Of a stretch of 64,000 bases of DNA, positions 1-64,000 are shown in pieces. The DNA lies in the NCBI RefSeq assembly GCF_024628725.1, contig NZ_CP102409.1:1025001-1089000 (forward strand), read 5' to 3'. The notes below the pieces were generated by a model, which worked only from the letters and a program-made list of their open reading frames with translations, was not told the DNA's origin and searched no databases. The DNA comes from Ruegeria sp. YS9. Its GTDB lineage: Bacteria > Pseudomonadota > Alphaproteobacteria > Rhodobacterales > Rhodobacteraceae. Position numbers and translations under genes: made by a program. Positions within the stretch are counted from its first letter, which is position 1, and each line of letters starts with the position of its first letter.

Positions 1-1
1 G

Positions 2-412
2 GACCACGTGGCAATCCGCCGACGCCGGTTCTGTCCGGCCTGTGGCGGACGGTTCACGACCTACGAACGTGTGCAACTGCGTGATCTGGTTGTCATAAAA
101 ACCAATGGTAAACGCGAAGATTTCGATCGCGACAAGCTGGAGCGTTCGATCCGTATCTCGATGCAGAAACGCCCCGTTGATCCCGAACGGATCGATCAGA
201 TGATTTCGGGCATCGTGCGCCGTCTGGAAAGCATGGGCGACACGGATATCCCGTCCAACAAGATCGGTGAGATCGTTATGGAAGCTCTGGCACGGATCGA
301 CACTGTCGCCTATGTTCGCTTTGCGAGTGTGTACAAGAATTTCCAGGCGGCCGATGATTTCGAGGAGTTCGTCCACGAACTGCGCCCGCCGCAGCCTTCG
401 ACTGACGAGTGA
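2..412 (+). CDS. nrdR: Transcriptional repressor NrdR (5' end outside window)
   Basis: NrdR represses ribonucleotide reductase operons by binding NrdR boxes in response to ATP/dATP. The reading frame is open from base 2, so the true start and the first zinc-ribbon cysteine pair lie to the left. Visible are the second half of the zinc ribbon ([14 protein letters not shown]) and the ATP-cone ([17 protein letters not shown] through [11 protein letters not shown]). The GTG at base 8 lies inside the ribbon and is not the start. The stop overlaps the start of ribD by 4 bases (GTGA), so the two are probably translationally coupled. The nrdR-rib-nusB order is common in proteobacteria. Confidence 0.95.
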
Positions 413-1509
413 ACGAAACAGATAAGCGATTCATGGCGCTTGCCCTGTCTTTGGGGCGGCGCGGTCAGGGGACGTGCTGGCCGAACCCCGCTGTGGGGTG
501 TGTCATCGTTCGTGATGACCGGATCATCGGGCGGGGCTGGACGCAACCGGGTGGCCGCCCTCATGCCGAGACCGAAGCCTTGGCTCAGGCCGGGCAGGGT
601 GCGCGAGGTGCAACCGCCTATGTAACGCTGGAACCCTGTGCCCATCACGGCAAAACGCCGCCCTGCGCCGAGGCCTTGATTGCGGCAGGTGTGTCCCGTG
701 TTGTGGCCGCTGTCGAAGACAGCGATCCGCGCGTGGCCGGGCAGGGTTTTGCCATGTTGCGCGAGGCGGGGATTGACGTCGTAACTGGCGTTCTTGCGCA
801 ACAGGCAGAACGGGATCTGGCGGGCTTTTTCCTCAAGACTGAACAAGGCCGGCCTTTTGTGACGCTGAAGATGGCCAGCAGTTTCGACGGGCGCATCGCA
901 ACCTTGACAGGGCACAGTCAATGGATCACCGGACCGCAGGCACGTCGTGTGGTCCATGCCATGCGTGCACGTCACGATGCGGTGATGGTCGGGGCAGGGA
1001 CGGCGCGCGCCGACGACCCCTCGCTGACCGTTCGGGATCTTGGGGTTGAGCATCAACCCGTCCGCGTCGTGGTGTCCCGCCATATGGATATTTCTCTGAT
1101 GGGGCAGCTGGCGCGCACGGCCTCAAAGATACCTGTCTGGCTCTGCCATGCGCATCACCCGGATGCCGAACGCGCACAGGCGTGGGAGGGATTGGGGGCA
1201 AAGCTGATCCCCTGTGCGTTGAAAGATCATCATATCGATGCGGTGGATCTGCTTCAGCAACTGGGTCAGGCCGGTTTGACCAGTGTCTTCTGCGAAGGCG
1301 GTGCCGCGCTTGCGGCCTCGCTGCTGGCCGAAGATTTGGTGGATGAGCTGATCGGGTTCACTGCCGGCTTAACCATCGGGGCCGAGGGCCTGGCCGCAGT
1401 TGGGACACTAGGTCTGGAAACGCTGGAGGCCGCCCCCAGGTTCGAATTGATCGAGACGCAGGCGGTCGGCGGGGATGTATTGCACCGTTGGCGCAGAGCG
1501 TCGGAATAA
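409..1509 (+). CDS. ribD: Bifunctional riboflavin biosynthesis deaminase/reductase RibD
   Basis: RibD performs the second and third steps of riboflavin synthesis, deaminating the pyrimidine from GTP cyclohydrolase II and then reducing its ribose side chain with NADPH. The 366-residue protein has an N-terminal cytidine-deaminase-like domain with zinc ligands His52 in HAE and the Cys77/Cys86 pair ([11 protein letters not shown]). A C-terminal reductase domain begins near residue 150 ([14 protein letters not shown]) and includes the [13 protein letters not shown] segment. The start is a GTG overlapping the nrdR stop. The gene converges on kpsC with only two bases between the stops. The rest of the rib cluster resumes at about 6.2 kb. 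Confidence 0.95.
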
Positions 1510-1511
1510 CG

Positions 1512-3512
1512 TCAACGCCAAAGATGAGCGTGCGTTGCGAACGCGCCCTGAAGCTTTGACAGAAACCGGTTGAACGGACCGGACGGTGCCGAATACCCCA
1601 GCGCCAAGCGTTCAACGGCCACTTCGACAGGGCAGGGTTGTCTGGTGATCGGATCGAAATAGCGTGGATAGTCAATCAAGGTGGCGTGCACCAAGCCCAT
1701 CAGCGACGGCCGTGCACCTCGCCTGACGGGGACGGTATCCAGATCGGTGGTCAGGCCCCATCCCGCATAGAAGGGCGCGCCCAGGGTCGTGACCTTCACC
1801 CCGCGCAACAATGCCTCGAATCCCAACAGCGATGTCATCGTCCACACCTCGTCCATCTGCGTCAGCAACGAGGCGGGGTCAGTCCGGGTCACGACAAGGT
1901 CCGCAAGTGACTCTGCGTCTATCTGGCCATCCCGCAACCCGGCTTCGACATCAGGGTGCGGTTTGTAGATCAGGATTGCATCGGGGTTGGCCTCGCGCGC
2001 CTTTTGCAGCAGGTCCAGATTGCTGCGCACCGTGTTGGTGCCCAGCAGGATCGAGGCGTCATCTTCAACCTGTCCGGGTACCAGAATTCGGTGCCCATGG
2101 GGCAGAACCGGCGCGGACTGGCCCGTGTTGTATTTGCTCAAACCATCGGCCAGCAATCTCTCAACAAGCCGTTCAGCACGTAATTCCTGATCCGGGCGCA
2201 ATGTTGCACGCTCGCCTATCAGGTTTTCCAACTGGCTGGGTTTTGTGGGGTCGTAGTAGATGCCGATTTCGTCGGTTACCAGGGATAGAGGCGGAACAAG
2301 TGCGGCCCCCAATCCGCGTGAACGCAAGAAGCCGTCTTCCACACGAACGGCCCCTTCGGCGTCGCGCGCCTGACTGGCCCACACCATATGGGGGCGATCC
2401 GAGGTGTCGGGCTGTGTGGACGTAAAGCGCAACTTGCCATGTCGCCCGAAAATCTGCTGCATGTGCCTGCGTTTCCACAGACGCATGCCAGCGGCAGTCC
2501 AACCGTGCCTGTCCTGACGCCATGCGCGGGTCTGTGCCTCCAAAATGTCCAGAACCGTTTCCAGTTCGCACAGCTGATCGCGAAAGGGGTCGTACCAGGT
2601 CGGGTAAAGCAGCATCGCGGCCGCGAACAGTTGCGCGCGGGTCAGGTTGCGCTGTCGGCGTTGGACCGGGAATTCATCCTGCGTCAGGCTCCAACCGGCA
2701 TAGAACGGTTGACCGAAAATGCGCGGCTTGTGACCGGCCAGGATTGCTTCAAAGCCCAGTTGCGACGACACGGTATAGACCGCAACGGCGCCGTCGAGCA
2801 GGGGCCAGGGGCTGATCGGTTTGTCAAACCACGTGACCCGGTCTGACAGGTCCTGATCGGTGAAATGCCCCTGACGATGACCCGCCATCGTTTCTGGATG
2901 CGTCTTGATCAGAATGCGCGCGCCGGGGTTTTCCTCCTGTGCGACCACGAGCATTTCAAGAAAACGGGCACGATCGGCACCGCTTGCCGTGACGGCGGCA
3001 TCGCCAACCGTCTGGTCGACGACCAGTACATAACCGGGGTCGGGTGCGACAAGGTCGGGGTCAAACGCGGAATACTTGCTGAGGTGCAGTTCCCGGACTC
3101 GCTCCATCGCGGCACGCGCGCGGTTCAGCAGCGCGGTGTCGTCCAAGGGATCGGTGTTCAGCAGCTTCTCAAGGTCGGAAGGTTCTGCTGCATCGAAATG
3201 CGGGCCTGAACGGTCCAGCAAAAGGCCCAACGGGGGTTCACCGGCACGGCCCGGGTGCAGAGACCTGAGAAAGGCATCTTCGACCCGCAGAACCGGGGCA
3301 TTGTGTTTTTCGGCGATGCGCAGGCCGCGATACGCGGTCGGGCTGTTGCCCCATATGCCCACGCAATCGCCATCCTTGGGAAGACCCAGACGAATGTCAT
3401 ATCCGGCAAGTGTCAGAATCCGTCTCAGGCGTTTTTGCGTAAGAAACCCGCCGTTGTAGACGAACAGCCGGGTGCGCTCGGCCCCGGCTGCGCTGTCCGG
3501 ATCGGGTGCCAT
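1512..3512 (-). CDS. kpsC: Capsule polysaccharide beta-Kdo transferase, KpsC-like
   Basis: KpsC-family enzymes build the beta-linked Kdo linker on phosphatidylglycerol that anchors group 2 type capsules at the inner membrane. The 666-residue protein shows an internal duplication: each half carries a VEDGFLRS-type motif (RVEDAFLRSLHPG near residue 75; RVEDGFLRSRGLG near 390) and a repeated FYAGW-L motif (AGHKPRIFGQPFYAGWSL; RGVKVTTLGAPFYAGWGL). Two glycosyltransferase modules are the known KpsC architecture. It is the last gene of a three-gene minus-strand unit, 3 bases after the export lipoprotein gene. The unit sits inside the riboflavin cluster. Confidence 0.88.
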   Translation of the reverse strand: MAPDPDSAAGAERTRLFVYNGGFLTQKRLRRILTLAGYDIRLGLPKDGDCVGIWGNSPTAYRGLRIAEKHNAPVLRVEDAFLRSLHPGRAGEPPLGLLLDRSGPHFDAAEPSDLEKLLNTDPLDDTALLNRARAAMERVRELHLSKYSAFDPDLVAPDPGYVLVVDQTVGDAAVTASGADRARFLEMLVVAQEENPGARILIKTHPETMAGHRQGHFTDQDLSDRVTWFDKPISPWPLLDGAVAVYTVSSQLGFEAILAGHKPRIFGQPFYAGWSLTQDEFPVQRRQRNLTRAQLFAAAMLLYPTWYDPFRDQLCELETVLDILEAQTRAWRQDRHGWTAAGMRLWKRRHMQQIFGRHGKLRFTSTQPDTSDRPHMVWASQARDAEGAVRVEDGFLRSRGLGAALVPPLSLVTDEIGIYYDPTKPSQLENLIGERATLRPDQELRAERLVERLLADGLSKYNTGQSAPVLPHGHRILVPGQVEDDASILLGTNTVRSNLDLLQKAREANPDAILIYKPHPDVEAGLRDGQIDAESLADLVVTRTDPASLLTQMDEVWTMTSLLGFEALLRGVKVTTLGAPFYAGWGLTTDLDTVPVRRGARPSLMGLVHATLIDYPRYFDPITRQPCPVEVAVERLALGYSAPSGPFNRFLSKLQGAFATHAHLWR

Positions 3513-3515
3513 GCA

Positions 3516-4649
3516 TCAGTTGCCGGTCAGCGTGGCGACGTTTGCGATGGGGGTCAGGCCACCAGCGATCAGCGAGATCGATTTGCTCCACTGTGCATAG
3601 GGTGCTTCGGTCACATAAATCGTATCATCGTCGCGGATCACGAAATCACGCGCGATGAACAGACCGTTGGGAGCCGTCAGATTCAGCAGGTAGATCATGC
3701 GTTGATCCCCCTTCAGGTCGGCGCGTCCCGTGATGCTGCGGGCCACGTCCTGGCGCTCTTTTCGCAGAATGAAAATGCCGGTTGGATCAGAGGACAGCGT
3801 CAGCAGACCACCGACCTGAGCCAATGCTTCCAGCGCAGACAGATCCTGGCTTTCAAAGGCGACGCGCGATTGGCCGCCTGTGGCACCTAGTGCGATGTAT
3901 GATCTGCTGTCTTCTTCCACCAAAATGCGGTCTCCGCCACGCAATGCGACGTCCAGTTTCGGGTTGCGGAACAGGTCTTCGTACCAGACGGTGCCCTTTT
4001 GATCCCCTCGGATCAGAGTCACCAACGCGATATCTGACGCTACAGAAACCCCGCCCGCCTGAGACAGCATGCCAAGCAGGGAACGGGTTGGGCGTTCGAT
4101 CGGATAGATGCCGGGGGATGCGACAGTTCCCGTAAGCGAGACGGTGGAACCGTCACCCGCAACACGCCGCACTTCGATCTGTGGGTCCGGTGTCTGTTCC
4201 CGCAGCTTGTTCGTGATCAAAACGCGAAGCTGTTCCGGCGTGTTTCCCGCGGCCCGGATCCGACCCGCGTAGGGGACGAAAATGAACCCATCGCTGTCGA
4301 CCTGAACTTCATCCAGGGCGGTTGCCGTACCGGTTTCGCCGGATAGCAACCCGTCGTCCACGTTTTCCCATATGGTCAGGCCCAGCACGTCGCCGGGGCG
4401 AACAGTGTCGGCGGTCAAGGCCTGGGCGCTGCTGAACGAGGAAGAAAAGCCAAACTGAGGCACGGCGGATGTAAGGCGTGTCACGCGGTCATCGACTTCG
4501 ACGACAAACGCGTTGCCGCCATTCTGGACCGCACCAGCCAGAATTTCGGTCTTGTTTGGCCCAGATTTCGGAAGTTGGCAGGCCGCCATCAAGCCGATTG
4601 CGGCCACAAGGGAAACCCCCCGCATCCATCGCTTAGGAGAGAATTGCAC
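3516..4649 (-). CDS. Polysaccharide export outer-membrane lipoprotein (Wza/KpsD family)
   Basis: The 377-residue protein begins with a lipoprotein signal peptide whose lipobox is LMAAC, with the lipidated Cys at about residue 24. It continues with a Poly_export domain (RPGDVLGLTIWENVDDG, FIFVPYAGRIRAAGNTPEQL) and SLBB-like segments (VSLTGTVASPGIYPIERPTRSLLGMLSQAGG). Proteins of this family form the periplasm-spanning or outer-membrane channel for capsule export. It lies between kpsS-like and kpsC-like genes on the same strand, so it probably serves the same capsule. No KpsM/KpsT ABC exporter is in this window. Wza and KpsD types are not distinguished here. Confidence 0.87.
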   Translation of the reverse strand: MQFSPKRWMRGVSLVAAIGLMAACQLPKSGPNKTEILAGAVQNGGNAFVVEVDDRVTRLTSAVPQFGFSSSFSSAQALTADTVRPGDVLGLTIWENVDDGLLSGETGTATALDEVQVDSDGFIFVPYAGRIRAAGNTPEQLRVLITNKLREQTPDPQIEVRRVAGDGSTVSLTGTVASPGIYPIERPTRSLLGMLSQAGGVSVASDIALVTLIRGDQKGTVWYEDLFRNPKLDVALRGGDRILVEEDSRSYIALGATGGQSRVAFESQDLSALEALAQVGGLLTLSSDPTGIFILRKERQDVARSITGRADLKGDQRMIYLLNLTAPNGLFIARDFVIRDDDTIYVTEAPYAQWSKSISLIAGGLTPIANVATLTGN

Positions 4650-4729
4650 TGCCGGATATCCTCAGTCTTTTGTTGTTGCGGCGAGATTAGCCGGTAAGCA
4701 GCTCAACTTCCAGTCACAGAGCGCCCGAA

Positions 4730-6028
4730 CTACTCGACGATTTTCAACTGTGGCGTCGGTGCCTCGTTCTTGTTCAGAAGGGCCTGATAAGGGTCGCTGC
4801 TGCTGAGCATCATGTCCACGGCGCGGCGCAACAACTGCCGACGGCCGCGCCGGGAATAAAAACCGCCCGGCACCTGGCTGGTTTCCAGCAGGAATTGCCG
4901 GTAACAGCGATAGGCGTCGACATCCGGCGCGTCTGGCTCAGCAAAAAAAGCGGCGATCGACTGCTGTGATACGAAGTCGGTCTTGTCATAAACCGAACGT
5001 CCGAAAATACGCAACGGAATACCCCGCCACAAGACCTGCTGCCCCGCAGTGGAATTCACGGTGACGGCCGAATTTGCCTCATCCAGCAAACCTGCCAGTT
5101 TTCCGCCGGGGACATAGTGAACACGGGTCTGCACCCCGTGTTTCCTGGCAATCTCCATGGCGCGCAGGTGCAATGGTTCACGGTGGTTTTCCAAAGGGTG
5201 CTCTTTCACGACCAACCTGTGATGCGCCGGTGCGCCTTGCGCGAATCCTGCGATGACCAGTTCCAGAAAATCGGACATGCAGGCGAATTCAGAATGGGCC
5301 TGAACCGAACTGTCATGCCCGAGTTGCAGCAGCACGAGGTGATACGGGAAGCCCCCCCATCTGACGCGCGCCGTGGCCACGCTGCGTTGCAGGCGATGAA
5401 CAGGCATCAGCATCAGACGTTTGAAATACAATCGGAATTCCTGTGAAACCGGTAGATCACGATGAGGCCGGAAGTTGCGGTATCTCTTGTTCAGGAACAT
5501 GACGAACCAATGATAGAGGGCACCGTAGAAGATGTGTTGCCGCATATCCCCCCAATGTGACGGAGGCGGCGGCGCTTTGCTGTCCGACTGGGCCAGAGCC
5601 TGCCGCATCCGGTCGACATCCAATGACATCAGGCGCGAGTGCCCGTTTGATCCATCCCGCTCGTACGTGACCCACCAGGGCCGCAGGTAGCCTTCTTCGA
5701 AAACGTGAATTGTCAGCCCACGCGACTTCGCAATCTCAACTGCGCGGGCGTGGACCGGTCTCGTGTCGCCATAAAGAACGATATCCGTGACGCCCTTGTC
5801 GGCAATCAATCTGTTCAATGTCTCGGGCCAATCGCCGGGCGTGTTCCGGAATGCGATGAAACTTGCCTTGTCGAACCAGAACGCCTGATCGCCCGCATTG
5901 AAGCCAACCCGCCAGACCTGTGCCCCCGTGGCGCGCAACATCTGCCCGAGTGACGAGAAAAACGGCCCGTGAGGTCCCTGAAGGAACAGAAAGACCCGTT
6001 TATCTGAGCCTGAAGGCATTTGCGGCAT
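4730..6028 (-). CDS. kpsS: Capsule polysaccharide Kdo transferase, KpsS-like
   Basis: KpsS adds the first beta-Kdo to phosphatidylglycerol, and KpsC then extends the linker. The 432-residue protein opens with RVFLFLQGPHGPFFSSLGQ and carries HVFEEGYLRPWWVTYE, LVVKEHPLE and TVNSTAGQQVLWRG, segments typical of the family. An in-frame TTG at 6088 would add 20 residues. The ATG at 6028 is preferred because the family N-terminus follows it closely and an AG-rich stretch lies just upstream. It is the first gene of the capsule unit and is divergent from ribE, so the roughly 140 bases between them should hold both promoters. Confidence 0.85.
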   Translation of the reverse strand: MPQMPSGSDKRVFLFLQGPHGPFFSSLGQMLRATGAQVWRVGFNAGDQAFWFDKASFIAFRNTPGDWPETLNRLIADKGVTDIVLYGDTRPVHARAVEIAKSRGLTIHVFEEGYLRPWWVTYERDGSNGHSRLMSLDVDRMRQALAQSDSKAPPPPSHWGDMRQHIFYGALYHWFVMFLNKRYRNFRPHRDLPVSQEFRLYFKRLMLMPVHRLQRSVATARVRWGGFPYHLVLLQLGHDSSVQAHSEFACMSDFLELVIAGFAQGAPAHHRLVVKEHPLENHREPLHLRAMEIARKHGVQTRVHYVPGGKLAGLLDEANSAVTVNSTAGQQVLWRGIPLRIFGRSVYDKTDFVSQQSIAAFFAEPDAPDVDAYRCYRQFLLETSQVPGGFYSRRGRRQLLRRAVDMMLSSSDPYQALLNKNEAPTPQLKIVE

Positions 6029-6169
6029 CTGGACTGCTCTTTTGGTTTTTGTTGCGGAAACTATGCCTGTTTGGGCCTGGTACGGCAAGGCGGGGCTTGC
6101 CCGCGCGGCCCATTGGGCTTACCTCGACTTTGAAAAGCAGGCACAGGTTAGGAACTGAGGGTTAACGGA

Positions 6170-6757
6170 ATGTTCACAGGGATCGTCACCGACATCGGCA
6201 CCGTCACCGAGCTGGAACAGCAGGGGGATCTGCGCGCCCGGATCAGGACGGCCTATGACACGGCCAGTATCGATATCGGTGCTTCGATCGCCAGTGATGG
6301 TGTGTGTCTGACGGTGATCGCGCTGGGCGACGATTGGTATGATGTTCAGATCAGCGCCGAGACGGTTTCGAAGACCAACCTTGATACATGGGCCGTCGGC
6401 AAGCGTGTCAATCTGGAGCGTGCGCTGAAAGTCGGCGATGAACTGGGCGGTCACATTGTTTCGGGTCATGTGGATGGCGTGGCCGAAGTGGTCGCGGTCG
6501 AGGATGAAGGCGACAGCACACGTGTCACCTTGCGCGCACCGAAGGAACTGGCCCGGTTCATAGCGCCCAAAGGGTCGGTTGCGTTGAACGGGACATCGCT
6601 GACGGTGAATGACGTGAGTGATTGCGAGTTTGGCATCAATTTCATCCCTCACACCAAGGAAGTAACGACTTGGGGCGATGTGGGTGTGGGCGATCGCGTC
6701 AATCTTGAGATCGATACGCTGGCCCGGTACGTCGCGCGCTTGGCCGAGATGTCCTGA
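6170..6757 (+). CDS. ribE: Riboflavin synthase alpha chain
   Basis: Riboflavin synthase dismutates two molecules of 6,7-dimethyl-8-ribityllumazine to riboflavin plus the pyrimidinedione substrate that RibH reuses. The 195-residue protein starts with the family signature MFTGIVTDIGTV and contains the two tandem lumazine-binding barrels: the first has GASIASDGVCLTV, the second GSVALNGTSLTVN, with GGHIVSGHVDG between them. Length is normal for the trimeric alpha-chain enzyme. It is followed by ribBA and ribH on the same strand. I see no FMN riboswitch upstream. Confidence 0.96.
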   Translation: MFTGIVTDIGTVTELEQQGDLRARIRTAYDTASIDIGASIASDGVCLTVIALGDDWYDVQISAETVSKTNLDTWAVGKRVNLERALKVGDELGGHIVSGHVDGVAEVVAVEDEGDSTRVTLRAPKELARFIAPKGSVALNGTSLTVNDVSDCEFGINFIPHTKEVTTWGDVGVGDRVNLEIDTLARYVARLAEMS

Positions 6758-6856
6758 TACGTCGCGTCGGAAAGCACCTGCGCCGTTTGTGGACTGGTCT
6801 TTGCGCCCTCAGTGGTCTATTCCGCCGAGCAAACCCGCCATGTGAAAGGCTGCCCC

Positions 6857-7978
6857 ATGAGCTTTGAAACCCCCGGACCGGTCGAGGCCCAGTTGCGTGA
6901 CGCGATCAGCCCGATCGAAGAAATCATCGAAGAAGCGCGCGCAGGCCGGATGTACATTCTGGTCGATCACGAAGATCGTGAAAACGAAGGCGATCTGGTG
7001 ATCCCGGCCGAGTTTGCGGATGCCGAGGCGATCAACTTCATGGCCACCCATGGGCGCGGTCTGATCTGTTTGCCGATGACGGCGGAACGGATAGATGCGC
7101 TGGGCTTGCCGATGATGGCCGTGAATAACTCGTCCCGGCACGAGACGGCCTTTACGGTTTCGATCGAGGCGCGCGAAGGTGTCAGCACCGGGATTTCAGC
7201 CGCCGACCGGGCGCTGACCGTGGCGACCGCAATAAATGAACAGAATACGATGGCGCATATCGCTACCCCGGGCCATGTCTTCCCGCTGCGGGCAAAGCGT
7301 GGCGGGGTGCTGGTGCGCGCAGGCCATACCGAGGCCGCCGTGGATATCTCGCGCCTTGCCGGGCTGAACCCGTCAGGCGTGATCTGCGAGATCATGAATG
7401 CAGACGGAACCATGGCGCGCCTGCCGGATCTGGTCGAGTTCGCCAAAAAGCACAACATGAAAATCGGCACGATCAGCGACCTGATCAGCTATCGGGCGCG
7501 CAATGACAATCTGGTTGTCGAGACTTCTCGTCAAACAGTCACCTCGGAATACGGCGGTGAGTGGGAAATGCGGATTTTCACCGATCAGACCCACGGCATT
7601 GAACATGTTGTCATGATCAAAGGTGACATCACCACGCCCGAGCCCGTTCTGACGCGTACACACGCCCTGCACGAAGCGCCGGATATCCTGGGGCTTGGCC
7701 CGAAATCATCCCGCGAGCTACCGCGCGCGATGGAAAAGATCGCCGAGGAGGGCCGCGGTGTGGTCTGCCTGTTCCGCCAGCCGCGCAACTCGTTGTATGC
7801 GGTCGAGGACGAAGGCCCGCGCACCATCAAGCAAACCGGTCTGGGGGCGCAGATCCTGTCCAAGATGGGGATTCAGGAACTGGTGCTTCTGACCGACTCT
7901 CCTGAAACGGTGTATCTTGGGCTGGACGCGTTTGGCCTGTCCATCGTCGGTACCCGCTCGATTCTGAAGGAAGACTGA
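6857..7978 (+). CDS. ribBA: Bifunctional DHBP synthase / GTP cyclohydrolase II-like RibBA
   Basis: The N-terminal half is 3,4-dihydroxy-2-butanone-4-phosphate synthase, with VDHEDRENEGDLV, MATHGRGLIC and the HTEAAVDI segment. The C-terminal half is GTP-cyclohydrolase-II-like. The C-terminal half lacks the usual CxxxxxxxxCxC zinc-binding cysteines: the corresponding region reads TRTHALHEAPDILGL. It may therefore be degenerate, as in many alphaproteobacterial RibB proteins, with GTP cyclohydrolase II supplied elsewhere. The ATG at 6857 is chosen over the GTG at 6812 because GAAAGG precedes it. It is 2 bases from ribH. Confidence 0.9.
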   Translation: MSFETPGPVEAQLRDAISPIEEIIEEARAGRMYILVDHEDRENEGDLVIPAEFADAEAINFMATHGRGLICLPMTAERIDALGLPMMAVNNSSRHETAFTVSIEAREGVSTGISAADRALTVATAINEQNTMAHIATPGHVFPLRAKRGGVLVRAGHTEAAVDISRLAGLNPSGVICEIMNADGTMARLPDLVEFAKKHNMKIGTISDLISYRARNDNLVVETSRQTVTSEYGGEWEMRIFTDQTHGIEHVVMIKGDITTPEPVLTRTHALHEAPDILGLGPKSSRELPRAMEKIAEEGRGVVCLFRQPRNSLYAVEDEGPRTIKQTGLGAQILSKMGIQELVLLTDSPETVYLGLDAFGLSIVGTRSILKED

Positions 7979-7980
7979 AC

Positions 7981-8532
7981 ATGGCTGAACAAGACAAACA
8001 CGGAATTCTGCCGACACCCAGCTTCGACAAGCCGGTGAAACTGCTGATCGTGGCGGCTCCGTTCTACCGCTCGATCGCCGACAACCTGATTGCGGGTGCC
8101 ACGGCCGAGATCGAAGCGGCTGGCGGCACCTGCGAAGTGGTCGAAGTGCCCGGAGCGCTGGAAATTCCCACAGCCATCGCCATGGCCGACCGACAGTGCA
8201 ACTTTGACGGCTATGTCGCGCTGGGCTGCGTCATTCGCGGTGAGACCACGCATTACGAGACCGTCTGCAACGATTCCAGCCGCGCGATCCAACTGCTGGG
8301 CCTACAGGGGCTGTGCATCGGCAACGGCATCCTGACGGTCGAGAATGACGAGCAGGCCGAAGTCCGCGCCAATCCCGAAAAGATGAATAAAGGGGGCGGC
8401 GCGGCTGCTGCGGCCTTGCATCTGATCGCGCTCAGCCGTAAGTGGGGCGCTTCGAAAAAGGGCGTCGGATTCAAGCCGCCGTCCGAGTCCATCCTGGTGG
8501 CGGGCGACAACAACGGACCCACGACAGCATGA
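7981..8532 (+). CDS. ribH: 6,7-dimethyl-8-ribityllumazine synthase
   Basis: RibH condenses the RibD pyrimidine product with the butanone phosphate made by RibB to give the lumazine used by RibE. The 183-residue protein has the family segments IVAAPFYRSIADNLIAGA, VPGALEIPTAIAMA, ALGCVIRGETTHYETVCNDSSRAI and GNGILTVENDEQA. Catalytic His is in the ETTHYE motif. The C-terminal tail is a little longer than in short homologues. The stop codon overlaps the nusB start in ATGA. Confidence 0.96.
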   Translation: MAEQDKHGILPTPSFDKPVKLLIVAAPFYRSIADNLIAGATAEIEAAGGTCEVVEVPGALEIPTAIAMADRQCNFDGYVALGCVIRGETTHYETVCNDSSRAIQLLGLQGLCIGNGILTVENDEQAEVRANPEKMNKGGGAAAAALHLIALSRKWGASKKGVGFKPPSESILVAGDNNGPTTA

Positions 8533-9011
8533 CCCAGACAGACACGCCGAAACCGGCAAACAGGAAACGCCTGATGAAATCCGCCGCGCGGCTTTATGCC
8601 GTGCAGGCGCTGTTCCAGATGGAGCAGTCGGGCCAGACGACCGAGCAGGTGGTCAACGAGTTTCTGGACCATCGGTTCGGCGCGGTCTACGAGGGTGACG
8701 AGATGCTTGAGGGCGACAGCACGCTGTTCCGCAAGCTGGTGGATGACGCGGTGAACTATCAGGCGCCGATCGACCAGATGACCGACCGCGCGCTGGTGGC
8801 GAAGTGGCCGATCGCGCGCATCGACCCGACCCTGCGCGCGCTGTTTCGCGCGGCGGGTGCGGAACTGACCCAAAGCGGCACACCGCCCAAGGTGGTGATC
8901 ACCGAGTTTGTCGATGTGGCACGTGCCTTTTTCCCTGAGGGTAAAGAACCAAAATTCGTCAATGCCGTGCTGGATCACATGGCGCGCGAGGCCCAGCCCG
9001 AGGCGTTCTGA
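8529..9011 (+). CDS. nusB: Transcription antitermination factor NusB
   Basis: NusB pairs with S10 (NusE) on boxA RNA to support antitermination of rRNA operons. The 160-residue protein contains RLYAVQALFQMEQSG, ALVAKWPIARIDPTLRALFRAAGAEL and the closing VITEFVDVARAFFPEGKEPKFVNAVLDHMARE helix set typical of the family. The ATG at 8529 lies in an ATGA overlap with ribH and matches family starts; a longer in-frame extension to 8442 lies inside ribH and is rejected. The ribH-nusB pairing is widely conserved. Confidence 0.95.
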   Translation: MTQTDTPKPANRKRLMKSAARLYAVQALFQMEQSGQTTEQVVNEFLDHRFGAVYEGDEMLEGDSTLFRKLVDDAVNYQAPIDQMTDRALVAKWPIARIDPTLRALFRAAGAELTQSGTPPKVVITEFVDVARAFFPEGKEPKFVNAVLDHMAREAQPEAF

Positions 9012-9070
9012 CACGTTTACCTGAACCAGACTTGCGCTAGCATTGTCAACAAAGCGCAAGGAGGTTCGCC

Positions 9071-9376
9071 ATGCCCAAACTGATCCGCCTTTATATCACG
9101 CAAGTCGCCTGGGGTTTTGTCATTTCGGCCGTGTTTGTCGGGGTGCTCTTGGCGCTGAATGTCGCGAATCTTCGGCACCTGATCACCGGGTCGGAAATCG
9201 GCCTGATCGCGTTGGTGATGATCTGGTTCATGAACGGTATCGTCTTTGCCGGCGTTCAGTTCGCGTACAAAATCATGAGCATGGCGGAAAAGCCGCAGGG
9301 GCCACGTCGGGGAACACCGGTCGCACACAGTTTCGAGCCGGCAGCCGTGAAACAGGAAGCCCGCGCAGGGCGCTGA
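9071..9376 (+). CDS. Small membrane protein, unknown function
   Basis: The 101-residue protein has two clear hydrophobic segments (about residues 11-32 and 41-64) separated by a short loop NLRHLITGSEIG, then a basic, Pro- and Ala-rich cytoplasmic-type tail. An AAGGAGG ribosome binding site lies 7-13 bases before the ATG, which makes it a convincing gene. It follows nusB after 59 bases on the same strand. I recognise no characterised family; similar two-helix proteins follow nusB in related Rhodobacteraceae by my recollection, which should be checked. Confidence 0.75.
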   Translation: MPKLIRLYITQVAWGFVISAVFVGVLLALNVANLRHLITGSEIGLIALVMIWFMNGIVFAGVQFAYKIMSMAEKPQGPRRGTPVAHSFEPAAVKQEARAGR

Positions 9377-9433
9377 TATTTCAGGGAAAGTGCGGCGGGA
9401 CCACCAGTCAACCGTGCGGTTTGATTCCCGAGG

Positions 9434-9449
9434 ACCTGTATGTACAGGT
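9434..9449. repeat. Perfect palindrome ACCTGTA-TG-TACAGGT
   Basis: Two 7-base arms flank TG in the gap between the small membrane protein and the ArsR/SRPBCC pair. It could be a protein binding site or a short hairpin. No T-run follows on either strand, so it is not a standard intrinsic terminator. Confidence 0.5.
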
Positions 9450-9462
9450 GGGCGCCGGGTAA

Positions 9463-9590
9463 TCAGGCCAGGACCTGAACAGAGCCAGCCCCCTCGGAAT
9501 TGCTTAAGGCCACCAGAATGCTACCTGTCACAAGAAGGGCAGAACCCGCCACGCGCTTAAGTAGGGTGTCTGACGGGTTCGCGCAAGAGG
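9463..9590 (-). pseudogene. Possible C-terminal remnant of a LysE-type transporter
   Basis: In the minus frame immediately upstream of a stop at 9463, the residues DTLLKRVAGSALLVTGSILV-ALSN resemble the last transmembrane helix of LysE/RhtB exporters. There is no room for the rest of such a gene because the SRPBCC gene begins right next to it. I read it as a decayed tail, not an expressed gene. The match is short and could be chance. Confidence 0.28.
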
Positions 9591-10016
9591 TCAGGCGACA
9601 ACAGTTTCGTGCAATGCCAAACGCAACTTGCCGAAATGTTCGTCCCATCCTTTGTCCAGGGCCAAGATCAGATCAAAAGCTGCGACGCCTTGCGGTAATC
9701 CTTCGTGCACAAGCTCAAGACGCGTGCCGCCCAACACCGGCTCCAATGTCCATTTGACCAGGCTTACAGCGTCTCCCATCGGTTTGACGGTAAAGGTGTG
9801 TTCAAGGTATTTCGGCGGGCGGGCGACACGGACCTCTCCCCAGATCAACAAGTCGCCGCTTGTTGTGCCGAACATCTCAAGCTTCTGACCTTCTGCCAGT
9901 GTTCTTTCAGGTTTGTGGAACCATTCCGCCAGATGCTCAGGTTCCGTCAGATAGGCCCAAACGGTTTCCGGTTCCGCCCTAAGGAAGATCGATTTCTTCA
10001 ATACGGCATCAGTCAT
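9591..10016 (-). CDS. SRPBCC (AHSA1/START-like) domain protein
   Basis: The 141-residue protein is a single AHSA1-type SRPBCC fold: KKSIFLRAEPETVWAYLTEPEHLAEWF at the start, then the beta sheet around DLLIWGEVRVARPPKYLEHTF and the long C-terminal helix DKGWDEHFGKLRLALHET. These proteins bind hydrophobic ligands; the ligand here is unknown. The ATG at 10016 overlaps the stop of the upstream ArsR-type regulator, so the two are one transcription unit. ArsR-SRPBCC pairs are common and usually autoregulated. Confidence 0.85.
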   Translation of the reverse strand: MTDAVLKKSIFLRAEPETVWAYLTEPEHLAEWFHKPERTLAEGQKLEMFGTTSGDLLIWGEVRVARPPKYLEHTFTVKPMGDAVSLVKWTLEPVLGGTRLELVHEGLPQGVAAFDLILALDKGWDEHFGKLRLALHETVVA

Positions 10017-10332
10017 TTTGTTTCCTTTCAATGGCTTCCTTGAGAGAGTTGAGGCGATCGTCCCAGAACTGGTCAAAATAGCTGAGCCAATCGAGCACCG
10101 GGGCCATACCCTGTGGTTCAAGTCGATTGATGCGTTCCCGGCCGCGCGCTTCGACTGTGATCAATCCACCGTCGGACAGAACCGTCAGGTGCTTTTTGAC
10201 CGCAGCCCGGGTCATGTCGAACCGGTCGGTCAACTGCCCGATCGTCATGTCCTGTGACGAGAGCAGTCGCACGATGTTCCGGCGTGTGGGATCGGCCAGC
10301 GCGCGAAACGCGTTTTGAGTTTGATTCTCCAT
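10009..10332 (-). CDS. ArsR/SmtB-family winged-helix regulator
   Basis: The 107-residue protein is a minimal winged helix: FRALADPTRRNIVRLLSSQDMTIGQLTDRFDMTRAAVKKHLTVLSDGGLI-TVEARGRE. It lacks the metal-binding ELCVC-type cysteines of ArsR proper, so it belongs with the metal-independent regulators found beside SRPBCC genes. It overlaps that gene by 8 bases. A strong inverted repeat lies 18-55 bases upstream of its start and is the likely autoregulatory operator. Confidence 0.9.
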   Translation of the reverse strand: MENQTQNAFRALADPTRRNIVRLLSSQDMTIGQLTDRFDMTRAAVKKHLTVLSDGGLITVEARGRERINRLEPQGMAPVLDWLSYFDQFWDDRLNSLKEAIERKQND

Positions 10333-10350
10333 AAGTAACCCCCGAAATAA

Positions 10351-10388
10351 TACCTTTTGGTGTCACATTAATGCGATACCAGAAGGTA
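10351..10388. promoter_or_regulatory. Inverted-repeat operator upstream of the ArsR-type gene
   Basis: TACCTTTTGGT at 10351-10361 and ACCAGAAGGTA at 10378-10388 are inverted with one mismatch in eleven and a 16-base spacer. On the minus strand a TATTAT hexamer at the inner edge suggests that the operator overlaps the promoter. It lies between the ArsR-type gene and mmcB but is closer to the former. Confidence 0.6.
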
Positions 10389-10419
10389 CTATGTCAAGGT
10401 GCAAAGATACTTTACTTTT

Positions 10420-10434
10420 GTTCGCTAATTGTTC
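10420..10434 (+). promoter_or_regulatory. SOS (LexA) box GTTC-N7-GTTC before mmcB
   Basis: The sequence is GTTC GCTAATT GTTC, an exact match to the direct-repeat LexA site established for alphaproteobacteria. It ends 12 bases before the mmcB ATG. mmcB is a known SOS gene in Caulobacter, so site and gene agree. Confidence 0.82.
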
Positions 10435-10446
10435 ACATTTTCAGCT

Positions 10447-10878
10447 ATGACTTTGGATCTGCAACCTGGACAGAGACTGGCACGTGGCGTCGCGCGGCAT
10501 CTTTCGGCGCATGGCTTTGTTTCCGTAGAGGAATTCGTGCCTGCGCGCGGATTGCGCGTAGATGTCATGGGGCTGGGGCCAAAGGGTGAGTTGTGGGTGA
10601 TTGAATGCAAATCCAGCCGTGCCGATTATCAGTCGGATTCGAAATGGCAGGGCTATTTGGAATGGTGTGACCGATTCTTCTGGGCCGTCGATACAGAATT
10701 CCCGACCGATTTGTTGCCTGATGAAACAGGCCTGATCATCGCCGATGCCTATGATGCGGAAATCGTGCGCATGGCGCCCGAGGACAAAATCGCACCGGCG
10801 CGGCGCAAGAAGATGATCCAGAAATTTGCAACGGATGCCGCGCGCCGCCTGCATGCGCTACGGGATCCCAGGCTGTAA
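10447..10878 (+). CDS. mmcB: MmcB-family DNA repair protein
   Basis: MmcB proteins have a restriction-endonuclease-like fold and contribute to mitomycin C resistance. The 143-residue protein shows the nuclease core RVDVMGLGPKGELWVIECKSS, with Asp and E-x-K acting as the likely catalytic set, followed by DYQSDSKWQGYLEWCDRFFWAV. An upstream in-frame TTG at 10429 lies inside the LexA box, so the ATG at 10447 is preferred. No clear Shine-Dalgarno precedes it, and a very short leader is likely. It is divergent from the ArsR-type gene. Confidence 0.88.
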   Translation: MTLDLQPGQRLARGVARHLSAHGFVSVEEFVPARGLRVDVMGLGPKGELWVIECKSSRADYQSDSKWQGYLEWCDRFFWAVDTEFPTDLLPDETGLIIADAYDAEIVRMAPEDKIAPARRKKMIQKFATDAARRLHALRDPRL

Positions 10879-10880
10879 GG

Positions 10881-11069
10881 TCAGCCTTTGACGGCAAGGG
10901 CGGCTTGTACCGCGGCGCGAATTTCGTCGGCGATTTCTTCTGCTTCTTCCGGGTCAAAATCCATCGGTATTTCGATGCCGTCAGCTTCGATGAACAGGCG
11001 GACCATACCCTGATCGGTCGGACCGATTTGCAGGTTTGCCTGAATGTCGCGTTCGGTATTGATGCCCAT
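10881..11069 (-). CDS. Small conserved acidic protein (DUF6324-like)
   Basis: The 62-residue protein reads as a beta hairpin (GMVRLFIEADGIEIPMDFD) followed by an acidic amphipathic helix (PEEAEEIADEIRAAVQAALA). It resembles the DUF6324 family of Rhodobacteraceae; function is unknown. A GGAGGCACAG ribosome binding site precedes the ATG. It converges on mmcB with 2 bases between stops. Family assignment is from memory. Confidence 0.72.
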   Translation of the reverse strand: MGINTERDIQANLQIGPTDQGMVRLFIEADGIEIPMDFDPEEAEEIADEIRAAVQAALAVKG

Positions 11070-11146
11070 CTGTGCCTCCGAGACTGAGCGTTCCTGCTAG
11101 CGCGCACGGGGTTGAGAATCAAGTCACCTTTGCGGTCAGATGAGAC

Positions 11147-11629
11147 ATGGAAGACGCCGTTCTCAGATCCTTTCGCCCCGATGACGCCGCGTGGCTGGTT
11201 GAGCAGCACGGTCTGCTTTATGCGCGCGACGAAGGGTTTGATGACAGCTTTGCCCCCTTGGTGGCCAGCATCCTTGATGATTTCATGGACAGCAGTGACC
11301 CCGAGCTTGAAAGAGGCTGGATCGCGGAACGGGAAGGGCAACGTCTGGGCAGTATTTTTTGCGTTTCTGTTGACCGAAATACCGCCAAGCTGCGGCTGTT
11401 TCTGCTTGTCCCGAAAGCACGAGGGCTGGGGCTGGGAAAGCGCCTGCTGCAAGCGTGTACTGCCTTCGCGCGCGAGGCAGGATACCGGGAAATGGTCCTT
11501 TGGACGCATGAAAGCCATACCGCCGCATGCGCTCTGTACAAGGCGTCTGGCTGGGAGCTGATGGACAGCAAAGCGGTGCATTCCTTCGGTGTCGATCTTG
11601 TCGAACAAAGCTGGAAATTTCGGCTTTAA
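11147..11629 (+). CDS. GNAT-family N-acetyltransferase
   Basis: The 160-residue protein has a complete GNAT fold: VLRSFRPDDAAWLVEQHGLLYARDEGFDDSF at the start, the acetyl-CoA pyrophosphate loop in LVPKARGLGLGKRLLQACTAFA (R/Q-x-x-G-x-G/A type) near residues 85-105, and the closing LWTHESHTAACALYKASGWEL strand-helix. The substrate cannot be told. The N-terminal half resembles the acetyltransferase part of MarR-GNAT fusions but no MarR domain is present. It lies just upstream of tRNA-His. Confidence 0.87.
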   Translation: MEDAVLRSFRPDDAAWLVEQHGLLYARDEGFDDSFAPLVASILDDFMDSSDPELERGWIAEREGQRLGSIFCVSVDRNTAKLRLFLLVPKARGLGLGKRLLQACTAFAREAGYREMVLWTHESHTAACALYKASGWELMDSKAVHSFGVDLVEQSWKFRL

Positions 11630-11676
11630 TCCTCTTGCATTCCGCGGGCGTGTTCGGTACATCGCCCCTCACGAGT

Positions 11677-11753
11677 GCCGCCTTAGCTCAGTTGGTTAGA
11701 GCGCTGGATTGTGGATCCAGAGGTCCCCTGTTCAAGCCAGGGAGGCGGTACCA
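11677..11753 (+). tRNA. tRNA-His (GTG)
   Basis: A full cloverleaf is visible. The 7-base acceptor GCCGCCT pairs with AGGCGGT at 11743-11749, with G1 opposite U72. The anticodon stem CTGGA/TCCAG encloses TTGTGGA, with GTG at 11711-11713. The T stem CCCTG/CAGGG encloses TTCAAGC. Discriminator A73 and an encoded CCA follow. The base before G1 is T, so the universal G-1 of tRNA-His is not encoded; loss of G-1 together with A73 is a known alphaproteobacterial trait. Confidence 0.96.
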
Positions 11754-11832
11754 CTTCCCCCCCTTTGAATGTGCGGAAAAGCGCGCGGGCGCGCGGTGAT
11801 TGGCGTTGATTTGGTTTGGTGTCCAGACGTGG

Positions 11833-11859
11833 CTGGCGCGCCGAAACTCAGCGCGCCAG
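11833..11859 (-). terminator. Stem-loop spanning the stop of the amino-acid permease
   Basis: On the minus strand CTGGCGCGC (11859-11851) and GCGCGCCAG (11841-11833) form a perfect 9-base stem around a 9-base loop that starts with the TGA stop of the permease gene. There is no T-run, so it may stabilise the 3' end or need a factor for termination. Confidence 0.5.
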
Positions 11860-12654
11860 GTTCAGTTTGAACCGCATCTTGGCCCGTTTTGCGACTGGCA
11901 GGTGCCGGTTCAGGTGTTTGTTGATCAGGCCAAAGCCTCCGACGATCACCAGCGTCAGCAGGATGAAATAGAACGCCAGTATCGGGTACGGGATGAACGG
12001 GTTGAACGTCTTGTCTGCAAAGTAACTGGCGTAATACAGGGCGTCTCCGCGTTGCTGCCATGCCGGGAAGGCTGAAAAGAAGACCAGCGTTGTTGCGTGG
12101 AAGAGAAAGATTGCTTCGTTTGTGTAGGCAGGCCAGGCAAGCCGCAACATGGTGGGCCAGACGATCCGACGAAAACGGGCCCAGCCTGACATGCCATAGG
12201 CATCCGCAGCTTCGATATCGCCCTTGGGAATGGACCTTAGCGCGCCATAGAAAATCTCGCCCGTATAGGCCGCGGTGTTGAGGAACAACACGATCAGCGC
12301 CCCAAGCCAGGCCGAGGTGAAGGCGTCGAACATCGGGTTGGATTTCTTCAGCGACAGGAACAGGAAATAGGCGAAGAAAAACTGGATAAACAAGGGCGAG
12401 CCGCGGAACAGGAAGATAAACCATTCCGAAGGCTTGCGGAGCCATTTGTTGCTGGATGCCTTACCTACTGCGAGGGCGGTGGCCAGGAAGAACCCGGTCG
12501 CCAGAGCCATGATCCCGAAATAGACATTCCAGATCATGCCCGACCCGATCAGTGTGAACTGTTCGCACAGGGTGAAGTCACTTTTGGGCAGCAGACGCTC
12601 GCCGATACCCAGGGACCGCAGGCCATAGTCTTGAATGGTTTGCAAGCAGCTCAT
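11848..12654 (-). CDS. Polar amino-acid ABC transporter permease (HisM-like)
   Basis: This is a 268-residue inner-membrane subunit with about five transmembrane helices. The cytoplasmic EAA loop that docks on the ATPase is EAADAYGMSGWARFRRIVWP near residue 160, preceded by the family motif FRGSPLFIQFFFAYF. Its start overlaps the stop of the first permease gene by 4 bases. It is the last gene of a four-gene transporter operon: ATPase, binding protein, HisQ-like and HisM-like permeases. Substrate class is inferred as basic or polar amino acid from family resemblance only. Confidence 0.9.
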   Translation of the reverse strand: MSCLQTIQDYGLRSLGIGERLLPKSDFTLCEQFTLIGSGMIWNVYFGIMALATGFFLATALAVGKASSNKWLRKPSEWFIFLFRGSPLFIQFFFAYFLFLSLKKSNPMFDAFTSAWLGALIVLFLNTAAYTGEIFYGALRSIPKGDIEAADAYGMSGWARFRRIVWPTMLRLAWPAYTNEAIFLFHATTLVFFSAFPAWQQRGDALYYASYFADKTFNPFIPYPILAFYFILLTLVIVGGFGLINKHLNRHLPVAKRAKMRFKLNLAR

Positions 12655-13559
12655 GCCGTGGTCTCCTTGCGCAGAAGCTCGCCGCCTGATGTGGCCTGCC
12701 CGTGGGACAGCCGCCGCATCAGCTTCTCCAGCCCAAGTTCAGACATGCGCGTCATGCCGAGGTAGAAGACAAGCAGGAACAGGAAGTACCACATGCGCCA
12801 GTCGCCATGCGGATACTGGGTAAACTTGGACGTCTTGGTGCCGCCAAGTTCGCGGGCCCAATAGACGATGTCTTCGATACCCAGCAGGAACAGCAGCGGC
12901 GTGGCCTTGATAAGAACCATCCAAAGGTTCGACAAGCCAGGCAGGGCATAGACCCACATCTGCGGCACAAGGATGCGCCAGAAGGTCTGGCGACGGGACA
13001 TGCCATATGCTTCGGCGGTTTCAAGCTGCGCGTGGGGCACGGCGCGCATTCCACCAAACAGTACGTTCGCGGCAAACGCGCCGAAAACGATTGAGAAAGT
13101 AATAACAGCCAGGAAAAAGCCGTAGGTTTCATGCATCCATTCCGGTGCGGTCCCCAATGGCAGCTTGGCCGCCTGACAGACGATAAAATCATTTCCCTGA
13201 CGGATCGGGTCGGTCCATTCAGGGCACAGGATCTTATGCCGAGTCCATTCGAACGCCTGGTCCAAGGCTATCACGAAAAACAGGAAGAAGGCGATGTCCG
13301 GAACACCGCGCACAACGGCAATATATCCTTTACCCAGCCAGCTCAGAGGTGGGAAATGTGATCGGGCGGCCATTGCGCCCATAAAGCCAAACGCCAATGC
13401 AACCGGCGCGGTCACCGCCAGCAATCCCAACACCTTGAGGAAGGACAGGTAGAAGGACCAGTGCACGCCGTTGGTCAGGTAGCAGGAGAACCAGCGGAAT
13501 GTTCCGAGCGTGTCAGGGTCAGCGCAATAGGAAAACATGAAGCGTCTTTCGAACGTCAT
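12651..13559 (-). CDS. Polar amino-acid ABC transporter permease (HisQ-like)
   Basis: The protein is 302 residues, somewhat longer than classical HisQ because of an extra loop (about residues 100-140, with two cysteines). It carries the family motif VVRGVPDIAFFLFFV and the EAA loop ETAEAYGMSRRQTFWRILVPQ. The first ATG (13559) sits 1 base after a GC-rich hairpin and has no visible ribosome binding site. The next in-frame ATG (13538, MFSYCADP) has GAAAGA about 9 bases upstream and may be the real start. It is translationally coupled to the second permease. Confidence 0.88.
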   Translation of the reverse strand: MTFERRFMFSYCADPDTLGTFRWFSCYLTNGVHWSFYLSFLKVLGLLAVTAPVALAFGFMGAMAARSHFPPLSWLGKGYIAVVRGVPDIAFFLFFVIALDQAFEWTRHKILCPEWTDPIRQGNDFIVCQAAKLPLGTAPEWMHETYGFFLAVITFSIVFGAFAANVLFGGMRAVPHAQLETAEAYGMSRRQTFWRILVPQMWVYALPGLSNLWMVLIKATPLLFLLGIEDIVYWARELGGTKTSKFTQYPHGDWRMWYFLFLLVFYLGMTRMSELGLEKLMRRLSHGQATSGGELLRKETTA

Positions 13560-13560
13560 A

Positions 13561-13607
13561 CCCGGATTTCAACCGGGCAGGGTTCGGCGCGACGGACGCG
13601 CCGAACC
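13561..13607 (-). promoter_or_regulatory. Tandem intercistronic stem-loops between binding protein and permease
   Basis: Two perfect hairpins fill the 60-base gap. One has 11-base arms GGTTCGGCGCG (13581-13591) and CGCGCCGAACC (13597-13607) around ACGGA. The other has 5-base arms CCCGG (13561-13565) and CCGGG (13573-13577). Neither is followed by a T-run. Their position matches the stabilising or attenuating structures that raise binding-protein levels over permease levels in other ABC operons. Confidence 0.7.
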
Positions 13608-13619
13608 GCTTGATACGGA

Positions 13620-14369
13620 TTAGTTTGTAACGACCGAACCGTCAGCGTTGTAGGTCGGAACGCCTTCGCCGAACCACTTGATGATCAGTTCGTTCAACGA
13701 ACCGTCCGCTTTCATCGAGGTAATAGCCTCGTCGAACTTTCCGCGCAGTTCGCCATCCGATTCACGGATGCCCAGTCCGATGCCACCGCCCAGCGGCACG
13801 TCATCACCCACGAAGACCAGCTCTCCGGCGGATTCTTCGACGATCGGCACCAGGAAGTCCTTGTCGGCAAACACGGCATCGGCTTCACCGTTGCGGACGG
13901 CAGCGATGGTTTCTTCCGGAGTTGCAAACTCGACCAGTGTCGCGCCCGACTCGGCTACGTGGCCTGCCTGAATGGTGGCGGTCTGTGCGGCAACGACGCC
14001 GGTGGTGACATCAACATCCTCAGACGCACCGACATAGGCCGAAGCCGCAGGCGGGAAGTAGTTCTGTGTGAAGTCGATGACTTCGTCACGTTCGTCAGTG
14101 ATCGACATGCCTGCGATGATGGTGTCGTAGTTGCCCGAGACCAGGTTCGGAATGATCGAATCCCAGTCGTTCTTGACCCATTCACATTCCAGGTTCGCGC
14201 GCTTGCACAGTTCGTCGCCGACTTCACGCTCGAAGCCGTCGATTTCGCCCGCATCATTGATGAAGTTGTACGGAGGGTAGGCGCCCTCGGTCCCCATGCG
14301 GACCGTGTCGGCCATGGCGATACCGGCGGTCAGCGCCAGTGCGGCAGTGGACAGAATCAGATTTTTCAT
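13620..14369 (-). CDS. Periplasmic polar amino-acid binding protein (HisJ/ArgT-like)
   Basis: The 249-residue protein has a Sec signal peptide of about 20 residues ending in AMA. The type II binding fold follows: TEGAYPPYNFINDAGEIDGFEREVGDEL, WDSIIPNLVSGNYDTIIAGMSITDERDEVIDF and VFADKDFLVPIVEE. The MSITDER arginine is the usual ligand carboxylate contact. A strong GGGGAG ribosome binding site precedes the ATG. It captures substrate for the two permeases encoded downstream. Confidence 0.92.
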   Translation of the reverse strand: MKNLILSTAALALTAGIAMADTVRMGTEGAYPPYNFINDAGEIDGFEREVGDELCKRANLECEWVKNDWDSIIPNLVSGNYDTIIAGMSITDERDEVIDFTQNYFPPAASAYVGASEDVDVTTGVVAAQTATIQAGHVAESGATLVEFATPEETIAAVRNGEADAVFADKDFLVPIVEESAGELVFVGDDVPLGGGIGLGIRESDGELRGKFDEAITSMKADGSLNELIIKWFGEGVPTYNADGSVVTN

Positions 14370-14402
14370 TGGTTGCTCCCCAGTTTGGTTCTGTTTTTGA
14401 AG

Positions 14403-15179
14403 TTAGGCCGCCTGAGTGGCGGAGAGAAAACCCCGAAGCCGTTCGGATTCAGGAGATGTAAAGATATCTTCCGGCGTGCCTTCTTCCTCGATCAGGCCCT
14501 GGTGCAGGAACACCACGTGGCTTGAGATGTCGGCGGCCATTTTCATGTCATGCGTCACGATGATCATGGTACGCCCTTCGACGGCCAGGTCCTTGATCAC
14601 CTTGATCACTTCCTGTTCCAGCTCGGGATCCAGTGCCGAAGTGGGCTCATCGAACAGCAGGGCTTCGGGTTCCATGCACAGGCCGCGGGCGATGGCGGCG
14701 CGCTGTTGTTGTCCTCCGGACAATTGCGCCGGATAAGCGTCGCATTTGTCGCCGATGCCAACCTTGTCCAGATACTTACGCGCGCTGTCTTCCACCTCGG
14801 CCCTGTCGCGCCCCAGAACGGTCACTGGGGCCTCCATCACATTTTGCAGGATGGTCATATGCGCCCACAGATTGAACTGTTGAAACACCATCGACAGGTT
14901 GGTGCGTATGCGCAGGACCTGTTTGGGGTCGGCAGGACGGCGCCCGTGCTTTTCCCCGGACCATTTGACAGGCTCACCCTTAAAAAGGATTTCGCCCTGC
15001 TGGCTGTCCTCCAAAAGGTTGCAGCACCGCAGAAGCGTCGACTTTCCGGACCCGGACGACCCAATCAATGATACCACGTCACCGCGATGTGCCGTGATAT
15101 CGACCCCCTTCAACACCTCTAGATTTCCGAAGCTTTTGTGAAGGTCTTTGATTTCGATGACGGGGGCAGTTTCTGTCAC
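14403..15179 (-). CDS. Polar amino-acid ABC transporter ATPase (HisP-like)
   Basis: The 258-residue ATPase has Walker A GSSGSGKST, a Q-loop in MVFQQFNLW, signature LSGGQQQRAAIARGL, Walker B ALLFDEPTSALDP and the switch His in VTHDM. The frame stays open to a TTG at 15248, but the first 23 residues (a Thr/Pro-rich stretch) are unlike the family and overlap a plausible promoter. The GTG at 15179 gives the normal length and is preferred. It is the first gene of the operon. Confidence 0.92.
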   Translation of the reverse strand: MTETAPVIEIKDLHKSFGNLEVLKGVDITAHRGDVVSLIGSSGSGKSTLLRCCNLLEDSQQGEILFKGEPVKWSGEKHGRRPADPKQVLRIRTNLSMVFQQFNLWAHMTILQNVMEAPVTVLGRDRAEVEDSARKYLDKVGIGDKCDAYPAQLSGGQQQRAAIARGLCMEPEALLFDEPTSALDPELEQEVIKVIKDLAVEGRTMIIVTHDMKMAADISSHVVFLHQGLIEEEGTPEDIFTSPESERLRGFLSATQAA

Positions 15180-15207
15180 GGGCAGTCCAGTGGTTGGTGG
15201 TGTTGGT

Positions 15208-15236
15208 GCGGTACTAGGACCGAAAAAAAAGGTCAA
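15208..15236 (-). promoter_or_regulatory. Candidate sigma-70-type promoter of the amino-acid transporter operon
   Basis: On the minus strand TTGACC (15236-15231), a 17-base spacer rich in T, and TACCGC (15213-15208) lie about 29 bases before the preferred GTG start. The -10 match is weak. Confidence 0.35.
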
Positions 15237-15288
15237 TGCAATGCGCAAATGACAGAATCAAGCGGAGAAACACCCAAATTGGCCAGAA

Positions 15289-16056
15289 TCAGTCGACAAA
15301 TCGGGCAGTCGCTGATCCGCCATCTTTGGGAGAAGGCGGAGTGGGCACAGCCAAGTAGTGCGCCGCGGGAATGTCGATCAACCCGCGTATATGCAGCAAT
15401 CGTTGATCATCGTCGCAAAGCTGGTCAATCGCGGCCCGTACAGCGCCCGCAATGACCTGCGGATTCCGACCCATCGACGTGATGTAGGGAAGGGTCGGAG
15501 TCGGAGACGTTCTTGCCAGTTCGCGCAGTTTGGTCCCCAGATTGGTATGTTGTTGCAGCATCAGCCATGTCAGTATGTCCAGCGCGGCAAAGTCGGCTTT
15601 GCCGTCTGCGACGGCTTGGGCGGACAGCGCATGCCCGCCGGTTTCCAGCAGTCCGGCGGGGCGCAGGTTTGCCTGAGCCATATGTGTAATCGGGGCTGCC
15701 CAGCCGGATTGGGACAAGCCCTCATTATACGCGAACACGCCTGTGCTCAGCCCCGCCAGATCCCGGTCGTCGTCATGCCGCGCCACAAAGACCGAGCAAT
15801 AATAGCCAGGGGGACATCCGAGCAGGCCATAGTCCGGGGTGCCAACCAGTTGCACGTCACCGTGCAATCGGGTTCGAAACGGCATGCCACAGGTTTGGGC
15901 CAGAACCAGGTTCGGGGCTCGCCAGACCTCCCACACATCTTTGTCGCGGGTAAGGGTTTGGGGGCCTGATCCAAGTTCGGCGCGAATCAATCCCCAGAAC
16001 CTGTCATTGGCGGCTTGCAGGGAGGGCATGTCATACATGCCCAGCATGGCAATCAC
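15289..16056 (-). CDS. PhnD-like substrate-binding-domain protein without signal peptide
   Basis: The 255-residue protein resembles the phosphate/phosphonate-binding PhnD family: MIAMLGMYDMPSLQAANDRFWGLIR at the start, then TPDYGLLGCPPGYYCSVFVARHDD and GLSTGVFAYNEGLSQSGW, ADGKADFAALDILTWLM. No signal peptide or lipobox is visible at any plausible start, so it looks cytoplasmic, unlike true binding proteins. It begins with GTG overlapping the TerB stop (GTGA), so it is coupled to two TerB-domain genes. No ABC permease or ATPase of the Phn type is adjacent. Role unknown. Confidence 0.75.
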   Translation of the reverse strand: MIAMLGMYDMPSLQAANDRFWGLIRAELGSGPQTLTRDKDVWEVWRAPNLVLAQTCGMPFRTRLHGDVQLVGTPDYGLLGCPPGYYCSVFVARHDDDRDLAGLSTGVFAYNEGLSQSGWAAPITHMAQANLRPAGLLETGGHALSAQAVADGKADFAALDILTWLMLQQHTNLGTKLRELARTSPTPTLPYITSMGRNPQVIAGAVRAAIDQLCDDDQRLLHIRGLIDIPAAHYLAVPTPPSPKDGGSATARFVD

Positions 16057-16490
16057 GATTTTGCAGCCTTTTGCCGTGCCAAAGCGGAATCCACGTCACT
16101 GACGCCCAGAAGACTGACCACCAGGCGCAGCAGCGAATCTTCCTCGCTGGTGCGGTGCCCATCGGCCAAAGCCACGGACCACAGCGCCTGAACGACCGCC
16201 AAGCGGTCTTCATAAGCAACCGCCTCTTTGATGGCTCGGGTAAAGCGGACGGTGTCCGGGGCCTCGGCCTCAAGATCTTCGGCGCGGGTGCGCAGGGCGG
16301 CGCTTTCGAACGGCGACAGGCCATAACGTTGCGCCGAGATTCGGTCGATACGGGCCATTTCGGAATCGGAATAGTCATTGTCGGACCGCGCCAGTCGCAC
16401 CAACAGGGCCGTCAGGGCAAGGCGGGCGTCATCGTCGACAAGAGGATCGGGCTGAGGCTGCGTAAGCCTGGAAAGAAACTCACTGAACAT
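16053..16490 (-). CDS. TerB-domain protein (first of a paralogous pair, distal)
   Basis: The 145-residue protein is an all-helical TerB domain: LALTALLVRLARSDNDYSDSEMARIDRI, then RAIKEAVAYEDRLAVVQALWSVALADGHRTSEEDSLLRLVVSLLGVS. The paired acidic residues in SDNDYSDSE and DGHRTSEEDSLL match the metal-binding helices of TerB. It shares layout with the neighbouring 16511-16960 gene, 20 bases upstream, so they are tandem paralogues. Tellurite resistance itself is not implied by TerB alone. Confidence 0.85.
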   Translation of the reverse strand: MFSEFLSRLTQPQPDPLVDDDARLALTALLVRLARSDNDYSDSEMARIDRISAQRYGLSPFESAALRTRAEDLEAEAPDTVRFTRAIKEAVAYEDRLAVVQALWSVALADGHRTSEEDSLLRLVVSLLGVSDVDSALARQKAAKS

Positions 16491-16510
16491 GCGTTAGATA
16501 TAGCGAGCGC

Positions 16511-16960
16511 CTAACTCATATCCAAGCGGCTTTGAACGCGTTCACGTGCGGCCTTGCTGTCATTGAAGCTCAACCCCATGGCAACGCGGGCTTCCTCGAC
16601 GATTTTCACCTCGCCTTCGTCGGTGTTTCCATCTGCCAGGACAACTTCCCACAGCGCATCCAGTGCCGCCAGGCGTTCCTTCAGATCCGTGGTCTCGCGG
16701 ATCAGCTTGCCGAAGGTATCGGTATCCGGCGCGGCCGCGTGAAGCTTTTCGCAAGTGGCGCGCACCTTGGCTGCTTCGATCGCGTTATGCTGGTAAAGAC
16801 GGGCGAGGATTTTGTCGATCAGGCGGATCTCTTCCAGCTTGTAGTCCCGATCAGCCTGCGCCACGCGCACCATGAGCGCGCCCAGAGCAAGTTCGGCATC
16901 CGGGTCCGGAAGATGTTCATGCTGGGGCGGTCTGAGCGCCTGAAGGAACTTTTTCAACAT
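16511..16960 (-). CDS. TerB-domain protein (first gene of the operon)
   Basis: The 149-residue protein has the same plan as its neighbour: LALGALMVRVAQADRDYKLEEIRLIDKILARLY and LIRETTDLKERLAALDALWEVVLADGNTDEGEVKIVEEARVAMGLS. Acidic pairs are kept in the first and last helix pairs. It heads a minus-strand unit TerB-TerB-PhnD-like. The proline-rich N-terminus (ALRPPQHEHLPDPDAE) corresponds to a similar linker in the partner. Confidence 0.85.
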   Translation of the reverse strand: MLKKFLQALRPPQHEHLPDPDAELALGALMVRVAQADRDYKLEEIRLIDKILARLYQHNAIEAAKVRATCEKLHAAAPDTDTFGKLIRETTDLKERLAALDALWEVVLADGNTDEGEVKIVEEARVAMGLSFNDSKAARERVQSRLDMS

Positions 16961-17002
16961 GGCGAAAGGTTATTCCATATTTTGTGGTGCGCCAAGCGTA
17001 GT

Positions 17003-17293
17003 CTACCCGTCATAGCCCTGAATGATCACAAGATCGCCCATCGAGACCGGGGCGCGCAGTGCTTTGGCTTTCTGGTATGCTTCGCTTTCGTAACAGGCAA
17101 GCGCATCCTCATAGCTGGGAAATTCGATCACGACGGTCCGGGCGCGCGCTGCGCCTTCCTTCACTTCGCGTTCTCCACCGCGCGCCAGAAAGCGCGCACC
17201 GTAAGCTGCAAAGGGTTCTGCATTTGCAGCAATGTAGGTCTTGTATGTGTCCATGTCGTTCACATCGACATGTGCAACCCAATAGCCTTTCAT
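17003..17293 (-). CDS. DUF1330 family protein
   Basis: The 96-residue protein is a single dimeric alpha-beta barrel (DUF1330): KGYWVAHVDVNDMDTYKTYIAANAEPFAAYGARFLARGG and TVVIEFPSYEDALACYESEAYQKAKALR. A GGAGGCAAGCCCG stretch precedes the ATG. Function is not established for the family. It stands alone between TerB genes and the lyase-like gene, both on the same strand. Confidence 0.88.
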   Translation of the reverse strand: MKGYWVAHVDVNDMDTYKTYIAANAEPFAAYGARFLARGGEREVKEGAARARTVVIEFPSYEDALACYESEAYQKAKALRAPVSMGDLVIIQGYDG

Positions 17294-17371
17294 CGGGCTT
17301 GCCTCCTGTTCGGTTTCAAAAGCAGGGTGATGAGAAGTGGCGGCAATTGCAATCCCACAACTTCAGGGTGA

Positions 17372-18148
17372 TCAGGTGCGGTAGTGAATAGCGGCATGCG
17401 CCTGATCTGTTAACCACTTGATCATCTGGCGATAAGGAACCGGACCATAGCTGACGCGCGCAACCCCCAGTTCAGCCAGACGCGGTGTGCCGGGGGTGCC
17501 GGGCAGGGCGATGATGTTGACCGGTAGGTTCGTACGCTCGCACAGATGGCCGATCATCGCCTCGTCTTTCAGCCCCGGAGCAAAAAAACCACTGGCGCCC
17601 GCTGCCTCATAGGCCGAAGCACGGGCAATGGCGTCGTTCAGCATCGCCTCATCATGTGTTTCCGCCGGGGCCTTCAGGAAAATGTCCGTTCTTGCGTTGA
17701 CATAGGCAGGTATGCCCGCGTCTTCGCAGGCCGCGCGCATGGCTTCGACGCGTTTGGCCTGAACCGTTGTATCGTACAGCCCGTCGCCGCCGATGATCTG
17801 ATCTTCGAAGTTGAAACCAACCACGCCGCAACCCAGCGCACGCTTGACGTTTTGTGCAATGCCCTGTGGATCTTCGGCATATGCCCCTTCGAAATCCAGT
17901 GTCACCGGAAGATCAACCGCTGCAACGATGCGGCGCGCATTGTCCAATGCGGCCTCTAGCGGGATGTTCTGACCGTCGCCAAAACCCTGTGCCATGGCAA
18001 CAGGTGCGCTGCCGGTGGCAATGGCTTGCGCGCCTGCATCCCGCACCGCGCCGGCACTGCCGGCATCCCAGATGTTGAACAGAATGACGGGGTCGCCCTT
18101 TTTGTGAAGGCTGGTAAATGTCTTCGCGCTTTGGGATTGATCGCTCAT
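17372..18148 (-). CDS. Isocitrate lyase/PEP mutase superfamily protein
   Basis: The 258-residue TIM-barrel protein contains VILFNIWDAGSAGAVRDAGAQAIATGSAPVA, VTLDFEGAYA, GVVGFNFEDQI and IPAYVNARTDIFL, the Mg-binding and phosphoenolpyruvate-like ligand positions of the superfamily. It lacks the KKCGH catalytic loop of isocitrate and methylisocitrate lyases, so it belongs to the broader PEP-mutase-like group that may act as oxaloacetate hydrolase, lyase or phosphonomutase. The exact reaction cannot be assigned. A GGAGTGCCCCG ribosome binding site precedes the start. Confidence 0.82.
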   Translation of the reverse strand: MSDQSQSAKTFTSLHKKGDPVILFNIWDAGSAGAVRDAGAQAIATGSAPVAMAQGFGDGQNIPLEAALDNARRIVAAVDLPVTLDFEGAYAEDPQGIAQNVKRALGCGVVGFNFEDQIIGGDGLYDTTVQAKRVEAMRAACEDAGIPAYVNARTDIFLKAPAETHDEAMLNDAIARASAYEAAGASGFFAPGLKDEAMIGHLCERTNLPVNIIALPGTPGTPRLAELGVARVSYGPVPYRQMIKWLTDQAHAAIHYRT

Positions 18149-18316
18149 CGGGGCACTCCTGTCGTGGTGTGATCAACAGTTAACCCCATGAGGGCAGACC
18201 GAGTAGAGGTTTTTTTGCTCGGTCGCGTCACATTGAAGTGACGGAAACCGCATGACCCGGTCCACGGCAAGATGGTCCGAGCCATGCTGGTGCATGGGCA
18301 GGCGGCGGTGCGTGCC

Positions 18317-18799
18317 TCAGGCTTCTTCTGCCGCGCCGGATACGAATTTTGCGCTGAAGTTGGCCTCACCCAAACGCTTCAACAGGTTCAACTGGGTGTC
18401 CAGCCAGTCCTTGTGGCCTTCTTCTTCCAGCAAGATGCGTTCGAACAGGGTCCTTGACCCGACATCGCCGACCTCGGCGGCCTGCAACGCGGCCTTGGTA
18501 TAGAAGTCGACCGCCTCGGTTTCATCCTTCAGATCCGCGGCAAACATGTCTTCCAGAGACCCCGCGGCTGCCGGACTTTTCTGAAACGCAAGCTCGGGCA
18601 CGCCGCCAAGGAACAGGATACGCTCGATGAACGCGTCGGAGTGACCCAGTTCTTCCTGCATTTCAGCGCGCATTTTTTCGGCAAGGATGTCCAGCCCCCA
18701 GTCCTCCAGCACATGGGCATGCAGCTGATACTGGTGCGCCGCCGTCAGCTCCATGTGAAGCGCTTGTTGAAGGTTGGTAATCGTTGTTGCGTTGCTCAT
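18317..18799 (-). CDS. Bacterioferritin-type ferritin lacking the haem-ligand methionine
   Basis: The 160-residue four-helix protein aligns well with bacterioferritin. The ferroxidase ligands are all present at Glu17, Glu50, His53, Glu93, Glu126 and His129. The residue equivalent to haem ligand Met52 of the E. coli protein is Leu51 (EELGHSD where E. coli has DEMKHAD). The protein therefore probably stores or oxidises iron but does not bind the intersubunit haem, or it pairs with a second Bfr subunit. GGAGATG precedes the ATG. A 25-base palindrome lies 37 bases upstream. Confidence 0.88.
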   Translation of the reverse strand: MSNATTITNLQQALHMELTAAHQYQLHAHVLEDWGLDILAEKMRAEMQEELGHSDAFIERILFLGGVPELAFQKSPAAAGSLEDMFAADLKDETEAVDFYTKAALQAAEVGDVGSRTLFERILLEEEGHKDWLDTQLNLLKRLGEANFSAKFVSGAAEEA

Positions 18800-18835
18800 C
18801 GGACATCTCCTGAAACTCTGAACGGCATCGAACAT

Positions 18836-18860
18836 GTGTAAGCAGAAATTCTGCTTACAC
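18836..18860. promoter_or_regulatory. 25-base palindrome upstream of the ferritin gene
   Basis: Arms GTGTAAGCAGAA (18836-18847) and TTCTGCTTACAC (18849-18860) are perfectly inverted around a single A. It lies upstream of the ferritin start and downstream of pyrG, both on the minus strand. No T-run follows, so an operator is more likely than a terminator. It does not match the iron-responsive motifs I know (Irr ICE box, RirA IRO box) closely enough to assign. Confidence 0.65.
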
Positions 18861-18922
18861 CCACAGTTAAGAGATCAGCCCACACAAAACAACGCGGGGT
18901 GACAGTCCGACACAGCCCAAGG

Positions 18923-20566
18923 TCAGACCAGGCGCGAGGTGTCTTTCGCAGCGCGGACAAAATCGCGGAAGAGGGGATGCGGGTCGAACGGTTTGGATTT
19001 CAGTTCCGGATGGTACTGCACGCCGATGAACCATGGGTGATCCGACCATTCCACGATCTCTGGCAAGCGACCGTCCGGCGACATGCCCGAGAAGTTGAGC
19101 CCCGCCTTTTCAAGCTGCTCACGGTACTTGATGTCCACCTCATAACGGTGACGGTGGCGCTCTTCGATTTGTGTGCCGCCATAAACCTCGGCGACTTTCG
19201 ATCCCTCTGCCAGCACCGCGTTGTAGGCGCCCAGACGCATGGTGCCGCCCTTGTCGTCGCCGACTTTGCGCTCGACCTTGTGGTTGCCCTGCACCCATTC
19301 CTTCAGATGGTACACGACGGGCTCAAAACGCTTTTTCCCGGCTTCATGGTCGAATTCCTCGGACCCTGCTTCGGTGATGCCAGCCGCATTCCGGGCGGCC
19401 TCGATCACGGCCATCTGCATACCCAGGCAGATGCCCAGATAGGGGACTTTGTGTTCGCGCGCATATTGCGCGGCTTTGATCTTGCCTTCGGTCCCGCGCT
19501 CACCAAAGCCTCCGGGGACGAGGATGGCGTGGAAACCTTCAAGATACGGTGCGACGTCTTCGTTGTCGAACACCTCGGCGTCAACCCATTCGACCTTGAC
19601 CTTGACCCGGTTGGCCATGCCGCCATGGGTCAGCGCCTCGGCAATCGACTTATAGGCGTCTTCAAGCTGGGTATACTTGCCCACGATGGCAACTTTCACT
19701 TCGCCCTCGGCGTTGTGTATACGGTCGCTGACATCTTCCCATTTGGCCAGATCGGGCTTGGGCGCCGGGCTGATCTGGAACGCGTCCAAAACGGCCTGAT
19801 CCAGACCTTCGCGGTGATAGGCCAGCGGCGCGTCATAGATGGTGCTCAGGTCCTGCGCTGCGATCACACTGTCGGGGCGCACGTTGCAGAACAAGGCGAG
19901 TTTTTCGCGTTCCTTGGTCGGGATCGGCCCTTCCGAGCGGCAGACCAGAATATCGGGTGCCAGACCGATCGAGCGCAGTTCCTTTACCGAGTGCTGAGTC
20001 GGTTTGGTCTTCAGTTCGCCCGAGGCCTTGATGTAAGGCAACAGTGTCAGGTGCATGAAAATGCACTGCCCGCGCGGTTTGTCCTGACTGAACTGGCGGA
20101 TCGCCTCGAAAAACGGCAGGCCCTCGATATCGCCCACGGTGCCGCCGATCTCACACAGCATGAAATCAACCTCATCCTCGCCAATGGCGATGAAATCCTT
20201 GATCTCGTTGGTGACGTGCGGGATCACCTGAATGGTCTTGCCCAGGTAATCGCCGCGGCGTTCCTTTTCGAGCACGTTTGAATAAATCCGCCCCGAACTG
20301 ACCGAGTCGGTCTTGCGTGCGGCCACGCCGGTGAAGCGTTCATAGTGGCCTAGGTCCAGATCGGTTTCCGCCCCGTCATCGGTGACGAAAACCTCACCAT
20401 GTTCGAACGGCGACATCGTGCCCGGATCGACGTTCAGATAGGGGTCCAGCTTGCGCAGGCGTACCGAGTATCCCCGGGCCTGCAACAAGGCGCCCAACGC
20501 CGCCGAAGCCAGTCCTTTGCCCAAGGACGAAACCACACCACCAGTGATGAAAATAAAACGCGCCAT
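18923..20566 (-). CDS. pyrG: CTP synthase
   Basis: CTP synthase aminates UTP to CTP using glutamine and ATP. The 547-residue protein has the family start [18 protein letters not shown] with the P-loop, the synthase segments [24 protein letters not shown] and [16 protein letters not shown], and a C-terminal glutamine amidotransferase domain. That domain has nucleophile Cys in [11 protein letters not shown] and the His-Glu pair in [10 protein letters not shown]. The ATG at 20566 gives the standard length; an upstream in-frame extension to 20635 is rejected. secG lies upstream on the same strand, a pairing common in alphaproteobacteria. Confidence 0.97.
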
Positions 20567-20726
20567 AGTTTTTCGGCTGCTCCCGTGAGACGTCAAAATC
20601 AGCTGCCCGACGGTTTCGAAAAACCGCTGCATCACGGGACTTCACGTATAAAGGATTCGCGCCAAAAGCGCAAGAGAACCGCAAGATGCTGTTGCAGTCC
20701 TCTTCCTGGTTTCTAGGTTTTGTAGG

Positions 20727-21089
20727 TCAGTCGGCCTGCGGGATCAGCGGCGCGTTGTCGCCCTGTGCAGGCGGAAGAAGGTCATCCGCCGACGGAATTG
20801 CCGGAGTGTTTTCTTCGCTTGAAGCCGGAGCCGGGACGCCCAAACGGTCGATCACCGAGCTGCCCGAAGACTTCTGCGCCGCCAGAATGGTCAGCGTGAT
20901 CGAGGTCACGATGAAGCAAGCGGCGAGGATCCATGTCAGTTTGCCCAAAGCGGTCGCTGCTGCACGGCCTGTCATGGCACCACCGCCGCCGCCCATGCCA
21001 AGGCCACCGCCTTCGGACCGTTGCATCAGAACAACGGCAATCAGGCCCAGAGCCAAAAGAAGGTGGATGATGAGAACGACGTTTTCCAT
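20727..21089 (-). CDS. secG: Preprotein translocase subunit SecG
   Basis: SecG is the small membrane partner of SecYE. The 120-residue protein has two hydrophobic helices (residues 2-20 and about 54-72) linked by the glycine-rich loop QRSEGGGLGMGGGGG-AMTGRAA typical of SecG, and then a Pro/Ala-rich tail that is common in alphaproteobacteria. The ATG at 21089 is the family start. Its divergent neighbour is the nitrile hydratase operon. Confidence 0.93.
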   Translation of the reverse strand: MENVVLIIHLLLALGLIAVVLMQRSEGGGLGMGGGGGAMTGRAAATALGKLTWILAACFIVTSITLTILAAQKSSGSSVIDRLGVPAPASSEENTPAIPSADDLLPPAQGDNAPLIPQAD

Positions 21090-21173
21090 GGTGGTCCTGT
21101 ACAGCGTGGCGTGTATCGCGTGGTACTTATGCAAGTTTGCCAGCGGGGGCAAGTCACGAGTTCGCATCACCGC

Positions 21174-21194
21174 ACGTGATATGTCATATCACGT
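21174..21194. promoter_or_regulatory. 21-base palindrome upstream of the nitrile hydratase operon
   Basis: ACGTGATATG (21174-21183) and CATATCACGT (21185-21194) are perfect inverted arms around one T. It lies 46 bases before nthA and about 85 bases from the divergent secG start. The length and symmetry suggest a dimeric regulator site, but I cannot name the regulator and none is encoded next to the operon. Confidence 0.6.
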
Positions 21195-21240
21195 CAAAGG
21201 GACTGGACAGAACGCCGATGCGTGACGCAGGCTGCGGCCC

Positions 21241-21855
21241 ATGCCACATGACGACCACGACCACCCGCACGCCCTTTTGCCGCCCGAACCCGCGCTGCGC
21301 GTCAAAGCGCTGGAAACGATTCTGACCCGCAAGGGCCTGATCGACCCGGCGGCTCTGGACGAAATCATCGACACCTATCAGAACAAAATTGGCCCGCAGA
21401 ACGGCGCGCGTGTTGTCGCAAAAGCCTGGAGCGACCCAGCTTTCAAGGCCGCGCTGCTGAAAGACGCCACCCCGGTGGTCGCGGATCTCGGCTATTATGG
21501 TCGCCAGGGCGAACACATGGTTGTCGTCGAAAACACGCCGGCCCGGCACAACATGGTCGTCTGCACCTTGTGCAGCTGCTATCCTTGGCCGTTGCTGGGT
21601 ATCCCGCCGGGCTGGTACAAGTCTGACGCCTACCGGGCCCGAGCGGTGCGTGAGCCCCGCAAAGTGCTGGCCGAATTCGGTGTCACCTTGGACGAGCGAA
21701 CGTCCGTAAGGGTCTGGGATTCGACGGCCGAGGTTCGCTATCTTGTTCTGCCGATGCGTCCCGAAGGTACCGATGGGATGAGTGAGGAGGCGCTTGCCGC
21801 ACTTGTGACACGTGACAGCATGATCGGCACGGGTCTGCCGAAGGCCCTTTCATGA
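21241..21855 (+). CDS. nthA: Nitrile hydratase subunit alpha (cobalt type)
   Basis: Nitrile hydratase converts nitriles to amides. The 204-residue alpha subunit carries the metal site [14 protein letters not shown], with Cys108, Cys111, Ser112 and Cys113. Thr in the CTLCSC motif is the hallmark of the non-corrin cobalt type, where iron enzymes have Ser. The His/Asp-rich start [25 protein letters not shown] is typical of the family. Its stop overlaps nthB in ATGA. No amidase gene is adjacent, so the resulting amide must be handled elsewhere. Confidence 0.95.
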
Positions 21856-22529
21856 CCCGCGTTCACGATATGGGCGGCCGCTTTGGAGATGGTCCGATAA
21901 ATCCCGAGGCCGAAGATGCGCCGTTTTTTGCCGAAGACTGGCACGCACGTGCGCTGGCGGTGACACTTGCCTCCGGTTTTCTGGGGCAGTGGAACATAGA
22001 CATATCCCGCCACGCAAGGGAACGGTTGTCGCCAAAAGACTATTCGCGGTTTTCCTACTACGAGAAATGGATCTCGGGCCTGGCTGACCTGTTGGTGGAA
22101 CGCGGCGTTCTTTCCCTGGATGACCTGCGCGGCGGCGGAGAGGATGGGCCGCATCCGTTGGCAGAACGGATGCTCAAGGCGGAGGCCGTGTCAGCGGCTC
22201 TGGCCAAAGGTGGGCCAGCGGACAGGCCTTCGAACGTGTCGGTGCAGTTTTCTGTCGGTCAACAGGTGGTCACGACCCGCCCAGCGGGAAATCGCATTGT
22301 GGATGGCGGGCACACACGCCTGCCGAATTATGCGTCCGGTGCAAAAGGGCGAATACTTCGCCTGCACGGAACCCATGTCCTGCCCGATTCCAATGCTCAT
22401 GGGCTGGGCGAAGCGCCTGAACCGATCTATGCGGTGGTCTTCCCCGCTTCGGAACTTTGGACCAGCCCGGAGCATCCGGATGACGAAGTGGTGCTGGATC
22501 TCTGGCAAAGCTATCTGGAACCGGCATGA
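21852..22529 (+). CDS. nthB: Nitrile hydratase subunit beta
   Basis: The 225-residue beta subunit has the expected [36 protein letters not shown] start and the C-terminal SH3-like domain [36 protein letters not shown]. The conserved Arg residues of this region hydrogen-bond the oxidised cysteines of the alpha subunit. It is coupled to nthA by ATGA and to the accessory gene by another 4-base overlap. The middle of the protein is normal in length. Confidence 0.94.
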
Positions 22530-22855
22530 GCGGATGCAACGAACATTCAGCCCCAGAACCGGTGTTTGCCGAACCCTGGCACGCTCAGGTCTTTGCCGTC
22601 ACCGTTGCCCTGAACGAGGCGGGACGGTTCGATTGGTCCGATTGGGCGGCGCGATTCTCGGACACGTTGAAGCGCCACGGGCTCACGCGAGAGCTGGATG
22701 GCGGCGACGACTATTTCCAGGCATGGCTGGAAACGCTAGAGGGGTTGCTGGCCGAGCAGGGCGTCGCGCCGCCACAGGAGGTAAAAGGGCTACATCAGTC
22801 CTGGGAAGAGGCTTATCTGATGACACCTCATGGGCAACCGGTGCATCTGCGTTGA
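22526..22855 (+). CDS. Nitrile hydratase accessory (activator) protein
   Basis: The 109-residue protein resembles the N-terminal part of the beta subunit (FAEPWHAQVFAVTVALNEAGRFDWSDWAARFSDTL) and matches the small self-subunit-swapping chaperones that load cobalt into the alpha subunit. The helical region WLETLEGLLAEQGVAPPQEV and tail SWEEAYLMTPHGQPVHL are typical. It overlaps nthB by 4 bases and completes an alpha-beta-activator operon. Confidence 0.88.
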   Translation: MSGCNEHSAPEPVFAEPWHAQVFAVTVALNEAGRFDWSDWAARFSDTLKRHGLTRELDGGDDYFQAWLETLEGLLAEQGVAPPQEVKGLHQSWEEAYLMTPHGQPVHLR

Positions 22856-22857
22856 TG

Positions 22858-23016
22858 TCGGGCAGGGGGCTCTGCCCCCGCCGCCCGTTCCGTGCGGCTC
22901 CCCCGGGATATTTTCAGCCAGTTGAAGCAAGGGATCCGCTTTTCATCTGGCCATAAATATCCCCGCCGGAGGCATCGCGCGTTCGCGCGATTTTCATCTG
23001 CGGCGAAATATCGGTT
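22858..23016. repeat. Cluster of three intergenic repeat copies (GGATATTT...GATGAA family)
   Basis: The 224-base gap between the nitrile hydratase operon and purA opens with a GC-rich hairpin (GGGCAGGGGGCTCTGCCCCC). It continues with a forward copy GGGATATTTTCAGCCAGTTGAAG near 22911, an inverted copy (reverse complement GGGGATATTTATGGCCAGATGAAA) near 22943-22966, and a shorter inverted copy (GATATTTCGCCGCAGATGAAAAT) near 22993-23012. Related copies stand at 39651-39704 and 45560-45688. Confidence 0.65.
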
Positions 23017-23079
23017 TCCCTGCCGTTTGCGCCCCGCTATATGAGCCGGGTTTGATAACTCAGCGCAAAAGGACCAGAT

Positions 23080-24375
23080 ATGGCCAACGTGGTTGTTGTC
23101 GGCGCCCAGTGGGGTGACGAAGGAAAAGGCAAGATCGTCGACTGGCTCAGCGAGCGGGCGGACGTGATCGCGCGTTTTCAGGGCGGGCACAATGCCGGAC
23201 ATACGCTGGTGATTGATGGCGAAGTTTACAAGCTGCACGCTCTGCCGTCCGGTGTCGTGCGGGGCGGTAAGCTGAGCGTCATCGGCAACGGCGTGGTGTT
23301 GGACCCATGGCATCTGGTCAAGGAAATCGCGACCATCCAGGCACAGGGTGTAGAGATCACCCCCGATACGCTGATGATTGCCGAGAACACCCCGTTGATC
23401 CTGCCGATCCACGGAGAGTTGGATCGTGCGCGCGAACAGGCAGCCAGCAAGGGGACCAAGATCGGCACCACTGGTCGTGGGATTGGACCGGCCTACGAAG
23501 ACAAGGTCGGGCGCCGTTCCGTTCGCGTCGCGGATCTGGCGGATGAGGCTACGCTCGAGGCTCGGGTGGACCGTGCTTTGCAGCACCATGACCCGCTGCG
23601 CAAAGGTCTGGGGATCGAACCGGTCGACCGCGACGCGCTGATCGCCCAATTGAAAGAGATCGCGCAAGAGATACTGCCGTTTGCCGCGCCTGTGTGGAAA
23701 GTTTTGAACGAAAAGCGCAAAGCCGGAAAACGCATCCTGTTCGAAGGGGCGCAAGGCGCGCTGCTGGACATTGATTTCGGCACCTATCCCTTCGTGACCT
23801 CGTCCAACGTGATCGCAGGACAAGCTGCGACAGGTGTGGGGATTGGACCGGGCTCGATCGACTTTGTTCTGGGGATTGTAAAAGCCTACACCACCCGAGT
23901 CGGCGAAGGCCCATTCCCGACAGAACTTGAGGATGCGGATGGTCAACGCCTTGGGGAACGCGGACATGAGTTTGGAACAACAACAGGTCGCAAGCGCCGC
24001 TGTGGCTGGTTCGATGCGTGCCTTGTCCGTCAGACCTGTGCGACCAGTGGCGTGAACGGTATTTCTCTGACAAAACTGGACGTTCTGGACGGGTTCGAAA
24101 CCCTGAAGATCTGTACAGGGTATGAGCTGGACGGTGAACGCTTGGACTATCTTCCGACAGCGGCTGACCAGCAGGCGCGCTGCACCCCGATCTACGAAGA
24201 AATGCCGGGCTGGAGCGAATCCACCGAAGGCGCGCGCAGCTGGGCCGATTTGCCTGCCAACGCAATCAAGTATGTCCGCCGCGTGGAAGAGCTGATCGAA
24301 TGCCCTGTGGCCCTTTTGTCCACCAGCCCGGAGCGGGACGACACCATTCTGGTGACCGACCCGTTTGCTGATTGA
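23080..24375 (+). CDS. purA: Adenylosuccinate synthetase
   Basis: PurA joins IMP and aspartate with GTP in the first committed step to AMP. The 431-residue protein has the signature [22 protein letters not shown], the HNAGHT and [11 protein letters not shown] motifs, [26 protein letters not shown] and the C-terminal GTP-binding LTKLDVLDG. Length is normal. A -AAAAGGA- ribosome binding site precedes the ATG. Its stop overlaps the start of the DUF2842 gene (TGATG). Confidence 0.97.
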
Positions 24376-24611
24376 TGAACAAAGAGCAGAAAACAGGTCT
24401 GAGCTACAAGGCGCGCCGGCGCTGGTCGTTGGTTATACTTGTGATCGGCCTGCCACTTTATATTGTGGCGGTGGTGACGGTTCTGAACTGGCTGGAGCGC
24501 CCCAAAATATGGGTGGAACTTCTGGTCTATATCGTTCTGGGCATTCTTTGGGCCCTGCCGTTCAAGTTCGTTTTTCGCGGCGTTGGCAAAGAGGACCCGG
24601 ATCAATCCTGA
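24375..24611 (+). CDS. DUF2842 small membrane protein
   Basis: The 78-residue protein has two transmembrane helices (about residues 17-39 and 46-64), a basic N-terminus (SYKARRRWS) on the cytoplasmic side and the motif LGILWALPFKFVFRGVGKEDPD. It matches the alphaproteobacterial DUF2842 family; function unknown. It overlaps the purA stop by one base and is followed by an intrinsic terminator about 110 bases on. Confidence 0.85.
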   Translation: MNKEQKTGLSYKARRRWSLVILVIGLPLYIVAVVTVLNWLERPKIWVELLVYIVLGILWALPFKFVFRGVGKEDPDQS

Positions 24612-24718
24612 GCCGGGCCATTGCTCGGACCAAGGCGGCAGGTCGGGCCCGGTACAATGGGCAACGTCGAGTCGTGTTTGACTAACGGGCGTTTGTCTCT
24701 GGACGCGCCATAGCAAAA

Positions 24719-24746
24719 GGGCCGGGGTGCACCCGGCCCATTTTTT
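24719..24746 (+). terminator. Intrinsic terminator after purA-DUF2842
   Basis: GGGCCGGG (24719-24726) pairs with CCCGGCCC (24732-24739) around GTGCA, followed by A and six T. A leading AAAA on the other strand gives it some capacity for the convergent acidic-protein gene as well. Confidence 0.88.
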
Positions 24747-24764
24747 GTCAATTGGCGAGGTTAG

Positions 24765-26468
24765 TCAGCCTACCGCGCGCTCATCATCAGGACGGAAGCC
24801 GATCAGGTCAGAGGCCGCAAAACGGCCGCCACCGGCTTTTTCGATCTTTCCATCGCGCAGCAGCTGTCCGAAGGAACGCAGGCTTTCTTCGCGATTGAAC
24901 TCATCCTGCTTCAAAGAACGGACCTTGTTCATCAGTTGCGGGCGCGAGAATTGCTGCTGCCCTTCGATGAAGGACAGGTAGGCCGCCGCGGCTTCAAGCA
25001 GGTCCTGAAGCGACTGTGCACCCTGATCTTGTGCGAATTGCGCAAAACCGCCTTCTTCCGACCCGGCTTCCTCCACCTGAGTGGTCACGCGACGCGGCAT
25101 CACGGGGCCGTTGGATTCGCTTTGATCGTCCACGCGCTGCTCGGCAACCAGCTTCAACGGAGCCGGAGCGTCTGCTTCCGGGCGTATGCTGGTCACGTTT
25201 ACCTCGGGGCGGCGCGGGCTGACCGCTGACGCCAGATCGACGCGATACTCATCGACAGGCGAGGTGTCCGGGGCCGGTTGGCCATCACGGTCGGCCTCGG
25301 TCGCGGCAACGGCGGTGCGAAGGTGCGAATAGGTTTCTCGCGCGTCGCTGCTGGAGGGGTCCTCCATATGTTCACCGGTTTTGGCCATCAGCCGCGAGAT
25401 ATCCTGATCAGGATCGGCGTCATCAGTCAGTTTTTGGCTTGAACGGCCTGCCATGTCTTTTTCGATCTCGGAAATCTCGGACAGCAGCTGAATTTCGTCC
25501 TCTTCCGTCAATACTCCTTGCGCCTGATCGTCTTGCGCCTCATCACCTGGTTCATCTTCGGATTCGATCGCCACGTCTTCGACGTTGAGGATGTTTGGAA
25601 CATCCTCTTCGTCGATTTCCTCGTCGGTATCCTCTTCCAGATCCGAGAACAGGGGCTCAGCAGGAAGCTGCGCGTCGTCCGTTGCGACCTCAACTTCTTC
25701 ATCCAGCAGGTGGTCGGGGGTCAGTTGCACCTGCTGTTCGGAATCGTTCTCGATAATCGGCTCTGCGGTTTCGAAGGCCTGGTTTTCAGATGCTGCCGGC
25801 GCGTCGTCGGTTTGTACGTCTTCCGCGTCAAGCGCTTGCAGATCCTCGATTTCTGCGGCCTCGGCCTGGGCGGGTTCCGCAAAGTCCTCTTCATTGAGAG
25901 CACCTGCTTCGAACGCGGCGGCCACGGCGTCCACCGGGGGGGCGGTGTTGGCCAGCAGCGAAGATTCTTCGTCTTCGGAATAGGCAGTGGGGGGGACGTC
26001 CGAATGGGAAACAACGGCCCGGATGCGTTGCAGTTTTGCTGCAATGCTATCGGCCGGCGGAGATGTGGTGGCGTCGACGGCCTTCGCGTCCGTGAATGCG
26101 GTCTGCACCGGGCTTGGTTGCGCATATTCGGGGGGCTGGGTGGTCATAGCATCTGCATCTGGCGCGTGCCGGACCGGTGCGTCAGAACCGACCGGTGCCG
26201 GGGCTTCGGTATTTGGAGCGGCACGCAGCAGAAGCCCGGATTCGTTTTGGCTGGCTTCGACGCGTTGCGATGCGTCGCGGCGTGCGATGCGGGTCAGCAT
26301 TTCGGCGTCTGGTTGGGGAGGCTCCGAGCCGAAGTAACGATCATCCGCAGCGAGATCGCGGAAATACTCGGCAATGGCTTTCATCGTTTCAAAGGAATCG
26401 TCGAATCCTTCCAAAGTGCAGGAGAAGGTTCCATATGAAACGGTCAATACCTTGTTATTCTGTACCAT
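24765..26468 (-). CDS. Long acidic protein with conserved ends and disordered middle
   Basis: The 567-residue protein has a folded-looking N-terminus (residues 1-60, NNKVLTVSYGTFSCTLEGFD...AEYFRDLAADDRYFG) and a compact C-terminus (last 100 residues, LQDLLEAAAAYLSFIEGQQQFSRPQLMNKVRSL...SFGQLLRDGKIEKAGGGRF). Between them lie about 370 residues rich in Glu, Asp, Ala and Pro, with little predicted structure. The ATG at 26468 has AAAGGA about 10 bases upstream and is preferred over the GTG at 26477. No transmembrane segment or signal peptide is seen. I do not know its function. It is divergent from the thiamine diphosphokinase gene. Confidence 0.85.
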   Translation of the reverse strand: MVQNNKVLTVSYGTFSCTLEGFDDSFETMKAIAEYFRDLAADDRYFGSEPPQPDAEMLTRIARRDASQRVEASQNESGLLLRAAPNTEAPAPVGSDAPVRHAPDADAMTTQPPEYAQPSPVQTAFTDAKAVDATTSPPADSIAAKLQRIRAVVSHSDVPPTAYSEDEESSLLANTAPPVDAVAAAFEAGALNEEDFAEPAQAEAAEIEDLQALDAEDVQTDDAPAASENQAFETAEPIIENDSEQQVQLTPDHLLDEEVEVATDDAQLPAEPLFSDLEEDTDEEIDEEDVPNILNVEDVAIESEDEPGDEAQDDQAQGVLTEEDEIQLLSEISEIEKDMAGRSSQKLTDDADPDQDISRLMAKTGEHMEDPSSSDARETYSHLRTAVAATEADRDGQPAPDTSPVDEYRVDLASAVSPRRPEVNVTSIRPEADAPAPLKLVAEQRVDDQSESNGPVMPRRVTTQVEEAGSEEGGFAQFAQDQGAQSLQDLLEAAAAYLSFIEGQQQFSRPQLMNKVRSLKQDEFNREESLRSFGQLLRDGKIEKAGGGRFAASDLIGFRPDDERAVG

Positions 26469-26591
26469 CAGACGCACGTCCTTTACAAACTACAAGAGCC
26501 CACTTACCCGGAATCGGGAGCACACGGAGGCTCTGAACTTTATGCATGAACCTATCATTTTGTGGTCTTAATGTGTCCAAATCCGGGAAAA

Positions 26592-27299
26592 ATGGCCAAT
26601 CTTAGGAAAAATGAACCAATTGTACGCTCTGCTGATCCAATCGGGTTGTTTGGGGGCGGTTATGTTGGTTTCGAGGACCTGAATTTGGTGCTGAACCGCG
26701 TCACTTCAGTCGTTGCAGCGGATGGTGGGGCGGCGGTTCTGGCAGAATCAGGCCGGATTCCGGACGCGGTCATCGGGGACTTCGATTCGCTGGACACCGC
26801 GTCGAAAGCCAAAATCCCGTCTGAACGGCTTTTTGCCATTCGCGAGCAGGACAGCACCGATTTCGACAAGACCTTGCGCAATGTGCAGGCTCCACTGATT
26901 TTGGGGGCCGGTTTTCTGGGCGGGCGGCTTGATCATCAGCTTGCCGTTCTGAACGTGCTGGTCAGACGTCAGGAACAGGCCTGCATTCTGCTGGGTGCGC
27001 ATGAGGTGGTTTTTCACGCGCCTCGCCAAATCCGGCTGCCGGTTGCGCCCGGAGATGTGGTTTCCCTGTTTCCAATGCGCCCTGTGACGGGGCGCAGCAC
27101 CGGGCTGGAATGGCCCATCGACGGCCTGCGGTTGCAACCGGACGGGCAGGTCGGAACCTCCAATCGCGCACTGTCGGATGTTGAATTGCAGATGGATGGG
27201 CCCGGCCTGTTGGTGATGGTTCCCCGCGCCGCACTCGATCCGCTTATGCAGGTGTTTCTGTCGGGGCAGATCGAGCGGTGGCCCGTTCGCGAAGAATAA
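26592..27299 (+). CDS. Thiamine diphosphokinase
   Basis: This enzyme transfers diphosphate from ATP to thiamine. The 235-residue protein has the substrate motifs VVAADGGAAVLAESG, DAVIGDFDSLD, EQDSTDFDKTL and GGRLDHQLAVLNVL in the catalytic domain, and a C-terminal thiamine-binding part with GLEWPIDG, GTSNRALSDVELQ and GPGLLVMVPR. In-frame starts exist at 26562 and 26571, but the ATG at 26592 with GGGAAAA just before it fits the family better. Its 3' end overlaps the convergent transporter gene by 56 bases. Confidence 0.9.
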   Translation: MANLRKNEPIVRSADPIGLFGGGYVGFEDLNLVLNRVTSVVAADGGAAVLAESGRIPDAVIGDFDSLDTASKAKIPSERLFAIREQDSTDFDKTLRNVQAPLILGAGFLGGRLDHQLAVLNVLVRRQEQACILLGAHEVVFHAPRQIRLPVAPGDVVSLFPMRPVTGRSTGLEWPIDGLRLQPDGQVGTSNRALSDVELQMDGPGLLVMVPRAALDPLMQVFLSGQIERWPVREE

Positions 27300-28158
27300 C
27301 GTACAAACCGGCGGCGACGGTGATCATGATCCCAACCGCCGCCAGCCCGTCCGGCAGGTCGCTGAAGATTGCCCAGCCAATCAGGGTTGCCACCGGGATT
27401 TCCAGATATTGCATCGGGGCCAGCGTGGCCGAAGGTGCATAGCGCAGTGACCATGTCATCAGCAGATGCGCGACAGTTCCCAAAACTCCTATCGCGATCA
27501 GCAGCCAATACAAATCGGCGGCGGGCAAGGCGGCTGACAGGTTCCAGATACCAAGCGATGTTCCGATCACAAGGACAGGAACCAGCCCCACAGTGGCCAT
27601 GACGCCAGACACAGCCTGCAAGGAAATCGGGTCAGTTTCCTTGGCAATCTGCCGCGTGACCAGCATGAACAGCGCAAAGACCACGGCGACGATCAACGGC
27701 AGCAGGGCAGGTAGGCCCACCTCGGCAAAGCTGGGCTGTATGACCAGAAGTGTGCCGATGAAACCGACGATGCAGGCCACGAGGCGCCGCGCGCCGACCT
27801 CTTCGCCCAGAACGTATCTGCCCAGAAGCAACATGATGAACGGCATGACAAAGGCAATGGCGACGGCGTCAGCCAAAGGCAGGAACTGGAGCGCGCTGAA
27901 CATCGCAGTTATGCCGATGATGTGCAGCAGCGTGCGGATGACTGTCAGGCGCAGAATCCGCCCGCGCATCCGCCAGGGCCGGCCCGTCATCACCACAAGG
28001 GGAATGAGTATCAACGCTTGCACCGCGAAGCGGACAGTAACCAGCAGACCTAACGGGGTCGTCTCACCCAACAGCTTTGCCATCGCATCCCCCAAGGGCG
28101 CGAGCACGCAAAAACCGAGCATCAGAAAGATGCCGAAGACGGGACGATCCTGAGTCAT
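27244..28158 (-). CDS. DMT-superfamily (EamA) transporter
   Basis: The 304-residue protein has ten hydrophobic segments arranged as two EamA repeats. The first ends near residue 140 (VACIVGFIGTLLVIQPSF); the second runs from ALLPLIVAVVFALFMLVTRQI to LPDGLAAVGIMITVAAGLYVIL. Substrate unknown; such exporters move amino acids or metabolites. The C-terminal 18 codons overlap the end of the thiamine diphosphokinase gene on the other strand. Confidence 0.88.
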   Translation of the reverse strand: MTQDRPVFGIFLMLGFCVLAPLGDAMAKLLGETTPLGLLVTVRFAVQALILIPLVVMTGRPWRMRGRILRLTVIRTLLHIIGITAMFSALQFLPLADAVAIAFVMPFIMLLLGRYVLGEEVGARRLVACIVGFIGTLLVIQPSFAEVGLPALLPLIVAVVFALFMLVTRQIAKETDPISLQAVSGVMATVGLVPVLVIGTSLGIWNLSAALPAADLYWLLIAIGVLGTVAHLLMTWSLRYAPSATLAPMQYLEIPVATLIGWAIFSDLPDGLAAVGIMITVAAGLYVILRERATARSAPTETPA

Positions 28159-28203
28159 GCGCGCGACGCTATCTGCTTCGCGGCGCAGTGGAAAGGTCGA
28201 ATG

Positions 28204-28620
28204 TCAGGCGTCCGGCAGGGGTTGAACCTTTGTATAATCCGGCCCGGTGCAGGTGGGCAGGTTGTCATCCAGATGCAGCCAGCTCAGCCTTTCTTCATGA
28301 GACACGTGCAACGTGGGCTGTAACGCCTCTGGGGTCTCCAAAGTGGCTACATACAGGTGCAGCACATCCGACATCTTGGCTGACCGGAATGAGATTGGTG
28401 TGCCGCAATCCGGGCAAAAGCTGCGCTCGACTCCGGGCGAAGAGTTGAAGCGTTTCGGCTCTTCCCCGATCCAGCGCCACTGACCGTCACGAACCGCGAA
28501 ATAGGTTGTCATCGGCGCGGCGCATTGGCGTCGGCAACTGTCGCAATGACAGGTGACACAGGACAGGGCAGGAGGGTCAATCTCGTACTTGATGCTGCCG
28601 CACAGGCAATGTCCACGCAT
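28204..28620 (-). CDS. GFA-family (CENP-V/GFA domain) zinc protein
   Basis: The 138-residue protein has the GFA fold's zinc cysteines: CLCGSIKYEI at the start, CVTCHCDSCRRQC near residues 21-33 and FCPDCGTPISF near residue 70. The family was first described from a glutathione-dependent formaldehyde-activating enzyme, but most members have no proven reaction. It precedes nothing obviously related, though several glutathione-linked genes occur in this window. It lies 22 bases from sdaA on the same strand. Confidence 0.9.
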   Translation of the reverse strand: MRGHCLCGSIKYEIDPPALSCVTCHCDSCRRQCAAPMTTYFAVRDGQWRWIGEEPKRFNSSPGVERSFCPDCGTPISFRSAKMSDVLHLYVATLETPEALQPTLHVSHEERLSWLHLDDNLPTCTGPDYTKVQPLPDA

Positions 28621-28642
28621 ATCGACCCCCTTTGTTGCGATC

Positions 28643-30016
28643 TCAGCAGTTTGGCACGTTCACGGCCAATCCACCAAGCGAGGTTTCCTTGTATTTTTCG
28701 TGCATGTCATGGCCGGTCTGACGCATCGTCTCGATCACCGCATCCAGCGGCACGAAATGCTCTCCATCCCCGCGAAGGGACAAAGACGCAGCGGACACAG
28801 CCTTGATGGCCCCCAGCCCGTTACGCTCGATGCAGGGCACCTGAACCAGACCGGCAACGGGATCGCAGGTCATGCCCAGATGATGCTCCAACGCGATCTC
28901 GGCCGCGTTTTCAACCTGTTCGGGCGTGCCGCCCATCACGGCGCAGAGCCCCGCCGCGGCCATGGCTGATGCGCTGCCGACCTCGGCCTGACACCCCGCT
29001 TCGGCCCCCGAGATGGACGCATTGTATTTGACCAGCCCGCCAATCGCGGCCGCAGTCAGAAGGAAGTCTTCGATATGGCTCTCCGAAGCACCGGGAACGT
29101 GGTCCAGGTAATAGCGCAGTACCGCGGGAAGAACGCCCGCCGCCCCGTTGGTCGGTGCCGTGACGACTTGCCCACCGGCGGCGTTTTCTTCGTTGACCGC
29201 CATGGCGTAGACACTCATCCAGTCGTTGATCGTGTGCGGCGCGGTCAGGTTCATGCCGCGTTCGGCCATCAGCGCGTCATAGATACCCTTCGCCCTGCGT
29301 CGCACTTTCAGCCCGCCGGGCAGAATGCCGTCGGTGGTCAGACCGCGTTCGATACAGGCATTCATGACGTCCCACAGGCGGGTGCAGCCCTTGGCGAAAC
29401 TGTCGGCGCAGCCGCGCGCGATCTCATTGGCGCGCTTCATCTCGGCAATGGTTTTGCCGCTGGATTTGGCCATCTCCAGCATCTCGGCCGCGGTGTGGAA
29501 CGGGAAGGGCACGGGCGGCCCGTCGTTGGTGTCCTTGCCTTGGGCCAGCTCTTCTTCGGTCAGGACAAAGCCGCCACCGATGGAATAGAACACCTGGCGC
29601 AGGATCACGTCCCCCTGCGCGTCCGTGGCCATCAGGATCATCCCGTTAGCGTGTCCCGGCAGGTTGGTGTCATAGTCGAAAACCAGGTCTGCTTTTGGAT
29701 CGAACTGAAGCGTCGGCAGGCCGTCGGGGGAAACCGTGTGTGTCTTGGCGATGTCCGCCAATGCGGCCTCGGCCTTGTTGTTGTCGTAGGTGTCCGGAAC
29801 AAAACCGGCCAAACCCAGAATGGTCGCCCGGTCGGTCGCATGGCCGACGCCGGTAAAGGCGAGCGAGCCATGCAACGAGCCCTTCAGACCCGCAAATTCA
29901 AAGGGTGAAGCACGCATCATATCCAGAAAGCGCGCCGCCGCCACCATGGGGCCCATGGTGTGCGAGGAGGACGGGCCGATGCCCACTTTGAACATATCGA
30001 AGACAGAGAGGAACAT
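28643..30016 (-). CDS. sdaA: L-serine ammonia-lyase (iron-sulfur type)
   Basis: The enzyme deaminates L-serine to pyruvate and ammonia. The 457-residue single-chain protein has the N-terminal beta domain ([29 protein letters not shown]) and the alpha domain. The alpha domain carries the cluster cysteines in [18 protein letters not shown] and [18 protein letters not shown] and a third Cys at the extreme C-terminus (VPNC). A conserved [11 protein letters not shown] segment is present. One base separates it from the upstream GST gene, so they are co-transcribed. Confidence 0.95.
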
Positions 30017-30017
30017 G

Positions 30018-30719
30018 TCAGGTAGCTGAGCCTTCTAAGGGGTTGGCGTAAATAGGAGAGGTGTAGGGTGCGGGGCCCAGACCCTCGGCCGCGATGGCTG
30101 CGACGGTGGCGGGGCGTGTCTCAAGCTGTGCCAGGATGGTTTGCAAGGCCGGGGTGTCAGTCAGTTGATACCAACTGCGATCTGCCTTGGCCGGGTACAA
30201 GGCCATCCAGCGCATCATGCATGCGACGTAATAGGTCAGAACCGACGGGCATTCCGCGCGGAACCAGGCTGGCGCGCGTTTTGCCAGCGCGTCCAGCAGT
30301 TGCAGGTGTTGCTTCAAACGAGGGCGGATACCTGCACGCAGGGTATCGGCCTGTGGCGGGGCGATGTATTTCTCGGCATAGAACAGAATGCGCAGATCGG
30401 CGTGCAGCGTGTTGGACGCAAAGAACAGCCATTTCAAAAACTCGGCGCGTTCGGGGGCCTCTGTCGCCGGGGCCAGTTGCCCGTGGCACTCGGACAGCCA
30501 CAACAGGATTGCCGCCGTTTCAAAGATCGGCCCTTGCGGAGTTTCAAGCACCGGGATCAGCCCGTTGGGGTTCAATGCCCTGTACACCGCGCTGTCCTGT
30601 TCGTTGCGACGGCGATCGACCAGCACGGTTTCATAGGGCGCACCCATTTCCTCCAACACCAGCCGGATCACCAGCGAGGCGTTGTCAGGGGCGTAGTGCA
30701 GGCGGTAACGGGTCAACAT
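30018..30719 (-). CDS. Glutathione S-transferase family protein
   Basis: The 233-residue protein has a thioredoxin-fold N-terminal domain (RLHYAPDNASLVIRLVLEEMGAPYE, NPNGLIPVLETPQGPIFETAAILLWL) and an all-helical C-terminal domain. The catalytic Ser position is in APDNASLV. The cis-Pro in GLIPVLE and the ET(A)AIL glutathione contact are kept. Substrate unknown. It is upstream of sdaA in the same operon and divergent from rpiA. Confidence 0.87.
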   Translation of the reverse strand: MLTRYRLHYAPDNASLVIRLVLEEMGAPYETVLVDRRRNEQDSAVYRALNPNGLIPVLETPQGPIFETAAILLWLSECHGQLAPATEAPERAEFLKWLFFASNTLHADLRILFYAEKYIAPPQADTLRAGIRPRLKQHLQLLDALAKRAPAWFRAECPSVLTYYVACMMRWMALYPAKADRSWYQLTDTPALQTILAQLETRPATVAAIAAEGLGPAPYTSPIYANPLEGSAT

Positions 30720-30766
30720 GCGGGCAATCTATATGACAAAGATGAGGGCGTAAGACATGATTGCGA

Positions 30767-30784
30767 CGTTTCCGATAGGAAACG
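30767..30784. repeat. Inverted repeat CGTTTCC-GATA-GGAAACG
   Basis: A perfect 7-base inverted repeat with a 4-base centre lies in the 167-base gap between the GST gene (minus) and rpiA (plus). It could be an operator or a short leader hairpin; nothing else in the gap is recognisable. Confidence 0.5.
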
Positions 30785-30886
30785 CGCAGTCTTCAGGCAT
30801 CTTTACGCTTGCCGAACCTCAAATTGTGGTCGCAGTCGCGCGGCGCATTCCCTATAACTCGGGCAGGCCAAACTGGGAAAGCTGCC

Positions 30887-31675
30887 ATGACCGGAGAACT
30901 GTCGCCCATCGACACCGCAAAATACGTGGCCGCATGTCGTGCCGCCCAAATGGTCGAGGACGGCATGCGCGTGGGTCTTGGAACGGGATCCACTGCGGCC
31001 TGGCTGGTCCGTCGTTTGGGCGAACGGGTGCAGGACGAAGGTCTGCGGATCAAGGGCGTTCCCACATCCACCCGCACCGCGCAGCTGGCACGCGAAGTCG
31101 GGATCGAAGTCATTTCTCTGGATCAGGCCGGGTGGCTGGACATGACCATCGACGGCGCGGATGAATTCGATGCTGACCTGAACCTGATCAAGGGCGGCGG
31201 CGGCGCGCATTTGCAGGAAAAGATCGTTGCCACGGCCAGTGATCAGATGATCGTCATCGCCGATGCCGGGAAAGAGGTGGAAACGCTGGGTGCTTTCCCC
31301 TTGCCGGTCGAGGTTGTTCCATTTGGCTGGCAAACCACGCGGACACTGATCGAAGAAGCGCTGGACGCGATGGATGTACTTGGGACCTCGTCGGCGCTGC
31401 GTATGAATGGCGCGGCCCCGTTTGTGACGGATGAGGGCAACCACATTCTGGACCTGCATCTGCAACGCATCGGCAATCCCCGTCAGATGGCCTTGATCCT
31501 CAATCAGGTTCCCGGCGTGGTGGAAAACGGCCTGTTCATCGATATCTGTGACAAGGTCGTCATCGGCCATGGCGACGGGCGGGTCGAGCTGCGGGATATC
31601 AACGCGGGCACCCTTGAACTGGATCAACTGTTAAGTGGAACCCGGGAAAACCTGTTTTCCGACCAAACGGACTGA
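30887..31675 (+). CDS. rpiA: Ribose-5-phosphate isomerase A
   Basis: RpiA interconverts ribose 5-phosphate and ribulose 5-phosphate in the pentose phosphate pathway. The 262-residue protein contains GMRVGLGTGSTAAWLVRRLGE (phosphate loop), TIDGADEFDADLNLIKGGGGAHLQEKIVA (catalytic Asp and Glu) and VVPFGWQTT. The ATG at 30887 has GGGAAA upstream; a longer frame to 30809 is rejected. It is followed by gor after 126 bases. Confidence 0.95.
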   Translation: MTGELSPIDTAKYVAACRAAQMVEDGMRVGLGTGSTAAWLVRRLGERVQDEGLRIKGVPTSTRTAQLAREVGIEVISLDQAGWLDMTIDGADEFDADLNLIKGGGGAHLQEKIVATASDQMIVIADAGKEVETLGAFPLPVEVVPFGWQTTRTLIEEALDAMDVLGTSSALRMNGAAPFVTDEGNHILDLHLQRIGNPRQMALILNQVPGVVENGLFIDICDKVVIGHGDGRVELRDINAGTLELDQLLSGTRENLFSDQTD

Positions 31676-31801
31676 GTTTTATGCAAGCCAATCTGACAAG
31701 CGTCGGCAAAAGACCGAAAATTCCACGCCCGGGGGTTGGCACCGCGGTTTTCGCGCCCAGATATCCAGAGGATTTTTGCAAGTTGAACGAAGGAACCCGG
31801 C

Positions 31802-33160
31802 ATGAGCTTTGACTATGATCTTTTCGTCATCGGCGGAGGCTCGGGCGGGGTCCGGGCGGCACGTGTGGCGGCGGGTGAAACCGGTGCAAAGGTCGCGCTG
31901 GCTGAAGAAGACCGCTATGGCGGCACCTGTGTGATCCGGGGTTGCGTGCCAAAGAAACTGATGGTCTTTGCCAGCGAATACTCGGGCATGGTCGAAGACG
32001 CACAAGCCTATGGTTGGGCCGTTCAGCCCGGCGCGTTTGACTGGGACACGTTTCACGGCAAACTGGTTGCCGAACTGGACCGGCTGGAAGGAATTTATCG
32101 CAGCATCCTGAAAAACAACGGTGTCGAAAGCTTTGATCAACGCGCGCGCCTGGTGGATGCGCATACGGTCGAACTGACCGACGGCACCCGGAAAACCGCC
32201 AAACACATCCTGATTGCAACGGGCGGCCGCCCGGTTGTACCGGATTTCCCGGGATCGGATCTTGCGATCACGTCGAACGAGATTTTCCATCTGGACAAGC
32301 TGCCCCAGAGCATTCTGATCGTCGGCGGTGGCTATATCGCCAGCGAATTCGCCGGGATCATGAACGGTCTGGGCGTCAAGACCACGCAATTCTACCGCGG
32401 TGCGCAGATCCTGCGTGGCTTTGATGAAGAAGCGCGTGGGCTGATCTGCGAAGAGATGCGCCAGAACGGCATAGACGTGCGTCTGGGCACCAATGTTCTG
32501 GAAATGGCCAGAGACGGCGACCAGATCCGCGTCAAGGCAACCGACGGCACCGAGGATCGTTTTGACGTGGTCATGTACGCCACGGGCCGCGCGCCGAATG
32601 CCGACAATCTCGGGCTGGAAGATCTGGGCGTCGAACGTGGTCGCAAGGGTGAGATCGTCGTGGATGAATACAGCCAGACCGCTGTTCCGTCGATCTATGC
32701 CATCGGCGATGTGACCGACCGGGTCAACCTGACGCCCGTGGCCATCCGCGAGGGTATGGCTTTTGTGGAAACCGTTTTCAAAGGCAACCCGACACCGGTG
32801 GATCACGACCTGATCCCGACCGCGATCTTCACGCAACCTGAATTCGGCACAGTTGGCCTGAGCGAGGAAGAAGCCTCGGCCCAGGAACCGATCGAGGTCT
32901 ATGCCACGTCGTTCAAGCCGATGCAGAAGGCGTTTGCCGGTGGCACGCAGCGGGTTTTGATGAAACTGATCGTCTCTCAGGCCACGCGTAAGGTTCTAGG
33001 GTGTCATATCGTGGCCCCGGGGGCCGGTGAGATGATCCAGCTGGCTGGTATCGCCGTAAAGATGGGCGCGACGAAAGAAGATTTTGACCGCACGGTTGCA
33101 GTTCATCCGGTGATGGCCGAAGAACTGGTGACAATGCGGCAACCTGTACGCACCGCTTGA
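31802..33160 (+). CDS. gor: Glutathione-disulfide reductase
   Basis: Gor reduces oxidised glutathione with NADPH. The 452-residue flavoprotein has the FAD dinucleotide motif GGGSGGVRAARVAA, the redox-active pair Cys43-Cys48 in GGTCVIRGCVPKKLMV, the NADPH motif VGGGYIASEFAGIMNGLG, the FAD-binding IYAIGDVTDRVNLTPVAI and the catalytic HP...E of the dimer interface (VAVHPVMAEELVTM). GAAGGAAC precedes the ATG. Glutathione reductase is preferred over other pyridine nucleotide disulfide enzymes because of the CVIRGC spacing and the end sequence. Confidence 0.94.
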   Translation: MSFDYDLFVIGGGSGGVRAARVAAGETGAKVALAEEDRYGGTCVIRGCVPKKLMVFASEYSGMVEDAQAYGWAVQPGAFDWDTFHGKLVAELDRLEGIYRSILKNNGVESFDQRARLVDAHTVELTDGTRKTAKHILIATGGRPVVPDFPGSDLAITSNEIFHLDKLPQSILIVGGGYIASEFAGIMNGLGVKTTQFYRGAQILRGFDEEARGLICEEMRQNGIDVRLGTNVLEMARDGDQIRVKATDGTEDRFDVVMYATGRAPNADNLGLEDLGVERGRKGEIVVDEYSQTAVPSIYAIGDVTDRVNLTPVAIREGMAFVETVFKGNPTPVDHDLIPTAIFTQPEFGTVGLSEEEASAQEPIEVYATSFKPMQKAFAGGTQRVLMKLIVSQATRKVLGCHIVAPGAGEMIQLAGIAVKMGATKEDFDRTVAVHPVMAEELVTMRQPVRTA

Positions 33161-33232
33161 TTTGCAAGCGCGCGCACACACGTTACAAGGGAACCCGTGA
33201 TCACACGGTCCAATACAAGGGAAAAGATACAT

Positions 33233-34375
33233 ATGGCGGGCAACAGCGGCGGCCCCTGGGGGGGCGGAGGCTCATCCGGAGGCGGAGGAAATCGGGGTAA
33301 CAACGGGGATGGGCGCAAGCCCCCCGAAGGCGAAGGCCCGCAGATTCCCGAAATCGACGAGCTGATGAAAAAAGGCCAGGAGCAGCTGCGCGTCCTGATG
33401 GGCGGTCGCGGCGGCGGTGGCCGTGGTGGCAGCGGTGGTCAGGGCGGTGGAGGCCCGGCCTTTACCAAAGGTACTGTTGCGATCGGCCTGGTGGCGGCTG
33501 CCGTTTTGTGGGGGCTGGCCAGCTTTTACACTGTAAAACCGGAAGAACAGTCAGTTGAGCTGTTTCTGGGTGAGTTCTCGGCCGTTGGCAATCCGGGTCT
33601 GAACTTTGCGCCATGGCCGTTTGTCACTGCCGAGGTGATTCCGGTCACTCGCGAACAGACCGAAGATATGGGCGGAGCCCGCGGCAGCGACGATGGACTC
33701 ATGCTGACCGGCGACGAAAACGTGGTCGATATCGACTATCAGGTCGTCTGGAACATCAGCGATCCGGCCAAGTTCCTGTTCAATCTGCGTGATCCACGCC
33801 AGACCATCCGCGCCGTGTCGGAATCGGCGATGCGCGAGATTATCGCGCAGAGCGAGCTGGCACCGATCCTGAACAGGGATCGTGGCATCATCGCGGATCG
33901 TCTACAGGAACTGATTCAGGCGACCATGGACAGCTATGATTCGGGGATTAACATTGTTCGCGTCAACTTCGACAAAGCCGACCCGCCGCAGGACGTGATC
34001 GCCGCCTTCCGCGACGTTCAGGCCGCCGCGCAGGAGCGTGACCGGCTGCAAAACGTCGCCGACGCCTACGCCAACCGGGTTCTGGCTGAGGCGCGCGGTG
34101 AAGCGGCACAGGTTCTGGAAGAAGCCGAAGCCTACCGCGCACAGCAGATCAACAGCGCCATGGGTGAAGCCAGCCGTTTCAGTGCGGTTTTGGAAGAATA
34201 CTCCAAAGCGCCCGAGGTGACCCGCAAGCGTCTGTATCTGGAACGGATGGAGCAGGTTCTGGGTGACGTCGACAAGATCATTCTGGACGAAAACTCGACC
34301 GGATCGGGGCAGGGCGTTGTACCTTACCTGCCGCTGAACGAACTGCGCCGCAATTCCGGACAGGAGAGCAACTGA
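33233..34375 (+). CDS. hflK: FtsH protease modulator HflK
   Basis: HflK and HflC are SPFH proteins forming a large periplasm-facing cage around FtsH. The 380-residue protein has a long Gly-rich cytoplasmic N-terminus (residues 1-85), one transmembrane helix (GTVAIGLVAAAVLWGLASFYTV) and the SPFH domain starting at KPEEQSVELFLGEFS. The ATG at 33233 is preferred over the GTG at 33197 because an AAGGGAAAA ribosome binding site lies between them. Its stop overlaps the hflC start. Confidence 0.94.
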   Translation: MAGNSGGPWGGGGSSGGGGNRGNNGDGRKPPEGEGPQIPEIDELMKKGQEQLRVLMGGRGGGGRGGSGGQGGGGPAFTKGTVAIGLVAAAVLWGLASFYTVKPEEQSVELFLGEFSAVGNPGLNFAPWPFVTAEVIPVTREQTEDMGGARGSDDGLMLTGDENVVDIDYQVVWNISDPAKFLFNLRDPRQTIRAVSESAMREIIAQSELAPILNRDRGIIADRLQELIQATMDSYDSGINIVRVNFDKADPPQDVIAAFRDVQAAAQERDRLQNVADAYANRVLAEARGEAAQVLEEAEAYRAQQINSAMGEASRFSAVLEEYSKAPEVTRKRLYLERMEQVLGDVDKIILDENSTGSGQGVVPYLPLNELRRNSGQESN

Positions 34376-35271
34376 TGCGTAAAACGACCTTTATTCTACC
34401 GATCGTTTTCATCGCGATTGTTGGTGTTCTGTCCTCGATCTTTATCGTGGATGAACGTGAGCGCGCGTTGGTTCTGCAATTTGGCCGCGTTGTTGCGGTC
34501 AAGGAAGAGCCGGGTCTGGCGTTCAAGATCCCGCTGATTCAAGAAGTTGTCCGCTATGACGACCGGATCCTGTCCATCGACGTTCAACCGTTGGAGGTTA
34601 CGCCTCTGGATGATCGTCGTCTCGTGGTGGACGCTTTTGCACGTTACCGGATTTCGGACCTGAACCAGTTCCGTCAGGCCGTTGGTGTCGGTGGTATTCC
34701 GGTCGCCGAAGACCGTCTGGATCGTATCCTGCGCGCCGAAACCCGCGAAGTACTGGGTTCGGTGTCGTCACGTGACATCCTCAGTTCGGACCGTGCCGCG
34801 CTGATGCTGCGCATCCGCAACAGCGCGATTGCCGAGGCACGTGCGCTGGGCGTCAACGTGATCGACGTACGCCTGAAAGCGACCGACTTGCCGCAAGCCA
34901 ACCTCGAGGCAACCTTCGACCGGATGAAGGCCGAACGCGAACGTGAGGCGACCGACGAACGCGCCCGCGGCAACGAAGCTGCGCAGCGTGTACGCGCGCA
35001 AGCTGATCGTACCGTGGTCGAGTTGGTTTCGGATGCGCGCCGCGAGGCCGAGATCATCCGTGGTGAAGCTGACGCCGAACGAAACGCGATCTTTGCTGAA
35101 GCCTACGGTGCAGACCCGGAGTTCTTCGAGTTCTATCGCTCGCTGACCGCGTATGAAAAAGCGTTACAGGGCGGCAATAGCTCATTGATCCTGAGCCCGG
35201 ATTCCGAGTTCTTCAACTATCTCAGTTCACCAACGGGACGGTCGGCCCCGGCTGCCGCGCCGTCTGAATAA
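34375..35271 (+). CDS. hflC: FtsH protease modulator HflC
   Basis: The 298-residue partner of HflK has an N-terminal transmembrane helix (TFILPIVFIAIVGVLSSIFIV) and the SPFH domain (DERERALVLQFGRVVAVKEEPGLAFKIPLIQEVV). A coiled-coil follows (ERAREATDERARG-type and EAEIIRGEADAERNAIFAEAYG). It ends with FYRSLTAYEKALQGG, as in family members. It overlaps hflK and DUF2065 by one base each, so the three genes form a tight operon leading into a Deg protease. Confidence 0.95.
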   Translation: MRKTTFILPIVFIAIVGVLSSIFIVDERERALVLQFGRVVAVKEEPGLAFKIPLIQEVVRYDDRILSIDVQPLEVTPLDDRRLVVDAFARYRISDLNQFRQAVGVGGIPVAEDRLDRILRAETREVLGSVSSRDILSSDRAALMLRIRNSAIAEARALGVNVIDVRLKATDLPQANLEATFDRMKAEREREATDERARGNEAAQRVRAQADRTVVELVSDARREAEIIRGEADAERNAIFAEAYGADPEFFEFYRSLTAYEKALQGGNSSLILSPDSEFFNYLSSPTGRSAPAAAPSE

Positions 35272-35465
35272 TGGGTATGATCCTTCTGGCCTTCGGGCTG
35301 GTGCTGATTGTCGAGGGGCTGGCCTATGCGCTGGCCCCTTCGCTTGTCGAACGGATGCTTGAAGCCCTGCGGGACATGCCAGAGCAAGCCCGGCGTCTGG
35401 TCGGATTGCTGTGTGTGATCAGCGGGCTGCTCCTGCTTTGGGGCGCGCAACACCTGGGATTTTGA
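35271..35465 (+). CDS. DUF2065 membrane protein
   Basis: The 64-residue protein has two hydrophobic helices (MILLAFGLVLIVEGLAYAL and LVGLLCVISGLLLLWGAQH) around a charged loop (VERMLEALRDMPEQARR). DUF2065 proteins typically follow hflC, as here, and are thought to act at the membrane with FtsH-HflKC; this is context only. The start overlaps the hflC stop. Confidence 0.9.
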   Translation: MGMILLAFGLVLIVEGLAYALAPSLVERMLEALRDMPEQARRLVGLLCVISGLLLLWGAQHLGF

Positions 35466-35596
35466 CGCTGCGGTTTCACTTGCCGGTGATTTCGTTGCGA
35501 TCCCGAGTTGCTCGTGGGGTCAAACTGACTACATTGGTTTGTAAGAAAGGCCGTGAACAAGCGGTCTTGACGAGAATGTCGACAAGGAGAGCTCAA

Positions 35597-37090
35597 GTGC
35601 AGGCGAAAGCGCGCAGTGTATCCGTCCGGTGGGACGAAGTGAGTATTTGGATGCGGCTGATGTGGCTGGCTTTTGCCGGTTCACTGCTTTTGCTGGCGCA
35701 ATCGGCGGTGGCACAGGCGAGGGGCGAAAGCCTGGCACCACTGGCCGAGAAAGTCAGCCCGGCGGTTGTGAACATCACCACCAGCACCCTGATCGAGGGC
35801 CGGACCGGCCCGCAGGGCATCGTGCCCGAAGGCTCTCCGTTTGAAGACTTCTTTCGCGAGTTCCAGGACCGAAACGGCGGAGAAAACGACAACGCGCCGC
35901 GTCGCAGCAATGCGTTGGGGTCGGGGTTCGTGATCTCGGAAGACGGCTTTATCGTCACGAACAACCATGTGATTGCCGAAGCTGATGAGATCCTTGTGGA
36001 ATTCTTTCCCGGCGATGGTCAGCCCAAGAAAGAACTGGTGGCCAAAGTCATCGGAACTGATGAGAAGACCGATATCGCTCTGCTCAAGGTCGAGGCTTCG
36101 GGTCCGCTGAAATATGTGAAGTTCGGCAACAGCGATGTGGCACGTGTCGGGGACTGGGTCATCGCCATGGGCAACCCGCTTGGGCAAGGCTTTTCGGTAT
36201 CGGCAGGGATCGTTTCAGCCCGCAACCGAGCGCTGAGCGGAACCTATGACGACTACATTCAGACGGATGCGGCGATCAACCGGGGCAACTCGGGCGGGCC
36301 ACTGTTCAACATGGACGGCGAAGTAATCGGTGTGAACACCGCAATCCTGTCGCCCAACGGCGGTTCGATCGGCATCGGTTTCTCGATGGCATCGAATGTC
36401 GTCGTGAAGGTCGTGGATCAACTGCGCAAATATGGCGAGACCCGTCGCGGCTGGCTGGGCGTCCGCATTCAGGACGTAACCGAAGACATGGCAGAAGCCA
36501 TGGGCCTGGAAAAGCCGGGCGGGGCGCTGATCAGCGATGTACCGGACGGCCCCGCCAAGGAAGCTGGGTTGAAGGCGGGTGACGTGATCCTCAGCTTTGA
36601 CGGCGTCGAGGTGGAAGACACCCGTGGCCTGGTGCGTCAGGTCGGCGAAGCAGAGGTCGGCAAATCCGTCAGAGTGATCGTGCACCGCGACGGCGGAACG
36701 CAGACCGTACTTGTGACACTGGGGCGTCGGGAAGATGCGGAACGCTCCGACAGTGGCGAGGAGGAACCGCAGGAAGCTCCGATTGAAGAGAACGCGGATA
36801 TTCTGGGCCTCACGATTTCCCCCCTGACTGATACCCTGCGTGCAGATCTGGGGCTGGATTCTGATGCAGACGGTCTTGTGATTACGGATGTCGATGAAGC
36901 ATCTGAGGCCTATGCCAAGGGAATGCGGGCAGGTGATCTGATCACCGAAGCAGGCCAGCAAAAGGTGGAAACCATCGGAGATCTTGAAGCCCGCATGGAA
37001 GAATCGCGCGAAGCTGGTCGCAAATCTTTGCTGCTGTTGGTGCGCAGGGGCGGCGATCCGCGTTTTGTGGCGCTGAGCCTCGAGAACTGA
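35597..37090 (+). CDS. degP: Periplasmic Deg/HtrA-type serine protease
   Basis: The protease has a signal peptide (LMWLAFAGSLLLLAQSAVAQA), the trypsin-like triad His in VTNNHVI, Asp in TDIALL and Ser in GNSGGPLFN, then two PDZ domains (about residues 270-360 and 400-490). It degrades or refolds misfolded periplasmic proteins. Three starts are possible: ATG 35576, GTG 35597 and ATG 35651. The GTG is chosen because AGGAGAG lies 8 bases upstream. TTG-N18-CTACATT at 35508-35535 resembles a heat-shock sigma-32 promoter weakly. Symbol degP or degQ cannot be separated by sequence alone. Confidence 0.92.
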   Translation: MQAKARSVSVRWDEVSIWMRLMWLAFAGSLLLLAQSAVAQARGESLAPLAEKVSPAVVNITTSTLIEGRTGPQGIVPEGSPFEDFFREFQDRNGGENDNAPRRSNALGSGFVISEDGFIVTNNHVIAEADEILVEFFPGDGQPKKELVAKVIGTDEKTDIALLKVEASGPLKYVKFGNSDVARVGDWVIAMGNPLGQGFSVSAGIVSARNRALSGTYDDYIQTDAAINRGNSGGPLFNMDGEVIGVNTAILSPNGGSIGIGFSMASNVVVKVVDQLRKYGETRRGWLGVRIQDVTEDMAEAMGLEKPGGALISDVPDGPAKEAGLKAGDVILSFDGVEVEDTRGLVRQVGEAEVGKSVRVIVHRDGGTQTVLVTLGRREDAERSDSGEEEPQEAPIEENADILGLTISPLTDTLRADLGLDSDADGLVITDVDEASEAYAKGMRAGDLITEAGQQKVETIGDLEARMEESREAGRKSLLLLVRRGGDPRFVALSLEN

Positions 37091-37096
37091 TTGAAC

Positions 37097-37124
37097 AGGC
37101 CGGGAAACCCTCCCGGCCTTTTTT
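37097..37124 (+). terminator. Intrinsic terminator after the Deg protease gene
   Basis: AGGCCGGGA (37097-37105) pairs with TCCCGGCCT (37111-37119) around AACCC, followed by a run of six T. It ends 34 bases past the stop codon. Confidence 0.93.
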
Positions 37125-37160
37125 CTGATTGCGGGCCAGACCAGGTATCACTGATGCGCC

Positions 37161-37198
37161 AAAAAAATGAGCCATACGCAGTGATTGCGTATGGCTCA
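37161..37198 (-). terminator. Strong intrinsic terminator, 12-base perfect stem
   Basis: Minus-strand arms TGAGCCATACGC (complement of 37198-37187) and GCGTATGGCTCA (37179-37168) enclose a 7-base loop and are followed by seven T (37167-37161). It terminates the Crp-family transcript or the candidate sRNA. Confidence 0.92.
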
Positions 37199-37259
37199 GA
37201 TACAGGGAGAGGTCAGTGGACAGATATCGGGGATGATTCTCTGACCTCCTACGGTAACA
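37161..37259 (-). ncRNA. Candidate small RNA downstream of the Crp-family gene
   Basis: On the minus strand a structured segment lies between the Crp-family stop and a strong terminator. The first hairpin has arms GAGGTCAG (37249-37242) and CTGACCTC (37217-37210) around a 24-base loop containing CATCCCC. The second is the terminator hairpin with 12-base perfect arms and a seven-T tail. A TGTGA-N6-TCACA site lies about 35-50 bases upstream of the likely 5' end. No ORF with a ribosome binding site is visible. It may be an independent sRNA or the processed 3' UTR of the Crp-family mRNA. Confidence 0.4.
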
Positions 37260-37292
37260 ATCTCACGTTAGGTCAAAGCGTAATCGATGGTC

Positions 37293-37308
37293 TGTGAACC
37301 AGATCACA
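37293..37308. promoter_or_regulatory. Perfect TGTGA-N6-TCACA (Crp-type) site
   Basis: TGTGA ACCAGA TCACA matches the classical CRP operator on both half-sites. It begins 6 bases beyond the Crp-family stop. Downstream on the minus strand, a TAACGT hexamer at 37270-37265 and TTGACC at 37276-37271 offer class II or class I promoter geometries respectively. Confidence 0.6.
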
Positions 37309-37313
37309 CCGGA

Positions 37314-37982
37314 TCAAATAAGATCTGAATCAGCCAATTCTCGCAGGGCTTCAAAGTCCTGGATCAGCAAACCACCTCGAGAGGCTTCGACCATGTTGTC
37401 GCGTTTCCAGATCGAGATGGTTTTGGATACTGCCTCGCGTGTGGCACCGACAAATTCGGCCAGTTCGCTCTGCGACAGGGTGATGCGCGCGGCCGGGTCG
37501 TCCTGTAAACTGGACAGGTGCAGCAGCTTGCGGGCCAGCCGAATAGGCATGGGCAGAAAGACCTGCTCGTTCAATTGCAATCCCATCCATCGCATCCGCA
37601 ATCCGGCCAGACGGATCATATCCACGGCAAGGTCTGGCTGTTGTCTGATCTGGTTCATAACGTCGTTGCGGCGCACGCGCAGTACACGCGACTTTTCTGC
37701 CGCCGCAATGGTGGCCGTACGCGGACCATTGTCGAACAACGCGATTTCACCGAAGACTTCGCCGGGGCGCATCAAGGTAAGTGTCAGTTTGCGGCCGCTC
37801 ATTGCCAGAAAGGAAACCTCTAACGTGCCTTCCAAAATGGCATAGAGAGAGTCGCCCTCGTCACCTTGTTCAAAAAGTATTTCACCTTGGGACAGAGATA
37901 TTTCGGTCGCCTGCGCCGAAAGCATTTCTCTGAGCCCGTCGGAAGCTTCGGCAAGGAAGCCGCTGGTGGGAAAGGCCGTCAT
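37314..37982 (-). CDS. Crp/Fnr-family transcription regulator with cyclic-nucleotide motif
   Basis: The 222-residue protein has a cyclic-nucleotide-binding domain whose signature FGEIALFDNGPRTATI matches the phosphate-binding cassette of true cAMP/cGMP binders. A long dimer helix (residues 110-135) and a winged helix with LSQSELAEFVGATREAVSKTISIW follow. The recognition helix TREAVSK keeps the Arg-Glu of E. coli CRP (SRETVGR), with Lys for its second Arg. No Fe-S cysteines are present, so it is not FnrL. It starts at the ATG 37982. A matching operator lies just beyond its own stop. Confidence 0.9.
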   Translation of the reverse strand: MTAFPTSGFLAEASDGLREMLSAQATEISLSQGEILFEQGDEGDSLYAILEGTLEVSFLAMSGRKLTLTLMRPGEVFGEIALFDNGPRTATIAAAEKSRVLRVRRNDVMNQIRQQPDLAVDMIRLAGLRMRWMGLQLNEQVFLPMPIRLARKLLHLSSLQDDPAARITLSQSELAEFVGATREAVSKTISIWKRDNMVEASRGGLLIQDFEALRELADSDLI

Positions 37983-38097
37983 GTATGCACCGATCTTGGG
38001 CAGGGTATGAGAGTGGGTGGTGGCACAACTTCCCATAGCTGGGCGCTCAAGCCAAGAATTTTGTTTGTTTTGGCAGGTCTGGCGGGTGTAAAGGCCG

Positions 38098-38703
38098 CTA
38101 TTTCTGCTCGGGATCGTCCATATAGCGTTGCAGAATGCTGAACTGAAGCATCAGGAAGGCCATCAGCGCGATGGGAAAGCCGAAGGTCTCGATCTTGACC
38201 CACAGATCCGTCGACATGGTGCGCCAGACGAATTCGTTTGCGGCGGCCAGAACGGCGAAACAAGCACACAGACGGCGCGTGAGTATCATCCAGCCTTCGT
38301 GTTTCATCGGCAGCATTTCGTCCAGAACATAGGCCAGATAGGATTTCTTTTGCATCAGACCAATGCCGAGGATCAGGGCAAACAGCCCATAGACAAGCGT
38401 GGTTTTCATCTTGAAGAACCGCTCGTCGTTGAACCAGGCTGTGAGGCCGCCGAAGAAAATCACCATGAAGGCCGTGAAGATCTGCATCCGGCTGAGTTTG
38501 CCGGTCAGATACCACAGGATACCCATTGCCCCCAGCATCAGCGGGACGAAGATTATCGTGGCGATGATAAACCCGGAATACTCGATGCCGCCGATCAGAA
38601 AGCTGTCGTCGCGCAGGCGCAGGTAGATGAAGAAGAAGGCCAGCGGGGGGCCAAGTTCCAGAACCTGTTTCAGAAACGGGTTGATGTCTTTTTTGCCTGT
38701 CAT
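38098..38703 (-). CDS. yciB: Inner-membrane-spanning protein YciB (septation protein A family)
   Basis: The 201-residue protein has about five or six transmembrane helices. Family landmarks are LELGPPLAFFFIYL near residue 18, KLSRMQIFTAFMVIFFGGLTAWFNDERFFKMKTTLVYGLFA in the middle and NEFVWRTMSTDLWVKIETFGFPI towards the end. YciB proteins are implicated in envelope and cell-shape functions. The ATG at 38703 has GGAAG 6 bases upstream. It lies 16 bases after the EamA gene, in the order ftsY-EamA-yciB, which is widespread in alphaproteobacteria. Confidence 0.93.
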   Translation of the reverse strand: MTGKKDINPFLKQVLELGPPLAFFFIYLRLRDDSFLIGGIEYSGFIIATIIFVPLMLGAMGILWYLTGKLSRMQIFTAFMVIFFGGLTAWFNDERFFKMKTTLVYGLFALILGIGLMQKKSYLAYVLDEMLPMKHEGWMILTRRLCACFAVLAAANEFVWRTMSTDLWVKIETFGFPIALMAFLMLQFSILQRYMDDPEQK

Positions 38704-38719
38704 CTGTACTTCCTGCTGC

Positions 38720-39622
38720 TTACCCGCCCATTTCAACTATTACGGCGCCAAGTGCAATCAATGCCATCAGGGCAATGCGTCTTGGGCCGACAGTTTCCTT
38801 TAGCACAAGCCAGCCGATCAGCGCAGCGAAGACCGTTGAGGTTTCGCGCAGAACGGCTGCTTCACCGACCTTGTCCAACCGGGTGGCCAGCATGATCGCC
38901 CCGAAGGACAAAGGGGCGATGATACCGCCGGCGAGGCCGCGCAGCATCAGCGGGCCAGGTGCAGGTCTGTGCGCCATCGCGCGCCACCTGAGAAATGCGT
39001 AGATCGGCATGGCCGCGCCGTCGATCATGAAGAACCAGGCCAGAAAGGTGAACGGATCGGCGGTGGCGCGAATGCCATAGGCGTCATAGGTGGTGTACAG
39101 AGCCACAAACAGGCCTGTGATGATCGCCAGTGTCAGCGCGATGCCCAGCGTATCCCTGTCGGTTTCCAGGAACCTGAAGTTGTAGGCGGCCAACCCGAAT
39201 ATCCCGGCCAGCAACGTAGCTACGCCCAGCCATTGCACGGCCGAGAATGTTTCCCCGAACAGAAGATAGGCACCGATGACGGTGAACAGCGGACCCGTCC
39301 CGCGCACCACCGGATAGACGACGGTGTAAGAGCCTTTGGTGTATGCCATGGCTTGCAGGGTCTTGTAGGCGATGTGGATCAGCCAGACGAGTGCGAAGAT
39401 CGGCCACATATGAGGTTCGGGCCATGGGACCACGAAAAAGGCGAAGGGGGCTGCCATAAGGCAATAGCAGGCGTCGATCGCGCCGCGGGACAGCCACGGG
39501 TCGTGCCTGCCTTTTTGCAATGCACCGAAGACCGCGTGCAGGAACGCCGCCATCAAGGCCAGCGCCAATGCCAGTTGGTGTCCGGTCTCGGTGCCTTCGA
39601 GAGAGATCAGCCAGTCGCTCAA
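38720..39622 (-). CDS. EamA/DMT-family transporter
   Basis: The protein has ten predicted helices in two EamA repeats, including VYPVVRGTGPLFTVIGAYLLFGETFSAVQWLGVATLLAGIFGLAAYNF and IMLATRLDKVGEAAVLRETSTVFAALIGWLVLKETVGPRRIALMALIALGAVIV. The frame is open to 39673, but that stretch overlaps an intergenic repeat. A TTG at 39622 with AAAAGG 9 bases upstream is the better start (300 residues). Substrate unknown. It sits between ftsY and yciB. Confidence 0.85.
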   Translation of the reverse strand: MSDWLISLEGTETGHQLALALALMAAFLHAVFGALQKGRHDPWLSRGAIDACYCLMAAPFAFFVVPWPEPHMWPIFALVWLIHIAYKTLQAMAYTKGSYTVVYPVVRGTGPLFTVIGAYLLFGETFSAVQWLGVATLLAGIFGLAAYNFRFLETDRDTLGIALTLAIITGLFVALYTTYDAYGIRATADPFTFLAWFFMIDGAAMPIYAFLRWRAMAHRPAPGPLMLRGLAGGIIAPLSFGAIMLATRLDKVGEAAVLRETSTVFAALIGWLVLKETVGPRRIALMALIALGAVIVEMGG

Positions 39623-39650
39623 ATACGCGGACCTTTTGCGGAGCGGAGAA

Positions 39651-39704
39651 GTGGGGGGCTGTCTGCCCCCCACACCCCCCGAGGATATTTGGGGCCAGAT
39701 GAAG
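39651..39704 (+). repeat. Intergenic repeat copy with hairpin, upstream of EamA gene
   Basis: A perfect 9-base hairpin (GTGGGGGGC 39651-39659, GCCCCCCAC 39665-39673) is followed by CCCCCGAGGATATTTGGGG and CCAGATGAAG. The same plan (GC-rich hairpin, then GGATATTT/GGATGTTT, then CCAGATGAAG) occurs at 22.9 kb and 45.6 kb. Confidence 0.7.
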
Positions 39705-39711
39705 CCTGGGA

Positions 39712-40851
39712 TCAGCCTTTGTCGAGACCGGTGAGGGCGGCGGCGAATTCTTCGGGGTCGAAAGGGGCAAGGTCGTCGATCTGTTCGCCGACTCCGATCG
39801 CGTGGATGGGCAACCCGAATTTGTCTGCCAGGGCAACAAGAACACCGCCCTTGGCCGTGCCGTCCAGCTTGGTCATGACCAGACCGGAAACGTCCGCCAG
39901 ATTGCGGAACGTTTCCACCTGGCTCAGTGCGTTCTGTCCGGTGGTGGCGTCGAGTACGAGCAAGGTATTGTGTGGAGCGGTGTCATCAACCTTGCGGATG
40001 ACGCGGACGATTTTGGCCAGTTCCTCCATCAGGTCGGTGCGGTTTTGCAGGCGGCCTGCCGTATCTATCATCAGCAGATCGGCGCCTTCTGCCTGTGCAC
40101 GGGTCAGCGCGTCAAAGGCGAGGCTGGCAGGGTCCGAGCCTTCTGGTGCGGTCAGAACCGGAACTCCGGCGCGATCGCCCCAGACCTGCAACTGTTCCAC
40201 GGCCGCAGCGCGGAAGGTGTCGCCGGCGGCGATGATGACCTTTTTGCCGGCCTCTTTGAACTGGCTGGCCAGTTTTCCAATTGTCGTGGTCTTGCCCGAG
40301 CCGTTGACGCCGACGACCAGCACCACTTGTGGCCGTTTGGGATAGATCGGCAGAGGCTTGGCCACAGGCTCCATCACGCGGGCGACTTCCTGGGCCAGAA
40401 GTTGCTTGATCTCTGTGGTCGACAGTTTGCGGCCAAAGCGGCCCTCAGCCATGTTAGACGTGACCCGCAAGGCCGTGTCGACGCCCATGTCCGAGGCGAT
40501 CAGCAGCTCTTCGAGCTGTTCCAGCATGTCATCGTCCAGGGTGCGGCGCATTTCCGTGGCGGCGCCTCGATTGAACAGGCGGTTCAGGATACCCTTGGAT
40601 TCCGGTATTTCCGGCGGTGGAGCGACAGGCGTGGGGTCAGCCGGGATCGGTGCCGGCGGTTCAACCGGTTGCGGGGCCGGGGCAGGCTCTGGCACTTCTG
40701 GAACGGGTTGCGGATCGGGCTGCGGCTGGGGGATCACCGGGTCCGGCGCCGCCGTTTCCTCGCCGCCATCCTCGACGATGGCTTCCAGCCCTTCTTCAAG
40801 ACGAGATGAAGATTTGAACAGCTTGTCCTTTAGCTTTGAGAAAAACGCCAT
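39712..40851 (-). CDS. ftsY: Signal recognition particle receptor FtsY
   Basis: FtsY receives SRP-ribosome complexes at the membrane. The 379-residue protein has a Glu/Pro-rich N-terminal A domain (residues 20-90, with repeated PQP and PAP units), then the N domain and the G domain. The G domain has G1 VGVNGSGKTTTIGKLA, DTFRAAAVEQL, DTAGR and TKLDGTAKGGV. The end of the G domain ADKFGLPIHAIGVGEQIDDLAPFDPEEF is typical. The N-terminal MAFFSKLKDKLFKSSSRLEEGLEAI is the alphaproteobacterial start. Confidence 0.96.
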   Translation of the reverse strand: MAFFSKLKDKLFKSSSRLEEGLEAIVEDGGEETAAPDPVIPQPQPDPQPVPEVPEPAPAPQPVEPPAPIPADPTPVAPPPEIPESKGILNRLFNRGAATEMRRTLDDDMLEQLEELLIASDMGVDTALRVTSNMAEGRFGRKLSTTEIKQLLAQEVARVMEPVAKPLPIYPKRPQVVLVVGVNGSGKTTTIGKLASQFKEAGKKVIIAAGDTFRAAAVEQLQVWGDRAGVPVLTAPEGSDPASLAFDALTRAQAEGADLLMIDTAGRLQNRTDLMEELAKIVRVIRKVDDTAPHNTLLVLDATTGQNALSQVETFRNLADVSGLVMTKLDGTAKGGVLVALADKFGLPIHAIGVGEQIDDLAPFDPEEFAAALTGLDKG

Positions 40852-40909
40852 ACTTGGTCTCCACAGGTGTTCCCTTCACCTAATGCGGATTTGCGGCAGT
40901 TGCAAAGGG

Positions 40910-41548
40910 TCACACAAACGCAAGGACAAAGCCAAGCTGAGCACCCCAGTAAAGGGGCCACACCAGATAAGGCGTTACCTTGAGGGCAGGGTGGTTCGGT
41001 GGCAGCAGGAATTTCTCGGTTGCGAGGATCAGATCTGACGCGATGAAGGCCATGGCGGCGGGCAAGGCCCACTGAAGCGGGCCGGCATCCGGCAGTGCCA
41101 GCACAGTGATCCCCATTCCGAGAATGATCGGGATATAGGCCAGAACGGGCCCCTTCAGGTCTCCGGCGCGGGGCGCAAGCAGTGTGGCCATGATGATGCC
41201 AAGAATGATCAAGGACCATACAATCGCTGGTGCGTTCCAAATCAGCGCAACGGAACTTGTCGGATGAGACAGGAACAGAGCGATATAGGCCAGATGCCCG
41301 GCGGCAAAAGCGGCGATGCCCGCCATGAACGTGGCATCTGTTTCGCGTGACAGCATAGCGTCGCCGGACGCACACAGAGCGAGCGCAAGAACCAACAACC
41401 AAGGCCCACCGTGCAAGACGGCTATGACCGCCAACAGGACGACCGAAGCGGTTTTCAGCACGGTGCGCAAAGATCCGGCAGGTCGGGAGGTCAGCGGCAG
41501 ATAACCAAGGGCACTGCCAAGGGCGATCCAGAACAGTATGGTTGTCAT
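40910..41548 (-). CDS. Lysoplasmalogenase (YhhN/TMEM86 family)
   Basis: The 212-residue protein has about eight transmembrane helices. The family's conserved acidic and polar residues are in LALCASGDAMLSRETDATFMAGIAAFAAGHLAYIALF, and a second conserved Asp is in AAMAFIASDLILATEKF. TMEM86 members hydrolyse the vinyl-ether bond of lysoplasmalogens; bacterial roles are less clear. GAGGAG lies before the ATG at 41548; an upstream extension to 41602 is rejected. Confidence 0.85.
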   Translation of the reverse strand: MTTILFWIALGSALGYLPLTSRPAGSLRTVLKTASVVLLAVIAVLHGGPWLLVLALALCASGDAMLSRETDATFMAGIAAFAAGHLAYIALFLSHPTSSVALIWNAPAIVWSLIILGIIMATLLAPRAGDLKGPVLAYIPIILGMGITVLALPDAGPLQWALPAAMAFIASDLILATEKFLLPPNHPALKVTPYLVWPLYWGAQLGFVLAFV

Positions 41549-41688
41549 GTCATCTCCTCGCCGATTGAGAATAATCTGATCTGGGGCGTGACGTGAAATC
41601 AACCGCTTACGTCGAGTTAAGTGTTATGTGATGACACCGGTCCAACAGGCGAATGGCATGACCGGAGCGCTTCTGCCAAAATGGAAAC

Positions 41689-42084
41689 ATGTTCAGATCC
41701 ATTATGATTCTTGCAACTTTTGCCGCACAGTCAGTGGCGGCACAAACGCCTTTGTCTGACTCGGAGTTCGACAAGTATACGCAGGGCAAAACTCTGTTCT
41801 ACGGGTTCGAAGGTCAGATTTACGGGGTGGAGCGGTATCTTCCGAACCGTCGTGTGATCTGGTCTTTTCTCGACGGGAATTGCAAGGAAGGTATCTGGTA
41901 CCAGCAGGGTGAACAGATTTGCTTTGTCTACGAAGACAGGCTGGATCCGCAATGCTGGGTTTTCACTCAATCCGGTGGCGGTTTGATTGCGCAATTCGAA
42001 GGTAATCCGGAAGCGACCGAACTGTATGAGGCAGAGGATCTTGGGGAAGAAATGGTTTGTTACGGGCCCGACGTTGGCGTTTGA
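41689..42084 (+). CDS. Secreted small protein, unknown function
   Basis: The 131-residue protein starts with a signal peptide (MFRSIMILATFAAQSVAAQT, cleavage after AQA or AAQ) followed by TPLSDSEFDKYTQGKTLFYGFEGQIYGVERYLPNRRVIWSF. Four cysteines are spaced as in related Rhodobacteraceae proteins and could form two disulfides (Cys in DGNCKEG, EQICFVY, PQCWVF and MVCYG). I recognise no characterised homologue. It converges on a GST gene with no gap between stops. Confidence 0.8.
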   Translation: MFRSIMILATFAAQSVAAQTPLSDSEFDKYTQGKTLFYGFEGQIYGVERYLPNRRVIWSFLDGNCKEGIWYQQGEQICFVYEDRLDPQCWVFTQSGGGLIAQFEGNPEATELYEAEDLGEEMVCYGPDVGV

Positions 42085-42726
42085 TCAGTTTCGGCGCAGC
42101 TCGTCATAGCTGATCATGACATGGGTCTGGTAGGCTGGCCTTTCGGTCAGCGTGTCATAGTACCGGCGCAAATTGGGCAGTGATGTACGTGATATATCGA
42201 TGTCATAGTAGCGATAGAGAACGTGTCCCAACTGGATATCGGCCAAAGTCAGGCAGGAACCGCACAGGAACGCATGTTCAGACAGTTGCGCATCGGCGAT
42301 TGCCAGCGTGCTTTCTAGCGCTGTCAGGGCTTTTTCGATTGCATGGTGGTCGTGCTCTGCCTCCGGTGTCCGCACAACCCGCCAGAACACAGGTACCGTG
42401 AATGCCATCGCGACGTTGATCTTGGCCCATTCCGCCCACTTGTCCACTTCGGCTTGCCGGGTCGGGTCGCGTGGCCAGAAATCATCTTCACCATACGCGG
42501 AGGCCAGATACCGCAGGATTGGGCCCGTCTCCCAAAGCGGGGGGCGTTCGCCATCCTGTATCACCGGGATGGTGCCGTTTGGGTTCAGTTTGCGAAAGCC
42601 ATCCTTGTTCAGCCCACCGAACCTGTGCCCCACATCGTGGCGTTGAAAACCTAGTGCCAGCTCACCTACGCACCACATCAGGGCCTGTACATTGGATGAT
42701 GTTCTTCGGCCCCAGATGGTCAGCAT
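42085..42726 (-). CDS. Glutathione S-transferase family protein
   Basis: The 213-residue protein has the thioredoxin-like domain (LTIWGRRTSSNVQALMWCVGELAL, NPNGTIPVIQDGERPPLWETGPILRYLA) with the cis-Pro and E-T/S glutathione contacts, and a helical C-terminal domain (FLCGSCLTLADIQLGHVLYRYYDIDI). The Ser pair in RRTSSNVQ is the likely catalytic site. Substrate unknown. The gene lies 3 bases after xseA on the same strand. Confidence 0.88.
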   Translation of the reverse strand: MLTIWGRRTSSNVQALMWCVGELALGFQRHDVGHRFGGLNKDGFRKLNPNGTIPVIQDGERPPLWETGPILRYLASAYGEDDFWPRDPTRQAEVDKWAEWAKINVAMAFTVPVFWRVVRTPEAEHDHHAIEKALTALESTLAIADAQLSEHAFLCGSCLTLADIQLGHVLYRYYDIDISRTSLPNLRRYYDTLTERPAYQTHVMISYDELRRN

Positions 42727-42729
42727 GGC

Positions 42730-44214
42730 CTAGAACAGCGATCCTTGATCCGGGGCGCCCGGTTTGGGTTTCTTCGAAGACGGTTTCGCGGCCGCGCCGG
42801 TGCTGAGAATGCCGTCGGCGAATTCGATCTCGAGCGCCGTTTGTTTGGCGGCCTGAGCCTTGGTGGTGATCACATTCCCTTCGGCCCGGACGACCGCGTA
42901 TCCGCGGTCCAAAGTGGCCTTGTAGCTCAACGTCTCGCGCAGGCGATCCGTCGCTTCGAGTTGCTGTTTGAGGCGGTCCAGTCGCGTGGTTTGGGCCGTG
43001 TGCATTCGATCGCCAAGACGGTTGAGGTTTTGCCGCTGCTGATCGATTTCCTTTTGAATCGGTCGCAGGGACAGGCGCGAGGACAGGTTGTGTAGTGATT
43101 CCCGTCGTGCAGATACCAGACTGCGCAGGGTTGAGGGGCGCAGATGGGCAGACAGTTCCACCACTTGAAGGCGACGGTTCTGAACCCCGCGGATCAAGGC
43201 GGGTGTGAGTCTATCTGCAATCAAATCAAGGCGTTGCCTCGGAGAGTTCAACAGGCTATCCGGGCGCGGCAGGGCGCGGGACAGATCGCGCAGCCTTTGC
43301 GTTCGGCGTTGGACTGCATCCGTTGCCGCGCGTGACAGGCGTGCGCCTTGCTCGCCAGTCCAGGCAAGCAGTTCCATGCGCACCGGAACGGCCAGTTCGG
43401 CGGCCGCGGTGGGTGTTGGCGCGCGCTGGTCCGAAACGAAATCAATCAGGGTGGTGTCGGTTTCATGCCCAACGGCCGAGATCAACGGTATGTCCGACGC
43501 AGCTGCGGCGCGGGCGACGATCTCTTCATTGAAGCCCCAGAGGTCTTCGATCGATCCGCCGCCACGGGCCACGATGATCAGGTCGGGCCGGGGCAACGCG
43601 CCGCCGGGTGTCAATTGGTTGAAGCCTTCGATGGCGCGGGCAACCTCGGGCGCGCAGTTGGCCCCTTGAACCGCCACAGGCCAGATCAGCACCTTGCGCG
43701 GGAACCTGTCCCTGAGCCGATGCAGAATGTCGCGGATCACGGCGCCTGAGGGGGATGTGACCACGCCAATAACCTGCGGCAGGTATGGCAGGGGCTTTTT
43801 GTGTTCGGGCGCGAATAATCCTTCGGCCTCAAGCTGTTTCTTGCGCTTCTCCAGCAGCGCCATCAGCGCGCCCTGACCCGCGACGGAAACCTCATCGACA
43901 TTCAGGTTGTATTTGGATTGCGCCCCGAAAGCCGTGAGGCGACCGGTGGCGACGACCTCCAATCCTTCTTCGGGCACAACGGACAGGCCGGAAATCTGAC
44001 CTTTCCACGTGGTGCAGGCCAAAACGTTCCTGTCGTCCTTGATGTCGTAGTACAGATGCCCGGATCGGGCTTTGAACACGCGCCCAACCTCACCGCGCAC
44101 GCGGATTCGACCGAACGAGCCTTCGAGCGTCCGTTTCACCTCACCCGAAATTTCGGACACAGTGTATTCAGGGGTGTTTTGGCCTGGAATCGGGTCATCA
44201 AGCAGGTCGGACAT
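42730..44214 (-). CDS. xseA: Exodeoxyribonuclease VII large subunit
   Basis: XseA with XseB degrades single-stranded DNA to oligonucleotides. The 494-residue protein has the N-terminal OB-fold (YTVSEISGEVKRTLEGSFGRIRVRGEVG, GHLYYDIKDDRNVLACTTWK), the catalytic core (PLPYLPQVIGVVTSPSGAVIRDILHRL, DLIIVARGGGSIEDLWGFNEE and SAVGHETDTTLIDFVSD) and a C-terminal coiled coil of about 170 residues. The ATG at 44214 fits the family; a 46-codon upstream extension is rejected. The small subunit gene is not in this window. It is divergent from purD. Confidence 0.95.
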   Translation of the reverse strand: MSDLLDDPIPGQNTPEYTVSEISGEVKRTLEGSFGRIRVRGEVGRVFKARSGHLYYDIKDDRNVLACTTWKGQISGLSVVPEEGLEVVATGRLTAFGAQSKYNLNVDEVSVAGQGALMALLEKRKKQLEAEGLFAPEHKKPLPYLPQVIGVVTSPSGAVIRDILHRLRDRFPRKVLIWPVAVQGANCAPEVARAIEGFNQLTPGGALPRPDLIIVARGGGSIEDLWGFNEEIVARAAAASDIPLISAVGHETDTTLIDFVSDQRAPTPTAAAELAVPVRMELLAWTGEQGARLSRAATDAVQRRTQRLRDLSRALPRPDSLLNSPRQRLDLIADRLTPALIRGVQNRRLQVVELSAHLRPSTLRSLVSARRESLHNLSSRLSLRPIQKEIDQQRQNLNRLGDRMHTAQTTRLDRLKQQLEATDRLRETLSYKATLDRGYAVVRAEGNVITTKAQAAKQTALEIEFADGILSTGAAAKPSSKKPKPGAPDQGSLF

Positions 44215-44289
44215 TTCAGCGCCTTGTTTCAAATGCGCGCCCAGCTTAGAACGCCGCGCAGGCAAGGCCAAGCAGATCGGAGAGCTTTC

Positions 44290-45558
44290 ATGAATATCCT
44301 CATTCTCGGCAGCGGCGGGCGCGAACACAGCCTGGCATGGGCAGTGCTGCAAAACCCCAAATGCGACCGTCTGATCGTGGCTCCGGGGAATGCGGGGATC
44401 GCTCAGATCGCTGACTGTGCCGCTCTGGATATTGAAAACGGCGGCGCTGTTGTCGGCTTTGCCGAAGAAAATGCGATTGATTTCGTGATTGTCGGACCCG
44501 AGGCGCCTTTGGCGGCCGGTGTGGCCGATCGGTTGCGCGAAGCCGGTGTATTGGTTTTTGGACCTTCAGCCGAGGCGGCGAAGCTGGAAGCGTCGAAAAG
44601 CTTCACCAAGGAAATCTGCGACGCGGCCAACGCCCCCACCGCGGCTTATGCCCGGTTTACCGAGGCTGAGCCTGCCAAAGCCTATATCCGCGAACAGGGC
44701 GCGCCGATTGTGGTCAAGGCCGATGGTCTGGCCGCAGGCAAGGGCGTGATCGTTGCGATGGACGAGAAGACCGCATTGGACGCCATTGACGACATGTTCG
44801 GCGGTGCCTTTGGCGGTGCGGGCGCGGAAGTCGTCATCGAAGAATTCATGGATGGTGAAGAAGCCTCGCTGTTCGTTCTGTGCGATGGTGAGGACATTCT
44901 TTCAGTCGGCACGGCCCAGGATCACAAACGGGTTGGCGAGGGCGATACCGGCCTGAACACCGGCGGAATGGGGGCGTATTCTCCGGCGCCGGTGTTGAGC
45001 GAAGAGGTGGAGGCGCGTGCGATGGAAGAAATCGTGCGCCCTACTATCGCCGAGATGAAGCGCCGGGGAACGCCGTTTCAGGGCGTTCTTTATGCAGGTT
45101 TGATGATCAAGGACGGGCAGCCAAGGCTGGTCGAATACAACGTCCGCTTCGGTGACCCGGAATGTCAGGTTCTGATGATGCGTTTGGGCGCGCAGGCGAT
45201 GGACCTAATGCACGCGGCTGCCGAAGGCAGGTTGGGTGAGATGCGGGTGAATTGGGCGGATGACCATGCCATCACGGTGGTGATGGCGGCCAATGGCTAT
45301 CCGGGTGCTTACAAGAAAGGCACTGCGATCAAAGGGCTTGAAGGCCTGCCGGAAGACAGCCGGAACATGGTGTTTCACGCTGGTACAAAGAGTGCCGATG
45401 GGCAGGTGGTTGCATCGGGCGGGCGCGTGCTGAACGTGACCGCCCGTGGGAGCACACTGAAGGAGGCGCGCGACCGGGCCTATGAAATGGTTGAAGCCGT
45501 GGATTGGCCTGACGGGTTTTACCGGCGCGATATCGGATGGCGTGCATTGGATGGTTGA
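44290..45558 (+). CDS. purD: Phosphoribosylamine-glycine ligase
   Basis: PurD is the second enzyme of purine synthesis and joins phosphoribosylamine to glycine with ATP. The 422-residue protein starts [19 protein letters not shown] and has the ATP-grasp segments [56 protein letters not shown] and [24 protein letters not shown] ribosome binding site precedes the ATG. A long in-frame 5' extension overlaps xseA and is rejected. Confidence 0.96.
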
Positions 45559-45559
45559 T

Positions 45560-45688
45560 CGGGCAGGGGGTTTGCCCCTCGGCCTTGCGGCCTCCCAGCG
45601 CTGCGCGGGTTCGCGGTCGAATTCGTCCACTGGACGATTTCCTTTCAACCGCTCATCCCTCAGGATGTTTTTGGCCAGATGAAGAGGC
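45560..45688 (+). repeat. Intergenic repeat copy downstream of purD
   Basis: The 133-base gap holds GGGCAGGGGGTTTGCCCC (imperfect hairpin) and, near its end, CCTCAGGATGTTTTTGG followed by CCAGATGAAG (about 45658-45684). It matches the copies at 22.9 and 39.7 kb in order of parts. The middle of the gap shows nothing else. Confidence 0.65.
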
Positions 45689-45691
45689 GGA

Positions 45692-46434
45692 TCAGCAGTT
45701 CAGGGCTTGGGCTAGGCTTTTGCGGCCGTTGAACGGGCCCCGGTCGGATGTGATCCAGCCGTTGTCGTAAGAGACGCTGACGATCCGCGTCCAGTCGGCG
45801 CTGGCCACGATCAGTTCCGGGCGGTCGCCGCAGGTGCGCAGGCCACCGGAAATGAAATCTTCACCGATCCTGTGGTTGGTCAATCCGGGCAGAGCCGCGA
45901 TTTCGCTCAGGGCGTTGTCTTTGTAGCGCCAGATGCGCAGTGTTTTGGCCAGATGAGGACGGTCGATATAAGCGATTTCGATATGCCCGTCGCCGTCCAG
46001 GTCGGCGGCCCCGATCGGGGCAAGCCAGCGGAAGCGGGTGCCGATATGAGGCGTGGCCGCGATCTTGTCTCCGGCGGCGTCGTAAATCGCAAGTTGAGCC
46101 CCTGCTTTGTCGTGGGATTCAACGACAATTGCTTCGCGTGCGCCGTCCAGGGTGACGTCTGCCAAGCGCGGGGCGATGTCTTCGAACACGCGATCCTGTG
46201 GCAGGCGAACAGTTACGACCGTACTGTCGGTCGTGAATTCCAGCGCGCCATATTCGATCGTATCACCCAGGACGCCATGGGCGTAACGAGTGGTTGGTTC
46301 TGTGAAGCGGGCGTCGTTGATGGTTTCCGCCGCGTCAGCCGGTTGCAGCGTGAGCCAAAGTCCGAAAGATAGCAAAGCGCCGCGTGCCCGAGATTGCCAA
46401 AAGCGGCGGGGCAGGCGCGGCGCATTGTTGTGCA

Positions 46435-46435
<1 letters not shown>
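45692..46435 (-). CDS. FG-GAP/VCBS-repeat secreted protein
   Basis: The 247-residue protein has a basic N-terminus and a hydrophobic stretch (GALLSFGLWLTLQPADAAE) that acts as a signal peptide. FG-GAP-like repeats follow, with calcium-loop features (PRLADVTLDGAREAIVVES, PIGAADLDGDGHIEIAYID). Beta-propeller proteins of this type bind ligands or partners outside the cytoplasm; no enzymatic motif is seen. Its ATG overlaps the ferredoxin stop by one base, so they are co-transcribed. Confidence 0.85.
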
Positions 46436-46824
<389 letters not shown>

Positions 46825-46868
46825 TCATTTGCGACTCAGCGCGCCGTGTCTGGACTTTCTTGTCGTTT

Positions 46869-46883
46869 GTTCTATTTTTGTTC
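46869..46883 (+). promoter_or_regulatory. SOS (LexA) box GTTC-N7-GTTC before the DnaE2-tail ORF
   Basis: GTTC TATTTTT GTTC exactly fits the alphaproteobacterial LexA repeat and ends 2 bases before the ATG at 46886. TATGCT at 46885-46890 could serve as the -10, which would favour translation from the in-frame GTG at 46910. Confidence 0.72.
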
Positions 46884-46885
46884 TT

Positions 46886-47278
46886 ATGCTTGTTACACCC
46901 ATTCGCCCTGTGGTTTCAAACCGGGATTGGCCGCGCCCGCCGTCCTGTCTGCCTTCCAGCCAACTGGATTCCCCGCCCGAGGGCGCGCGCGTGGCTGTGG
47001 CCGGGCTTGTGATCCTGCGGCAGAGGCCGGGGACGGCCAAGGGCGTGATCTTTCTGACGCTTGAAGATGAGACCGGGATCGTGAATGTGGTGGTGTGGCG
47101 CAAAATCTACGAACGGTTCCGCCGTGCGGTGATTTCGGGGCGGTTGCTGAAGGTGACGGGCCGGATGCAGCGGGCGCATTCAGTGACCCATGTGATTGCG
47201 GAAGAAATCGAGGATATTTCGGGGATGCTGGATATGCTGGTTCAGGGCGCAGGGGCGGCCTGCCGTGACGGACAATAG
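46886..47278 (+). pseudogene. dnaE2: C-terminal OB-fold of error-prone polymerase DnaE2 (truncated)
   Basis: The 130 residues (from ATG 46886) match only the last tenth of DnaE2/ImuC: ARVAVAGLVILRQRPGTAKGVIFLTLEDETGIVNVVVW, then FRRAVISGRLLKVTGRMQR and THVIAEEIEDIS. This is the OB-fold that follows the polymerase and helix-hairpin-helix domains in a protein of about 1,050-1,100 residues. No polymerase catalytic domain, imuA or imuB is visible nearby. An SOS box stands directly before it, as expected for the promoter of the imuA-imuB-dnaE2 cassette. The likeliest origin is an internal deletion, but an expressed stand-alone OB protein cannot be excluded. Confidence 0.65.
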
Positions 47279-47503
47279 CGAGCGGCTGCCTTGTTGCCTT
47301 GCGCGCAACAAGACCTGTACGCCGATGAATGTCGGTAAGTTTCCGCATATCACGCTGGGTCAAAGGCGCTTTTCCGCCAATTCGGCATTGGTCGGTCGAC
47401 TCTTCGATGCCGTGTTAGTACTGCGGGCATCTCTATGCGTCGGCCTGTGTCTGAACGCAGGCGCGACGGCACGCCACTCAACATCTTCTCAGAGTCAGTT
47501 CAG

Positions 47504-47890
47504 ATGCCTGAAGTAACACGAAATGGATCGTTCGAAAAAACCGTCCAGATGGATGAGAGCCAGATTGCCGGTCGCCTTGGCGAACTGTTGGAGCATACGC
47601 GTTCAAAAGGATACGTGCATACCGCCAGAATGATCGAGGAAGCATTGAGTGCCCACTCTTTCGAGCGCAGACACCTTGGGAACACCCAAAAGTACCTCTC
47701 GGAATTGCAGCGTCTAAAGCGCAAAGAGATGACACGCTTGGTGCGGGAAACGGGTGCGAAGAAGCAGGCGGCTTTTGTCCTGACGCCCCGGATGCGCGTT
47801 GACCACAGAAATCCTGCCGCGCTGCGCAGTGGGGTTTGGAGGAACACCCCGATGCCTTTCCCGGCGGAACCCGAATTCAAGTTTCGCTAG
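47504..47890 (+). CDS. Hypothetical protein, basic, helical
   Basis: The 128-residue ORF (ATG 47504) begins MPEVTRNGSFEKTVQMDES and has a helical centre (IAGRLGELLEHTRSKGYVHTARMIEEALSAH and YLSELQRLKRKEMTRLVRE) and a basic, Pro-rich tail. No family is recognised. The frame is open upstream to 47435, but those codons are not gene-like. The 225 bases before it (47279-47503) hold no recognisable gene. It might be a real small gene; evidence is limited to frame length and composition. Confidence 0.45.
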   Translation: MPEVTRNGSFEKTVQMDESQIAGRLGELLEHTRSKGYVHTARMIEEALSAHSFERRHLGNTQKYLSELQRLKRKEMTRLVRETGAKKQAAFVLTPRMRVDHRNPAALRSGVWRNTPMPFPAEPEFKFR

Positions 47891-47959
47891 CCGAACCTGC
47901 CGCGGCCAAGGCAGCCAGGGCTGATAATCAGCGTCAATCCAAGCGGATTTTCAACGCAG

Positions 47960-48658
47960 TCATCGTTTGAACAAGACCTCCTGCGCCTGCTTGTCACGAT
48001 TGTCTCCACGTAGATCTGCGTGCAGAGCGCGCCCGGCCTGAACACCGGGGCGGGCGCCGACGGCCTTCAGCCAGCGCGCAAAGTGGGGTTTGTCCTCCAG
48101 CACTTGCTGCTGCCCTTCCCACAGGCTGGCCCAGCCCCAGATCGACATGTCTGCAATCGAATAGAAGTCTCCGGCAACGTATTCGTTCTCGGCCAGCCGT
48201 CTGTCGAGCACCCCGTACAGACGACCGACCTCGGCCCGGTAACGATCTTTGGCATAGGGCAGGTCCTGTGGCGGGTTCAGTTGCGGGGCGTATTTCAGGA
48301 AGTGATGCGCCTGACCGGCCATCGGGCCAACACCGCCCATCTGCCACATCAGCCATTCTTCGACGGCGATCCGATCACGCTCGGTCTTGCCATAGAACTG
48401 CCCGGTCTTGCGGGCCAGATACATCAGAATTGCCCCGCTTTCAAAAACCGAGATCGGTGCACCATCCGGCCCGTCAGGGTCCACGATTGCTGGCATCCGG
48501 TTGTTCGGGGCGATCTTCAGGAACTGCGGGTCGAACTGATCACCCTTTCCGATATCGATCAGATGAGTGGTGTAGGGCAGTTCCATCTCTTCCAGAGCGA
48601 TGGACACTTTCCAGCCGTTTGGTGTGGGCCAGAAATACAGATCAATCGGGTCGGCCAT
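47960..48658 (-). CDS. Glutathione S-transferase family protein (GstB/YghU-like)
   Basis: The 232-residue protein has YFWPTPNGWKVSIALEEMELPYTTHLIDIGKGDQF at the start, the active-site residues of the nu/YfcG-like class, then NNRMPAIVDPDGPDGAPISVFESGAILMYLA with the cis-Pro and E-S contacts. The C-terminal domain has WLMWQMGGVGPMAGQAHHFLKYAP. YghU/YfcG enzymes act as disulfide-bond oxidoreductases; the substrate here is not known. GGAG precedes the ATG at 48658. It is divergent from metZ. Confidence 0.9.
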   Translation of the reverse strand: MADPIDLYFWPTPNGWKVSIALEEMELPYTTHLIDIGKGDQFDPQFLKIAPNNRMPAIVDPDGPDGAPISVFESGAILMYLARKTGQFYGKTERDRIAVEEWLMWQMGGVGPMAGQAHHFLKYAPQLNPPQDLPYAKDRYRAEVGRLYGVLDRRLAENEYVAGDFYSIADMSIWGWASLWEGQQQVLEDKPHFARWLKAVGARPGVQAGRALHADLRGDNRDKQAQEVLFKR

Positions 48659-48746
48659 GTGTTCTCCTGATGTTGGGGGGATCATGCGGGTTTCTGCCGG
48701 TTCGGCAAGGGCCGCTTACGAAAGCGTGACCGAATGCAAGCCGGGC

Positions 48747-48775
48747 TTGACCGCAAACCGCCCGAGGCGTATTGC
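48747..48775 (+). promoter_or_regulatory. Candidate promoter of the SAM-II riboswitch-metZ transcript
   Basis: TTGACC (48747-48752), a 17-base spacer and TATTGC (48770-48775) would start transcription near 48782, a few bases before the aptamer. Confidence 0.55.
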
Positions 48776-48787
48776 CATCCCAAAGCT

Positions 48788-48843
48788 ACGTGGCGATTTG
48801 TTACCGGATTGCGGGCCACGCTAAACAACACCGCTAAAAGGTC
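48788..48843 (+). promoter_or_regulatory. SAM-II riboswitch aptamer
   Basis: The H-type pseudoknot core of SAM-II is visible. CGTGGC (48789-48794) pairs with GCCACG (48815-48820). GATTTGTTACCGGATTGC sits between them, and CTAAACAACACCGCTAAAAGG follows, including the invariant GCTAAA. It precedes metZ, the standard SAM-II target in alphaproteobacteria. S-adenosylmethionine binding is expected to lower metZ expression. Confidence 0.9.
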
Positions 48844-48850
48844 AGGATGA

Positions 48851-48886
48851 AAGACCCCTTTCGCTTGGCCGCGTCTGGGGTTTTTT
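48851..48886 (+). terminator. Terminator forming the expression platform of the SAM-II switch
   Basis: AAGACCCC (48851-48858) pairs with GGGGTTTT (48877-48884) with one G-U, and the T-run continues to 48886. The aptamer 3' end (AAAGGTC) can instead pair with GACCCCTTT, so ligand-bound and unbound states could choose between termination and read-through. A CCTCCGCCGGAGG palindrome follows before the metZ ribosome binding site. Confidence 0.65.
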
Positions 48887-48919
48887 GTTTGCCTCCGCCG
48901 GAGGCTGAAAGGGAATGAG

Positions 48920-50110
48920 ATGAGCGAGAACTGGAACAAGCGCACACAAGCCGTCCATGGCGGTATCCGCCGCAGTCAGTACAACGAGGTGAGCGAGGCG
49001 ATTTTCCTGACGCAGGGCTTTGTGTACGAAACTGCCGAACAGGCCGAAGCCCGGTTTCTGGAATGCGGCCCCGATGAGTTCATCTATGCCCGCTATGGCA
49101 ACCCGACCGTGTCTATGTTCGAACAGCGCATCGCGGCCCTTGAAGGTGGCGAGGATGCGTTTGCGACGGCCTCGGGCATGGCGGCGGTCAACGGTGCGCT
49201 GACCTCGATGCTGAAGGCCGGGGACCATGTTGTTTCAGCAAAGGCATTGTTCGGGTCCTGCCTGTATATTCTTGAGAACATCCTGTCCCGATTTGGCGTC
49301 GAAGTGACCTTTGTGGACGGCACGGACCTGAAACAGTGGCAGGCAGCGATCCGCCCGGATACCAAGGCGGTCTTTTTCGAATCGATGTCGAACCCGACAC
49401 TTGAAGTGATCGACATCGCATCCGTGTCCAAGTTAGCCCATGCCGTTGGGGCGATTGTGGTGGTGGACAACGTGTTTTCGACGCCCGTCTTCTCGCGCGC
49501 GATGGAACAGGGCGCGGATGTGGTCGTTTATTCGGCAACCAAGCACATTGACGGGCAGGGCCGTGCGCTGGGCGGTGTGATCATCGGCACCAGGGACTTC
49601 ATCCGCGGAACCGTTGAGCCGTATCTGAAGCATACCGGCGGCGCGCTTAGCCCGTTCAACGCCTGGGTCATGCTCAAAGGTCTGGAAACCATGGCGCTGC
49701 GCGTCAATGCGCAGGCCGACAGCGCGCAAAAGATCGCAGAGGCGCTTGAAGGGCATCCCGCGCTGGAGCGTACCCTTTACCCAGGTTTGAAGACTCACGC
49801 GCAAAATGCTCTGGTTCAATCGCAACTTGGCGGAAAAGGCGGAACCGTATTGTCCCTGGATATCAAGGGCGGCAAGGACGCTGCTTTTGCGTTCCTGAAT
49901 GCGATGACCATTCCTGTGATCTCGAACAATCTGGGCGATGCCAAGTCGATCGCGACGCACCCGGCGACCACCACGCACCAGCGTCTGAGCGATGCGCAGA
50001 AAGACGAGCTTGGCATTACGCCGGGGCTGATCCGTTTTTCCGTTGGCCTGGAAGACGCCGGGGACCTGCTGGCGGACATCCAGCAGGCATTGGAGGCTTC
50101 GCAGAAATAA
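48920..50110 (+). CDS. metZ: O-succinylhomoserine sulfhydrylase
   Basis: MetZ makes homocysteine from O-succinylhomoserine and sulfide with pyridoxal phosphate. The 396-residue protein has the Cys/Met metabolism fold: ARYGNPTVSMFEQRIAALEGGEDAFATASGMAA, ESMSNPTLEVIDI, VVDNVFSTPVF, and the PLP lysine in VYSATKHIDGQGRALGGVI, and it ends with IRFSVGLEDAGDLLADIQQAL. GGGA precedes the ATG. Assignment as MetZ rather than MetB/CysA types rests on overall resemblance and on the SAM-II leader. Confidence 0.93.
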   Translation: MSENWNKRTQAVHGGIRRSQYNEVSEAIFLTQGFVYETAEQAEARFLECGPDEFIYARYGNPTVSMFEQRIAALEGGEDAFATASGMAAVNGALTSMLKAGDHVVSAKALFGSCLYILENILSRFGVEVTFVDGTDLKQWQAAIRPDTKAVFFESMSNPTLEVIDIASVSKLAHAVGAIVVVDNVFSTPVFSRAMEQGADVVVYSATKHIDGQGRALGGVIIGTRDFIRGTVEPYLKHTGGALSPFNAWVMLKGLETMALRVNAQADSAQKIAEALEGHPALERTLYPGLKTHAQNALVQSQLGGKGGTVLSLDIKGGKDAAFAFLNAMTIPVISNNLGDAKSIATHPATTTHQRLSDAQKDELGITPGLIRFSVGLEDAGDLLADIQQALEASQK

Positions 50111-50316
50111 ACTGGAGCACAGTAAAGAACCTCTTGCCGCTGGGGGCATCGCGTTGTCTGTGAACGCGGCGTCTTTTCGGGCGGTATTCGCGGTTGAAGC
50201 CTGGTCTTTGTGCCTGCAAAAGGCGTAATTCGTTGCGAAATGACGGTTTTGCGCCGGTTTTTTCAATCCGGACTGCTATTGCCTGCGTATTGGGTTAAAC
50301 TGGTAAATCACCTGTA

Positions 50317-50336
50317 GTCGTATATATTCCTACGAC
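50317..50336. promoter_or_regulatory. Inverted repeat GTCGTA-N8-TACGAC before folE2
   Basis: A perfect 6-base inverted repeat (50317-50322, 50331-50336) with a TATATTCC spacer lies 20 bases before the folE2 ATG. It may be an operator. FolE2 is a Zur target in several bacteria, but the sequence is not a clear match to the Zur box I know. Confidence 0.45.
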
Positions 50337-50356
50337 CAATCGAGGAACCGCAGCCG

Positions 50357-51460
50357 ATGAACATTCACCCTCGCGACATTGATGAGACCCCGGATCAGGA
50401 ACAAGCCGCCGAGGCCCTGAAAGTTCTGCGGCAATGGGCGGAATCTGCGACGGCATCCGAGATCAGCCAGCTGGACCCGGCCATTGCGCGGCTGGTGCCC
50501 GGCCTGACGCAGGTGAACTATCCTTCGCTGTCGCGCGCGTACCCGGAGGGTTTCTCGGTTGACGCGGATTACCGCGCGTCACTGCCCGACTTGCAAAACG
50601 GCCCGTCCAGCCTGATCCGCGGTGCCAAACAGCAGATTCAGCATGTTGGCATCTCGAATTTCCGCCTGCCGATCCGTTTCCACCGGAAAGATGGGGAAGA
50701 CCTGACGCTTGAGACGTCTGTTACGGGCACCGTCAGCCTTGAGGCCGAGAAAAAGGGCATCAACATGTCCCGGATCATGCGGTCATTCTACAAACATGCC
50801 GAGCGTACTTTCAGCTTTGAAGTCATGCAGGCGGCGCTTGACGACTACATGACTGATCTGGACAGCTTTGACGCACGTATCCAGATGCGGTTTTCCTACC
50901 CCGACAAGATCAAGAGCCTGAGATCGGGTCTGGAAGGGTACCAGTATTACGACATCGCTCTGGAACTGGTGGAATCCAACGGTGTACGCCAGAAGATCAT
51001 GCATCTGGACTATGTCTATTCCTCGACCTGCCCATGCTCTCTGGAGTTGAGCGAGCATGCCCGCGTCATGCGGGGACAATTGGCGACACCGCATTCACAA
51101 CGTTCCGTCGCGCGAATTTCCGTGGTCGTGGATTGCGATGCCGATTGTCTTTGGTTTGAAGACCTGATCGGGCTGTGCCGACGCGCGGTTCCGACCGAAA
51201 CGCAGGTCATGGTCAAACGTGAAGATGAACAGGCTTTTGCCGAGCTGAACGCTGCCAATCCGATTTTTGTCGAAGATGCGGCGCGCTTGTTCTGCGCTGA
51301 GTTGCTGGCAGATCATCACGTCGGTGATTTTCGGGTTGTCGCCAGCCATCAGGAAAGCCTGCACAGCCACGACGCCGTGTCGATTCTGACCGAAGGTCCA
51401 ACCTTTGCGGCCTCCAGCCTGGATCCAAGACTGTTCACCACCCTGTTTCACGTTGGGTGA
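50357..51460 (+). CDS. folE2: GTP cyclohydrolase FolE2
   Basis: FolE2 makes 7,8-dihydroneopterin triphosphate from GTP, the entry to folate and queuosine-type pterins, and replaces zinc-dependent FolE. The 367-residue protein has the family's catalytic cysteine segment YSSTCPCSLELSEHARVMRG, the HSQRSVARISV stretch, and the second acidic ligand region ETQVMVKREDEQAFAELNAANPIFVEDAARLF. The Met start at 50357 has GAGGAACC 11 bases upstream. The preceding 246-base gap holds only the inverted repeat described at 50317. Confidence 0.93.
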   Translation: MNIHPRDIDETPDQEQAAEALKVLRQWAESATASEISQLDPAIARLVPGLTQVNYPSLSRAYPEGFSVDADYRASLPDLQNGPSSLIRGAKQQIQHVGISNFRLPIRFHRKDGEDLTLETSVTGTVSLEAEKKGINMSRIMRSFYKHAERTFSFEVMQAALDDYMTDLDSFDARIQMRFSYPDKIKSLRSGLEGYQYYDIALELVESNGVRQKIMHLDYVYSSTCPCSLELSEHARVMRGQLATPHSQRSVARISVVVDCDADCLWFEDLIGLCRRAVPTETQVMVKREDEQAFAELNAANPIFVEDAARLFCAELLADHHVGDFRVVASHQESLHSHDAVSILTEGPTFAASSLDPRLFTTLFHVG

Positions 51461-51526
51461 ATACACCTGCATAAGCGGCTAGAATTCAATCAGAGATTTC
51501 ATCTGCAAGCGTTCTTTTGCCGCAAC

Positions 51527-51542
51527 GCAGCAAAAATGCTGC
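51527..51542. repeat. Hairpin GCAGCA-AAAA-TGCTGC with TGC-rich flanks
   Basis: A perfect 6-base stem with flanking CAACGCA and TTTGCGTTG lies in the 284-base gap between folE2 and the Lys/Ala-rich gene. It could be the folE2 terminator (weak, no T-run) or a regulator site. The rest of the gap shows no gene. Confidence 0.45.
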
Positions 51543-51744
51543 ATTTGCGTTGTTCTTGTTGTATATCCATAGGGAATGCAGCAGCCGTTTGTATGCCATT
51601 TGAATGGTGAACGGCCCCGAAAGGAAGCCGAGACGTGAGACGCCTTGGACTGCAAGACCGCGATCACCGTTCGAGAAATCGAAGCGGACAAGCCACTTTC
51701 GTCACAAATCTCGGGCTGCATCGTTTTTACAGGAGAAACATGTA

Positions 51745-52395
51745 ATGAATCCGATTACCCAACCGCTGGAGTTTCAAGCTGCGGCAATTCGCATGGCTGG
51801 TTACGCAATGGTCAACCAGATGAAGATCATGCAGATCGTGACCCGTTCAGCGTTTGAATTGCCGATGGCGCCTGTGCACGCGTTGCACGTGGCTGCAGCG
51901 TCTCCGGAAAAGCCGGTGGAAAAGGCGCCGGTCAAGGTAAAAGCCACCGCGCCGCGTGTGCCAAAACCTGCCGTCAAAAAGACCGCAGCAGTGAAAAAAA
52001 CCGTAAAGAAGGTTGCCGTCGTTGAACCCAAACCGGCGGAGTTCTCCGCGAAGCCACGCGCTGCCGTCACGCCACGGGCTGAACCTGCGGCGAAAGCAAA
52101 GCCCGCACCCAAGCCGGCGTCGCAGCCAAAAACCCATGCGAAACCGGCCGCAACTGTAGCCAAGAACGCCAAACCGGTTGCGCGGAATACAGCCCCCGCC
52201 GCGTCTTCCACTGCTGCGGCGACCCCGCCGAAGAAATCTCGGGCCCGTACGGCGGCTTCGGCGACCAAGGCGTCTTCTGCTGCGCAGTCAAAATCCGCGG
52301 CAGCGGCAGAACAAACAAAACCGCAGGCGCGCAAAACGCGACCGCCGTCGAAACCGCCCGCAATGCCGGGGGCAGATACCAAAACAGACACGTAA
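51745..52395 (+). CDS. Lys/Ala/Pro-rich protein with histone-H1-like tail
   Basis: The 216-residue protein has a short amphipathic N-terminus (QPLEFQAAAIRMAGYAMVNQMKIMQIVTRSAFEL) and then about 160 residues of Lys, Ala, Pro and Thr, with repeated KPA, AKP and KKT units, as in AlgP/histone-H1-like or PhaF-type tails. Such tails bind DNA or polyanions. An upstream ATG frame (51604) is rejected because AGGAG lies 9 bases before the ATG at 51745. The N-terminus is reminiscent of phasin-like granule proteins but I cannot assign it. Codon use fits the genome. Confidence 0.65.
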   Translation: MNPITQPLEFQAAAIRMAGYAMVNQMKIMQIVTRSAFELPMAPVHALHVAAASPEKPVEKAPVKVKATAPRVPKPAVKKTAAVKKTVKKVAVVEPKPAEFSAKPRAAVTPRAEPAAKAKPAPKPASQPKTHAKPAATVAKNAKPVARNTAPAASSTAAATPPKKSRARTAASATKASSAAQSKSAAAAEQTKPQARKTRPPSKPPAMPGADTKTDT

Positions 52396-52447
52396 ACCGG
52401 GATCATCTGCTTGACACGGTCGGGCTGGCGCGCCAACGCTGCGCGTC

Positions 52448-53896
52448 ATGATGGATCTTCGCCCGGTCGGATATGTGATTGGCTTGCTGGTCGCCATTCT
52501 TGGGGCGACCATGCTGTTTCCTATGCTTGCGGACATCATCGAGGGTCGCGGCGAATGGAATGTCTTCCTGGAAAGCGCGATCATCACGATACTGACCGGA
52601 TCCGTTCTGGCGATGAGCTGTTCCAACGGCGTGGGCGAGGGCTTGACCATTCGGCAGACCTTTCTGTTGACAACAGGGGTCTGGGTTGCGCTGCCGGTCT
52701 TCGGGGCAATTCCGTTTCTGTTCGGTGAAACCGAGCTGCGCTTTGTCGATGCGTATTTCGAGGCGATGTCAGGTCTGACGACCACAGGTTCGACCGTGAT
52801 ATCAGGGTTGGACACGCTGCCAAAGGGTCTTTTGTTGTGGCGGGGCATCCTGCAATGGCTGGGGGGCATCGGTATCATCGTTGTTGCGATGGTGTTCCTG
52901 CCGGAATTGCGGGTTGGTGGCATGCAGATCTTCCGTTCGGAAGGGTTTGAGACCATGGGGAAAATCCTGCCTCGCGCGCAGGAGATTGCGGGGCAGATTT
53001 CCCTGATCTACGTCTTCCTGACAGTTGTATGCGTGCTGGTCTATGCCGCGTTTGGGATGAGCTTTTTTGACGCGTTGGTCCATGCTTTCACGACGGTGTC
53101 CACGGGCGGTTTCTCGAACTATGATGCCTCGTTTGGTACATTTTCAGGCCCGGCCGAATATGCTGCATCCGTCTTCATGATCTTGGCGGCTCTTCCCTTT
53201 GTGCGTTATGTGCAATTGGCCAATGGTCATACATCTTCACTGTTGAAAGACAGTCAAATTCGGGCGTTTCTGGCGACCATTCTGGTTCTGGTTGTCATCA
53301 TGTCAGTCTTTCTGACCTCGGTCTTTCCCCATCACTGGGAACAGGCGTTCCGCGAGTCGTTGTTCAATATTACCTCGATCATCTCGGGGACAGGATATGC
53401 CAGTGTCGATTACATGGGGTGGGGCAGCTTTCCGATCATGCTGTTTTTCCTGATCGGATTGATCGGTGGATGCGCGGGGTCGACGGCGTGTTCGATCAAG
53501 GTTTTCCGGTATCAGTTGCTGTTTGCCTCGATCAAAAGCCAGATCAAACGGATCCGGTCCCCACATGGCGTGTTCATGCCGCTCTATGATGGAAGGCCGG
53601 TCGGACGGGACGTTCTGACCTCGGTGATGAGTTTCTTCATGTTCTTCGTTCTGTCGATGGGCGTATTGTCCTGGGCGTTGGCACTGACAGGTCTGGACTT
53701 CATTACTTCGGTGTCCGGGGCCGCGACAGCGCTGGCCAACGTTGGCCCGGGTCTTGGCGATCAGATCGGACCGGCGGGTAATTTCGCAGGTCTCAACGAT
53801 ACGGCCAAATGGCTGCTGACAACCGGAATGCTGGTCGGGCGGCTCGAGCTTTTAGCGGTATACGCGATCTTCACCGTTCAATTCTGGAGAGGCTGA
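52448..53896 (+). CDS. trkH: TrkH-family potassium uptake protein
   Basis: TrkH forms the channel-like membrane subunit of Trk potassium uptake. The 482-residue protein has four repeated pore motifs: MSGLTTTGSTVISGLD, FTTVSTGGFSNYD, TSIISGTGYASVD and LANVGPGLGDQI, each with the central Gly of the potassium filter, plus about ten transmembrane helices. A cytosolic basic segment KSQIKRIRSPHGVF lies between repeats, as in other TrkH proteins. The regulatory TrkA gene is not in the window. The stop overlaps the next gene by one base. Confidence 0.93.
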   Translation: MMDLRPVGYVIGLLVAILGATMLFPMLADIIEGRGEWNVFLESAIITILTGSVLAMSCSNGVGEGLTIRQTFLLTTGVWVALPVFGAIPFLFGETELRFVDAYFEAMSGLTTTGSTVISGLDTLPKGLLLWRGILQWLGGIGIIVVAMVFLPELRVGGMQIFRSEGFETMGKILPRAQEIAGQISLIYVFLTVVCVLVYAAFGMSFFDALVHAFTTVSTGGFSNYDASFGTFSGPAEYAASVFMILAALPFVRYVQLANGHTSSLLKDSQIRAFLATILVLVVIMSVFLTSVFPHHWEQAFRESLFNITSIISGTGYASVDYMGWGSFPIMLFFLIGLIGGCAGSTACSIKVFRYQLLFASIKSQIKRIRSPHGVFMPLYDGRPVGRDVLTSVMSFFMFFVLSMGVLSWALALTGLDFITSVSGAATALANVGPGLGDQIGPAGNFAGLNDTAKWLLTTGMLVGRLELLAVYAIFTVQFWRG

Positions 53897-55470
53897 TGAA
53901 AAGACCCCTTGGCGCGCAAATTTCGCATATGCTCAAGGATCGTGGCGTGGATGTGATTTTCGGCATTCCCGGTGTCCACAATCAGGAAATGTATCGTGGT
54001 ATCGAAGAGGCCGGGATCACGCATGTTCTGGCCCGGCACGAGCAAGGGGCTGGATTCATGGCTGACGGTTACGCGCGCGCGACCGGCCGCCCTGGCGTCG
54101 CCTATGTGATCACCGGTCCCGGTTTGTGCAACATCATGACCCCGATCGGACAGGCCTACAGCGACTCGGTTCCGATGCTGGTTCTGTCTTCCTGTCTGGA
54201 TGAAACGCAGGCTTTACGGGGGCAGTTGCACCAGATGAAAGATCAACGTGCCGCCGCCGGTACGGTTGCGGATTGGTCTGTACAGGCCAACTCCGCCGAA
54301 GCTGCCTATGGGCTGATAGAACGGGCGTTTGAAGAATTCGAGCTTTCGCGCCCGCGCCCCAAGCACATTCAGGTGCCCATCGCGCAGTTGCAGGCCGAGG
54401 CCGACCCGGCGCCGTTCCCCAACCAGCCCGCGCTGCGCACCAAAGCCTTGCCGCCTGACGTGTCATCGGTCGTGTCCATGTTGAACCTGGCCCGAAGGCC
54501 GCTGTTCATTCTGGGTGGGGGCTGCAAATCCAATGAATGGCGGCAGATTCTGACGCAGCTGGGGGCGGCGTGCTTTACCACCTATGCCGGGCGCGGGCTG
54601 CCGGGCGCAAATTATCCGCTGGATTTCGGGTCCATGTTGCCGCGTCCCGGCAGTGCCGAGGTAATCGCCTCGGCGGATCTGGTGATCGCTGTCGGGGCCG
54701 AGCTGGGCGAGGTCGATTTGTGGCGGCAGGATTTGGGGCACAAGGCGACCTTGATACGCGTTGATCTCGACCCCGAGGTTCTGTCTGATCGCCACCGCGC
54801 TGCCATCAAGCTGCAAGTCGACAGCCAGAGCTTTGCCCGCGCCCTGTGGCACGCAACCCAGGAGATGAAACCGGCAACAGGCTGGTCACCCGAGGAAGTG
54901 GCCGATGCGCGCGCGCGCTGGCGTGCTGAGGTGGATGCCGAGCGGCCCGGAATCGTACCGATCGCAGATGCCCTGCGCGCGGCCATGCCGGCCGATACGA
55001 TGATCTATTCGGACATGACCCAATTTGCTTATGTTGCAAAAGAGGTCTGGGACATGGCCTACCCCCATCATTGGCACCACCCGACGGGGTTTGGCACTCT
55101 TGGCTACGGGTTGCCCGCCGGTATTGGCGGGGCGGTTGCCCGACGCGGCAAACCCACGGCGGTTATCGCCGGGGATTACGGGTTCCATTACACGATGCAG
55201 GAACTGGGCGTGGCGGTTGAACTGGGATTGTCGCTTCCGATCATTCTTTGGGACAATGGCAAGCTGAAGGAAATCGAAGACAGTATGGTGCGCAGCCAGA
55301 TCGCCCCCAATGCGGTCATGGCCCACAATCCTGATTTCTGCAAACTCGCCCAAGCCTTCGGTGCGCGCTCTTCAGCACCTTCGAATGTGGCAGAGATGCA
55401 AAGTGCCGTCCGAGCCGCATTCGATGCGCCTGTGCCGACCTTGATCCACGTGACACCTGACATTCTGTAA
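53896..55470 (+). CDS. Thiamine-diphosphate-dependent decarboxylase (AruI-like)
   Basis: The 524-residue protein has the acetolactate-synthase-type fold: FGIPGVHNQEMYRGIEEAGITHVLARHEQGAGFMADGYARATGRPGVAYVI with the catalytic Glu, a central domain with SKNEW-like residues, and the diphosphate site (GDYGFHYTMQEL...DNGKLKEIE). It best resembles 5-guanidino-2-oxopentanoate decarboxylase (AruI) of the arginine transaminase pathway, but substrate is not proven. The start ATG overlaps the trkH stop, so the two are one operon. A GDY replaces the usual GDG of the ThDP motif. Confidence 0.82.
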   Translation: MKRPLGAQISHMLKDRGVDVIFGIPGVHNQEMYRGIEEAGITHVLARHEQGAGFMADGYARATGRPGVAYVITGPGLCNIMTPIGQAYSDSVPMLVLSSCLDETQALRGQLHQMKDQRAAAGTVADWSVQANSAEAAYGLIERAFEEFELSRPRPKHIQVPIAQLQAEADPAPFPNQPALRTKALPPDVSSVVSMLNLARRPLFILGGGCKSNEWRQILTQLGAACFTTYAGRGLPGANYPLDFGSMLPRPGSAEVIASADLVIAVGAELGEVDLWRQDLGHKATLIRVDLDPEVLSDRHRAAIKLQVDSQSFARALWHATQEMKPATGWSPEEVADARARWRAEVDAERPGIVPIADALRAAMPADTMIYSDMTQFAYVAKEVWDMAYPHHWHHPTGFGTLGYGLPAGIGGAVARRGKPTAVIAGDYGFHYTMQELGVAVELGLSLPIILWDNGKLKEIEDSMVRSQIAPNAVMAHNPDFCKLAQAFGARSSAPSNVAEMQSAVRAAFDAPVPTLIHVTPDIL

Positions 55471-55472
55471 CG

Positions 55473-55508
55473 AAAAAGCGCCGCATTTTCATGCGGCGCT
55501 TTTTTTTT
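55473..55508. terminator. Bidirectional intrinsic terminator
   Basis: AAAAAGCGCCGCAT (55473-55486) and ATGCGGCGCTTTTT (55491-55504) are perfectly inverted around TTTC and extended by more T. It serves the decarboxylase gene on the plus strand and the pseudoprotease gene on the minus strand. Confidence 0.95.
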
Positions 55509-55525
55509 GTTGATGTGCTGTCGGA

Positions 55526-57265
55526 TCAATCCCAGCAGTGAACCAGAACCGTCATGCCGGTTGCGCGCCGGTTCAACTCATTGGGTGAGATCCGTGTGGT
55601 TTCCTCGCTCGACTGACCGGACACTCCGGCCTCTGCCAGAATTTCCGTCAACCGATCAACGGTGGCCGCAAGGCTGACCGAAGCGGGCAGGGTGCGCCCT
55701 TCGGACGGTGTGGGCAACAACATTCCGACGACGTTGCCGCTGTCGTTGAAGACGGGGCCGCCTGCATCGCCGGGTTGGGCATTCAGCGCCAGACGTTTTA
55801 CGCCGGTCTCACCGTTCAGCCCACGAACGTCCGCGACCTGCCCGTAGGTCAGAGAGGGGCCGCCCAATGCGCCCTGATAGGAAAAGCCGGACACGGCCAC
55901 CTCTGACTGGATGCGCGGCTTGGCGGCACTGAACGCGGCGACGCTCATGGGGGCGAGAGTCTTTGCAGGGCGCAGGACTGACACGCCAAGTTCAGGGTCC
56001 GTCAGGGCCAGTTGAACCTCGTGATCACCATCCAGAGTGATCCGCGTGCAGCTGTCCGCGGCCTCGGAAACCGTCAGTACTGTCCCATTCTCATCCGCAA
56101 AGAAACCAGAGCGCGTCAGTCGGGGCTTGCGGACCTGAAGGCCCGACACCAGATCGATGCGCTGTTCTGCGGATGCACCGGCGGAGGCATCCAGAACCGC
56201 ATCCGTCGTGCTGAAGCTGGAGGTCATCGCTGACAGAACCCGCAGGCGACGTGCTTCGTCTCCTTCGGGCCAGACAAGGGTGAAGCCCTTGATTTTTCCA
56301 TCCGCCAATTGCGCTTGCGTAAAGGACACTATGCCGTTGCCGCGCCCTTCAAGGGTAAACCGGTCGCGGCCCAGTTCACGAGGGCCATTCAGCGGAACGA
56401 TCTCAAGCGATTGCATCACCTCGTAAAGCGCGCGGAGCGTGTTCTTGTCCCCCTCCTGGCTGATCAGGAGCGCCTTGGCGTTCAGGTCAGAGATGCTTTT
56501 GAAATGTGCAAACGGGGCTTGATAGCGATCAAGGCTCACAGCGCCCAGAGGCATGTCGAGCACAATCCCGGCCTTGTCGTCGGAATACCGCTCCATTCCG
56601 ACAGAGATCAGCGGCGCGTTGTATTCATCCATCAGGGCCTTGCGCTGCAACGTGGTCAGAACACCCGTGGCGTCAAACCCGTTATAGCGCTGCCAATCGC
56701 TCATTGATCGGCGGGTGCCTTGCCCGAACGCACCATCAATGGTCGAGTTGTAAAACCCCGCCGCGCGCAGAGCCGTTTGCAGATCCTTGCGTTCCTGTGC
56801 GGTCAACAGCCGTTCGGATTGAAGCGCCTGCGCACGGGTTTCATCCGAATCCTGTGGTGTGGCGACTGCCGGAGCCTCTTCCGGTTGTGCCGCTTGTTCA
56901 ATTGGTGCCGCGATGGCGCCACGGTTCAGAACGTTTGCCCCGATGGGCCAGAACTGTTGCCCCATCGCGCTGGAAAACGCGATGTAACTGTCGCGCGGGA
57001 TCTGGCCTTCCGCCCGATAGACGCGCAGCACCTGTTCGGCGTCGGTCCGCGCATAGGGGCCGATCACGATCGCGTACCAGCCGCTGTTCAGGCGAAACCC
57101 GTTCACGTCCGGCAAAGCGCTGGCATAGGCCTGTGCCCGTTCCTGCGCTTCGCGCAGCGAGGGCTGGGCCTCGACCTGGACCCAGACGCTGGGATCTTGT
57201 TGTGCGGTTGCGGCGCGCAGGCCGACCAGAAGAAACAATAGGATTGCTGAAAATACGCGTGTCAT
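55526..57265 (-). CDS. Secreted trypsin-fold pseudoprotease with SPOR-like and peptidoglycan-binding domains
   Basis: The 579-residue protein has a signal peptide (about residues 1-21, ending ATAQ), a SPOR-like domain (residues 25-110) and a peptidoglycan-binding type 1 domain (LLTAQERKDLQTALRAAGFYNSTIDGAFGQGTRRSMSDWQ, about residues 155-220). A C-terminal trypsin-like domain follows. In that domain GDSGG is GDAGG (Ala501, codon GCA at 55765-55763) and the usual TNAHV is TVSEA, so catalytic Ser and His are lost; the Asp segment is also altered (TDPELGVSVL). It is probably a periplasmic binding or regulatory protein, not a protease. Confidence 0.85.
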   Translation of the reverse strand: MTRVFSAILLFLLVGLRAATAQQDPSVWVQVEAQPSLREAQERAQAYASALPDVNGFRLNSGWYAIVIGPYARTDAEQVLRVYRAEGQIPRDSYIAFSSAMGQQFWPIGANVLNRGAIAAPIEQAAQPEEAPAVATPQDSDETRAQALQSERLLTAQERKDLQTALRAAGFYNSTIDGAFGQGTRRSMSDWQRYNGFDATGVLTTLQRKALMDEYNAPLISVGMERYSDDKAGIVLDMPLGAVSLDRYQAPFAHFKSISDLNAKALLISQEGDKNTLRALYEVMQSLEIVPLNGPRELGRDRFTLEGRGNGIVSFTQAQLADGKIKGFTLVWPEGDEARRLRVLSAMTSSFSTTDAVLDASAGASAEQRIDLVSGLQVRKPRLTRSGFFADENGTVLTVSEAADSCTRITLDGDHEVQLALTDPELGVSVLRPAKTLAPMSVAAFSAAKPRIQSEVAVSGFSYQGALGGPSLTYGQVADVRGLNGETGVKRLALNAQPGDAGGPVFNDSGNVVGMLLPTPSEGRTLPASVSLAATVDRLTEILAEAGVSGQSSEETTRISPNELNRRATGMTVLVHCWD

Positions 57266-57394
57266 AGTCTGCCCGTCTTATGCAGTGTTCGTGCTTTTGC
57301 GCAGAATACGCGAATTCATTTGCGAAAAGCCATGCCGCGAATGCGGGGAATTTACGGTGTGGCCCTGCAGATACAGGCTTGGCCCCAAGCCCCG

Positions 57395-57423
57395 TTGACG
57401 CCCCTTTGCCCCTTGCATAGGAA
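57395..57423 (+). promoter_or_regulatory. Candidate promoter of glyQ
   Basis: TTGACG (57395-57400), a 17-base spacer and TAGGAA (57418-57423) lie 49 bases before glyQ. A TTTGCCC/GGGCAAA inverted repeat spans the -10 region and could be an operator. Confidence 0.4.
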
Positions 57424-57471
57424 GGGCAAAACCGACCGGAACCGGGCGCAAAGGCGCCCAGAGGGAATGCC

Positions 57472-58401
57472 ATGACCGAACCGACCAGCGCACCGCGTTC
57501 ATTTCAGGAGATCATCCTGCGGCTTCAGACCTATTGGGCGTCTAAAGGCTGTGCGATTCTACAGCCCTATGACATGGAAGTCGGGGCCGGAACGTTCCAT
57601 CCCGCGACCACCCTGCGCGCGCTTGGCTCGAAAGCCTGGGCTGCGGCTTACGTTCAACCGTCACGCCGCCCGACGGATGGGCGTTATGGCGAGAACCCGA
57701 ACCGGTTGCAGCACTATTATCAGTACCAGGTGCTGATCAAACCCAGCCCACCGGATTTGCAGGAGCTGTATCTGGGAAGCCTCGAGGCGATTGGCATCGA
57801 CATGGACCTGCACGACATCCGTTTTGTCGAAGATGACTGGGAAAGCCCGACGCTCGGCGCGTGGGGTCTGGGTTGGGAAGTCTGGTGTGACGGAATGGAA
57901 GTCAGCCAATTCACCTATTTCCAACAGGTTGGCGGCCATGACTGCGCGCCGGTATCAGGCGAGCTGACCTATGGGCTGGAGCGTCTGGCCATGTATGTGC
58001 TGGGCATTGATCACGTGATGGACATGCCGTTCAATGACCCCCAGTCGCCGAGTCCTTTGACTTACGGCGAAATCTTCAAGCAGACCGAAGAGGAGTACGC
58101 CCGCTGGAACTTTGACGTGGCAAACACCGAGGTTCTGCTGCGCCACTTCGAAGAGGCCGAGGCCGAGTGCGCCGCCATTCTGAGCCAGGAGCATGTGGAC
58201 CCGAAGACGGGCAAACGCATCATCATGGCGCACCCGGCCTATGATCAATGCATCAAGGCCAGTCACATCTTCAACCTGCTGGACGCGCGCGGCGTGATCT
58301 CGGTGACCGAACGGCAGGCCTATATCGGGCGCGTCCGGGCGTTGGCCAAACAATGTGCGGATGCGTTCGTGCAGACCGAGGCCGCCGGGTTTCAGGCCTG
58401 A
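57472..58401 (+). CDS. glyQ: Glycine-tRNA ligase alpha subunit
   Basis: GlyQ is the aminoacylation subunit of the heterotetrameric glycyl-tRNA synthetase; GlyS is the large tRNA-binding subunit. The 309-residue protein has [76 protein letters not shown] and [30 protein letters not shown]. Length is standard. AGAGGGAATGCC precedes the ATG. glyS lies 2.5 kb downstream on the same strand. Confidence 0.97.
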
Positions 58402-58409
58402 TGAGGCAA

Positions 58410-59042
58410 TCAGGCCAGCCCGGGCAAAAGCGCCTTGAGCCCGTCTGCGATCATGCTGACGGCAATGGCGGCAAGGATCATACCCATGAAGCGGCTCATG
58501 ATCACGCGCGCGTTGCTGGACAGGCGTTCAGCCAGCCAGGCGGCGTTCCAGAACGTGATCAGAAGCAGACCGACCACGACAAGAAATACTCCCATAAAAA
58601 CAAAAGCCTCGACCGTGGTTTTAACCTGATGTGCGTACAGGATCAGGGTGGTTATTGTGCCGGGGCCCACAAGAATGGGAAAGGCCAGCGGGTAAAAGGC
58701 GACCGTATCGGTTTCGGGGTAAGCTTCCTTCTCTCCTTTTGTTCCATGATGAGAGGTGCTTTCGTTTCCGTTCAGCATGTTGAGGCCGATCATCATAACG
58801 ACCAGGCCGCCGGCGACGCGCAGGTGATTGACGCTGATGCCAAAAAGGCCAAGCGCCTGACTTCCGACCAGCGCAAAGGCACCGCCAAGGATCAGGCAAT
58901 AGATCACCGTCTTCACCGCAATCTTGCGCTGGTCGGCAGCAGGCAGATCCTGAGTGACGCTCAGAAACACCGGCAGGTTGGAAACCGGGTTCATGATGGC
59001 AAACAATGCGCCGAAAAAACCGACAGCAAGCGTGGATTCCAT
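58410..59042 (-). CDS. MarC-family integral membrane protein
   Basis: The 210-residue protein has six transmembrane helices and the family landmarks FGALFAIMNPVSNLPVFLSVTQDL at the start, GGALIMLGL-like VVMMIGLNMLNG in the middle, and PLAFPILVGPGTITTLILYA. MarC proteins were linked to multidrug resistance but do not confer it; their role is unknown. It lies on the opposite strand between glyQ and the DUF6446 gene. Confidence 0.9.
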   Translation of the reverse strand: MESTLAVGFFGALFAIMNPVSNLPVFLSVTQDLPAADQRKIAVKTVIYCLILGGAFALVGSQALGLFGISVNHLRVAGGLVVMMIGLNMLNGNESTSHHGTKGEKEAYPETDTVAFYPLAFPILVGPGTITTLILYAHQVKTTVEAFVFMGVFLVVVGLLLITFWNAAWLAERLSSNARVIMSRFMGMILAAIAVSMIADGLKALLPGLA

Positions 59043-59120
59043 GGTGTTGACCTCATTGATGCCTGTACCCGGACGAAACCTGTCCTATTTTACAAGAACT
59101 TGAAAGAGGCAGCCTGAAAC

Positions 59121-59642
59121 ATGACGGGAAAACTGCTGGCAATTGTTCTGTTGTTGTCGGCCTTGGTGGCCGGGGCCGGAATGTATTATTTGCAGATTTA
59201 CGGTTTCTACTATGAGGTCGAACCGCAGCCCGGCCAGGACGTGGTCCTGATGACGGACCAAAGTGATGCGCCTGTCCCAATCACCTATTCGGACTTTCAG
59301 GCGATCGATGCAGACAGTTCTCCGATCCGCTACCGAGGCTGTTTTGAAACGGATCTGAAGCCGGATCAGATGGCCGGGTTTATTGCTGTTGAAAACCCAG
59401 AACCCTTGACCGCGCCGGGTTGGTTTGACTGTTACGACGCCGTTTCGCTGGGCGATGCACTGAAATCGGGGCAGGCGCAGGCGTTTTTGAGTGAGAAGAA
59501 CATCCATTTCGGCGTCGACCGGATCGTGGCGATTACCAGGGATGGCAAGGGATATGTCTGGCACGCGTTGAACAACTGCGGTGAAAAAGCCTATGACGGT
59601 ACGGTGGTGGGTGAGGAGTGCCCGAAACGCCCTGAAAACTGA
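59121..59642 (+). CDS. DUF6446-like membrane-anchored protein
   Basis: The 173-residue protein has one N-terminal transmembrane helix (LLAIVLLLSALVAGAGMYYL) and a periplasmic domain with four cysteines (YRGCFETD, WFDCYDAV, LNNCGEKA, EECPKRPE) and no enzymatic motif. It resembles a Rhodobacteraceae family of unknown function (DUF6446, from memory). It lies 8 bases before gltS and in line with glyS, an arrangement that may be conserved. Confidence 0.78.
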   Translation: MTGKLLAIVLLLSALVAGAGMYYLQIYGFYYEVEPQPGQDVVLMTDQSDAPVPITYSDFQAIDADSSPIRYRGCFETDLKPDQMAGFIAVENPEPLTAPGWFDCYDAVSLGDALKSGQAQAFLSEKNIHFGVDRIVAITRDGKGYVWHALNNCGEKAYDGTVVGEECPKRPEN

Positions 59643-59650
59643 GGAAAACC

Positions 59651-60859
59651 ATGGCTGACGCCGTTTTGATCCCGGACTTCATTACTGCAACTCTGGGGTT
59701 TGCGGTGTATTTGTTGGGTGCCCGGATCAACGGCAAAGTCGCAGTTCTGAGGCAGTTCAATATTCCTGAACCGGTCACGGGCGGCCTTTTGGCTTCGCTC
59801 GTGGTTTTGCTTCTGTATCTCTTTGCCAATGTTGAGCTGTCATTCGAGTTGCAGACCCGGGACGCTCTGCTGGTTCTGTTCTTTGCCGGGATCGGACTGA
59901 ACGCGCGGCTTTCTGACTTGATTGCCGGTGGTAAGCCTTTGTTGATCCTCCTGATTTTGACGCTTGTCACGATTGTTGCGCAGAACGTTATCGGCGCGGC
60001 AGGGGCTTCCTTGTTTGGCTATCCGGCGCAAGCAGGCGTTCTGTTCGGTTCGGCCGCTTTGATTGGTGGACACGGAACCGCAATCGCATGGGCACCCGAA
60101 GTTGCCAGCGCAACGGGTCTGGACGGTGCAACCGAACTTGGCGTTGCCGTGGCGACGCTCGGACTGGTGCTTGCTGCGCTGGTGGGTGGCCCCATCGCCC
60201 GTCTTCTGGTGGAAACACGAGGCCTGTCGCCGGACCGACCTGACGAAGAACATACGGTCGGACTGCCGGAAGAAACGACCGCGGCCACCGAAATTGACCA
60301 TGTGACCATTATGCGCGTGCTGCTGCATCTGAACCTTGCCATCATTCTGGGCTATGCGCTGGGCGAGGCGATTTCGGCCGCGGGGCTGAAGCTGCCGCTG
60401 TTTGTGCCCTGTCTGATCATGGGCATCGTGATCTCGAATGTCCGAACGGCCATTGCTCCGTCCGCGCCGCCGGTTGCGCGTACACCGTCGCTGGCGTTGC
60501 TGTCTGAATTTGCTCTTGGTGCCTTTCTGGCAATGTCACTGATGAGTTTGCAGTTGTGGACCATAGCGGAACTGGGTGTGGCAATTGCCGTGATCATGTC
60601 GGCGCAAACTCTGTTCACGGTCGTTTTCGTGATATGGGTGCTGTTTCCCCTGATGGGCTCGAATTATCGCGGAGCGGTGCTGGCCGCGGGCTTCGGAGGC
60701 TTTGCCCTGGGCGCCACACCCACGGCGATTGCAAATATGACGGCAGTAACCAAGCGATATGGGCCTTCGCCTATTGCCTTTATCGTGCTGCCCCTTGTAT
60801 CCGCCTTCTTTGTGGATATCGCCAATGCCATCGTCATTCAGACGATTGTGAACTTCTAA
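59651..60859 (+). CDS. gltS: Sodium/glutamate symporter GltS
   Basis: GltS imports glutamate with sodium. The 402-residue protein has two inverted repeats with GSGG-like and GGHGT-type motifs: NIPEPVTGGLLASLVVLLLYLF, FGSAALIGGHGTAIAWAPE in the first half, and VLAAGFGGFALGATPTAIANM in the second. About eleven helices are predicted. It lies 9 bases before glyS and is co-directional with DUF6446 and glyS. Confidence 0.93.
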   Translation: MADAVLIPDFITATLGFAVYLLGARINGKVAVLRQFNIPEPVTGGLLASLVVLLLYLFANVELSFELQTRDALLVLFFAGIGLNARLSDLIAGGKPLLILLILTLVTIVAQNVIGAAGASLFGYPAQAGVLFGSAALIGGHGTAIAWAPEVASATGLDGATELGVAVATLGLVLAALVGGPIARLLVETRGLSPDRPDEEHTVGLPEETTAATEIDHVTIMRVLLHLNLAIILGYALGEAISAAGLKLPLFVPCLIMGIVISNVRTAIAPSAPPVARTPSLALLSEFALGAFLAMSLMSLQLWTIAELGVAIAVIMSAQTLFTVVFVIWVLFPLMGSNYRGAVLAAGFGGFALGATPTAIANMTAVTKRYGPSPIAFIVLPLVSAFFVDIANAIVIQTIVNF

Positions 60860-60868
60860 GGACCGACT

Positions 60869-63103
60869 ATGCCCGACCTGCTGATCGAACTGTTTTCCGA
60901 AGAAATTCCTGCGCGGATGCAAACCCGTGCCGGTGAGGATCTGAAAAAGCGGATTACCGATGGTCTGGTCGAGGCCGGCTTGACCTATTCAAACGCTGCC
61001 GCACTGACCACACCCCGCCGCCTGACATTGGCGGTGGAAGGTCTGCTGGCGCAAAGTCCGACAATCCGGGAAGAGCGCAAAGGACCCAAGGTCGGCGCGC
61101 CGGACAAGGCGATCGAAGGTTTCCTGCGGGGCGCGGGCCTGACCCGCGACCAACTGGAAGAGCGTGAGACCCCCAAGGGCGCCGTTTACTTCGCCACCAT
61201 CGAGAAACCGGGCCGTCCGGCCGCCGAGATCATTGCCGAAGTGCTGGAAGCCACCATTCGCAACTTCCCATGGCCCAAATCCATGCGTTGGGGCAGTGGC
61301 AGCCTGCGGTGGGTGCGTCCGTTGCATTCCATTCTGTGCATCCTGTCGGATGATTCCGGAGCGCAGGTTGTTCCGATGGATGTCGACGGCATCCGTTCCG
61401 GAGACACCACAGCCGGTCATCGTTTCATGGCCCCCAACCGGTTCCCGGTTACGTCTTTCGAGGACTATGCCGCCAAGCTGAAACGCGCATTCGTGATTCT
61501 CTCGCCGGATGAACGTGCCGAACACATCTGGAATGATGCACAGAACATGGCTTTTGCCGCAGGTCTGGAAATCGTCGAAGACAAGGGCCTGTTGGCCGAG
61601 GTTGCCGGGCTGGTGGAATGGCCCGTGGTTTTGATGGGCCAGATCGATGACGAGTTTCTGGAATTGCCGCCCGAAGTATTGCAGACCTCGATGAAAGAGC
61701 ATCAGAAGTTCTTTTCGGTGAAGAACCCCAAGACAGGTCGGATCGAACGGTTCATCACCGTCGCCAACCGCGAAACCGCCGACAACGGCGCAACCATTCT
61801 GGCGGGGAACCAAAAGGTGCTGTCGGCACGTCTGGCCGATGCCAAGTTCTTCTGGGAGAACGACCTGCGCATTGCCAAGTCGGACATCACCCAATGGACC
61901 CGAGCGCTGGAGAACGTGACCTTCCACAACAAGCTGGGCACTCAGGCCCAACGTATCGAGCGCATCGCCGCGCTGGCCCGCGAACTGGCCCCGGTGACGG
62001 GCGCCGACCCGGACCAGGCCGAGAAAGCCGCGCGCCTGGCCAAGGCTGATCTGAGTTCAGAGATGGTCTATGAATTCCCCGAACTTCAGGGGCTCATGGG
62101 GCGGTATTACATCGAAGCCGCCGGCGAGGGTGCCGCGGTGGCAGCTGTGGCGCAAGAACACTACTCGCCGCTGGGGCCGTCGGATGATGTGCCTGCGGCA
62201 CCTCTGTCGGTCGCCGTGGCGCTTGCGGACAAACTTGATACTCTGGCCGGGTTCTGGGCGATCGATGAAAAGCCCACCGGGTCGAAGGACCCGTTCGCGC
62301 TGCGTCGCGCGGCCTTGGGGGTGATCCGGTTGATCCTGAACAATGATCTGCGGCTGAAGCTCGACCGTTTCTTCGACGCGCAACTCGTTCGGGCCGAAGC
62401 GGCTTCGAACGAAGCCTTGCACGACGGGCATGTCGCAGAGCTGTTGGATGAGATTGCCGACCACGGTGTTTTCGGAGCAGCGTTCCGTACGGTGAAGGAG
62501 AAGCTTGCGGGCGACAAGGCCGGGACGCACCAAATGGCGGACTTTCTGCATCTTGAACGGAAGGTACCCGATACGTCAGATGACCTTTTGTCCTTCTTCC
62601 ACGACCGGCTCAAAGTCTTCCTCCGAGACGAGGGCATCCGCCATGACATCATCGACGCCTGCATCGCGATGGAGGGCAATGACGACCTCAACCTGCTGGT
62701 CAAACGTGCGCGCGCGCTGAATGCGGTGATCGCGACCGAGGATGGGGAAAACCTCGTGCAGGGGTTCAAGCGGGCCAACAACATCCTGACCCAGGCCGAG
62801 GAAAAGGACGGCGTGGAATACTCTTACGGTGCGGATGTGAAATTCGCCGAGACCGAAAGCGAGAAGGCGCTTTTCGCGGCTTTGGACAGGGCTCAGTCGC
62901 AGATCGATGTGGCTCTGAAGTCCGAAGACTTCGCAGCTGCCGTGGCCGCCATGGCCGCGCTGCGCGGCCCTGTGGACGGTTTTTTTGAGGACGTGCAGGT
63001 CAACACCGACAATGATGTGATCCGCCGCAACCGGCTGAACCTGCTCAGTCAGATCAGGCAGGTTTGCTCCAGCGTGGCCGATCTTTCGCGGATCGAAGGT
63101 TAA
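60869..63103 (+). CDS. glyS: Glycine-tRNA ligase beta subunit
   Basis: GlyS is the large subunit that binds tRNA-Gly. The 744-residue protein starts PDLLIELFSEEIPARMQTRAGEDLKK and has the signature WPKSMRWGSGSLRWVRPLHSILCIL, ATILAGNQKVLSARLADAKFFWENDL and ADKLDTLAGFWAIDEKPTGSKDPFALRRAALGVIRLIL, the HD-like domain. It ends with a DALR-type anticodon-binding helix set. Length is slightly above the usual 690. The ATG at 60869 is preceded by AAGGACCG. Confidence 0.96.
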   Translation: MPDLLIELFSEEIPARMQTRAGEDLKKRITDGLVEAGLTYSNAAALTTPRRLTLAVEGLLAQSPTIREERKGPKVGAPDKAIEGFLRGAGLTRDQLEERETPKGAVYFATIEKPGRPAAEIIAEVLEATIRNFPWPKSMRWGSGSLRWVRPLHSILCILSDDSGAQVVPMDVDGIRSGDTTAGHRFMAPNRFPVTSFEDYAAKLKRAFVILSPDERAEHIWNDAQNMAFAAGLEIVEDKGLLAEVAGLVEWPVVLMGQIDDEFLELPPEVLQTSMKEHQKFFSVKNPKTGRIERFITVANRETADNGATILAGNQKVLSARLADAKFFWENDLRIAKSDITQWTRALENVTFHNKLGTQAQRIERIAALARELAPVTGADPDQAEKAARLAKADLSSEMVYEFPELQGLMGRYYIEAAGEGAAVAAVAQEHYSPLGPSDDVPAAPLSVAVALADKLDTLAGFWAIDEKPTGSKDPFALRRAALGVIRLILNNDLRLKLDRFFDAQLVRAEAASNEALHDGHVAELLDEIADHGVFGAAFRTVKEKLAGDKAGTHQMADFLHLERKVPDTSDDLLSFFHDRLKVFLRDEGIRHDIIDACIAMEGNDDLNLLVKRARALNAVIATEDGENLVQGFKRANNILTQAEEKDGVEYSYGADVKFAETESEKALFAALDRAQSQIDVALKSEDFAAAVAAMAALRGPVDGFFEDVQVNTDNDVIRRNRLNLLSQIRQVCSSVADLSRIEG

Positions 63104-63109
63104 AACCTC

Positions 63110-63131
63110 GGGCACGCAGCGATGCGTGCCC
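63110..63131 (+). terminator. Stem-loop after glyS
   Basis: GGGCACGCA and TGCGTGCCC form a perfect 9-base stem around GCGA just past the glyS stop. The T-run is missing, so termination strength is uncertain. Confidence 0.5.
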
Positions 63132-63192
63132 ACAACGCCCTTGCACGAAGGGCGCAAGCGCTTATGCTGCACGCAAATCAAAAGGTGCTGCA

Positions 63193-64000
63193 GTGCAGAA
63201 TAATCCGCATACCACGCTCATTACGCCCGATGCTCCGGTCACGGCCCATACCCATGGCGGGCGGGCCAAGTGTCTGCAACGACTGGTTCGACTGGACCTG
63301 CCGGTGCCCCGGACCGTCGCGCTGTCGTTTGATGCGGTCCATCAGATTGCGGAAGGCGAAGTTCCGAACCTTGACGCGATCCTTGAGCAATTCGATCCGG
63401 CGACCTTGCTGTGCGTCCGACCAAGTTCCGAAGATCCCGACTGGGGCGGGCCCGGTGCGGTTCTGAACATTGGCATGAATGATGCACGCTATGTGGACCT
63501 GTCCGATACGATGGGGGCAGAGGCCGCCGCAGCGCTGTATCTCAGGTTCGTTCAAAGCTATGCGATCCACGTGGCGCGGCTGGACGCGGACGTGTTTGAT
63601 GACATCGACATGGATGGCAGCGAAGGTCTGCGCCATTCCCTGCGCGCGTACGAAGATGAAACGGACGAAGCTTTTCCGCAGGACCGCGGTGAACAGCTGA
63701 TCGGTGTTTTGCGCTCGATGGCCCGCGCATGGGATGGGACATCCGCTCGGCTGTTGCGGCAGGCCAAGGGCGCCCCGGCAGATGCCGGTCTTGGGCTTGT
63801 CATTCAAGAGATGATCCCGGGGGTCGGGCAGGGTGAATGCGGATCAGGTGTGCTTCAACTGGTCGACTCGACCACAGGAATGCCGCAGATCACGGGGCGC
63901 TACCTGAGCCAGAGCCAGGGCCGTGATGCGCTGGGCGAAGATGTGGCCGCGCTGTTTCTTGAAAAAGACCCGCGTGGACCGTCGCTTGAAGAAGTCGCAC
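63193..64000 (+). CDS. PEP/pyruvate-binding-domain protein (PPDK-like, cut by right edge)
   Basis: The frame opens at GTG 63193, with AAAGG 8 bases upstream, and stays open to the window end (269 codons). It reads MQNNPHTTLITPDAPVTAHTHG, then GGRAKCLQRLVRLDLPVPRTVALSFDAV, VRPSSEDPDWGGPGAVLNIGMND, LGLVIQEMIPGVGQGECGSGV and GRYLSQSQGRDALGED. This is the PEP/pyruvate-binding domain of pyruvate phosphate dikinase type enzymes, including the conserved GG and VRSSxxxE-like features. The C-terminal phosphohistidine and PEP domains lie outside, so the full identity is open. Confidence 0.88.
   Translation, partial: MQNNPHTTLITPDAPVTAHTHGGRAKCLQRLVRLDLPVPRTVALSFDAVHQIAEGEVPNLDAILEQFDPATLLCVRPSSEDPDWGGPGAVLNIGMNDARYVDLSDTMGAEAAAALYLRFVQSYAIHVARLDADVFDDIDMDGSEGLRHSLRAYEDETDEAFPQDRGEQLIGVLRSMARAWDGTSARLLRQAKGAPADAGLGLVIQEMIPGVGQGECGSGVLQLVDSTTGMPQITGRYLSQSQGRDALGEDVAALFLEKDPRGPSLEEVA

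Follow-up and report, generated by a model that had tools for sequence, protein, structure and literature searches.

In the fused form of the error-prone C-family polymerase DnaE2 (profile PRK05672), the catalytic core and the C-terminal OB domain are parts of one polypeptide. Other arrangements of its genes and domains have been described: imuA, imuB and imuC are reported to be scattered over the genome, with a separate SOS box for each (PMC3901139), a cassette of Dinoroseobacter shibae is located on a 126-kb plasmid (PMC9426580), and Timinskas et al. (PMC3919608) mention several DnaE2 proteins without an OB domain. With respect to the OB domain itself, that of E. coli Pol III is described to bridge the fingers, thumb and exonuclease and to touch the clamp, and the isolated Pol III OB domain was reported to bind ssDNA (PMC4703070). 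In models of the ImuA-ImuB-DnaE2 complex, PHP and (HhH)2 are given as the main ImuB contacts (PMC12926913); the main text of this 2026 survey contains neither 'OB domain' nor 'OB-fold'. No description of a separate gene for a DnaE2 OB domain was found among the open-licence papers searched, and nothing relevant was found there on Phaeobacter fitness data.

The locus considered here, a small gene in a stretch of 64,000 nucleotides of Ruegeria sp. YS9 (the window), resembles each of these systems in part. As compared to fused DnaE2, core and OB are both homologous, and the imuA- and imuB-like genes of this genome each stand behind an exact box, but core and OB are two polypeptides here, encoded 1.8 Mb apart. 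The dispersed imu loci (PMC3901139) likewise consist of scattered and boxed mutasome genes, whereas in the present case the cut runs through the polymerase, between two of its domains. For the DnaE2 proteins without OB domain, the relevant passages of PMC3919608 do not state that another gene supplies the OB; in this genome a separate gene, with a box of its own, encodes it. The cyanobacterial split-intein DnaE (PMC3901139) is also a C-family polymerase from two distant genes, but the break found here falls between two domains, and no space that could hold an intein was seen. Finally, the SSB family (PF00436) comprises small OB-fold proteins too, whereas the sequence of the free OB is DnaE2-derived. 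Our reading, to which we assign a probability of about three in four, is that the small gene encodes half of a split SOS polymerase, i.e. of a two-polypeptide DnaE2 in which the OB protein would be an SOS-induced subunit acting in trans.

The free OB gene and its putative promoter

The original prediction located a GTTC-N7-GTTC motif 2 nt before a DnaE2-like OB reading frame, which is correct: GTTC-TATTTTT-GTTC (GTTCTATTTTTGTTC) occupies positions 46869-46883 and the ATG starts at 46886, 2 nt behind the box end. The reading frame encodes 130 aa, and its stop codon ends at 47278. The features of the locus are:

46435..46758, minus strand: gene that we take to be 2Fe-2S ferredoxin-like, a divergent, conserved neighbour (homologue at 30/30 family OB loci)
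46851..46856, plus strand: putative -35 element TGGACT, proposed from the position of similar motifs at other free OB loci
46869..46883, plus strand: putative LexA (SOS) box GTTC-TATTTTT-GTTC, from its sequence and its conservation at other OB loci
46873-46878, plus strand: -10-like spacer TATTTT inside the putative LexA box, by resemblance
46886..47278 including stop codon, plus strand: free-standing DnaE2 OB-domain protein of 130 aa (PF01336, PRK05672)
46928..46942, plus strand: WPRPP segment, residues 15-19, a hallmark of the free form
46991..47218, plus strand: OB domain proper, residues 36-111 (PF01336 match; the predicted model, with a pLDDT of 69.6, shows an OB barrel)

The reading frame matches PF01336 in the Pfam profile scan (E 6e-14) and positions 941-1039 of the 1047 positions of PRK05672 (E 3.3e-33); its score of 114.8 bits is below the whole-enzyme cut-off of 939. 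The view that it represents the last 120 residues of DnaE2 is correct in that the homology is to the C-terminal OB domain only, but the RDFH end of fused DnaE2 is absent and the protein has a WPxPP start of its own. None of 106 free OB proteins ends in RDFH, as compared to 33 of 36 fused DnaE2 (conserved in loci L036-L065, L207-L211 and L218), and WPxPP is present in 99/106 of the free and 0/36 of the fused forms. The OB protein is 88% identical to that of a genome from the same genus (G043), and six of its seven best named relatives outside its own genome are from Ruegeria, with identities of 82-89%. Within its own genome no second dnaE2-type OB was found; the next matches had E values of 0.45 (in dnaE1) and 0.91. 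The predicted model is of middling confidence, and fold matches to it support an OB barrel and nothing finer; a PDB sequence search gave nothing useful (best E 0.41).

For proteins of this kind, a database search at E <= 1e-5 gives 5,552 matches of comparable length. The best 120 of these carry annotations such as OB-fold domain-containing, hypothetical and even DNA-directed RNA polymerase, and some are entered as single-strand DNA-binding protein. Membership of the SSB family was considered and rejected, the score against PF00436 being 16.4 bits at a cut-off of 26.

On its count, the box would be weak and unremarkable. The window contains 6 copies of GTTCN7GTTC vs 2.1 expected, and 3/100 shuffles reach 6; the 4.30-Mb genome contains 194 exact copies vs 115 of the reversed pattern, and the AT-rich form GTTCWWWWWWNGTTC is not enriched genome-wide (4 vs 4 for the reversed control). 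It rises above chance because it is conserved beside OB starts across relatives. A box adjoins the OB start at 30/30 family loci and at 76/80 named loci, two overlapping sets in which the 106 box-bearing free OB genes correspond to 98 unique ones, whereas in the control only 3 of 738 mechanically listed reading frames (>=150 aa, named loci) had a box within 60 nt upstream. Of the four named loci lacking it, L128 starts at a contig edge, and none was seen at L140, L147 and L156. The OB gene of G083 has no exact box either, and its ferredoxin neighbour is absent within an 8-kb stretch. The claim that a lone DnaE2 OB gene follows immediately on an SOS box of the alphaproteobacterial type is supported. 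The form of the box, GTTC-N7-GTTC or GAAC-N7-GAAC, is common to lexA and the imu genes, and makes the OB gene a candidate member of the LexA regulon.

When the first in-frame start codon behind the box is taken as the start of the gene, its distance from the box is no more than 5 nt in 89/98 unique free OB genes, and in 79/98 a TTGN or TGGAC motif begins 18 nt ahead of the box. The promoter consensus of the 98 unique genes is GTTCTATnTTTGTTC-tc-ATG. With a -10-like element within the putative LexA box and the start codon some 7 nt behind it, this layout suggests that the OB transcript is leaderless.

A DnaE2 core without OB domain in the same genome

A search for imuA, imuB and dnaE2 in this genome, as had been proposed, was successful in so far as imuA-like and imuB-like genes and a dnaE2 core are all present, but the dnaE2 has no OB domain and the genes are dispersed. 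The DnaE2 protein has 972 aa and is encoded on the same contig as the OB gene, at the distance of 1.8 Mb. Its residues 2-961 align with positions 6-938 of the 1047 positions of PRK05672 at 1222 bits, which is above the cut-off of 939, and profile scans detect the Pol3, finger and HhH domains without an OB match. The C-terminus, ..LSLRAHPVALLRHLLTPGQRDNTTSVT, corresponds to the core/OB junction, where fused relatives continue into the OB domain. Residues D410, D412 and D562, presumably the catalytic ones, vary little or not at all among 75 cores.

Some 4 kb separate the core from the imuB-like gene beyond it, and the imuA-like gene is located near 1.23 Mb, the presence of both having been established for this genome only. 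The ImuA-like reading frame matches NF033429 (30.6 bits, E 2.9e-07) under the cut-off of 150 for that family; the ImuB-like one matches the Y-family profile PF00817 (E 1.6e-19), and its homologues adjoin fused dnaE2 genes. Exact boxes precede lexA, imuA and imuB, whereas the box upstream of the core, GAACAAAACGTGAAT, is one base off. In a set of 30 split cores, a box within one mismatch was present in the 200 nt upstream in all 30, and 29 of these read GAACAAAA; shuffled upstream regions gave 3.9/30 on average and 9 at most. The imuA-like gene has a 15-mer box that is identical to that of the OB gene. The original prediction saw the layout as fitting a fusion of the cassette promoter to the OB gene. 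Capture of this promoter is not evident: the two boxes have opposite orientations, and the start codon is 16 nt from the box of the imuA-like gene vs 2 nt for the OB gene.

Distribution of split core and free OB

The 198 sampled genomes of the family were classified by hand from search listings, and all exceptions were retained. Among the matches listed, 82 genomes have a split core and a free OB, 6 a split core without free OB, 2 a free OB without dnaE2 core and 108 neither. The Fisher p value for this table is 1.4e-45 among the matches listed, but it is overstated because related genomes are not independent, the two genes being co-inherited in one clade, and one or two changes suffice on the tree. 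Expressed per dnaE2 type, again among the matches listed, a free OB accompanies 81/87 split-only and 0/88 fused-only dnaE2 genomes; G035 has both a split and a fused dnaE2. Ten genomes with fragmentary genes were assigned by hand, five as split (G098, G142, G061, G068, G158) and five as fused (G155, G078, G095, G091, G021). For 27 fused assignments no OB match was listed, and these are based on a dnaE2 profile match that reaches at least position 1039 (26 genomes) or on a 736-aa frame (G022). OB matches at the contig ends of G178 and G009 were counted as pieces of fused genes.

In G162, G180 and G142, three of the six split genomes in which no OB was found among the matches listed, the ferredoxin neighbour was likewise not found there; in G044 the ferredoxin found is only a 44% paralogue. 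In G098 the contig starts inside the ferredoxin gene, and in G064 it stops 225 nt past this gene, with no box or OB start in between. These 225 nt (L219:1819-2043) contain, at the contig end, the start of a reading frame that we assume may be a transposase. The OB gene could have been displaced or lost at this locus, and true loss may have occurred in some of the six. The genomes with a free OB and no core are G118 (84% complete) and G051 (100% complete). The latter has an intact OB gene with box and ferredoxin neighbour (L214:2950-3500, L187) in a complete genome without dnaE2, so that an OB may persist or work without a core; this may speak for a separate role of the OB or for recent loss of the core.

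Neighbourhood and origin of the split

A ferredoxin homologue is near the OB gene at 30/30 family loci. At the 80 named loci it is on the opposite strand in 77 and within 600 nt in 74, and both box and ferredoxin neighbour are common to the divergent AT-rich OB members of G033, G172 and G090. We regard the ferredoxin-like gene as a marker of the locus and do not think that it belongs to the system. The surroundings of the core differ: imuB was found in the fetched flanks of 29/30 fused dnaE2 loci (in L060 on the other side of dnaE2) vs 2/30 split cores, which are mostly away from imuB.

When a tree is built from 75 cores, of which 39 are split and 36 fused, two changes are required to explain the split label. 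A second, more careful tree contained 30 cores, 45 having been dropped, four for long branches and the rest for thinning. In this tree 20 of the 21 split cores form one clade (support 100/99), G194 being outside, and a single origin of the split was not rejected (p-AU 0.278). The locus of G194 (L199:2148-6867) consists of the core, a reversed dimethylargininase-like gene (NF045658, E 5.1e-57, under its cut-off) and the OB gene. This OB, which is not part of the 106-gene set, has both WPRPP and a box, and is the only free OB that retains the RDFH end. It looks like a transitional stage, a snapshot of the split.

A search of 385 genomes of the class Alphaproteobacteria for further splits placed nearly all listed matches outside the family in long frames. 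Among the matches listed, frames of <700 aa occur in G380, G485, G488, G425, G268, G578, G257, G356, G392 and G496; the majority of these frames are close to the beginning of a contig. The frame of G496, one of these ten, was opened and rejected as a split, since it is a decayed cassette.

Possible role and alternative explanations

In the original prediction, the layout was considered to fit a deletion that left either an SOS-induced protein or a scar. The gene is indeed a short, partial relative of a large one, but its interpretation as a decaying fragment of a deleted cassette is now very improbable. The rest of DnaE2 is present in the same genome and ends at the junction, and among the matches listed core and free OB occur together in 82/198 family genomes, with a free OB in 84/198. 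Stop codons in sister strains, which had been suggested as an argument against a functional gene, are absent, with no internal stop in any of the 106 free OB genes (98 unique). The proposed comparison of orthologues yielded dN/dS values of 0.08-0.45 in 36 Ruegeria pairs, which points to purifying selection; for all 3,983 free OB pairs with 0.2 < dS < 1.5 the median is 0.31, with saturation likely. The conservation of promoter and start position also contradicts decay, and we conclude that the small OB gene is probably not a leftover scar.

An intein-joined split DnaE exists in cyanobacteria (PMC3901139), and core and OB could in principle be religated to one chain by trans-splicing in the same way. 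We consider this hardly credible: no room was seen for intein halves, as the 39 split cores examined end about 100 residues or less past the last HP motif, mostly far sooner, and about 5 to 35 residues precede WPxPP in the free OB proteins. In addition, Pfam and NCBIfam scans of the core and OB of this genome show no intein.

More serious, though still unlikely, is the explanation that the OB is an independent SOS-induced protein that binds ssDNA or the clamp and acts on the replisome, for example by helping to displace Pol III, with the truncated DnaE2 working alone. It agrees with the retention of OB and box in G051, with the ssDNA binding and clamp contact described for Pol III OB domains (PMC4703070), and with DnaE2 proteins that are said to have no OB at all (PMC3919608). 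An added function would not, however, be expected to be missing from all 88 fused-only genomes, as the free OB is among the matches listed, whereas this is expected if it replaces the fused domain. Evolutionary distances provide a weak test: over 22 genomes OB and core show a modest correlation, with r 0.50 and a partial r of 0.48 when ferredoxin is taken into account, vs r 0.16 for OB-ferredoxin, with r 0.37 for ferredoxin-core, and this lends weak support to a two-part enzyme.

A large bacterial group appears to make its error-prone polymerase as two separate proteins. In the proposed mechanism, dnaE2 would have broken between catalytic core and C-terminal OB domain in a large clade of the family, such that the core gene now ends in ..HPxxLLRxxLTP and a short variable tail, and the OB became a gene of its own, which in most cases adjoins a ferredoxin gene, has a separate LexA-type box and encodes a protein with a WPRPP start and no RDFH. 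Upon DNA damage, inactivation of LexA would induce core and OB along with imuA and imuB. The OB protein would then associate in trans, without a covalent bond, with the core or else with the clamp or ImuB, restoring the role that the covalent OB has in other DnaE2 enzymes. ImuB is modelled to be contacted mainly by PHP and (HhH)2 (PMC12926913), so that an OB acting in trans would not have to interfere with these contacts. Somewhat less confidently, but still as the probable course, we envisage that this C-family translesion polymerase now consists of two polypeptides with the OB as a dissociable subunit under a separately tuned SOS promoter, the OB supply setting assembly, and that the split occurred once or twice and has persisted in roughly four of every ten sampled genera of the family. 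The basis in hand consists of homology, split architecture, co-occurrence, conserved boxes, synteny and purifying selection; LexA binding, induction, the leaderless start, protein association and the role in translesion synthesis are what we infer.

If true, this would explain the truncated-looking DnaE2 proteins in a large bacterial group, and it would give a testable role to many proteins that are now called OB-fold domain-containing, hypothetical or DNA-directed RNA polymerase. Since the OB is genetically separable here, the disputed role of the C-family OB domain (ssDNA binding versus clamp contact) becomes open to deletion and complementation.

Other observations

Two further loci with boxes were observed. 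At L068:1620-1986 (G000:C1 near 2,840,119) a 109-aa reading frame follows the box GTTCTATTTATGTTC; it has no Pfam or NCBIfam match and is a candidate for an as yet unknown SOS gene. The same 15-mer occurs in reversed form at L076:1501-2475 (G000:C5 near 24,920), before a small reading frame that is followed by a gene of the SRAP family (PF02586, 3.9e-54). In the window, a 151-aa reading frame without convincing Pfam or NCBIfam match lies downstream of the OB gene (47435-47890), and a SAM_alpha riboswitch (RF00521, 57.2 bits) at 48780-48857 precedes a reading frame at 48920 that we take to encode a sulfhydrylase.
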